Source: a virus
Length of the DNA: 29,938 bases
Virus record (IMG/VR): IMGVR_UViG_3300046820_001024
Coordinates: 1-29,938 of that record
Reading direction: 5' to 3' (one strand)
Position numbers and translations under genes: made by a program. Position 1 is the stretch's first letter. Every line of letters begins with the position of its first letter. This document shows positions 1 through 29,938 of the stretch, one piece after another. The notes below the pieces were generated by a model. It had not been told where the DNA came from, searched no databases, and saw nothing but the letters and a program-made list of their open reading frames with translations.

Positions 1-3000
1 TGAAGGGACTACGCCAAGGTGTAGTTGATTCAACTGAGTTTGCAGGTGACCTTGCAGAGCGTGGCGGTGAATCTGCACTCAACATGGTGCTTGCTTACAA
101 GCAATCAGAAGACGAAAAGAAACTCGGTATGCCGGGTAAGTCTGCTTGGGACATTCTTGCTGAAGGTGCCCTCGGCGCTGTTATGCAGGGTGACACTCGT
201 GTAGGACGAGCGGTATACGGCGGATTAAACCGTCTTACTAGCCCACAGATGATTCAGCAATCCATTGATCGTACAGCACCAGGTGCAATGCCCGGTGCTG
301 GTGCTACGCCAATGTCTCCTGCCGTGGATACTGGCTCTGCTATGCGTCCCGGTATGCGTCGATTCAACCTTGGTGGTCGTATTGAGAGTGGTGTAGATGA
401 AGATGGCAGCCCGATTATCAAGGGCGCACGTTACGCTATCTATGACCCAGAAGCACGTAAGGCACAAGTCTATACTGACAACGACTTTGCTCTAGAAGGT
501 GCACGTACACGCAAAGCAGCACAGAGCCTTCAAGGCACACAGAATATCTTCAAGCGTCAGCCTGTCATTCAATACGATGACACAGTAGTTGGTGGTCAGC
601 GTCAGATTCTAGGCATCACTCGAGATGCTGGTGTCCTTGTGCGTGACTACACAAAAGATGGCAAGTCTGCTATCTCCGCTGTTCCTCTTAGCGAAATCCG
701 CAACGCTAAGATTAGCAAGCGTATTAATGAGGTTATTGAGAATCAGGGTGTGCGACCGAACTCACGTCCTGCACCATTTATGCCAGAGGCATTTACCAAC
801 TTTAACCCCGTAGCATTCCCTGACACAGTGTCCCTGACAACGGATTCAGAGCCGATTCCTGCAAGAGTTGTAGAACGAATTGGAGGTAAAACGGATGCTT
901 CGTATATTGTTGCGTTGCCTGATGGCACACACTTTCGCGCTCATGAATCACAGATTAATGTAGATAAGTTCACGGGTGGTGAACACATTATTCGTGGAGC
1001 AATGAAGGACACTGACTTCCCACGGTCATTGGCTGACCTTGCTCCAAAGCGTGGTGGCTTGGACGGTCTCGTGCGTATCGGCGAAGGGTCGGATGCACCA
1101 TTCGTCGAACTGACTCCTACCCAACGTAAAGACTATCAGGCTATTGCTACTAAGTATCAAGCAGATATTGACGCTATCAAACGAGAGCCAGACAAGACCC
1201 GCCGTTCACAGATGTTGGACATTGTTCAAGGCAAGATTGCAAACGAGTATCTTGCTACAAATCCAATAGCACCTCCGACCGGAACTTGGAAAGAAGGTGA
1301 CGTAGTTGATGTTAACCTTTCACAGACGAAATTTGCCGGTAAGCCACAAACTGCTATTGTTACTGATGTCAACGATTATGGTTATGCTGTACGACTGGTG
1401 GATCATCCCAACGTTGGCACATTTACAGTGCAAGATGCAAACGTTATGGGTGAAGGTGTACCTGATGTATCAACTGCTGGTACTAACAAGGGAGTTAAAT
1501 CTCTAGCCGCCGGTCGTATTTCGACTGAGCGTTCTACGGCTACTGGACGTGATGGTGTACCTGCGGTGACCCGTGGCTATGCATCCACTGGTATGGCAGC
1601 TACTGACGTTGCTACAGTCAGTGATAAGGCAAAGCATGTTGACTATGTAGAGCTGCCTGAAGATGTCCAACAGTCCATTCAGAAGCGTTTTAAGAAGGCT
1701 GTAGATGACGGTGAGATTACCGCTGGTAATAGTATTGAATTCATAGAAACAACCAAAGACGGCCAAGTGCATGGGCAGATTCATGTTCACGCACTAGACA
1801 ACATGACATTCCAAGTTGTTGCTACCAACTTCCCAGAAGGTGGCGGTGCAATTAAGGATCAATACGTCTCGTCCTATAACGTACGCTACAACCCTGAGAC
1901 TGATATGTGGGATGTCTACTCCGTAGACCCTGAGACCGCTCGACGTATGAGCGAATCCGACGAAGCCGCATATATGGCTATCAGTCATCTTAAAAATGTT
2001 GCACCAGTAGATGCAAACCTTGATGTGTGGAATGCTAAAGGTGTTACTAAACAAACACAACGTAACATATTAAACACATTTTTAGATGCGGTAAACGTCA
2101 AGTTTCCTATTAACGAAAAATGGAAAACTGCTAGTGACTTTGACTTACTGTTAGATAACAATAAACACCGCCTTCAAAATGGCGAGTATATAACACCATT
2201 TTCCGTTGACTCTTTTAGTCCACGTCATTACTATAAAGATGTCTGGACTAACGAATCCTTGGACATGAGTGACCCCGCTCAATATGCTAGAGCCTCAGAT
2301 GCTGCTAGAGATATCTATGATGCTTTAAACGGTAGTGCATATCGCAAACAGGATATTGAAGATTTAATTCGCAATAGACGAGAAGAATCATTAGGACGCC
2401 TTGAAGACCAACTAAATAATCATGTTGCTACCAATAACTGGACAGAGGTTGAGCACCAATTATTTATGATGATGGCATCTAAATATGCCTTAAAAACAGA
2501 AAAAGATGCCAATCAAAATATCGTTATAAAACTTGTCGATATAAGTAAGAATAACGAAGTCTTACCTGTTAGTTATTCACAGGTAGATTACAATGCTTTC
2601 GTTGATGCATTACGTGCCGGTGAAATACCAAAAAAGGCCTTTCTTACCTCCTTAGAGTCCGCACAACGCAATAACGTTTCTAATAGATCCGTGCCAGTCA
2701 ATGGATGGAAGAAGTATCCGCAAAGCAGTAGTCCTACTAATGCAGCTGAACTATCACGAGATGTTGCTGACACCGTTTGGTGTATAGCTAGTACTGATAT
2801 GGCTCGTCATTATATGGAGCAAGCTGATTTTTATGTTTATTTTGAAGATTCTAGGCCGCTTGTAGCATATTGCGGTAACCAACATTCAATACCAGAACCA
2901 CCGCGTGGCACACGAGATAACAGTCAAGCAGTTAATGCATACGAGCAACAATTGGCTGTTCAGCATATGAAAGATAATGGCATTGCACCTCATTACCTTG

Positions 3001-6000
3001 ATGATGTAAATGCTAATAAATCCGCCAACAACATTGCGCAAGGCATTGGCACTGCTGAAGATGTTGATAATGTTAATAAACTCAAGAAAAGCGCAAGGTT
3101 ATATAGCAATCGAGATAACAACGCTGAAGTTATTTTGCATAAATTAAAAAGCCCAATTACCTTTGGTTATGATTGGACTTCAGTCAGATTTGCAAACACC
3201 TACAATAGATATGGTGGCAAGAAAACACAACTAGAACTATTAACAGATTTACCTGATTTTAGGAAAAATTATGAACTATTAGTTGCCGGTCCAACTAATC
3301 AAATGTCATTTACGATTAATGATGTTGACAGCCTCTATGTTCAAGGTGACCAAGGAATAGCAGCACTTAAGGAAATATATAACTCTCATATCAAAGGCAA
3401 AAACATCAAGCATGAAATTACCATTCAGATTGAGGGCACTGCACATTACGACCGTTACGGTTCAACCATAGCTCAAAATATAAGCGGCGATGATTGGGAT
3501 GAAGCGGATATTGAACGTATCTGGAGGAACGATGTAAAAGGTGCAATCAAAGCATCTGATTTCGATAACGACTTTTCATGGGCGTATTTTTCTGCTGATA
3601 GAGCACCATTAATTCATATTGACGGTGCTGATTCGCAGACGATTAAAATGAATAGAGCATCCACTTATGCTCTTGCCAACTCTATTCGTAATGCCACTAT
3701 AGAAGTTCAACCATCAATTGATCCATCTAAAAATGGAGTAAAGGTTGACGTGCATGTTGTTAGTAGACTCGACTCCGACATAGTTAATATCAAAGCCTTA
3801 GAACAAACAGATACAGACTATGAGGTTAGTTCGTATAACGGCACATTAAATGTTTCCAATATGGGAATCCGCACTTTTAACTTTGTGCACGGAGATATCA
3901 CATTAACAGACAGTGTTTTAGATAGCACATACATTAATGACACACGCCGGTCATCTGGTGTACTAAACATTGTTAACACAAAGGCACGTCCACAGGAAAT
4001 CTATCGTGTTCGATTACAAAATCCATATACTGCGTTAAACTATTTCAGTCAAAATGACTCCTCTCCACTGACAATTTACAACGTCGATGCAAAATTGCAT
4101 CAACTTTACAACACTGCAATAACCCAGTATTTCTACAGTGATTATGAACTCGATGTTGATACAAACATCAAGAGATTGTTTTTGTCACGCAACCGTCACA
4201 AAGTTAATATCAATAGCGGTTCAAATGTAGAAGTTATTGATTTCTCCGTTCCAGACGGAGACTATGAAGTTAACTCACCTAACAATAATTCATATATAAC
4301 CATTCAAAATGACAAAACCGACTGGTTGACAGCAGAAGGTAAGTTGGTTGTTAACTTTACTGGTAAAGATAATGCCGTAATGCTTAAAGGTACTAGTGGT
4401 AACCAGTACCAGTCAGTCAAAATAAATAGCCCACAGCAAACTACATTGGTGCAATCATTCACTAATGGCAGAAACTCCATTTGGAATAACATAACGTCAA
4501 ACCAATTTTTTGATAGGTTTTTCATTAATGGTGACTATCAGATAGTAGATGAATATACTCAAAGAACATTCAGTGAGGCTATTAAAGATTTAGTCAAGTT
4601 TAAACATGCCTCCTTGTCAGTTAATGAATATCTTACTATCAAAGCAATTCGTCAAGCCATAATTGCAAATTTCCCTGGTATCACAAGGAAAGCAAACAAA
4701 GTTGTAAACACTTCGCTTGATGAGTGTAATACAAACCTCATAGAACATGACTTATCCAAAATAAGTATTGGTGATTTTAATAGTGCTGAAATTGAGGCAA
4801 TTTTGACAACAGAATTGCATCAAGGCACAATTATGAATATGAAGTCGGTTGCACGAGCAATTTTAGTTAACCCAGATAACCAATACTCGTTGCAACCGTT
4901 AAATCATCCTGCATATATAAACATGGAATTGGCGCAACGTGCAGCAATTGACAGTTCGTTGGCGGAACAAAATCAACACACAAATGTCAAACCACCATCC
5001 TCAGATATTTTTCAGCAAGAACCTGATGTATATACTTTTGACGGAGCTGCGCCAACTGATGTACAAATGCTACCTCCTGATGGTGGCGATGAAGCGGCTT
5101 ATCAAGAAATAGATGATACTGGTGCTACATCAAGTAAACCTATTAAGAAAGTAAGTGGTGGATATAAGCTTCAAGGTTCGTTCCGTATGTCTGTCCCAAC
5201 TTCCCAGTTGCGTCGATATCGTGAGGAAGTAAACAAGCTTGCTATCCAGCATGGTGTTGACTCGGAAGCATACCGAAAGGGTATGAAGAAACTCGAAAAG
5301 GAATACCGTGAGCTTATCAGTCAGGCTAGTGCACAGGTGTTGGCAATCATCAACAAGATTGCTACCGAACAGCGACCTAACGTAACTGGCTATCAGCAAA
5401 AGGATACGACTGCGGCACGTATTGGTTATGCAATCAAGTCGGTAGACCGCAACTTCAACAACCTGCCTAGACCTTCTGTGGATACTCCGGATAATCGTCT
5501 TGGAACATACAAGATGATGTTCAATGCACTCGGCGAAGATTATTCAGTCGATGCATTCCGTGTAAGTAATCGTGCTCAACTCAAGACTGTTTTACAGAAG
5601 CAATACAAGTACGATGCGACCAACGCTGATCGTATTTCAGAAGTAGTTGACCGATTTGCTCGAGCATGGGCGTTCGACAAGATGCAGTCTATGGGATTCC
5701 GCCCAACTGAAATTGTTGAGATTACAGGTAAGCTTGCTGAAAACATTCTTGAGGCAGGTGCTTACAACACACCGTCATCAGATATGCTGTTCCAGCACTT
5801 CCCTGGTAAGACACCTAAGGAAACGAAACTTGTCGCACAGTATATGCGTGAGTTCTACGAAGACAGGTTTGCTGCATTCGGTGTCCTCGATGACGCATAC
5901 GACTTTACTAAGAAGTTCCGTGGAGCAATCTTCCGTACTAACAAATCTAAAGATGATGCTGTTCTCAATGTCATCGTAGGTTTTGCTTCCCGTGATGAGA

Positions 6001-9000
6001 CTACAGGCATTCACGAAATAGCACACGCTCTATTCCGTGGCATGGGTTACCCATTCCAAAAAGCAATTGCAGAAGCAATGGGCGTCAACTCAATGACACT
6101 CAAAGCAATGGCTAAGGATAATCGCTTCCCTATCTGGGTAGAAGAGAAATGGGCCGCCGCATTTGAAGGTTCACTTCGTGCAGGTGTAGCACCACAAGCC
6201 AGAGATGCAACTGACCCTACACGTCCACGCCAGCAAGACCCAACATTAGCAAAGCTGTGGATGGAACTTGGTGACTTCCTTACAGGTGCACGTAATGCAA
6301 CAATCAAAAAGCAAATTGCAAGCGGTGAGATACCTGAGTGGGGTAAAGATGAAAAAGGAACCCGATGGATTGCTAGATTTAAGGCAACAGACAAACTTTA
6401 TACAGGTAATGAACTTGAACTTGAGAATGGTCAGTTCGTCACAGTAAAAGCAACGCAATCAGCAGCCGGTGAACCCGTACAAGTAGTGGATGTTGATAGT
6501 GGAAAAGTATCTACAGTAGCAGTTGATGAAATTAAGCGTTATTCCGGTCGTGTTCCTTCCGGTTTTAATGATGCAACACTTGACACCTTGTCTAACTGGC
6601 TACGTAGTTATTACGGCAACACAGAGCGTAACATCCGTACAACGCTACCTGACATGGTTGCTGATTATGTTGGTGGTGAGGTAGACCTTGGACAACTCAG
6701 GGCTGAATCAACTAAACTCCAGAAGGTAGCATTCCAAGAGGCAATGGATGAGCCTCGCTCACCACTGCTTAGCTCACTGTCTAAGATGAGTAGCGTACAG
6801 ACTGGAATTAAGTCTCTGCTTGCAAGCAATCGTTTAGAGATTGGCAACAAGGGCACAGTTAAGAATGCATACGACAGATACGGAAAACCATCTAACTCAT
6901 TCCGTTTACTACGTGATGTCTACGGATTTGATGGGAATACCGCAGCTGCCTACTACGCTCAAACTGAGACACCTGAGTTTAAGAAGTGGTCTGAAAACCT
7001 ACCACTCCTTGAAGCAGTAAACAGCATTCAGGTTTCGCCTGACATCGACATGAATAAGATGTCACCAGAAGAGCGGAGTAACTATCGTCGCTATGAGACT
7101 GGACACGAACTTGCTAACCTTGCATCGGAAATCCTACGTGATGGAGCCGATGACAATGACGTTGATAAGTTTGTTGATTTGGCAGATCAGTTTTACCGTA
7201 ATGACGGACGTAGCCTGAAAGAAATCCGCAAGGCTGTTGAGCAAATTGTTAATGCTAATGAAGATGAAAACGTACAGCAACTCATGTCGTTTGAAACATC
7301 TTTGCGACGAGAGCTGGATACATCCCCAGACTTTGAACAAGCACGTGAGGTTTCGGTTTCATCCGATGTCTATAGGAACGCTGCACATACACCTAGAACA
7401 GGTAAGGGATTCGTCACTGTCTCCTTCCCTGCTATGGAATCATCGAACCTCATCCGTACAAAGAACGGTGTGGTTCTTACCTCTGGTATTACCTCATTCG
7501 ATGGTAACCGCCAAGGTGGTGAGTACATCAAGTTTAAAAACCCACAAGTTGTAAACCTTGAAGGGCAAGGTATTGACCAGCAGAAGCTTGACCGCATCAT
7601 AGCAAACGCCACTAAAGCAAAGCGTGATGGTGTTGTACTGCTCAACTTACGTCACAGTAATACAGTCAACTCTGCATTACATAACGTAGCAGTGCCAATC
7701 ACACGCTATCCAACCAAGTCTATTGTTGCAGTACCAGGTGTTGACCTTGGTACATACTTCAGTGGTGGCGGAACCCTCGAGGCAAGCGTATACGAATCTG
7801 TATTCCCTAAGATTGCAGTTGAGTACAACGCTGAGATTGCATCTGTCTATCGTGCTAACCACGGTGACCATGTACAGGTAAAGGACGTACAAGAGGTTGA
7901 CCCAACTAGCCTAAAGGATGTTCAGTGGTTCCACGCATCACCAGTATGCAAGAACTTCTCTGATGCTAATCCGAATGCTATAGAGACTATCCTTGATAAG
8001 AAGACTGGTAAGGCAGTTGTTGATGCTATTGATCATAGCCGACCACCAATCGTTACCATTGAAAACGTAGCCAAGTATCGTGAGAGTGAAAGCTTTACGG
8101 CTATCTTGGATGCACTCCGCCGGAATGGTTACGAGTTTGATTACGGTGTCTACAAGACATCCAAGTATGGCGGTGGTACAAGCCGACAACGATTGATTGT
8201 TCGTGCTGTACGTGGCTTTGCACTTCCTCCAATCATCAAGACTGATGCATCTCAGCGTACTTGGTATGAGTCAATCAAGGACATCATTGACACGTTGCCA
8301 ATCAGCGAGCTCGCACCAAATCAGTTGCGTAAATTGGAAGCATCTAAAATTGACGTACGGGCAATGAAAACACCTGTTCTCTTTACTCAGAACAGTTACC
8401 ATGCGGTTGGTATTACAGCCGATAAGGTATTCCCATCCTTCACAACATCCGGCGGAACGTATCGCATCCTGATGCCGGGTGGAACTGTACGTGCTATTAC
8501 AGGCGTTGCGTTTCGCCGGATGATGGGTCTACCAGATGCATATCTTCTTCCAGAATCCGAGCCACTTTCACGTAAGATTCTGGCGAACGGTGTACCGGCT
8601 GAGTTGTCGCAAACTATCATGGCTCCTCTTGCTGATGCATATGCACGAAATAACATGAGGCGTTTAGTCCAAGAAGAAATGCGCCGCATGGATACTGGAG
8701 AGCAAGCAGCATATCAAGAAGTAGATGATGAATTACGCAAAACCGTTTACATCATGCGTGGTGTATCGGGTAGTGGAAAAAGCACACTTGCTAATAAACT
8801 TGTTGGTAAAACTGGTCGCATATTTTCAACGGACAATTATTTTGTCAACGCTGAAACAGGACAATATAAGTTTGACCCAACAAAGATAAGTGAGAATCAT
8901 TCCAAAAATCTAAATGCATTTGTCACGCAACTGCAAAACTCTGAGCGGACACAAACACCACTTATTGTTGACAACACTAATATGCAGCAATGGGAGTATG

Positions 9001-12000
9001 CTCCTTATGTTGAAGCAGCTCGTAAATATGGATGGGATGTAGAGTTTGCTGAAATCGACCCACGAAAATACACGGATGCGGACATCAAGCAACTAGCAAA
9101 ACGCAACAAGCATGGTGTATCGGAAAATGTAATTCGCCAAATGATTTCTCGTTATGAGCCACGGGATACCGGAGGTGATGTTGCTTATCAAGAAGATGGT
9201 AAGAATCGCCGTGTATCTAATGCGGCAATGCTTTCCTATGTTGCTCAAACGGCAAACATTTCTGAATTTGACGTACAGAAGTTGATTGATAATGGTTCTT
9301 TACCAAAGCCAATTGACGGCTATTACGACCCAATTACATTCCGTGCATTACAAGCAAGAGTTTCTGTGGCTATTGCAACTGGTAAAGACGGTAAGTTAAA
9401 TTGGGATAACGCCGTTAAGTTTGTTCCAATTATTCGGGACTTGAACAAAAAGCAGATTCCATTTGACCCAAGTGGTGCGCTGGAAACATCGGAGTTAGTG
9501 CATTGGCTAAAAACCCGTAAGGGACATCTATTCCCAATGCCTAACATCAGAGGGCAACAAATCACTGAAGACCGAATGGTCAAGACATTCTTGAATACAA
9601 GAGTTTTCCCTGATGATTACATCGTAGGTGGTGATCGTTCGGGTCTCATGTACGACCAGCAGATACTTACCGCACTTGAGATTTACACAAATATGCGTCA
9701 CAACGGTTACGCTGTGGAATTCATCAAAGGAGTTTTGAATCCAGAAGCTGATCAACGAACTTTACAAGGTGGTGTTGGCATCAAAGAATTTTATGACTTG
9801 TTAAATGAGGGTCGTGAGAAACCTATAACACAAGACATGATTATGAACTGGCGGAATAAAGGTAACTACATTCCTGCAATGCTGAATAACCCAGCACATG
9901 GAATTGGTAAAATTTTTACGCCAGATCATCTGTTGATTGCCGAAAAAATTGCTGACTTGATAGATACCGGAGTAAGTCCATCTGTTACAAAGGGTCAGTT
10001 AAAAGCCAGATTACTTGAAGACCCAGAGTATGTTGCAGCGTTTACAAGAATTGTTACCCATCCTTGGTATCAATCCACTTCGACAACGACCATTGAATCG
10101 ATTAAGGAAGCAAAACCAATCATGCGTATGGCTGACGTCATTGCTGCCATTGCTAAGGAAGTTGCTCCCACTAAATTCAATGTTCAAACCTATCAGGCTC
10201 TTGAACGTTCTGGACATATTCCAAGAGGTCTTAAACCAAGCGATGGTACAACGCGTCGGCAATACAATGACAATTACGTAAAACTTGCAGTCATGGCACT
10301 TGATCCTAAGTACAGAGGTAAAAAAACTGAGGCTAGGAAACAAGACCCTGAGTATGCAAAGCTGTGGAACAAGATTGATGCAGCTGTCAAAGACTCTGAA
10401 TCAGGTTCTGAAGAGGCATCGTATCAGGAGATAGACGACCTGTTCCCATCACAGCGTCGTACAGTTGAAACCTACGATATGCCGGGAGCACCAATGTACG
10501 TTGAGCGTATTCGTCCTAAGCAACTCCCCCCACGCAATGCGTGGTTCTGGGGTGCGATTGACTTGTACAACGACATCACCCGTCTCCCACTCTCTGGTGA
10601 CCTTGCATTCCAAAACCTTCAGGGTGGAATCATTGGTTTGAGCAATCCACTTGTTGGTCTCAAGGCATTCAAGGCTGGTCTACAAGGCTTTGCTCCAAAC
10701 ATGCAGATTGAGGTCAATGGTCAGCTGTATGGTAGCCGTAAGTTTGGACGTGAAACCTACCACGCAGCCGGTGAAGCCATGCGCCGTAACCCAATGTACA
10801 AACTGGCTAAGGAGGCTGGTCTTCCTCTGGCTATGTTTGAGATTGATGCTCGGCTACAAGAAGCACGGGAGATTGAACTACACAACCTGAAGATGACTAA
10901 TCCAAACGCAACGATGAAGGATGTCAAGATTGGCTTGATGGACATCGATGAACTAGGTACGGTCGATGAGTGGTACAGCAAGAACCGTATTACTCGGCAC
11001 TTGCCAATGCAGGGTCAGTTCGAGCGGTTCAATAGCCTAGTACATGACACACTACTTCTTACTCAGTTTGATAACTGGGTAAAGGTATTGATGTCGAAGG
11101 GATATCAACCGAACACTGCAATGTTCAACAAGGCACTCAAGGATGCAGCCCGTGTCTTAGCTGTATCCGTTGGTGACATCAAGTACTCAACCAATCCGGA
11201 AACTGACGCAGCTGCATCACGCATTGCTAAAATCTTCTTTACTGCTCCACGGTGGTTAATGAGCCGTGCACTGATTGACCCATTCATCAATCAGATGGTG
11301 AGCAACAGCAGTATCTTTGCAAGACTACGTGAAATCATGGGTGAAGACAACCCTGCATTCAACTTGTACAACGGCGATAAGGAAGTTGCTAAACTTGGAC
11401 AGAGTATGTGGCTCCGCATTGCCGGCCTTGAAGCAATGCTTGCAATCATGGCGTGGGTGTTCTCTAACTGGTATCCAGATACAGAAGTCAACACCGACAT
11501 TCAGCCCGGACGCATTCGTATTGGTGACTTCCAGATTGACCCAATGGCAGGTTTGATTGACCATTACAAACTGGCTGGACGCCTTGCAAAGGCTGTGTTT
11601 AGTGTTGACCCACGAGACGCATCTAGGGCTGAGAAAGAAGGCATCCCGCAGTGGATGATGGCTGTCAAGGATATCAGTAAGGAACTAAGTTACAAGGCAT
11701 CACCTGGTATCACATTCCTTCAGGCTATCAGTGGAACAAACGACCTCAAAGCACAGGCGGATAACTTCTTTACTGCTCCTTGGGAAGCCAAAGCAATCAA
11801 CGTAGTTGGCGAGCCATTGTTTGAACGCAGTGCGTCAGCCAAGATTTTCTACGACATGATTAAGCCGAGATTGCGTGAACTCTTCGGTGATGCTGTAGCG
11901 GATGACATCCCAATCAGTAACATGATGATGGATCGTATTCCGATGGCTCTCCCCGGATTCATTGATTCGTTTGCTTCAGCCAAGGAATATAACCGTGACC

Positions 12001-12221
12001 CATGGGTGTATGCACTGGCTGATACGATTCCGAACTTCTTCGGATTCAAGGTTGACGTGATGCCAACGGAAGCCCGTAAAGACAGAGCCAAGAACAAGAA
12101 CATGTCAACGGCAGATGATTCGCCAACCCTCCTACGGTTGCTTGCCGAAGGTAGAGCAAGTGAAGCATTCACTGGTACAGTGAAGTCATCACCTCCGTCA
12201 GGAAATGTAAACCCTTGGTAA
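1..12221 (+). CDS. giant polyvalent/polyprotein-like phage protein (5' partial)
   Basis: The frame is already open at the left edge (first full codon at base 3), so the Met at 84 is internal and the start lies outside the window. Residues below count from that Met. The order is: N-terminal region with SH3-like stretches (about 410-460); a WCIAS motif at 899 followed by a predicted beta-solenoid (about 1290-1500); HEIAH metallopeptidase motif at 1977-1981; possible ADP-ribosyltransferase-like region (about 2428-2525); C5 cytosine methyltransferase (about 2553-2860); P-loop kinase with GVSGSGKST at 2893-2901; four MerR-like HTH repeats (about 3058-3407); and a conserved C-terminal region with a membrane-like segment near 3778-3796. 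A YQE-type motif recurs between modules. This matches the 'polyvalent protein' theme of phages and conjugative elements, thought to be delivered with the genome or to act early. Its position just before the endolysin suggests a late or virion-associated gene. Domain assignments are by eye from motifs. Confidence 0.85.
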   Translation, partial: KGLRQGVVDSTEFAGDLAERGGESALNMVLAYKQSEDEKKLGMPGKSAWDILAEGALGAVMQGDTRVGRAVYGGLNRLTSPQMIQQSIDRTAPGAMPGAGATPMSPAVDTGSAMRPGMRRFNLGGRIESGVDEDGSPIIKGARYAIYDPEARKAQVYTDNDFALEGARTRKAAQSLQGTQNIFKRQPVIQYDDTVVGGQRQILGITRDAGVLVRDYTKDGKSAISAVPLSEIRNAKISKRINEVIENQGVRPNSRPAPFMPEAFTNFNPVAFPDTVSLTTDSEPIPARVVERIGGKTDASYIVALPDGTHFRAHESQINVDKFTGGEHIIRGAMKDTDFPRSLADLAPKRGGLDGLVRIGEGSDAPFVELTPTQRKDYQAIATKYQADIDAIKREPDKTRRSQMLDIVQGKIANEYLATNPIAPPTGTWKEGDVVDVNLSQTKFAGKPQTAIVTDVNDYGYAVRLVDHPNVGTFTVQDANVMGEGVPDVSTAGTNKGVKSLAAGRISTERSTATGRDGVPAVTRGYASTGMAATDVATVSDKAKHVDYVELPEDVQQSIQKRFKKAVDDGEITAGNSIEFIETTKDGQVHGQIHVHALDNMTFQVVATNFPEGGGAIKDQYVSSYNVRYNPETDMWDVYSVDPETARRMSESDEAAYMAISHLKNVAPVDANLDVWNAKGVTKQTQRNILNTFLDAVNVKFPINEKWKTASDFDLLLDNNKHRLQNGEYITPFSVDSFSPRHYYKDVWTNESLDMSDPAQYARASDAARDIYDALNGSAYRKQDIEDLIRNRREESLGRLEDQLNNHVATNNWTEVEHQLFMMMASKYALKTEKDANQNIVIKLVDISKNNEVLPVSYSQVDYNAFVDALRAGEIPKKAFLTSLESAQRNNVSNRSVPVNGWKKYPQSSSPTNAAELSRDVADTVWCIASTDMARHYMEQADFYVYFEDSRPLVAYCGNQHSIPEPPRGTRDNSQAVNAYEQQLAVQHMKDNGIAPHYLDDVNANKSANNIAQGIGTAEDVDNVNKLKKSARLYSNRDNNAEVILHKLKSPITFGYDWTSVRFANTYNRYGGKKTQLELLTDLPDFRKNYELLVAGPTNQMSFTINDVDSLYVQGDQGIAALKEIYNSHIKGKNIKHEITIQIEGTAHYDRYGSTIAQNISGDDWDEADIERIWRNDVKGAIKASDFDNDFSWAYFSADRAPLIHIDGADSQTIKMNRASTYALANSIRNATIEVQPSIDPSKNGVKVDVHVVSRLDSDIVNIKALEQTDTDYEVSSYNGTLNVSNMGIRTFNFVHGDITLTDSVLDSTYINDTRRSSGVLNIVNTKARPQEIYRVRLQNPYTALNYFSQNDSSPLTIYNVDAKLHQLYNTAITQYFYSDYELDVDTNIKRLFLSRNRHKVNINSGSNVEVIDFSVPDGDYEVNSPNNNSYITIQNDKTDWLTAEGKLVVNFTGKDNAVMLKGTSGNQYQSVKINSPQQTTLVQSFTNGRNSIWNNITSNQFFDRFFINGDYQIVDEYTQRTFSEAIKDLVKFKHASLSVNEYLTIKAIRQAIIANFPGITRKANKVVNTSLDECNTNLIEHDLSKISIGDFNSAEIEAILTTELHQGTIMNMKSVARAILVNPDNQYSLQPLNHPAYINMELAQRAAIDSSLAEQNQHTNVKPPSSDIFQQEPDVYTFDGAAPTDVQMLPPDGGDEAAYQEIDDTGATSSKPIKKVSGGYKLQGSFRMSVPTSQLRRYREEVNKLAIQHGVDSEAYRKGMKKLEKEYRELISQASAQVLAIINKIATEQRPNVTGYQQKDTTAARIGYAIKSVDRNFNNLPRPSVDTPDNRLGTYKMMFNALGEDYSVDAFRVSNRAQLKTVLQKQYKYDATNADRISEVVDRFARAWAFDKMQSMGFRPTEIVEITGKLAENILEAGAYNTPSSDMLFQHFPGKTPKETKLVAQYMREFYEDRFAAFGVLDDAYDFTKKFRGAIFRTNKSKDDAVLNVIVGFASRDETTGIHEIAHALFRGMGYPFQKAIAEAMGVNSMTLKAMAKDNRFPIWVEEKWAAAFEGSLRAGVAPQARDATDPTRPRQQDPTLAKLWMELGDFLTGARNATIKKQIASGEIPEWGKDEKGTRWIARFKATDKLYTGNELELENGQFVTVKATQSAAGEPVQVVDVDSGKVSTVAVDEIKRYSGRVPSGFNDATLDTLSNWLRSYYGNTERNIRTTLPDMVADYVGGEVDLGQLRAESTKLQKVAFQEAMDEPRSPLLSSLSKMSSVQTGIKSLLASNRLEIGNKGTVKNAYDRYGKPSNSFRLLRDVYGFDGNTAAAYYAQTETPEFKKWSENLPLLEAVNSIQVSPDIDMNKMSPEERSNYRRYETGHELANLASEILRDGADDNDVDKFVDLADQFYRNDGRSLKEIRKAVEQIVNANEDENVQQLMSFETSLRRELDTSPDFEQAREVSVSSDVYRNAAHTPRTGKGFVTVSFPAMESSNLIRTKNGVVLTSGITSFDGNRQGGEYIKFKNPQVVNLEGQGIDQQKLDRIIANATKAKRDGVVLLNLRHSNTVNSALHNVAVPITRYPTKSIVAVPGVDLGTYFSGGGTLEASVYESVFPKIAVEYNAEIASVYRANHGDHVQVKDVQEVDPTSLKDVQWFHASPVCKNFSDANPNAIETILDKKTGKAVVDAIDHSRPPIVTIENVAKYRESESFTAILDALRRNGYEFDYGVYKTSKYGGGTSRQRLIVRAVRGFALPPIIKTDASQRTWYESIKDIIDTLPISELAPNQLRKLEASKIDVRAMKTPVLFTQNSYHAVGITADKVFPSFTTSGGTYRILMPGGTVRAITGVAFRRMMGLPDAYLLPESEPLSRKILANGVPAELSQTIMAPLADAYARNNMRRLVQEEMRRMDTGEQAAYQEVDDELRKTVYIMRGVSGSGKSTLANKLVGKTGRIFSTDNYFVNAETGQYKFDPTKISENHSKNLNAFVTQLQNSERTQTPLIVDNTNMQQWEYAPYVEAARKYGWDVEFAEIDPRKYTDADIKQLAKRNKHGVSENVIRQMISRYEPRDTGGDVAYQEDGKNRRVSNAAMLSYVAQTANISEFDVQKLIDNGSLPKPIDGYYDPITFRALQARVSVAIATGKDGKLNWDNAVKFVPIIRDLNKKQIPFDPSGALETSELVHWLKTRKGHLFPMPNIRGQQITEDRMVKTFLNTRVFPDDYIVGGDRSGLMYDQQILTALEIYTNMRHNGYAVEFIKGVLNPEADQRTLQGGVGIKEFYDLLNEGREKPITQDMIMNWRNKGNYIPAMLNNPAHGIGKIFTPDHLLIAEKIADLIDTGVSPSVTKGQLKARLLEDPEYVAAFTRIVTHPWYQSTSTTTIESIKEAKPIMRMADVIAAIAKEVAPTKFNVQTYQALERSGHIPRGLKPSDGTTRRQYNDNYVKLAVMALDPKYRGKKTEARKQDPEYAKLWNKIDAAVKDSESGSEEASYQEIDDLFPSQRRTVETYDMPGAPMYVERIRPKQLPPRNAWFWGAIDLYNDITRLPLSGDLAFQNLQGGIIGLSNPLVGLKAFKAGLQGFAPNMQIEVNGQLYGSRKFGRETYHAAGEAMRRNPMYKLAKEAGLPLAMFEIDARLQEAREIELHNLKMTNPNATMKDVKIGLMDIDELGTVDEWYSKNRITRHLPMQGQFERFNSLVHDTLLLTQFDNWVKVLMSKGYQPNTAMFNKALKDAARVLAVSVGDIKYSTNPETDAAASRIAKIFFTAPRWLMSRALIDPFINQMVSNSSIFARLREIMGEDNPAFNLYNGDKEVAKLGQSMWLRIAGLEAMLAIMAWVFSNWYPDTEVNTDIQPGRIRIGDFQIDPMAGLIDHYKLAGRLAKAVFSVDPRDASRAEKEGIPQWMMAVKDISKELSYKASPGITFLQAISGTNDLKAQADNFFTAPWEAKAINVVGEPLFERSASAKIFYDMIKPRLRELFGDAVADDIPISNMMMDRIPMALPGFIDSFASAKEYNRDPWVYALADTIPNFFGFKVDVMPTEARKDRAKNKNMSTADDSPTLLRLLAEGRASEAFTGTVKSSPPSGNVNPW
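1959..1976 (+). repeat. YQE-type separator motif, divergent copy 1
   Basis: Encodes DEAAYM with Tyr at residue 630 of the giant frame. It shares DEAAY with the other separators but lacks the following QE. The base composition of the gene changes here: the DNA to its right is markedly AT-richer. It may be the left junction of an inserted module. Confidence 0.5.
1974..5117 (+). other. AT-rich module inside the giant gene (WCxA motif plus beta-solenoid-like region)
   Basis: This stretch of about 1040 codons differs in composition from its flanks. By hand count, line 2041-2100 is 19/60 G+C and 4261-4320 is 17/60, against 36/60 at 1021-1080 and 31/60 at 11581-11640. It carries a motif of the form WCIAS..A..Y...DFYVYF (residues 899-920). 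The same WC.A...A...GDFYVYY theme is remembered from proteins of unknown function in phages and candidate-phyla bacteria. After it come many short alternating beta-like segments rich in Asn, Asp, Val and Ile, typical of a right-handed beta-helix or leucine-rich-like solenoid. It is bounded by two EAAY motifs. Its function is unknown, and acquisition by transfer is inferred from composition only. Confidence 0.55.
5085..5117 (+). repeat. YQE separator motif, copy 2
   Basis: Encodes GDEAAYQEIDD with Tyr at residue 1673. It lies at the right edge of the AT-rich module and before the metallopeptidase-containing segment. Confidence 0.7.
5880..6300 (+). other. zincin metallopeptidase domain of the giant protein
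   Basis: TGIHEIAHALFR places an HExxH zinc motif at residues 1977-1981. Downstream, a stretch reading EEKWAAAFEGSLRAG offers the third glutamate ligand. The arrangement HEIxH...E-x-WA-x-xFE...G-x-AP is typical of metallopeptidase domains of phage polyvalent proteins. A plausible role is self-processing of the polyprotein or cleavage of a host factor; neither is shown by the sequence. Confidence 0.65.
7363..7700 (+). other. possible ADP-ribosyltransferase-like domain of the giant protein
   Basis: Residues about 2428-2525 read VYRNA..., then EYIKFKNPQVVNLEG, then AKRDGVVLLNLRHS. The sequence 'xKxKNPxVVxLxG ... A...DGVVxLN' recalls the C-terminal half of the ART-type domains common in polyvalent proteins. 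The N-terminal catalytic histidine/arginine pattern is not clear, so this is tentative. A structural comparison would decide it. Confidence 0.3.
7737..8672 (+). other. C5 cytosine DNA methyltransferase domain of the giant protein
   Basis: Conserved motifs appear in canonical order: motif I DLGTYFSGGGTLEAS (Phe 2559), motif IV SPVCKNFS with the catalytic Cys at 2622, motif VI ENV at 2660-2662, motif VIII SRQRLIVRA (about 2700-2708), motif IX around RRMMGLPDAY, and motif X NGVPAELSQTI. The residue before the catalytic Cys is Val rather than the usual Pro. The stretch between motifs VIII and IX, where target recognition normally sits, is present. It probably methylates phage DNA against restriction or acts on host DNA. 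Confidence 0.85.
8697..8729 (+). repeat. YQE separator motif, copy 3
   Basis: Encodes GEQAAYQEVDD with Tyr at residue 2877, just after the methyltransferase domain and just before the kinase domain. Confidence 0.7.
8733..9167 (+). other. P-loop kinase domain of the giant protein
   Basis: The domain begins LRKTVYIMRGVSGSGKST, a Walker A motif (residues 2893-2901) placed directly after the first beta strand. It is followed by STDNYF and IVDNTNMQQWEY, typical of the AAA_33/polynucleotide-kinase-like NTPase family (NEDD4BP2/PNK type). The roughly 150-residue domain exactly fills the space between two YQE motifs, so it looks like a discrete unit. The likely activity is phosphoryl transfer to a nucleotide or nucleic-acid end; the substrate is unknown. 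Confidence 0.8.
9177..9200 (+). repeat. YQE separator motif, copy 4
   Basis: Encodes GDVAYQED with Tyr at residue 3035, between the kinase and the MerR-like repeats. Confidence 0.65.
9255..10304 (+). other. four tandem MerR-like helix-turn-helix repeats in the giant protein
   Basis: Four stretches share the pattern helix - hhxxhhxxGxhP - loop - Y/F-x-x-hhxxh, typical of MerR-type winged HTH units. They start near residues 3058 (QKLIDNGSLPKP...YYDP), 3160 (VKTFLNTRVFPDDY...MYDQQ), 3248 (IMNWRNKGNYIPAM...IFTPDH) and 3365 (YQALERSGHIPRG...YNDNY). This suggests a DNA-binding or protein-bridging array. Recognised by eye only. Confidence 0.5.
10407..10439 (+). repeat. YQE separator motif, copy 5
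   Basis: Encodes GSEEASYQEIDD with Tyr at residue 3447, between the HTH repeats and the conserved C-terminal region. Confidence 0.7.
10440..12221 (+). other. conserved C-terminal region of the giant protein
   Basis: About 590 residues of largely helical sequence. It contains the stretch FFTAPRWLMSRALIDPF (about 3716-3732), like the 'fF.pR...SR' signature of large polyvalent-protein-associated C-terminal domains, and one membrane-compatible helix (AGLEAMLAIMAWVFSNW, about 3780-3796). G+C content returns to that of the N-terminal region. A role in virion packaging or membrane passage is possible but not shown. Confidence 0.5.
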
Positions 12222-13000
12222 ACGAATACGGAACACGCTTCGTTGAACTGGCATCCAAGTATGTCGGCGTAACCGAAGAGCCACTAGGTAGCAACCGTGG
12301 CAAACTCATCGACCAATGGAACACCGCAGTAGGTGTTCCAGTTGGTTCATTCTGGTGTGCGAGTTTCGTAAGTGCAGTTGTACGTGACTTTCAAAAGTCA
12401 GGTATTGACTTCCCTTTACAACAATCGGCAAGTTGTGATGTATGGCTAAAGCAAGCCAAAGTCAATGCAATGACGTCAATTCAACCATCTACTGGCGCAC
12501 TGTTTCTTATCTGCCCATCTCCAAACGATGCTACCCACATTGGTATCGTAGGCAACAAAGTAGACGGTTTATGGCATACCATTGAAGGCAACTCCAATAT
12601 GGGTGGTAGCCGCAATGGATACGCCGTAGTCAATAGACCAAACGGAATCAAACGAAATAACATCATCTACGTAAACTGGATGGGCCGTATTGAGGAAGCA
12701 GACACTATGCCTTGGCATGTCGTGTTCCCAAATAAAACCATCGAGGCAGTCAACGTAAGTGGATCAACTTACATTCCGTTACGAGCTGCTATCGTAGCCT
12801 GTGATGGTGACGATAGCCTACTCACATACGATGGACAGCCACTGTACAGAGGTAAGAAGATTCCATGCAAGATGGTTGTCATGAATGGAAAGACTCATGT
12901 GTTGGTGAGAGAGTTTATGAACTACGCCGACTTGGAGTTTGATGTTTACCCTGCCACGCAAACTATCAAGGTGATGCCAGATGACTTACCTTGGGTCTAG
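12215..13000 (+). CDS. endolysin, CHAP/NlpC-P60-like amidase with C-terminal copper-amine-oxidase-N-like domain
   Basis: Predicted cell-wall hydrolase of 261 residues. The start is TTG, overlapping the stop of the giant gene by 7 bases, with an AGGA about 10 bases upstream. The N-terminal half has the papain-like layout of CHAP/NlpC-P60 enzymes: FWCASFVSA with the candidate catalytic Cys48, THIGIVG with His108, and IEGNSN near 123-128 as third polar residue. From about residue 166 the sequence (YIPLRAAIVACDGD..., ending QTIKVMP) resembles the Cu_amine_oxidN1/stalk-type domain that many Firmicutes and related bacteria attach to cell-wall enzymes, so it may bind the wall. No signal peptide is visible, so a holin would be needed for export; none is recognised next to it. 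The stop lies in a hairpin shared with the converging gene. Confidence 0.75.
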   Translation: MVNEYGTRFVELASKYVGVTEEPLGSNRGKLIDQWNTAVGVPVGSFWCASFVSAVVRDFQKSGIDFPLQQSASCDVWLKQAKVNAMTSIQPSTGALFLICPSPNDATHIGIVGNKVDGLWHTIEGNSNMGGSRNGYAVVNRPNGIKRNNIIYVNWMGRIEEADTMPWHVVFPNKTIEAVNVSGSTYIPLRAAIVACDGDDSLLTYDGQPLYRGKKIPCKMVVMNGKTHVLVREFMNYADLEFDVYPATQTIKVMPDDLPWV

Positions 13001-13012
13001 GTAGGTAAGTCA
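12982..13012. terminator. bidirectional hairpin at the convergent gene junction
   Basis: A perfect 10-bp inverted repeat (TGACTTACCT at 12982-12991, AGGTAAGTCA at 13003-13012) encloses an 11-base loop. The loop holds CTAG at 12997-13000, which supplies the TAG stop of both converging genes. There is no T-tract, so intrinsic termination would be weak; the symmetry suits a two-way barrier. Confidence 0.5.
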
Positions 13013-13329
13013 CCAAACGTAACCCACTGGTCTTCCGGCTGACGCAAAGGTGCATCAATCTTCAGCGTCATGCCGGGAGACATCATCACATCATCGACCT
13101 CAAGCCAATCTGGTAAGAGGTCGTAGTTGATTTGTACTAACCCAAGTTTGACAGCCGCCCTGATCGGTGTTGGTACGTTTAGTATCTTGTAGACGTGCCA
13201 CAACTCCTGCTGTAACGTTTCCCTAGATATCCCCAACTTACGTGCCGCAGTATCCCTATCCTTGTTTAGGATGGTCGTGATGACCACTACTCGCAACCAA
13301 GGACTCATCTTCTTCTTCACTGTTTTCAT
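12997..13329 (-). CDS. small LuxR/GerE-type helix-turn-helix protein
   Basis: A 110-residue protein whose residues about 22-65 (ARKLGISRETLQQE...YKILNVPTPIRAAVKLGL) follow the GerE/LuxR DNA-binding pattern: scaffold helix, turn, recognition helix, then a helix with KLxVxxRxxAxxxG spacing. There is no receiver or autoinducer domain, so it is a stand-alone DNA-binding protein. It is the last gene of the leftward replication operon and overlaps the dnaB stop by 4 bases (ATGA), so it is probably translationally coupled. It may regulate late genes, since it is made after the replication genes and converges on the lysis region; that role is inference. The C-terminal 45 residues are not recognised. 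Confidence 0.65.
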   Translation of the reverse strand: MKTVKKKMSPWLRVVVITTILNKDRDTAARKLGISRETLQQELWHVYKILNVPTPIRAAVKLGLVQINYDLLPDWLEVDDVMMSPGMTLKIDAPLRQPEDQWVTFGDLPT

Positions 13330-14648
13330 AGCAGACTAAATTCCATATCTTTAAACCGTCCCGTGCTTGGCTTGTACTCAAGTACTACACTACCCACGGG
13401 CCCATTGCGATTCTTTGAAACTATGACCTCGCATTCATCGGTCTCTATGGACTCTCTCATACCTGCGGTGGCGTAATACGATGCACGATACAAGAACATG
13501 ATGACATCTGCATCTGACTCAATGTCCCCGGACTCACGTAGGTCAGCCATCATCGGGCGTTTGTCATCTCGTTTGTCAGCAGCTCTGTTAAGGCTTGAGA
13601 GTGCTATCACTGGGCAATCCAGTTCTCTGGCAAGTGCCTTTAGCCCTCGAGAAACAGCACCAATCTCTTGTGTCCTGTTCTGGCCTGCCGTTGCTACCAT
13701 CTGGAGATAATCGACTACAATCAAGTCGATGTTCGTATTGGATTGCAACTTGATTGCCTTTCCACGGATGTCGGACATTGACATTGGGTTAGCGGCAGCC
13801 AGATACAGGTTGCTATCAAACAAATCGGCACGTGTTTTCTTCAGTGCCATCTTCTCTTCCAAGGTAAGCACACTATTTGATATTGCCTTCAGGCTGATGC
13901 CTGTTTCGTGTGCAAGCAAGCGTTGACTGGTCATCTTCTCGGACATCTCAATGCTTGCGAATAGAACACACTTCTGTGACTTGACTGCAGCCAGAGATAG
14001 CGACAATGCAAAGGCAGACTTACCCATCGATGGACGTGCACCAACAATGATGAGCTCGCCCTTGCGCCATCCACCAACCATGTCATCCAACTCTTGCCAT
14101 CCAGAAGGCACACCAGACATCTTGTAGGTTGATGTACGACTCTCAATGTCATCTATGGCTTGCTTGATGCCATCGTCTACATGGTTGTATTCAACGCTGT
14201 TCTGTAACCCGGCAAGGGATTGGCTTCCGAGCATGATGTCGTTGGTGATTGATACTGGGTCAGCGTTGTCTTCTTGTATCTTATTGATCGCATTGCTACA
14301 TATCTCAATGACACGCCGCCGGTCATACTCGTATCGCACAGTGTTGGCATAGGACATCGCATGGCTTGTCGTTGGAAGCAACTCACCCATCTGCATGATG
14401 TAGCCCAATCCACCAACACGCTCAAGGATTCCTTGGCGTTCGAGTTCATCCTTTGTTGTGACAATATCAATGTCCAAACCAACCTCATCTACACGCTTCA
14501 TCGCATCGTAGATAAGACCGTTGGCTTCACGATAGAAACTACGTCCGTTCGGTACTGATACTTCTACTTTACGTAGAACCTTCTCTCCTCCAAGAAGCAC
14601 AGATGCAATGAGTGACATCTCGCTTTCAATTGAATAAGGTATCTTCAT
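13326..14648 (-). CDS. dnaB: replicative DNA helicase DnaB
   Basis: A hexameric 5'-3' helicase of 440 residues, close to the usual DnaB length. The N-terminal helical domain begins IPYSIESEMSLIASVLL. Walker A is GARPSMGKS at 203-211, the Walker B region reads LIVVDYLQM, and further RecA-fold motifs are ESGDIESDADVIMFLYR and a SKNRNGPVG arginine-finger/H4-like stretch. The start is ATG with AGGA about 6 bases upstream, and it overlaps the end of the preceding gene by 23 bases. With the initiator and loader candidates upstream it forms the phage replication block. No intein is present. Confidence 0.95.
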   Translation of the reverse strand: MKIPYSIESEMSLIASVLLGGEKVLRKVEVSVPNGRSFYREANGLIYDAMKRVDEVGLDIDIVTTKDELERQGILERVGGLGYIMQMGELLPTTSHAMSYANTVRYEYDRRRVIEICSNAINKIQEDNADPVSITNDIMLGSQSLAGLQNSVEYNHVDDGIKQAIDDIESRTSTYKMSGVPSGWQELDDMVGGWRKGELIIVGARPSMGKSAFALSLSLAAVKSQKCVLFASIEMSEKMTSQRLLAHETGISLKAISNSVLTLEEKMALKKTRADLFDSNLYLAAANPMSMSDIRGKAIKLQSNTNIDLIVVDYLQMVATAGQNRTQEIGAVSRGLKALARELDCPVIALSSLNRAADKRDDKRPMMADLRESGDIESDADVIMFLYRASYYATAGMRESIETDECEVIVSKNRNGPVGSVVLEYKPSTGRFKDMEFSLL

Positions 14649-14916
14649 AAAATCCTATCTCATCCCCATCATCTGGGTTACGTGCGAACCACAGCCCGTG
14701 CTGTGCCGCAACAATGTCTAAGTGAAACTCTATCAATATCAGTGCGTCAGTATGTGACATCTCAGCTCGACCTAACAAGCGTACGAACTTTCGTCTCATT
14801 GACCGGCTGATGTACTTTGCTACTAGAGGTAACAAGGCAACGACCAATTCTTCATCAGTCGTTGCCCCGCGCACTAAACACCCGCTAACTGGTGATTGCT
14901 TGAGCCTCTGTTGCAT
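14626..14916 (-). CDS. hypothetical protein between helicase-loader candidate and dnaB
   Basis: A 96-residue protein, not recognised. The middle is helical and basic (KYISRSMRRKFVRLLGR), and the C-terminus is acidic and aromatic (NPDDGDEIGFYED). It overlaps the gene before it by 32 bases and dnaB by 23 bases, so the three are likely made together. A small adaptor of the helicase or a regulator is conceivable from position only. No strong Shine-Dalgarno site is seen, which fits translational coupling. Confidence 0.6.
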   Translation of the reverse strand: MQQRLKQSPVSGCLVRGATTDEELVVALLPLVAKYISRSMRRKFVRLLGRAEMSHTDALILIEFHLDIVAAQHGLWFARNPDDGDEIGFYEDTLFN

Positions 14917-15427
14917 TAAATATTTTACGAGAACTCTCTACCATTTGGTTGTGCGGTGGATTGCGTAGCACCTCGTCGGTGATGTCACTGCATAGAATCA
15001 TAGGAAAGACTTCTTCAATTAACTTGATGTTCTGTTCCTCTGACCGTCCGCCGCAGTTACTCCATCCTCCGATTGCCTCAACGAGTTTGTTGACTGCTGG
15101 ATGTAACTTACCTTCTTTGACTGCCTTATTAGCATAGTCGATACGAACACCAGGATGTACCCGCCGGATAATCTCACTGATTGTTGAATAGATTTGCCTT
15201 GGAGACAAGTCTGGAATGAGATGGGACAGCACAAGTTTACGCAGTTCGGCTGGGCTTGGTCTCCACTCACACATCTGTAGTGCCTTGGTGATAGCCAGCA
15301 CAACTGTGTCATCGTGCCAATCAGTCATCACAAGAGCGTAGGTTACAGCCACACGCTCATCCCAAGGTTGATTACTTGGCATCACTGCGAGGATGTTACT
15401 CGCATATTGGAATGTCTTCTCTGTCAT
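14885..15427 (-). CDS. helicase loader candidate (G40P loader/inhibitor-like)
   Basis: A 180-residue helical protein. Residues about 25-70 (YALVMTDWHDDTVV...ALQMCEWRPSPAELRKLV) resemble the helical 'W/Y-x-PxxAEIR' region common in phage helicase loaders such as the G40P loader/inhibitor and other small replication-accessory proteins. No ATPase motif is present, so it is not a DnaC-type AAA+ loader. It follows a winged-helix initiator gene by 22 bases, with GGGAG about 8 bases before its ATG, and precedes dnaB by one gene. This is the usual initiator-loader-helicase order. The assignment rests on order and weak motif similarity. Confidence 0.5.
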   Translation of the reverse strand: MTEKTFQYASNILAVMPSNQPWDERVAVTYALVMTDWHDDTVVLAITKALQMCEWRPSPAELRKLVLSHLIPDLSPRQIYSTISEIIRRVHPGVRIDYANKAVKEGKLHPAVNKLVEAIGGWSNCGGRSEEQNIKLIEEVFPMILCSDITDEVLRNPPHNQMVESSRKIFNATEAQAITS

Positions 15428-15449
15428 ACTCTAACTCCCTGCACGTATT

Positions 15450-16274
15450 CTAATCGCGCCCTTGAACAAAGCGCAATGCATTCGACGCTGAATTGGAAAT
15501 ATCATTTGCCTTCCGCATCGCACTAGGCAATGTTGTCTGAGCTCGTTCTGCTGATGACCAATGCTTCCACAATGCCCTAAGAGTAACCATTGACTCACTC
15601 TTCCATTGACCCATGAGATTGTAGGTGCGTTGGTAAACCTCATCAGCGGTCACACCTGACCGAACCATCTCACGTAGAACAAGGTGTACACCCTGCCACT
15701 CACCAACACTGTATTCATCCTGCCATCCCCGTGCCCGTCGAAACATCACAAACAACTGATGTGCTGGATCATCGGTCTTTGGTAGTTGCACATCCCTCTT
15801 CTTCCTTTGGGGGACTATAGGGGGATTTAGTTCTTTATAAGTCTTGTTCAATGTAATGGGGGGTATAAAATCTGTCCCCTCCTCGGATATAAAATTTGTC
15901 CCCTCCCCCTGCATTTCAAACTCTGCGACTTGCTCATCTGTTGGCATCACAACGTAGAGGTTGCTTGTCTGCCGCCCAGATGCCGTCCGTCTTTCACAGA
16001 CTGCAAGTACCCTCTGGTTGCCCACAGTGACCGTACAGAGCCGTTTGATGGCGGTCTTGACAGTTTGCTCACTAAGCCCTGTCTGCGTGGCTATTTTCGC
16101 CAAACTCGGCCAACACACATTCGTTTGCCCGATGTGCATAGTAAGGCACGTCAAAACCATCCAGTCCGAAGACTGGAAAAGGTGGAGATTCTCCACCAGT
16201 TCCGTTTCAATCCGAATGAATGTGACGTTCTCAACACGTTGTCCGTAAGAGCGTCCCGTAAACACACCAATCAT
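15450..16274 (-). CDS. replication initiation protein with winged helix (HTH_36-like)
   Basis: The chosen ATG at 16274 overlaps the preceding stop as ATGA and has AAGGA about 9 bases upstream. An in-frame ATG 14 codons earlier is less likely. The product is 274 residues. The N-terminal part contains a winged-helix domain: SSDWMVLTCLTMHIG..., CWPSLAKIATQTGLSEQTVK, typical of phage and plasmid replication initiators (HTH_36). A polar linker (PPIVPQRKKRDVQ) leads to a C-terminal helical region (LFVMFRRARGWQDEY...) like the replisome-contact domain of DnaD-like proteins. It likely binds the origin and recruits the helicase. No origin iterons were recognised inside the gene. Confidence 0.75.
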   Translation of the reverse strand: MIGVFTGRSYGQRVENVTFIRIETELVENLHLFQSSDWMVLTCLTMHIGQTNVCWPSLAKIATQTGLSEQTVKTAIKRLCTVTVGNQRVLAVCERRTASGRQTSNLYVVMPTDEQVAEFEMQGEGTNFISEEGTDFIPPITLNKTYKELNPPIVPQRKKRDVQLPKTDDPAHQLFVMFRRARGWQDEYSVGEWQGVHLVLREMVRSGVTADEVYQRTYNLMGQWKSESMVTLRALWKHWSSAERAQTTLPSAMRKANDISNSASNALRFVQGRD

Positions 16275-16822
16275 CTGTATGGGCATCCTTCGCACAGAGA
16301 TGTCTCTCCGTTGCATTCTTTATGGTTCTTCAGTATCCGTTCAGCATCTCGTGGTGTCATGCCATCCGGAACTTTAACGAGCTCCTGCACTCGAGGTGTG
16401 ACAGGTTCTCCACGTATCGCACCAGTCAAGTCATCGATGGTCATGTCGGCAGCCTTAGCGGATTCGAGCCACGATTTCTGCTCTCCTGTGTTGAGACGTG
16501 CGACCACACGGTGATGTGTCCAAGATAATCCCGGCATCCGGTTCTCATGCGGCACTGATCGTGCCACCCAAGCGTAGTTTGCTAACGCCTGATACGAGTG
16601 CCCAGTGCTTTCCATTGCTTGGCTGTACTTCTCGCCGTAGGCGGATGACCCATAGTTGAGAGCATCACCCAGAGCAAATTGAAATGCCGTCTCCATGCGT
16701 GACAACGTGGACATCAGTCGTGCCCAATCATCAAAAGAAATATCCGACATGAACTCAATTCCCACATCGGATATTCGGACTGTGTCAGGCATACTTGCTA
16801 TCCTGACTACTTCATTACTCAT
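16271..16822 (-). CDS. conserved phage protein of the GDALNYG-YGEKY type
   Basis: A 183-residue protein. The ATG at 16822 is preferred because it lies in ATGAGTAA, overlapping the end of a small upstream gene; an ATG 19 codons earlier would run through that gene. It contains the ordered motifs FALGDALNYGSSAYGEKY, ANYAWVARSVP, LSWTHHRVVA and EQKSWLESA. This pattern is remembered from a large family in actinobacteria, Chloroflexi-like bacteria and their phages. It has no established biochemical function, although some relatives look like DNA-binding regulators. Four cysteines are absent or scattered except for a C-terminal ETSLCEGCPYR, which gives one CxxC pair. It sits between Gp157 and the initiator. 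Confidence 0.75.
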   Translation of the reverse strand: MSNEVVRIASMPDTVRISDVGIEFMSDISFDDWARLMSTLSRMETAFQFALGDALNYGSSAYGEKYSQAMESTGHSYQALANYAWVARSVPHENRMPGLSWTHHRVVARLNTGEQKSWLESAKAADMTIDDLTGAIRGEPVTPRVQELVKVPDGMTPRDAERILKNHKECNGETSLCEGCPYR

Positions 16823-16952
16823 CCCACTTGTTATCCTTGGTTTGTATCCACTTTTCGATTGACATTGCGATGTATGCAAAGACCGCCACCGGAATGATGA
16901 ATATCACTCCGATGACGGATGCAACAACTACTCCTGATGTGAACGCACTCAT
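16815..16952 (-). CDS. 45-residue single-span membrane protein
   Basis: A short frame starting with an ATGA overlap on the Gp157 stop (16949-16952) and ending with TAA inside ATGAGTAA, where the next gene starts. The overlaps on both sides are strong evidence that it is real. The product has one long hydrophobic helix (residues about 8-30, VVVASVIGVIFIIPVAVFAY) and a charged tail ending KWIQTKDNKWDE. The role is unknown. A holin-like or membrane-anchoring function is possible, but its place inside the replication operon argues against a lysis role. Confidence 0.65.
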   Translation of the reverse strand: MSAFTSGVVVASVIGVIFIIPVAVFAYIAMSIEKWIQTKDNKWDE

Positions 16953-17548
16953 TCGTCTGCACCCACAGTCTTGATGACATACTTTGTCTCTTCAGGAGTG
17001 ACATCAAAACCTTGGTAGACGGCAAGTGATGGGTTGTCAATCATCTCTTGCTTAAAGTCTTCAGGTATCAAGCTAACCAATACAGATGTCTTGACTTTGA
17101 TTGACTCAGGACAATGTGTATGTGCCCAGATAGCCGCAGCCTCTTCATGTGCAATGCTGACCTTTGCCTTGCTTTGTCGGATGGCAATGTCACCCCATGG
17201 AGTAGTCAAAGTCTTGACTCTAAGTGACCCGTCAGCCTTGCGTGGTAAAGCACCTTCAGCGTATCGACCGAGTTGGTTTTGATACGTCTGTAGTAACCAT
17301 GCCTCACGATTCTGCAACCGCTTGAGCTCACGCTCTTGTTGCTTCACAAGGAGGTTGTACTTTGCCTGTACACCAACCTGCTTAGACTTGACATCGGCAA
17401 GTGCCCGGAGTACAGCCAGTGCTTCTTCTTCGTTGGTTACTTCAGGTGCGAGCCACCTAGACTTAGGCCCAGCGTACTCACCTGTGTCAGGGTGGTACAG
17501 ATGCACCACCCCATCCTCTTCAATCTCTACCCATTCGATTGGTTCCAT
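16949..17548 (-). CDS. Siphovirus Gp157-like protein
   Basis: A 199-residue protein with a central coiled coil (about 50-95, VKQQERELKRLQNREAWLL) followed by KTLTTPWGDIAIRQSKAKV and a helical C-terminal part ending in a lysine-rich K-x-V-x-P-E-E-T-K-Y stretch. This architecture, a coiled coil and then a 'GxIxxRxxxxxVxI' strand pair, is that of the Gp157 family found next to phage recombination genes. Its start overlaps the Rad52/ERF-like gene stop by 1 base (TAATG). The family function is not settled; association with single-strand annealing proteins suggests a recombination partner. Confidence 0.75.
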   Translation of the reverse strand: MEPIEWVEIEEDGVVHLYHPDTGEYAGPKSRWLAPEVTNEEEALAVLRALADVKSKQVGVQAKYNLLVKQQERELKRLQNREAWLLQTYQNQLGRYAEGALPRKADGSLRVKTLTTPWGDIAIRQSKAKVSIAHEEAAAIWAHTHCPESIKVKTSVLVSLIPEDFKQEMIDNPSLAVYQGFDVTPEETKYVIKTVGADE

Positions 17549-18192
17549 TAGACTACCTTCACAATCCGACCTTCGACCAGCCCGTTAATCAGTTCGTTTG
17601 CTTCGTCGAAGTTAGCACAATCACTCAGTGTTTTGGCAGCGTCATACACTGCATTCACTTCGTAGTCATCACGCCCAGATAGCATCTGATAGATACGGGC
17701 ATTGTCCTCTTTGTCCATCTCTCCCCACAGCCGCACAATCTCAGCCTTCAGGAGAGCACCACCCTCACGCATTGTCCGCTTGGTGACGGTAGGTGTTGCT
17801 GTTACCTGTACCTTTGGCTTTGTTGTGATAGGTGAGTCAACGATGCGTGGATTCTCTGCGCCTTGGACTACCTCATCAAATTCTGGGGCAAACTGCGTTC
17901 CGTAACCCAAGATACCAAGTGCCCTGCCGATAGCACCAGTCTCTGCCTTCTCAAGGAAGTCGGCAAAGCCACGAGCATCTTCCATCTTGGTTCCTTCAGC
18001 CTTGACTACACCATGCTGATCGGCAATCTGTGCCTTGCAGATGGCATACTTGGCATCGATGTCAAACTTGATAATCGATGTTGTGATTGCCCAGTCTGGA
18101 TTCTCTTCACGGAACCAGACAAGGCGATACTTGACCTCAAGATACGACTTCCCCTTCAAGGAAATCAGGTGGTCGTTAGGATTAAAACTCAT
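17548..18192 (-). CDS. Rad52/ERF-like single-strand annealing protein (candidate)
   Basis: A 214-residue protein. The N-terminal region reads LKGKSYLEVKYRLVWFREE, then alternating strands, then EKAETGAIGRALGILGYGT near residue 80-98. The last stretch matches the 'AxTxAxxRALxxxG' helix typical of the Rad52/ERF/Sak annealing superfamily. A disordered linker (PKVQVTATPTVTKR) leads to a small C-terminal helical part. Its position next to Gp157 and two genes from a VRR-NUC nuclease fits a phage recombination module. Homology is inferred from motif and context. Confidence 0.6.
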   Translation of the reverse strand: MSFNPNDHLISLKGKSYLEVKYRLVWFREENPDWAITTSIIKFDIDAKYAICKAQIADQHGVVKAEGTKMEDARGFADFLEKAETGAIGRALGILGYGTQFAPEFDEVVQGAENPRIVDSPITTKPKVQVTATPTVTKRTMREGGALLKAEIVRLWGEMDKEDNARIYQMLSGRDDYEVNAVYDAAKTLSDCANFDEANELINGLVEGRIVKVV

Positions 18193-18428
18193 CTCACTAC
18201 TCCCTTCACAAACCCAATCAAACCAACAGGCTTAGGCTTAGGCAGCCTGTCATTAATCTTTGCCAGAGTCTCACTCGCATTGCGAAGTTGTCGTGTTACT
18301 TCCTCAATGTCTTTGCGTGTGTCGTGGTCAATGCAATCCAACTCCATAGACAGAGCATAGGCAACAGTGCCAATGCTCCGTGTGTTCACCAGCAACGTGC
18401 TGATGCAGTCCCTAGTTTCCGGCTTCAT
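18189..18428 (-). CDS. small hypothetical helical protein
   Basis: A 79-residue protein, not recognised. It is largely helical with a probable coiled-coil middle (DTRKDIEEVTRQLRNASETL) and a basic proline-rich tail (RLPKPKPVGLIGFVKG). It overlaps its upstream neighbour by 17 bases and its downstream neighbour by 4 (ATGA), which supports coding. It has no cysteines suited to metal binding beyond two scattered ones. Confidence 0.6.
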   Translation of the reverse strand: MKPETRDCISTLLVNTRSIGTVAYALSMELDCIDHDTRKDIEEVTRQLRNASETLAKINDRLPKPKPVGLIGFVKGVVR

Positions 18429-19116
18429 TATTCATCCTCTCTATGATTGACTCTTCTGGGTCTTTACCAGCAACCTTCTCAAGGAAACTTGTATTGGCAT
18501 ACAACGCTGTCCGGAGATTACTTCGTGTCATAAGCAGCTGGCAAAGTTCAAAGTCGATGCTCCACTCGAACAGTGGTTTGAGAATCCACTGCACATCACC
18601 ATCTGTGTCAAAGCCATTCTCTTGTGCAATGAACAGCACCTGTGCGCTGTCACTGCCAAGCACTACAGCACTATCAACAGTAACAACGGAGCCATTCAGC
18701 ATCATGCCAACAGCCATCGTGTATGGGTCGGACACAATATCGCCGTGCCCAGGTGACCATGTCAAGCTCTGAGCAAACCAACCCTGCCCACCCATTAAGC
18801 ATCGGAAGCGTTCCTTGTAGAAAACGCCACGCCATTCCATTCCAAGTGCAGCCCATGATACTTGGCGTGGTACAGATTTCTCAACCAAATCCTCTGCGTT
18901 GATGTCTGCCTGTGCTTCTGCTTCAGTCTCGTAGAGTTTAATGAAGTCGATGCCTACATCTGTGCCTTCAGCCTTGCTTCCGTAGCACAGCACACCTTGA
19001 GTGCTGCCATCAGTGATGCTTGCATCTTGAATGCACCAGACTGGTGCAGTGCTTGTCTTATCTACTACAAACATCCAATCCTCTTTACGAATTGGAAACA
19101 TCTTTACTGTTCGCAT
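18412..19116 (-). CDS. hypothetical protein of the replication/recombination operon
   Basis: A 234-residue acidic protein, not recognised. The ATG at 19116 has AAAGG 7-8 bases upstream, which favours it over an ATG five codons later. The N-terminal part looks beta-rich (WMFVVDKTSTAPVWCIQ, DFIKLYETEAEAQADI), similar in feel to small phage proteins that read like a data-sheet fold. The C-terminal part is helical and ends EESIIERMNNEAGN. It overlaps the VRR-NUC gene by 32 bases. No catalytic motif is visible. Confidence 0.6.
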   Translation of the reverse strand: MRTVKMFPIRKEDWMFVVDKTSTAPVWCIQDASITDGSTQGVLCYGSKAEGTDVGIDFIKLYETEAEAQADINAEDLVEKSVPRQVSWAALGMEWRGVFYKERFRCLMGGQGWFAQSLTWSPGHGDIVSDPYTMAVGMMLNGSVVTVDSAVVLGSDSAQVLFIAQENGFDTDGDVQWILKPLFEWSIDFELCQLLMTRSNLRTALYANTSFLEKVAGKDPEESIIERMNNEAGN

Positions 19117-19492
19117 TTAAAAACCTTTCAACTCTGGAGACTTGCGTCTCTTCACCTATCTTCTTCTCTGCGTCAATGATGATATTCAGAACACATTCCA
19201 CTGATCTGCATATGGTAGTCATGCTCTGGTCAGCGAGGTGCTTTTGTTCAGTGCGTACTTTGCCAGTCTGTGTCTTCAATTCGATGGCAATCCCGCAGGG
19301 TATCTTCCACCAAGGTGCATGGATGTATAAGTCTGGGACACCAACTGTGTTACCCTGCCATCCTGTAGCATAACTGTAAGACCCACAGCGGGTGCATCTC
19401 TGCTTACCCCGACTCTTGCCGACTTCTAAGACTGTGTAACCAAGTAACGCCAATGTAGAACGCACGATGTTCTGTAACTGTGCTTCTGTCAT
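19085..19492 (-). CDS. VRR-NUC family PD-(D/E)xK nuclease
   Basis: A 135-residue protein of the usual VRR-NUC length. The catalytic core is GVPDLYI (Asp54) and IAIELKTQTGKVRTEQ (Glu71, Lys73, then the RxxQ-type helix). A CxxC pair at 33 and 36 inserted before the core may bind metal or stabilise the fold. Family members cut branched or flap DNA structures and often sit in phage replication blocks. The start is ATG with GAGAG about 8 bases upstream. Confidence 0.85.
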   Translation of the reverse strand: MTEAQLQNIVRSTLALLGYTVLEVGKSRGKQRCTRCGSYSYATGWQGNTVGVPDLYIHAPWWKIPCGIAIELKTQTGKVRTEQKHLADQSMTTICRSVECVLNIIIDAEKKIGEETQVSRVERFLNANSKDVSNS

Positions 19493-19535
19493 GGTATTAT
19501 CTCTCTGTCTCGATGTTTAATACTCCTCTCGAACA

Positions 19536-19571
19536 GACCAGCATCTAACTCCCAAGGTGCTGGTCATTTTT
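19536..19571 (+). terminator. hairpin with T-tract in the gap before the VRR-NUC gene
   Basis: GACCAGCA (19536-19543) and TGCTGGTC (19558-19565) form an 8-bp stem with a 14-base loop, followed by ATTTTT on the plus strand. The stem core GACCAGC/GCTGGTC is the same as in the terminators at 27287 and 27393. It faces opposite to the leftward genes, so it may stop antisense transcripts or act as an RNA structure in the leftward message. Confidence 0.4.
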
Positions 19572-19591
19572 CTTCCTACGGTAGAAATGTA

Positions 19592-20125
19592 TCACCCGTA
19601 GGTATCGATGTCAAGCATCTTTACGTTATGTCCCCAATGCCACAGATACCGTGCGATTTCCCGTGAAATGCTGTACTTGTGTGCCTTTACGTACCCAGCC
19701 AACTTCATTGCGATGAACAATGAGCGTGGGTCTGGAGCTCGTGCTATCAACTCTCTAAAGTTCCCATCCTTGTAGGCAACGTCAATCCATGCAGCGTAAG
19801 AGAGTTTCGGGTGGGTTGTTACATCCCACGCATCAAACTCAGGCTGGATGGGCTGTTTGACCCATGTCCGACGCACTACAGTACCCTGCCAGAACTTCCA
19901 CTCCATCCGCCGTGTGCCTTGATGTGAACCGTTCAGCCAATCACACCACTTCTGTCTGTTGGATGGCGTCTTAGGGCATTCGTAGCCATCTATGCACACC
20001 AATCCGTTACCCTTCGACCTACGCATCATGTTCACGTACTCAGCAGCGAGTAAACGGGCAGCAGCTATTGTTGCCGCCCATTCGTGTTTACCCGGCCTGC
20101 TGACTTTGTAGAGGCTGTTTACCAT
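19592..20125 (-). CDS. hypothetical protein
   Basis: A 177-residue protein, not recognised. It is rich in tryptophan and basic residues (RRMEWKFWQGTVVRRTW). Two short cysteine-containing motifs (LVCIDGYECP and KWCDWL) are present, and the C-terminal half is helical (ELIARAPDPRSLFIAMKLAGY). Its start overlaps the end of the preceding gene by 7 bases, which supports co-expression. A nucleic-acid-binding role would fit the charge but is not supported by a motif. Confidence 0.6.
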   Translation of the reverse strand: MVNSLYKVSRPGKHEWAATIAAARLLAAEYVNMMRRSKGNGLVCIDGYECPKTPSNRQKWCDWLNGSHQGTRRMEWKFWQGTVVRRTWVKQPIQPEFDAWDVTTHPKLSYAAWIDVAYKDGNFRELIARAPDPRSLFIAMKLAGYVKAHKYSISREIARYLWHWGHNVKMLDIDTYG

Positions 20126-20553
20126 TTAGGTCGGCTGATGCCCTTGATGCGGTCACGGCAAAACCCACAGCGCCAAGGTGGTGTCCATTCGCCACGCAGG
20201 AATGAATCGAGAACCAGCCACAGCGGAGCCTTCTCCATGTTCTCCCAGTCACGTGATCTGTCACTGTTGTTATTCTTGCTCAACAGCACCTCATCACCTT
20301 GCTCATTCTTAATCACAAACGTGCTATCTGTCACGCTGATCGTATGTGGGAGTGCTTCATCATCAATGGCAAAAGAGCAGAGGTCAAGCCGCCAAGATGG
20401 CCACTGTACGGTCGCAATGATTTTGCCTTGGAAGTTATTAACCTTCACCTCAAACTGCTTGTAACCGTCCTCAAGGTCGATGTCTCCCTCTTCGCCCAGC
20501 CGATTGATTTGCCTTTGTGCAATCGCACATAACTCGTAAATATCTCTAGTCAT
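20119..20553 (-). CDS. hypothetical protein with C-terminal CxxC
   Basis: A 144-residue protein, not recognised. The N-terminal helix (DIYELCAIAQRQINRL) is followed by an acidic beta-rich middle and a C-terminal WTPPWRCGFCRDRI, a single CxxC pair that might form half a zinc site. The ATG has AGGAGA about 10 bases upstream. The gap before it (20554-20608) contains the short repeated box GGCGTACCTGCG. Confidence 0.6.
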   Translation of the reverse strand: MTRDIYELCAIAQRQINRLGEEGDIDLEDGYKQFEVKVNNFQGKIIATVQWPSWRLDLCSFAIDDEALPHTISVTDSTFVIKNEQGDEVLLSKNNNSDRSRDWENMEKAPLWLVLDSFLRGEWTPPWRCGFCRDRIKGISRPKW

Positions 20554-20608
20554 AGTATTCTTTCTCCTAAATGCCCGAAGGCGTACCTGCGTGGGATGTG
20601 TGCGCTCC

Positions 20609-21001
20609 CTAGAAGTAACCTTCTAAAGAGCTCGCCAAGCATTCTTCTACCTTAGCCTGTGTCTGTTTATGAAACACAGCAGAGAAGCATGTATCCTGCA
20701 CCATCTCTGTGAACTCAGCCTCTTCAGCATCGTTGTCAAAGATGTCATCGATGTCGATGTCTTCCTTTGCAGCAATAACCGCCAGAGCAAGGAAGCCAAG
20801 GTTGCGGAAGATGTCGCTGTAGTCGCTGTCATCATCATTTGCAACCGTCTCACAGAACCGGATGCCGATGTTGATATATGGCATCATGTGTCCTGCCAGA
20901 GCACAGACACAGGGGAATTCCCCCGTGTCCTTGGTGAAGTGCCCTTGCCCGTCCCACGCATCCTCAAATGCGATGTCCCACACTACGAGGTCTCTGTTCA
21001 T
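20609..21001 (-). CDS. hypothetical acidic protein
   Basis: A 130-residue protein, not recognised. The ATG at 21001 is chosen because it overlaps the upstream stop as ATGA; the only longer option starts with TTG inside the neighbour. The sequence is strongly acidic (NDDDSDYSDIF, EDIDIDDIFDNDAEEAEF), helical, and has scattered cysteines. Acidity of this kind is seen in DNA-mimic and inhibitor proteins of phages, but no specific family is recognised. Confidence 0.6.
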   Translation of the reverse strand: MNRDLVVWDIAFEDAWDGQGHFTKDTGEFPCVCALAGHMMPYINIGIRFCETVANDDDSDYSDIFRNLGFLALAVIAAKEDIDIDDIFDNDAEEAEFTEMVQDTCFSAVFHKQTQAKVEECLASSLEGYF

Positions 21002-21666
21002 CCGAACACCAACTCTCCGAAGCAAGCAACCTGAAACACAGCATCTGCCATGTCATTGTCCCAGTCAGATGCGTCGAGGCTAAAGGCGTTGTGTGGGAGG
21101 ACGTTGGTATCAACCAGATAGCGGATAGCCCACGTCATCTCACGCTGGCTAACAGCGTATCTGTCATTACGCAACTCAGGGAAGATGGCATTCTTGTGGA
21201 TGTCTCCAAGGATGCTGATTTTGTCTTCGCCTGTAATCCAGTGGCTGTTCTGTACCCACTCAGATGACACCCATGCATCATAGATGGCTGTCATCTCATC
21301 CTTTGTGATCATGCCGCCATCCATGCAGTAGGAATCCCAGAACGCCACCTTTTGCTCGATGGACTTGACGAGCTCTGGCAGGTCATCGAATCCAACACCT
21401 GCTTCGCTGTCTCCGTAGTGTGCTGACTCAAGGAAGGTGTGCACGATAGGCATCTTGACAGCAGGAGTGTGGCGGTTCAAGGTGATGACATACTTGATGG
21501 TTACACGCTTACGGGAGCCAAGGACGCTTGGGTATGTGTGCGTGTCTACCAATACAGTCACTGGCAGCGCCATCTCTTCGAGATTGACCTTCGTGTCAGC
21601 CTGTGGGCGTTCGATGGTCTCAAGCAATCCGCCAATGCGGAGAATGTCTTTAACTTGCATATTCAT
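20998..21666 (-). CDS. hypothetical protein
   Basis: A 222-residue protein, not recognised. The ATG at 21666 is preferred, with GAGG about 9 bases upstream; a TTG five codons earlier lies at the Shine-Dalgarno site itself. The sequence mixes beta-like stretches (VTIKYVITLNRHTPAVKMP) with helices and ends in an acidic tail (DASDWDNDMADAVF). It is one of four unrelated-looking early proteins at the head of the leftward operon, a usual place for host-takeover genes. Confidence 0.6.
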   Translation of the reverse strand: MNMQVKDILRIGGLLETIERPQADTKVNLEEMALPVTVLVDTHTYPSVLGSRKRVTIKYVITLNRHTPAVKMPIVHTFLESAHYGDSEAGVGFDDLPELVKSIEQKVAFWDSYCMDGGMITKDEMTAIYDAWVSSEWVQNSHWITGEDKISILGDIHKNAIFPELRNDRYAVSQREMTWAIRYLVDTNVLPHNAFSLDASDWDNDMADAVFQVACFGELVFG

Positions 21667-21756
21667 AGTGTTAATCCTCAAGGGGCGTACCCCTCCATTT
21701 CAAACCTAACGAAAACCTCTCTAAGTGAACTCAACTAACATGAACAGTATACAGAC

Positions 21757-21782
21757 GGAACCCGCAAGTATCAACGGGTTCC
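21757..21782 (-). promoter_or_regulatory. 8-bp hairpin upstream of the 21666 gene
   Basis: GGAACCCG (21757-21764) and CGGGTTCC (21775-21782) form a perfect 8-bp stem with a 10-base loop in the 140-base gap between two leftward genes. The loop overlaps a copy of the box TACTTGC read on the minus strand. A -10-like TATACT follows just downstream on the minus strand. It could be an operator or leader structure. Confidence 0.4.
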
Positions 21783-21806
21783 ATTTGCATAATCCTACGA
21801 ATCGAT

Positions 21807-22232
21807 TTACTTCGCAGTGATTTCTTTTGGCTCTGAGTTGGATGGCGTACCTGCGGTGTGCGTGTGTGATGCAACAGCCTGCACAAGCCAATCCAAGAAC
21901 TGATACCGATTGTGTATACAACGTCCAACAACGTGATACGGAATATCAACCAATGCATCCATGCCAGAGCCAGCCGCATCTTTGCTGAGTAATTCAAAGC
22001 AGCTGCATTTGTGTCTGTCCGCAGCCTTCTCATACATCCACGAGCAGATGACATCGTTGTTGATGTAGATGTCATGCGCCTGATCAGCACTCATGCAACG
22101 TACAGACGTACTACCTTCCTGTGCATCGAGGTATTGATTGTATTCTTCTACACGTCCAACATGTGCAAGAAACTTGCTCATCAAACCGAGCAACGCTATG
22201 GGCTGTGGATAGCCCTTGTAATTCATAACCAT
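21807..22232 (-). CDS. hypothetical protein, early gene of the leftward operon
   Basis: A 141-residue protein, not recognised. The ATG is preceded by TAGGAG at 8 bases. It contains a cysteine/histidine-rich middle (DRHKCSCFELL) and a helical segment (PIALLGLMSKFLAHVGRVEEY). The C-terminus (TAGTPSNSEPKEITAK) looks unstructured. The frame also carries a copy of the repeated DNA box GGCGTACCTGCG at 21844-21855, so that box is not confined to noncoding DNA. Confidence 0.55.
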   Translation of the reverse strand: MVMNYKGYPQPIALLGLMSKFLAHVGRVEEYNQYLDAQEGSTSVRCMSADQAHDIYINNDVICSWMYEKAADRHKCSCFELLSKDAAGSGMDALVDIPYHVVGRCIHNRYQFLDWLVQAVASHTHTAGTPSNSEPKEITAK

Positions 22233-22253
22233 CTATCTAACTCCTAACTTAAT

Positions 22254-22394
22254 TCACCAACAGACTATTGTAGGCTGATCAGTAGTACCTGGCCATGCAC
22301 TATCTTCCGATTCTTTTATGCAATCATCCGACAGACTACAGATATAGTACTGCTTGCCTTGACGTGCCAGAGATTCTCTCAAGGCACTGAGCAA
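22254..22394 (-). other. open frame without a good start; possible small or decayed gene
   Basis: A frame ending TGA at 22254 encodes a coding-like peptide (ARQGKQYYICSLSDD, ending TTDQPTIVCW). It is open upstream to about 22456 without any ATG or GTG. TTG at 22394 would give 46 residues but lacks a Shine-Dalgarno site. The stop is 22 bases before the next gene. It could be a remnant of a longer gene, a gene with a rare start, or chance. The rest of the 22233-22542 gap shows only the hairpins described separately. Confidence 0.25.
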
Positions 22395-22465
22395 GCAGAT
22401 TATTAATCTTTGTCCTTTCCGGATTGATTGCTTATTGTTTAGACTGTTACGCCTTTATGTGACCC

Positions 22466-22489
22466 GCCGGATTTTTTTAACCGTCCGGC
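22466..22489. repeat. GCCGGA/TCCGGC hairpin, downstream of zinc-ribbon gene
   Basis: A perfect 6-bp stem (22466-22471 with 22484-22489) around a T-rich loop. Read on the minus strand it contains GCCGGACGGT, which also begins the plus-strand hairpin at 22797, so the two bracket the zinc-ribbon gene as an inverted pair. Confidence 0.4.
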
Positions 22490-22507
22490 AGCTGCACAAA
22501 ACGGAAC

Positions 22508-22530
22508 CACCCAGCGCTGCGCGCCGGGTG
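22508..22530. repeat. GCGCTGCGCGCCG hairpin, copy 1
   Basis: CACCC/GGGTG with an inner GCGC-TGC-GCGC stem. The 13-base core GCGCTGCGCGCCG recurs at 23944. The two copies flank the gp88/zinc-ribbon segment in the same orientation. Confidence 0.45.
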
Positions 22531-22542
22531 ACCTGCCCCGCT

Positions 22543-22782
22543 CTAGAAGCCGACCCCCTCATCACGCCGCGCGCACAAGTCACACTGGTAGCCGCGCAAA
22601 ACGTCACGCTGTGATAGCCGATTCTCACAACCGCAAGTAGGACAGCTTTGGGTACGCGCCCCAGCCAACAACGCCGACCCGCTATAAGGCCGCGCAAACT
22701 GTGACCGATTGAACCCTTGTGTAAACTTGTCACCAAACGAACCGCTATTCATGCGCTTGTTAACGCCTAAACCCTTAGACAT
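22543..22782 (-). CDS. small zinc-ribbon protein
   Basis: A 79-residue protein. The ATG at 22782 is chosen for its GGGAG 9 bases upstream. The N-terminal half is basic and unstructured (GVNKRMNSGSFGDKFTQG). The C-terminal half has SCPTCGCENR and GYQCDLCARR, giving a CxxC...CxxC zinc ribbon (Cys47/50 and Cys67/70, with Cys52 extra) as in small DNA-binding or transcription-related proteins. It lies 60 bases after a short membrane-type frame and in the same GC-richer segment as the gp88-family gene, so they may move as a unit. Confidence 0.6.
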   Translation of the reverse strand: MSKGLGVNKRMNSGSFGDKFTQGFNRSQFARPYSGSALLAGARTQSCPTCGCENRLSQRDVLRGYQCDLCARRDEGVGF

Positions 22783-22796
22783 GATGCCATTCTCCC

Positions 22797-22819
22797 GCCG
22801 GACGGTAAACCCGCCCGGC
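22797..22819. repeat. GCCGG/CCGGC hairpin before the zinc-ribbon gene
   Basis: GCCGG (22797-22801) pairs with CCGGC (22815-22819), with an inner CGG/CCG pairing. In the mRNA it falls just upstream of the GGGAG ribosome-binding site, so it could modulate translation. It shares GCCGGACGGT with the hairpin at 22466. Confidence 0.4.
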
Positions 22820-22842
22820 ACTATCGCAAACCCTACGAGATG

Positions 22843-22914
22843 CTACCGTGTGCGCCACATGTACCAAACAACGAGGAAGCACAGTAGCCAAAGAATCAAA
22901 CCGCCGAACCCCAA
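22843..22914 (-). CDS. 23-residue membrane segment immediately after the gp88 stop, same frame
   Basis: Directly after the TAG of the gp88-family gene (22915-22917), the same frame continues TTG and encodes GFGGLILWLLCFLVVWYMW followed by RTR and a stop. This is a complete membrane-spanning helix with a positive tail. It could be a separate tiny gene starting at TTG (no clear Shine-Dalgarno site) or a C-terminal tail added by stop-codon readthrough. Chance is possible at this length, but the hydrophobic pattern with a positive end is clean. Confidence 0.4.
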   Translation of the reverse strand: MGFGGLILWLLCFLVVWYMWRTR

Positions 22915-23697
22915 CTATATGGAATCCAAGTCGATGAACTTTTTACGCTCTATCGCCGCCTTAGCTTTGCGCGATTGTTGGCCGTGCACAGCAAAGAGAA
23001 TCACAGCGTTACAGCGCCGCAGTTTCTCACCGTCAAAACACAAACGGCACTTTGTGCAATCTTCCGCCGCGCCAACTTGTTCCCGGCAGGGTATGCCCAA
23101 CATGCCATTCTCAAGGCGGTACGGCTTGACTTTGTCCCCGTGCACATCTACCACCATTGACAGCGCGTAGCCCTTAGCATATGCCGCATCAAGGTCCTTA
23201 ATTGACTCACAAGAAGCAAGCACAGAGACCCCGCCCCATGATGTACGCGCAACTTCGCGCCATCCGTGCGTATATGTCCAGACCGCCTGACCCCCGCGCG
23301 CCGTGTACCTATCTGCCGCCAAGCTTACAATCGTGGCAGATGAATCGGTAGGACTATCGCCAACAACGTGCAACCGTAGCGGCCGATTACCCTTTAGGGT
23401 ATCAATGCCATCCGCTTCCGCATGTGCAATGTCAAGCAAGGAGACCGACTCACCTAATGACTTAGATGCAAGCTCTAAGGTACGTGACGTCATAGCAACC
23501 AGACCCGACTCACCATAGCACCCTGCATGTCTGAAAGGACAAGGCGTACCAAGCAAATCACACGTGTACTGTGATACTTGAGTGGTGGCAACTTTACCGA
23601 CTTTGCTATTACCACTAATAGCCGTGACCTTGACCTGTGACGCAACGAGCGCCGCGCGAGCTGAATCGGTGCTCGAGCCGTTTTCTAAGATAACCAT
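22915..23697 (-). CDS. gp88-family protein
   Basis: A 260-residue protein. The hallmark is GNSKVGKVATTQVS followed by CDLLGTPCPFRHAGCYGESG (Cys46, 53, 60), as in the 'gene product 88' family of phages and plasmids. A second cysteine group lies near the C-terminus (CREQ..., CTKCRLCFDG). The middle holds LRLHVVGDSPTDSSAT and AVWTYTHGW. The family is cysteine-rich and of unknown activity; an iron-sulfur or radical-SAM-like fold has been a natural guess but is not established here. The ATG lies only 6 bases after a TATAAT box, so the message is probably leaderless. Codon use is GC-richer than in neighbouring genes. Confidence 0.75.
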   Translation of the reverse strand: MVILENGSSTDSARAALVASQVKVTAISGNSKVGKVATTQVSQYTCDLLGTPCPFRHAGCYGESGLVAMTSRTLELASKSLGESVSLLDIAHAEADGIDTLKGNRPLRLHVVGDSPTDSSATIVSLAADRYTARGGQAVWTYTHGWREVARTSWGGVSVLASCESIKDLDAAYAKGYALSMVVDVHGDKVKPYRLENGMLGIPCREQVGAAEDCTKCRLCFDGEKLRRCNAVILFAVHGQQSRKAKAAIERKKFIDLDSI

Positions 23698-23703
23698 GCA
23701 GGT

Positions 23704-23712
23704 ATTATACCA
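23704..23712 (-). promoter_or_regulatory. extended -10 promoter for the gp88-family gene (leaderless)
   Basis: On the minus strand TGGTATAAT is a full extended -10 (TGn plus TATAAT) with six bases (ACCTGC) before the ATG at 23697, so transcription would start at or next to the start codon. No -35 is evident, as is common with extended -10 promoters. Confidence 0.6.
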
Positions 23713-23930
23713 TCAAACCGGTATAAACCAGACGCATAATGCGCCAGCAGCTGGCAAAAGCGCAGAATCGGTAGATTATGCAAACTGTGCAATATTGTAC
23801 AAAAAACGCCTGATCGTTGTCTTAACTATAACAAATCACCGCCTATTATCATTATTATATACCTGCGGTACGGCATTAGGCATCGGCAAATAATGCAACA
23901 AAAACCCCGTATTGTGCAGCTGGATTTTGG

Positions 23931-23957
23931 TAAAAAAATTTCGGCGCTGCGCGCCGT
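23931..23957 (-). terminator. GC hairpin with T-tract (GCGCTGCGCGCCG copy 2)
   Basis: CGGCGC (23942-23947) and GCGCCG (23951-23956) form a 6-bp stem with loop TGC. On the minus strand it is followed by AAATTTTTTT, an intrinsic terminator. It would end a leftward transcript from the hairpin-rich region before the gp88 promoter. Confidence 0.55.
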
Positions 23958-24020
23958 ATCTTGTCTGTTCTTGCCATGCATCTATCCCTATCGTGACCTA
24001 TTTTTGTAACCCTTCGTCTT

Positions 24021-24047
24021 CTACGCCTTCGCTAAAGCTCGGCATAG
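24021..24047. repeat. covarying hairpin element 1
   Basis: CTACGCC and GGCATAG arms around the conserved loop TTCGCTAAAGCTC. The single A-C mismatch becomes a G-U pair if the minus strand is transcribed. Confidence 0.65.
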
Positions 24048-24098
24048 GGGTGTGAGGTACGATCTCTCACCCTATCTATGCAGGTATATTTTTGTGGA

Positions 24099-24123
24099 TA
24101 CACCATCGCTAAAGCTCGGTGTA
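24099..24123. repeat. covarying hairpin element 2
   Basis: TACACC/GGTGTA stem, perfect 6 bp, around loop ATCGCTAAAGCTC. Confidence 0.7.
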
Positions 24124-24271
24124 GACCCGTTTATTACTGTTTTCTTTCCCCCTTTTTGTGTGTGGCGTACCTGCGTGGTGTGAGTGTAGTGGGGGGGGAA
24201 TATAAGGAGAGAGGCACACATTCTCACCGTAACTATGCAAGTATCGTTACGCTATGTGAACGGGAGGGTGT

Positions 24272-24314
24272 CTCGATGCGAGGAGCTGCGCAACTACTCC
24301 GCCACCTTGTGGCG
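24272..24314. other. cluster of small hairpins, candidate structured RNA
   Basis: CTCG-ATG-CGAG at 24272-24282, an alternative GGAG/CTCC pairing (24282-24285 with 24297-24300), and CGCCAC-CTT-GTGGCG at 24300-24314, followed at once by hairpin elements 3 and 4. The concentration of pairings suggests an RNA structure; strand and extent are unknown. Confidence 0.35.
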
Positions 24315-24323
24315 AGGGGAAGG

Positions 24324-24349
24324 TACGTCTTCGCATAAAGCTCGACGTA
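24324..24349. repeat. covarying hairpin element 3
   Basis: TACGTC/GACGTA stem, perfect 6 bp, around loop TTCGCATAAAGCTC, which has one extra base relative to most copies. Confidence 0.7.
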
Positions 24350-24353
24350 GAAG

Positions 24354-24378
24354 TACACCTTCGCTAAAGCTTGGTGTA
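24354..24378. repeat. covarying hairpin element 4
   Basis: TACACC/GGTGTA stem, perfect 6 bp, around loop TTCGCTAAAGCTT. It begins five bases after element 3 ends, making a tandem pair. Confidence 0.7.
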
Positions 24379-24536
24379 GATGAGAGAGATTGAAAAGGAA
24401 TAGAGTAGGTTTCCCTAGTTGGCTGTATGTATCAGTGCGGATGTTATACAGTGTGACATCAGTACAGTTACTTATCGCACTGAGTAATCCCTTAAAAAAT
24501 ATGTCCGCTTCGCGTTCAAAATTTTTTGCAGGATTA

Positions 24537-24573
24537 TAAAAAAAAAGGAACCCTGCCAGAGGTAGCAGGGTCC
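24537..24573 (-). terminator. intrinsic terminator of the three-gene lipoprotein operon
   Basis: On the minus strand ACCCTGC and GCAGGGT (24571-24565 and 24556-24550) form a stem with an 8-base loop, followed by CC and a run of ten T. It lies 10 bases after the stop of the gene ending at 24583. Confidence 0.9.
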
Positions 24574-24582
24574 CCGTGTAGT

Positions 24583-24828
24583 TTATTCGAACAATGCGAG
24601 GATTTCAGGGTCAACAGTATCCTGATTCTCGATAACACATTGTGCCGCGTCACGCACTTGTGAACGCCAAAACGAGATAGGCGAAGGCTCAGAAGTGTAG
24701 AAGTCCCAAATATCCACATCTGCTAACGACTCGAGACCGATACCCAAACGCCGCGAGATGTAACGGTCCACGTGGTCATAGAACTGTTCGAACGTGAACG
24801 AAACAACATCAGTACTCTTATATGCCAT
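24583..24828 (-). CDS. small hypothetical acidic protein
   Basis: An 81-residue protein, not recognised. It is acidic and aromatic (FTFEQFYDHVDRYISRRLG, DVDIWDFYTSEP), probably helical, and ends DPEILALFE. It starts 4 bases after the lipoprotein stop with AGGGG close to the ATG, and it is the last gene before a strong terminator. Its length and acidity are similar to small phage inhibitor proteins, but no function can be given. Confidence 0.65.
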   Translation of the reverse strand: MAYKSTDVVSFTFEQFYDHVDRYISRRLGIGLESLADVDIWDFYTSEPSPISFWRSQVRDAAQCVIENQDTVDPEILALFE

Positions 24829-24832
24829 ACCC

Positions 24833-24955
24833 CTAACCTTTACCCTTTACAGAATAATCGGATGCATTATCCACCCTGCCATCCGTGCAACCGCACCCTG
24901 CCATAAGGCAGAGTGCAATCACAACAACGATAATGAACTTTACGAGTGGATGCAT
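24833..24955 (-). CDS. 40-residue lipoprotein
   Basis: A short frame starting in TAATG, overlapping the previous stop by 1 base, with GGAG 5 bases before the ATG. The product begins MHPLVKF, has a hydrophobic core IIVVVIALCLMAGC ending in a lipobox (LMAG|C) with candidate lipidated Cys21, then a short polar tail (GCTDGRVDNASDYSVKGKG). This is a type II signal peptide with a mature peptide of about 20 residues. Phage lipoproteins of this size serve as superinfection-exclusion factors or outer-membrane spanin subunits. A spanin would need a Gram-negative host and a partner; neither is shown. It is flanked by two other short genes in one operon. Confidence 0.7.
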   Translation of the reverse strand: MHPLVKFIIVVVIALCLMAGCGCTDGRVDNASDYSVKGKG

Positions 24956-25311
24956 TACCACTCCACCACCATGACATAAGGAGAAATCTCGAGTGAGTCA
25001 TTCTCAGAACGTAGCAAACGCAGAGCTTCACGCCAAGAAGCAAACAACGCATCGCGAATATCCACGCCGCCGAACTCATCCGAGAACTCGCGCCATTCTA
25101 CAGAATCGAGAATGTCAAGGATTGAATCAAACTGTGTAACTACCATGTCCGATTCGGTTACAGTGATTGTACCCTCGTCACAGATGTAGTTATAAAGGAA
25201 CGACGTCAAGCCGTGCCCCGACAAGTCTGGCACGATGTCCGAGATAAGCTCGGCAACGTTATCAATGGTGAAATAGCTAATGCTATTCGGTGGCGATGCT
25301 AACTTTATCAT
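24955..25311 (-). CDS. hypothetical protein, first gene of the lipoprotein operon
   Basis: A 118-residue protein starting at the ATG 25311, which has GAGGAG about 10 bases upstream; an earlier GTG lies before that site. It is acidic and mixed alpha/beta (FTIDNVAELISDIVPDL, SDEFGGVDIRDALFASW, ending YVMVVEW). It is not recognised. Its leader, from a TATAAT at 25356-25361, contains a CCACC/GGTGG hairpin. Co-transcription with a lipoprotein suggests a lysogeny or exclusion cassette, which is inference. Confidence 0.65.
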   Translation of the reverse strand: MIKLASPPNSISYFTIDNVAELISDIVPDLSGHGLTSFLYNYICDEGTITVTESDMVVTQFDSILDILDSVEWREFSDEFGGVDIRDALFASWREALRLLRSENDSLEISPYVMVVEW

Positions 25312-25355
25312 TCTAAGTAAACTCCTCGAATCCACCGCCGTAGTGGTGGTGGTTT

Positions 25356-25361
25356 ATTATA
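25356..25361 (-). promoter_or_regulatory. -10 promoter box for the lipoprotein operon
   Basis: TATAAT on the minus strand, about 45 bases before the ATG at 25311. The -35 region is weak. A TACTTGC box lies 10 bases upstream, the same box found near other promoters here. Confidence 0.5.
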
Positions 25362-25420
25362 TCGAGATATGCAAGTATTGGACATGAACTATTCTACGAT
25401 TCGCTTGCATTATTCTACGC

Positions 25421-25448
25421 AAAAAATTTTCCGGCGCATTCGCGCCGG
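25421..25448 (-). terminator. GC hairpin with T-tract in the divergent region
   Basis: CCGGCGC (25431-25437) and GCGCCGG (25442-25448) form a perfect 7-bp stem with loop ATTC; on the minus strand it is followed by AAAATTTTTT. GCAAAAAATTTT is shared, inverted, with 24520-24531, and resembles 23931. It would end a leftward transcript covering elements 5 and 6. Confidence 0.6.
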
Positions 25449-25543
25449 GAGTTCGATCTCGCTAAAGCGAGACCATTCATTGTTGTGTTCGTGACATATT
25501 GTTGTTATGTGTACGTTATCTGCACATTATAGGAACGTCCTTA

Positions 25544-25569
25544 TGCATCTTCGCATAAAGCTCGATGCA
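25544..25569. repeat. covarying hairpin element 5
   Basis: TGCATC/GATGCA stem, perfect 6 bp, around loop TTCGCATAAAGCTC. Confidence 0.7.
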
Positions 25570-25621
25570 GTTGTGGTGTGCGCGTCAGGCTGTGCCACCC
25601 TTCCTTCCCACCATCGGGGGG

Positions 25622-25646
25622 TGCGCCTTCGCTAAAGCTTGGCGCA
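25622..25646. repeat. covarying hairpin element 6
   Basis: TGCGCC/GGCGCA stem, perfect 6 bp, around loop TTCGCTAAAGCTT. Confidence 0.7.
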
Positions 25647-25842
25647 GTACGCCCTCCTATCCAGTCGGGCGTACGCTGTGTTTTTCCACACTATCTTCCT
25701 TCCTCCTTTAGTACTATGTGTACTTGCAGGGGGGTAGGACAATGTGTGCCGGGGTATATACTCCCTCTCCGCCCCCACCCCCTACAGAACATCCTATACC
25801 CAACCTCTTCTCCCGCCGTAGAACCTATCCCCATGCAGGTAA

Positions 25843-25862
25843 TGATATACTTGCGGGGAGGA
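25843..25862 (+). promoter_or_regulatory. extended -10 promoter and Shine-Dalgarno for the Tad2-like operon
   Basis: TGATATACT is an extended -10 (TGn plus TATACT at 25846-25851), overlapping the box TACTTGC. GGGGAGGAG follows at 25855-25862 as ribosome-binding site for the ATG at 25870. The leader would be only about 10-13 bases. Confidence 0.6.
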
Positions 25863-25869
25863 GATAAAT

Positions 25870-26073
25870 ATGACAGGACTTGAAGCGTTGGCTGCGTTGC
25901 GTGAGGGTAAACACGTTCGTCGTGCGGACTGGAAGCCTGGTGATTACATTAGAGCGTCACGCCAACTGAAGAAGATTTCATACGTGCGGGGAAACATCAT
26001 TTCTGTATTGATCGTTGCAGACCACTTCCTGAATGATGACTGGGAAGTCACTGATGCCAAGGATGGTGAGTAA
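25870..26073 (+). CDS. Tad2-like (DUF2829 family) protein, copy A
   Basis: A 67-residue protein of the DUF2829 type: MTGLEALAALREGKHVRRADW, then GDYI, a variable middle, and NDDWEV near the C-terminus. DUF2829 includes Tad2, a tetrameric phage protein that binds and sequesters the glycocyclic-ADP-ribose signal of Thoeris defence, and relatives that bind other cyclic nucleotides. The known pattern (helix with AL..L..GK.V.R..W, then DW at the end) is present, and the length is slightly short of the usual 70-90. The start has a strong Shine-Dalgarno site, and the stop overlaps the next ATG by 1 base (TAATG). Anti-defence function is inferred from family. Confidence 0.7.
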   Translation: MTGLEALAALREGKHVRRADWKPGDYIRASRQLKKISYVRGNIISVLIVADHFLNDDWEVTDAKDGE

Positions 26074-26468
26074 TGGACGGTAGGCGTAAGTTAACCGAAA
26101 AGCAAATTGCTTTGATAAAAGAGCGGATTAAAGACGGTGTCAAGCAGGAGACCATTGCCAGAGAGTTTGGCATCAGCCCACAGCACGTATCTAAAATCAA
26201 ACTCAAGCAACGACACGCTGCACATATCAAGCAGAGCGTTGGTAAAGCATTGGACTGGTTACTTGCAGGTAAACCTGTAACCCGTGAGTGTTGGCAGACT
26301 AACGAATACTTGCGGTATTCCGTAGCAACGATGACGTTTGAACTTTGGTCTGGTTATCAGTGCGACATACTCGAGGCATTTGAGATTAGTGGCTACGACC
26401 TCTTCATAAGAGATTGGATACTAGGTGAGTTTGACGCAGATCGTGAGCCAATCTGGCCGGAGGAGTAA
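26073..26468 (+). CDS. HTH domain fused to a Tad2-like domain, copy B
   Basis: A 131-residue protein with two parts. Residues 1-45 form a helix-turn-helix (LTEKQIALIKERIKDG..., IAREFGISPQHVSKIK) of the kind seen in phage regulators and HNH-associated domains. Residues about 52-125 read VGKALDWLLAGKPVTRECW, then EYLRYS, and YDLFIRDWILGEFD, the same framework as the neighbouring Tad2-like copies (AL..L..GK.V.R..W and a terminal DW). A ligand-binding fold joined to a DNA-binding domain suggests a transcription factor that senses a nucleotide second messenger. That is inference, and a simple autoregulator is also possible. It is coupled to its neighbours by the TAATG overlap and a GGAGGAG site for the next gene. 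Confidence 0.65.
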   Translation: MDGRRKLTEKQIALIKERIKDGVKQETIAREFGISPQHVSKIKLKQRHAAHIKQSVGKALDWLLAGKPVTRECWQTNEYLRYSVATMTFELWSGYQCDILEAFEISGYDLFIRDWILGEFDADREPIWPEE

Positions 26469-26470
26469 TC

Positions 26471-26740
26471 ATGACGTTTGGAGATGTACTCAAAGACTTG
26501 ATTAATGGGTTACCTGTCTACCGTGAAGGATGGAAAGACGGTCACTTTATTTACTACGAGAAGGACTGGAATATGTTTACTGAAGCACATCCCAGTCGTG
26601 ACTGGCATACGTTGTGTACATCAGCTCCTCTACGTGGAACTGACCTAGAAGCTGATGACTGGCAAGTAGATGAGTGGGATGGTGAAGAGGATAAGCCAGA
26701 CCATATTCGTGGTGTCACGAAAAAGGATGTAGTGGAATGA
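26471..26740 (+). CDS. Tad2-like protein, copy C
   Basis: An 89-residue protein with the framework VLKDLINGLPVYREGW, GHFIYYEKDW, and ADDWQVDEW. It matches the other copies in the basic/aromatic REGW start and the DW near the end, but has a longer acidic tail (DGEEDKPDH) and is divergent in the middle (HPSRDWHTLCTSAPLRG). GGAGGAG lies 6 bases before the ATG. Its divergence suggests a different ligand from copies A and D. Confidence 0.65.
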   Translation: MTFGDVLKDLINGLPVYREGWKDGHFIYYEKDWNMFTEAHPSRDWHTLCTSAPLRGTDLEADDWQVDEWDGEEDKPDHIRGVTKKDVVE

Positions 26741-26973
26741 CAGGTGTAGAAGCATTACAGGCACTCAGGGATGGCAAGAACATCAAGCGTGAGTACTGGC
26801 GTGATGGCGAGTATCTAGCAACTATTGTGACACCTGACGGATGCAAAATTGCACCTTCACCAAAATACAATCAATATCGTGGAGAAGATTTATATCATTT
26901 AGAAGATGCAGTACTTTTGACAGACGAGATACTAAATGACTTTCTGATGGATGACTGGGAGGTAGTGGAATGA
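26737..26973 (+). CDS. Tad2-like protein, copy D
   Basis: A 78-residue protein: MTGVEALQALRDGKNIKREYW, GEYLATIV, a middle loop (TPDGCKIAPSPKYNQY), then NDFLMDDWEVVE. It is closest to copy A, with the same MTG.EAL.ALR.GK start and FL.DDWEV end, so A and D probably arose by duplication. It overlaps copy C and the next gene by 4 bases each (ATGA). Length and motifs fit DUF2829/Tad2. Confidence 0.7.
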   Translation: MTGVEALQALRDGKNIKREYWRDGEYLATIVTPDGCKIAPSPKYNQYRGEDLYHLEDAVLLTDEILNDFLMDDWEVVE

Positions 26974-27212
26974 CTTTCAAGATATCTACTGAGGATGATA
27001 TGTACCTGGCGGTTACAGCCATACATAAGCACTTCAAGGATAACCCGGATGAACCGTATATTGAGTTAGTCTATGATCGAGATGGACAAAGGGAGGTTGT
27101 TGGCAGGATTAATAACCCCGAATTCACCGAATTAATATACGCTGTTAGTTACGCAATGGACAATCTGAAGCGTGTCAACTTAAGGCGCACAGTGCAGATA
27201 AACACGAAATAA
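26970..27212 (+). CDS. hypothetical protein at the end of the Tad2-like operon
   Basis: An 80-residue protein, not recognised. Its start overlaps copy D as ATGA. The sequence is mixed alpha/beta with STEDDMYLAVTAIHKHFKDN, EPYIELVYDRDGQREVVG and a basic C-terminus (NLKRVNLRRTVQINTK). It lacks the GK...W/DW framework, so it is not a fifth copy. It is followed by candidate small RNAs and terminators. Confidence 0.6.
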   Translation: MTFKISTEDDMYLAVTAIHKHFKDNPDEPYIELVYDRDGQREVVGRINNPEFTELIYAVSYAMDNLKRVNLRRTVQINTK

Positions 27213-27224
27213 ACACGTGTCTAA

Positions 27225-27316
27225 TGTACAATAAACACGCCACCGCAAGGTGAGTATTGCAAGAACAACAACTACCAATGCAATCGAAAAGACCAGCTGG
27301 CCACGCTGGTCTTTTT
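27225..27316 (+). ncRNA. candidate small RNA 1
   Basis: TACAAT (27227-27232) could be a -10. About 80 bases follow with CACC-GCAA-GGTG and ATTGCA/TGCAAT pairings, ending in a strong terminator at 27287-27316. No frame or homology is recognised. It could equally be just the operon's 3' end. Confidence 0.35.
27287..27316 (+). terminator. intrinsic terminator, GACCAGC type, copy 1
   Basis: AAAAGACCAGC and GCTGGTCTTTTT pair with a 7-base loop TGGCCAC and a T-tract. Confidence 0.9.
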
Positions 27317-27318
27317 GC

Positions 27319-27424
27319 TGTATAGTCAATGTGCCGCCCTAGTAAGGCGAGCATCCAAAAGGATCTCCAGAAACCCGGGCCACTAACCCACGAAAGACCA
27401 GTACGCCATGCTGGTCTTTTTTTA
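27319..27424 (+). ncRNA. candidate small RNA 2 between the two terminators
   Basis: TGTATAGT (27319-27326) resembles the other -10 boxes here. The following 90 bases contain CGCC/GGCG and ATCC-AAAA-GGAT hairpins and end in the second terminator. The unit is bracketed by two near-identical terminators, as expected for an independent short transcript. It does not fold as a tRNA. Confidence 0.4.
27393..27424 (+). terminator. intrinsic terminator, GACCAGC type, copy 2
   Basis: AAAGACCAG and CTGGTCTTT pair around TACGCCATG, followed by seven T. The stem is the same as copy 1, about 105 bases downstream. Confidence 0.9.
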
Positions 27425-27425
27425 T

Positions 27426-27434
27426 TTGTTACAA
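27426..27434 (+). promoter_or_regulatory. extended -10 of the SNase-like gene (apparently leaderless)
   Basis: TGTTACAAT, an extended -10 (TGn plus TACAAT), ends six bases before the ATG at 27441. There is no Shine-Dalgarno site between them, so the gene is likely leaderless. Confidence 0.5.
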
Positions 27435-27440
27435 TGCGTC

Positions 27441-27785
27441 ATGAAAGCAACGCTCTATCAGTACGCTCTAAAGAATGTCTCTGTAGTAGATGGTGACACG
27501 TTGAAAGCTGATCTAGATCTTGGGTTTGGCGTTATTTTGGCGGGTAAAAAGATTCGACTAGAACATATCAATTGCCCGGAGAAGAACACTCCTGAAGGTG
27601 TTGTAGCAAAGCAATTTACAGAAGCGTGGATTGTAAAACACCATGAGGCTGTTATCAGTGTAAAGAATCATCGTGAAGACAAGTATGGACGCATCCTTGG
27701 TTCAATCACTGGTGACGGTCAAAGCTTAGCTGATGCCCTAAAGATTGCCGGTCATGGTGTGAATTACGAAGGAGGTAAAAGATGA
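27441..27785 (+). CDS. staphylococcal-nuclease-like (thermonuclease) protein
   Basis: A 114-residue SNase-fold protein. Key residues are visible: DGDT (Asp17), KIRLEHINCPE (Arg39), TPEG with Glu52, and KYGRILGS (Arg84), matching the calcium-binding aspartates, Arg35, Glu43 and Arg87 of the family. No signal peptide is present, so it should act in the cytoplasm, perhaps in host DNA degradation or nucleotide recycling. The ATG at 27441 is chosen over an upstream ATG that would run through the terminator hairpin. It overlaps the following small gene as ATGA. Confidence 0.85.
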   Translation: MKATLYQYALKNVSVVDGDTLKADLDLGFGVILAGKKIRLEHINCPEKNTPEGVVAKQFTEAWIVKHHEAVISVKNHREDKYGRILGSITGDGQSLADALKIAGHGVNYEGGKR

Positions 27786-27865
27786 GCAGTGCTAAGAAAA
27801 CTAAGCCGGATATGTGGAACGCTAACGACCTAACTAAATGGAGTAATAAAAAGACCCCTATTTAG
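27782..27865 (+). CDS. 27-residue protein ending inside a terminator
   Basis: Starts with an ATGA overlap on the SNase-like gene and an AGGAGG 6 bases upstream. The product is short and basic (MSSAKKTKPDMWNAND..., ending NKKTPI). Its stop TAG sits in the hairpin of the terminator at 27850-27877, so translation to the end would run into the terminator. The strong ribosome-binding site and overlap argue that it is real despite its size. Confidence 0.5.
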   Translation: MSSAKKTKPDMWNANDLTKWSNKKTPI

Positions 27866-27877
27866 GGGTCTTTCTTT
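27850..27877 (+). terminator. intrinsic terminator after the SNase-like operon
   Basis: AAAGACCCCTA and TAGGGGTCTTT form an 11-bp stem with a TT loop, followed by CTTTC. It overlaps the end of the 27-residue gene. Confidence 0.85.
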
Positions 27878-27953
27878 CGCTCGTCTTAATTGTCAAAGGC
27901 ATGATGGGCGGACTTTTAAGATTTCATCGCGTTTCAATTACTCTACCATGCTG

Positions 27954-27970
27954 TATACTTGCGGTGGAGG
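27954..27970 (+). promoter_or_regulatory. -10 promoter and Shine-Dalgarno before the 27976 gene
   Basis: TATACT at 27954-27959, overlapping TACTTGC, then GGTGGAGG and an ATG at 27976. The layout is the same as at 25846 (box TATACTTGCGG followed by GGAGG), with a leader of about 10 bases. Confidence 0.6.
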
Positions 27971-27975
27971 ATGTT

Positions 27976-28161
27976 ATGAAGAAATCATTCATCGATGCAG
28001 TTATGAAAGCGTTCGGTATACCGAAGGTTGAGGTAGAAAAAATCCCTCTGCAAGACCTTCTCTGTGGGAGAGATTTGGAAAAAGACGTAGAGCAATTAGA
28101 CTTGGCTACACTCAAAGCATTGTTTCGCTGGGCTGGGAAAGAACTAAGGAAACGTCTTTAA
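27976..28161 (+). CDS. small hypothetical helical protein
   Basis: A 61-residue protein starting at ATG 27976, with GGAGG 6 bases upstream. Earlier ATGs in the frame precede the promoter box. The sequence is amphipathic and helical (FIDAVMKAFGIPKVEVEKI, then LATLKALFRWAGKELRKRL). It overlaps dut by 1 base (TAATG). Not recognised. Confidence 0.6.
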   Translation: MKKSFIDAVMKAFGIPKVEVEKIPLQDLLCGRDLEKDVEQLDLATLKALFRWAGKELRKRL

Positions 28162-28625
28162 TGTACTTTGAACTTATTGACGGTGCTTTGGGTATTTTGC
28201 CGGTAAAAAGCACATCAAAAGCAGCTGCTTATGACTTGTTTGCTAGTCAATCCTGTGTTGTTGGAGCCGGACAGACAACACTCATTAGAACTGGTGTGCG
28301 CACTAAACTCCCTGATCATGTCATTGGTTTGGTGTGTAGTCGTTCCGGATTGGCATTAAAAAGTTCCGTATTTGTACTCAATGCACCTGGTGTTATTGAT
28401 GCCGATTACGACCAAGAAATTGGCGTCATTTTGTGCAACGCTAGTTACAATCCATTTCATGTTGATGCAGGGATGCGCATAGCACAGATGCTGTTTGTGC
28501 ATAACGCAACATATGCCGATACAGGCTCTGATATCGTCCGTACAGGCGGTTTTGGTAGCACAGGTGTAAGTAATCGGTGTGTAGATAATGGATTGATGTA
28601 TGACGAATTGGATACACCTAAGTAA
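28161..28625 (+). CDS. dut: dUTPase
   Basis: A trimeric dUTP pyrophosphatase of 154 residues, converting dUTP to dUMP, which keeps uracil out of DNA and feeds thymidylate synthesis. All five motifs are present: AAAYDLFA (21-28), CSRSGLALK (59-67), NAPGVIDADYDQEIG (74-88, with Asp80 and Asp82), GMRIAQMLF (104-112) and RTGGFGSTG (127-135), the flexible C-terminal motif. It overlaps the 61-residue gene before it and thyX after it by one base each, so dut and thyX are made together as a dUMP-to-dTMP pair. Confidence 0.95.
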   Translation: MYFELIDGALGILPVKSTSKAAAYDLFASQSCVVGAGQTTLIRTGVRTKLPDHVIGLVCSRSGLALKSSVFVLNAPGVIDADYDQEIGVILCNASYNPFHVDAGMRIAQMLFVHNATYADTGSDIVRTGGFGSTGVSNRCVDNGLMYDELDTPK

Positions 28626-29263
28626 TGGCAGCAACCCTTAAATACATTCAGCCAGACGCTGAACAGTTTATGATTCATCTTGCTCGAGTATCCTCCAATA
28701 ACGAGGATAATCCAGAGTACGAGCGCTTACTAACCTACTGTATGAAGGGTGGTCACTGGTCAGTTTTTCAAATGGTTGATGTGACCATCGAAATCTTTAC
28801 ATCACGGGCTATTGCAGCTCAGATTCTCAGACATCGCAGCTTCAACTTCCAAGAATTCAGCCAGCGGTATGCAGACCCATCTAAGATTGAGATGGACTTA
28901 CCAACAATGCGTAAGAAAGGCTCAACCAATAGGCAAGGAAGCATCCCCTTTGCTGACAAAGAAGACCAGTTGAACGCTGACAATACAGCACTATCGGCTA
29001 TATTGCACTCGATCAGGACATACAACCAACTTGTAGAGAGTGGTGTAGCCCTAGAATCAGCCCGTATGGTGCTTCCACTCTGTATGGGTACACGCTTGTA
29101 CATGAAAGGCACTGTACGAGACTGGCTACATTACTGCCGTGTGCGTATGGATGAGCATACGCAGGAAGAACACAGAGAAATCGCAACAGATTGCTGGAAT
29201 GTTCTCAGGGAAGTTCTGCCAGTTACAACAAAATCCTTTGAAAAGTACTACCTAAGTCAGTAA
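28625..29263 (+). CDS. thyX: flavin-dependent thymidylate synthase ThyX
   Basis: Converts dUMP to dTMP with FAD and methylene-tetrahydrofolate. The 212 residues match the usual ThyX length. The signature RHRSFNFQEFSQRY (69-82) is the ThyX motif RHR(x7)SxRY, and SARMVLPLCMGTRLYM in the C-terminal half matches the family's substrate-binding helix. The start overlaps dut by one base. The following promoter at 29272 is 9 bases after its stop, so the next genes can be expressed separately. Confidence 0.95.
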   Translation: MAATLKYIQPDAEQFMIHLARVSSNNEDNPEYERLLTYCMKGGHWSVFQMVDVTIEIFTSRAIAAQILRHRSFNFQEFSQRYADPSKIEMDLPTMRKKGSTNRQGSIPFADKEDQLNADNTALSAILHSIRTYNQLVESGVALESARMVLPLCMGTRLYMKGTVRDWLHYCRVRMDEHTQEEHREIATDCWNVLREVLPVTTKSFEKYYLSQ

Positions 29264-29271
29264 AACGCCGG

Positions 29272-29290
29272 TATACTTACAGGGACAGGA
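29272..29290 (+). promoter_or_regulatory. -10 promoter before the small coiled-coil gene
   Basis: TATACT (29272-29277), followed by AGGGACAGGAG and ATG at 29297. It resembles the promoters at 25846 and 27954 (TATACTT(G/A)C(G/A)G). No clear -35 is visible. Confidence 0.5.
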
Positions 29291-29296
29291 GTTGTT

Positions 29297-29458
29297 ATGG
29301 AAACAAAAAACACGGACAAAGAACCTATTGTCTTCACAATGGAGATGATGGTTCAACTAATTGAGCAGCTGAACGCTGTGACAACATATTTCGACTTGAT
29401 GAACGTCAAGATGAACAAGTTGCAAGAACGAATCAAGGAACTTGAAAAGAAAAAATGA
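29297..29458 (+). CDS. 53-residue coiled-coil protein
   Basis: Starts at ATG 29297 with ACAGGAG about 7 bases upstream. The sequence is METKNTDKEPIV... then a heptad-like helix (VQLIEQLNAVTTYFDLMNV) ending ERIKELEKKK. It is too short for most gene finders but overlaps the next gene as ATGA. Not recognised; a small oligomeric regulator or scaffold is plausible. Confidence 0.65.
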   Translation: METKNTDKEPIVFTMEMMVQLIEQLNAVTTYFDLMNVKMNKLQERIKELEKKK

Positions 29459-29724
29459 CAACGATTATCACTAAGAGTCGTGATTGTAATGTGGATATCA
29501 AACTGTCTTACAGTGACGGTATCCAGTATCACATTACTATTGACGATACTGACCCATACGTTGGAACACCGCTACAGGCTTGGAACTACCTTTATTCCCA
29601 GCGCAATGACGGTGTATGTGTACCCAACCGGGTAATGCTTGAATTGGCAGAGACTGTTATTCAGTACCTTGCCCCAAAGAAGCCATATCGCCCACTCAGC
29701 GAAATGACTACGTTTGACGAATAG
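29455..29724 (+). CDS. hypothetical protein before ssb
   Basis: An 89-residue protein, not recognised. It has a beta-rich start (TTIITKSRDCNVDIKLSYSD, IQYHITIDDTDPY) and a helical second half (NRVMLELAETVIQYLAPKKP). It overlaps the coiled-coil gene by 4 bases and is followed by ssb after 11 bases. Its place suggests a role near SSB, but there is no motif to support it. Confidence 0.6.
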   Translation: MTTIITKSRDCNVDIKLSYSDGIQYHITIDDTDPYVGTPLQAWNYLYSQRNDGVCVPNRVMLELAETVIQYLAPKKPYRPLSEMTTFDE

Positions 29725-29735
29725 AGGAACTACGG

Positions 29736-29938
29736 ATGCTTAATAGAGTTGTATTAATCGGAAGGTTATGTGCTGACCCTGAGATTCGCACTACGAATGC
29801 AGGTAAGACTGTTGCAGGACTGCGTATTGCAGTTGATCGGAAGGGACGAGAGAAAGAAACAGACTTCTTTGAAGCATCTGCCTTTGGTCAATCTGCCGAC
29901 TTTGCTGGCACGTATCTCAAGAAGGGACGATTGGTTTC
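29736..29938 (+). CDS. ssb: single-stranded DNA-binding protein (3' partial)
   Basis: ATG with GAGGAAC 6 bases upstream. The visible 67 residues read MLNRVVLIGRLCADPEIRTT, GKTVAGLRIAVDRKG, DFFEASAFGQSADFAGTYL and KKGRLV, the OB-fold of bacterial/phage SSB. The C-terminal acidic tail is outside the window. It binds exposed single strands during phage replication and partners the helicase and annealing genes of the leftward operon. Confidence 0.95.
   Translation, partial: MLNRVVLIGRLCADPEIRTTNAGKTVAGLRIAVDRKGREKETDFFEASAFGQSADFAGTYLKKGRLV

Follow-up and report, generated by a model that had tools for sequence, protein, structure and literature searches.

The window analysed here, i.e. the whole stretch of 29,938 nucleotides, is an IMG/VR virus fragment from an uncultured phage. 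Placing both ends of a 54.6-kb relative (G009) on the window suggests a phage genome of about 59 kb. The same relative supplies the terminase, portal and major head protein, its terminase distantly resembling those of HTVC103P- and CRP-like phages. The left part of the window holds a 4072-aa reading frame in the virion region (positions 3-12221; counterpart of 4431 aa at 32855-46150 of G009), inside which C5-cytosine methylase and polynucleotide-kinase-like (AAA_33) domains were recognised with Pfam and PHROGs, and then an endolysin. Leftward genes, including those for a DnaB-type helicase, an O-like initiator and a Gam-like protein, extend from 13 to 23.7 kb, and small rightward genes, a dUTPase and ThyX follow from 25.87 kb. 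Two small proteins encoded at 25870-26073 and 26471-26740 gave Pfam Tad2-like (Thoeris anti-defence 2-like) matches above the cut-off.

Two hairpin-bearing noncoding stretches (23.70-24.58 and 25.34-25.87 kb) lie between the leftward and rightward operons, and the cumulative GC-skew minimum of the window coincides with this region. A conserved small ORF considered in the right noncoding stretch was dropped, as no frame was open across all relatives.

Six hairpins and their copies in related phages

Six dispersed hairpins confined to the two large noncoding regions had been proposed, and all six were located where predicted, on one strand, with no copies elsewhere in the window or in the records of its relatives. 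The hairpin pattern matched the window six times, compared to zero matches for a reversed control pattern. Listed on the minus strand, the left cluster begins with L1 (24021..24047, arms 24021-24027/24041-24047), whose minus form is CTATGCC-GA-GC-UUUA-GC-GAA-GGCGTAG with one U.G pair, and L2 (24099..24123, arms 24099-24104/24118-24123; TACACC/GGTGTA, internal loop GA/GAU). L3 (24324..24349, arms 24324-24329/24344-24349; TACGTC/GACGTA, 5-nt apical loop UUUAU) and L4 (24354..24378, arms 24354-24359/24373-24378; TACACC/GGTGTA) are separated by 4 nt and form a tandem pair. The right noncoding region, also on the minus strand, carries R1 (25544..25569, arms 25544-25549/25564-25569; TGCATC/GATGCA, 5-nt apical loop) and R2 (25622..25646, arms 25622-25627/25641-25646; TGCGCC/GGCGCA). 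The perfect palindrome TCTCGC-TAAA-GCGAGA at 25457..25472, previously noted as a seventh variant, is present, has no strand and contains the same GC-UUUA-GC tip.

Several other elements of the minus strand adjoin the clusters. A GC-rich hairpin at 25431..25448, followed by AAAATTTTTT, is a possible terminator of a leftward RNA; its stem covaries in the related record L158, but the T run is absent there. A second GC-rich hairpin, followed by AAATTTTTTT, lies downstream (leftward) of L1 at 23942..23956. Upstream of the left cluster, a canonical intrinsic terminator (24546..24575) closes the leftward gene at 24583-24828, and just past it a TATAAT box (24533..24538), kept in L083 and L121 and not in L158, is a candidate promoter of a left-cluster RNA. 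Upstream of the left cluster, at ~24420-24485 (minus strand), lies a further hairpin that is conserved, TCAGTGCG...CGCACTGA; in L158 it shows a single paired change.

The search for further copies that had been suggested, conducted by pattern, protein and model searches, yielded 29 complete copies, spread over seven viral records that are related (six each in the window, L083 and L158, five in L121, and two each in L053, L107 and L010); L193 opens with half a further copy. All 29 share one orientation relative to the flanking genes and occupy orthologous places within the divergent noncoding region only; G009 likewise had no copies outside it. The left cluster is missing in L053, L107, L010 and L193 because their contigs begin inside the region. 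The contigs of L193 and L010 begin, at their position 1, inside or just before a hairpin (R2 and R1, respectively), where assembly breaks at repeats are possible.

Stemless exact-pattern scans of IMG/VR were saturated by chance matches; when stem bases were included, real stems were found in the seven phages only, and the variant CTTCGCTAAAGCTTG gave no 6-bp stems beyond them. No match came from 84,980 bacterial and archaeal genomes scanned with a canonical-stem pattern, the hairpins were absent from more distant relatives reached via DUF7227 (L197, L198 and others), and a phage collection searched with the noncoding regions contained no cultured relative bearing the hairpin. The earlier remark that no known family has this loop was upheld by Rfam 15, which returned nothing at gathering and, for 23700-25870, nothing with E values as high as 5, and by a literature search for these hairpin sequences, which found nothing. 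The hairpin family is undescribed in the libraries searched.

Covariation, tip anatomy and strand

Variation between orthologous sites occurs largely as exchange of one pair for another. R1 appears as TGCATC/GATGCA, TACATC/GATGTA or TACACC/GGTGTA and covaries in six relatives; R2 as TGCGCC/GGCGCA or, in L121 and L158, TGCACC/GGTGCA; L2 as TACACC/GGTGTA or TACGCC/GGCGTA; and L3 as TACGTC/GACGTA or TACGCC/GGCGTA. The palindrome changes from CTCGC/GCGAG to CCTGC/GCAGG in L158 by two paired changes. TACATC is specific to R1 and TGCACC to R2, and since some paired changes are unique to one site, they are not accounted for by gene conversion between copies. The condition under which the idea of a selected fold was to fail, i.e. 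recent duplicates lacking independent stem changes, is contradicted by these paired differences, and covariation within and between phages supports that idea.

In 22 distinct rows, 99.4% of cells were paired, and the covariation score was 0.347, compared to 0.199 ± 0.020 in shuffles (0 of 500 reached it) and at most 0.160 for slid versions. Cells with a double change numbered 18, against 5.4 in shuffles, while the number of pairs with a double change (three) did not exceed that in shuffles (226/500). Paired changes were limited to transitions at pairs 2, 4 and 5, pairs 1, 3 and 6 being nearly constant. Counting by eye gave ~7 double changes in the six hairpins; the chance of as many matching changes would be below 1e-5, a rough estimate made without a tree model. 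RNAalifold applied to the full minus-strand regions recovered all six hairpins unprompted.

The same data bear on the proposal that the hairpins spread through the genome as a mobile or REP-like repeat family. Several similar copies are present, and relatives of the tip in Bacillota (see below) are dispersed in tens of copies per genome. However, the phage copies are fixed at orthologous places and missing from the rest of the genome, their changes are compensatory substitutions, not new insertions, and no transposase-like gene was seen among the scanned proteins; we consider this origin very unlikely.

The loop of 13-14 bases had been described as nearly constant. Its constancy stands, but it is not a plain loop, since two invariant G-C pairs lie within it; a 2x3 internal loop followed by the two G-C pairs and an apical loop describes the constant part better. 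In the minus form, the 29 copies consist of a 6-bp stem enclosing [RA]-GC-UUUA(U)-GC-[GAA], with internal-loop exceptions of TA/GAA in one copy and GAU in two. The corresponding plus-strand internal loop is NUC/UY.

Better pairing of the minus strand, hinted at in the original prediction, was confirmed by more cases and by in-context folding. Five of the six non-Watson-Crick cells are G.U on the minus strand and C.A on the plus strand, none is reversed, and the remaining cell has U.U in the minus form. The five G.U cells trace to about three independent events. Mean stability of isolated hairpins was -9.4 kcal/mol for the minus form versus -7.2 kcal/mol for the plus form, and mean pairing probability in context across the 29 copies was 0.69-0.72 versus 0.37-0.46. 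L1 and L2 were poorly predicted in some relatives, minus form included. The adjoining genes run leftward, which makes minus the sense strand. Collectively, pairing and gene direction make a leftward (minus-strand) RNA most likely to be the functional form.

Leftward of each cluster, the minus strand shows a GC hairpin, an A-rich spacer and a T run, with one T run missing in L158. These GC hairpins and T runs, together with the canonical terminator of the gene preceding the left cluster, favour leftward RNAs of roughly 400-600 nt that would start at putative promoters. Matches to sigma70-like promoters were not in excess in the region (five, versus 3.6 in shuffles), and candidate promoter motifs occurred on both of its strands.

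Two other motifs were observed in the window. TACYTGCR was over-represented (21 sites versus 4.0 ± 2.1 in shuffles) and clustered around the control region, often beside -10-like boxes and start codons; examples are 25834-25841 (-), 25848-25855 (+) and 23697-23704 (-), of which the first two form an inverted pair at 25834-25855. This is possibly a promoter or operator motif of the phage. A second promoter-like motif, ~CGTAGRATWATGCAA, was found near gene starts in the window, at 25413 (-), 21793 (-) and 23775 (+), and in relatives.

The hairpins could alternatively act in replication as DNA, cruciform or single-stranded, serving as repeated initiation or priming sites of an origin between the divergent operons and read by the O-like initiator, a primase or another DNA-binding protein. 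The position of the region at the cumulative GC-skew minimum, beside the operon that encodes the DnaB-type helicase and the O-like initiator, fits such a role, although divergent transcription by itself also gives a skew minimum. Repeated sites in one orientation are typical of origins, and single-stranded DNA also tolerates G.T pairs. Against origin DNA hairpins, the intermediates are G.U on one strand only, as RNA predicts, and the tip also recurs in leaders and dispersed repeats where nothing points to an origin. We judge an origin function to be a serious but improbable account.

The same tip on other stems

An exhaustive scan of IMG/VR returned 41 stretches with CTTCGCTAAAGCTCG. The exact 15-mer was never accompanied by a contiguous 6-bp stem when it lay within long reading frames, and in the wider hit set 6 of 84 coding matches were predicted to close a hairpin. 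Three noncoding phage groups beyond the relatives of the window carry the exact tip on strong stems. In T4-like contigs (L014 and six more) the stem is TGGAAC/GTTCCA and is flanked by a phrog_527 gene and by that for the late sigma factor; in S-CAM4 and S-CAM9 the matching intergenic region before gp55 is without the hairpin. In L039, L078, L086 and L105 a 10-bp stem with a small inner loop, AAGCTGGTGT/ACACCAGCTT, is found in the leader upstream of a small gene. In L103 and L212 the stem TCGCCCC(T)C/GGGGGCGA sits inside a larger structured region. As these groups were picked by exact sequence, identity of the tip is by design and the stems are the informative part.

tblastx revealed no similarity of the loci of the three groups to the window or G009, nor among the pairs of groups tested, and none of these groups matched Rfam at gathering. 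The sense strand of the neighbouring genes carries the minus form in two of the three groups (T4-like and L039/L078/L086/L105), whereas in L103 and L212 that strand carries the plus form. The constant part is not private to this phage, as its tip also caps other stems.

The L103 and L212 loci also drew attention in their own right. A long noncoding region (L103 ~2500-3500, L212 ~8150-8950) contains long-range covarying helices, CGACCTGATTACGTTTG/CAAACCTAATCAGGTCG against CGACCTAAACATATCC/GGATATGTTTAGGTCG, without an Rfam match, and is possibly a large structured RNA of 40-44-kb phages.

Scanning bacteria for a 17-mer gave 22 stretches, including several noncoding matches with stems, four of which belong to a dispersed Bacillota repeat, RTAAGNGCAACTA...GTTTTCTTTA (loci L219, L230, L231, L235 and L263-L292). 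The repeat is intergenic, with about 40-50 matches per genome, and is not in Rfam, its loci giving no match at gathering. The 19 main-type elements compared retain the internal loop NTC/TY together with its flanking G-C positions (with one GT for GC) and differ in the apical loop (TAAA, TTAC, TGAC, TCAA, AA or longer). This independent variation of the apical loop supports the reading of the tip as a 2-bp helix with an internal loop. As to why the tip is shared, descent, convergence and search selection cannot be fully separated.

Recurrence on unrelated phage stems, and in Bacillota repeats with a varying apical loop, is also what would be seen if the tip were a thermodynamically or mutationally favoured cap, a structural spacer or an end-protector of small RNAs with no specific ligand. 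Yet all 29 phage copies and the 19 main-type Bacillota elements have the same internal-loop bases, U, C / U on the plus strand, though a plain helix would be more stable, and stem pairs 1, 3 and 6 of the phage hairpins are nearly constant as well. A cap with no specific ligand seems to us decidedly unlikely. The hairpin is a recurrent structured module that probably acts as an RNA binding site, whether in untranslated leaders or within small RNAs.

Interpretation and comparison with known systems

The reading that we favour, and hold with middling confidence, is that the six hairpins are repeated RNA binding sites in leftward untranslated RNAs, with a free stem and a recognised tip. Copies of the module would sit in minus-strand untranslated RNAs of the replication-side control region, where the main need of the stem would be pairing, and recognition would fall on the tip together with its internal loop. 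The likeliest partner is an RNA-binding protein from phage or host, or else the transcription machinery; it would bind the repeated tips in nascent leaders or in small RNAs and may thereby alter transcription or RNA fate between the two divergent operons. From the sequences compared, we infer action as RNA, the minus strand as the functional one and protein binding alike.

A broader version of this idea is that the tip C-[NUC]-GC-loop-GC-[UY]-G (complement C-[RA]-GC-loop-GC-[GAN]-G) could be a general, so far undescribed bacterial RNA recognition module bound by a conserved cellular factor, which unrelated phages would independently have put on their own stems in leaders or small RNAs to recruit or titrate that factor; we offer this as a tentative and rather doubtful extension. 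Recurrence of the tip in dissimilar phages and in Bacillota intergenic repeats predicts that its carriers have either a binding partner or an RNA fold in common. A small, well-defined RNA-binding site would join the few known phage examples if the minus-strand reading is true.

Known hairpin types were compared with the phage hairpins. An intrinsic terminator has a T run directly after its stem; none of the six appeared on the list of terminator-like structures, and they are not intrinsic terminators. Promoter hairpins of the N4 virion RNA polymerase have a 5-7-bp stem and a 3-nt loop, the polymerase domain residing in a giant virion protein; the loop of the phage hairpins is unfit for this role, and Pfam and PHROGs recognised only C5-methylase and AAA_33 kinase-like domains in the 4072-aa frame. 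REP/BIME elements are likewise repeated imperfect hairpins with an internal mismatch, and GTAG adjoins many of the phage copies. Unlike REP/BIME, the phage hairpins are restricted to two regions at fixed orthologous positions instead of being dispersed through the genome, and GTAG is inconstant (GCAG and GTAA occur) and on the 3' side, so that neither distribution nor foot places them in that family.

A kink-turn consists of a 3-nt bulge followed by tandem G.A pairs. The minus form shares with it a purine-rich asymmetric internal loop and a possible sheared A.G beside a G-C pair, but has five unpaired bases (2x3 in 29 of 29 copies) and is not a kink-turn. Operators of the MS2 type, read by a coat protein dimer, have a single bulged A and an ANYA loop. 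They too combine a free-but-paired stem with two pairs between a 5' unpaired A and a 4-nt loop ending in A. The phage hairpins differ from them in the UUUA loop, the 2x3 internal loop, the presence of up to six repeats and the dsDNA nature of the phage, and fall outside this class; we know of no coat relative for them.

The lambda boxB element is a 5-nt GNRA-like loop on a 5-bp stem, to which an arginine-rich antitermination peptide binds. Like boxB/nut and HK022 put RNA, the phage hairpins are small, have constant tips or bulges on covarying stems and, on the favoured reading, would lie in untranslated leaders of the kind found in early operons, the tandem hairpins of HK022 put resembling the L3-L4 pair. 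They differ in having no GNRA-like pentaloop and in occurring as six copies over two regions, and their apical sequence GC-UUUA(U)-GC sets them apart from lambda boxB. The phage hairpins are of the loop-constant, stem-free kind represented by boxB and the MS2 operator, yet belong to none of those families, and what they would share with MS2 or boxB sites is the logic only.
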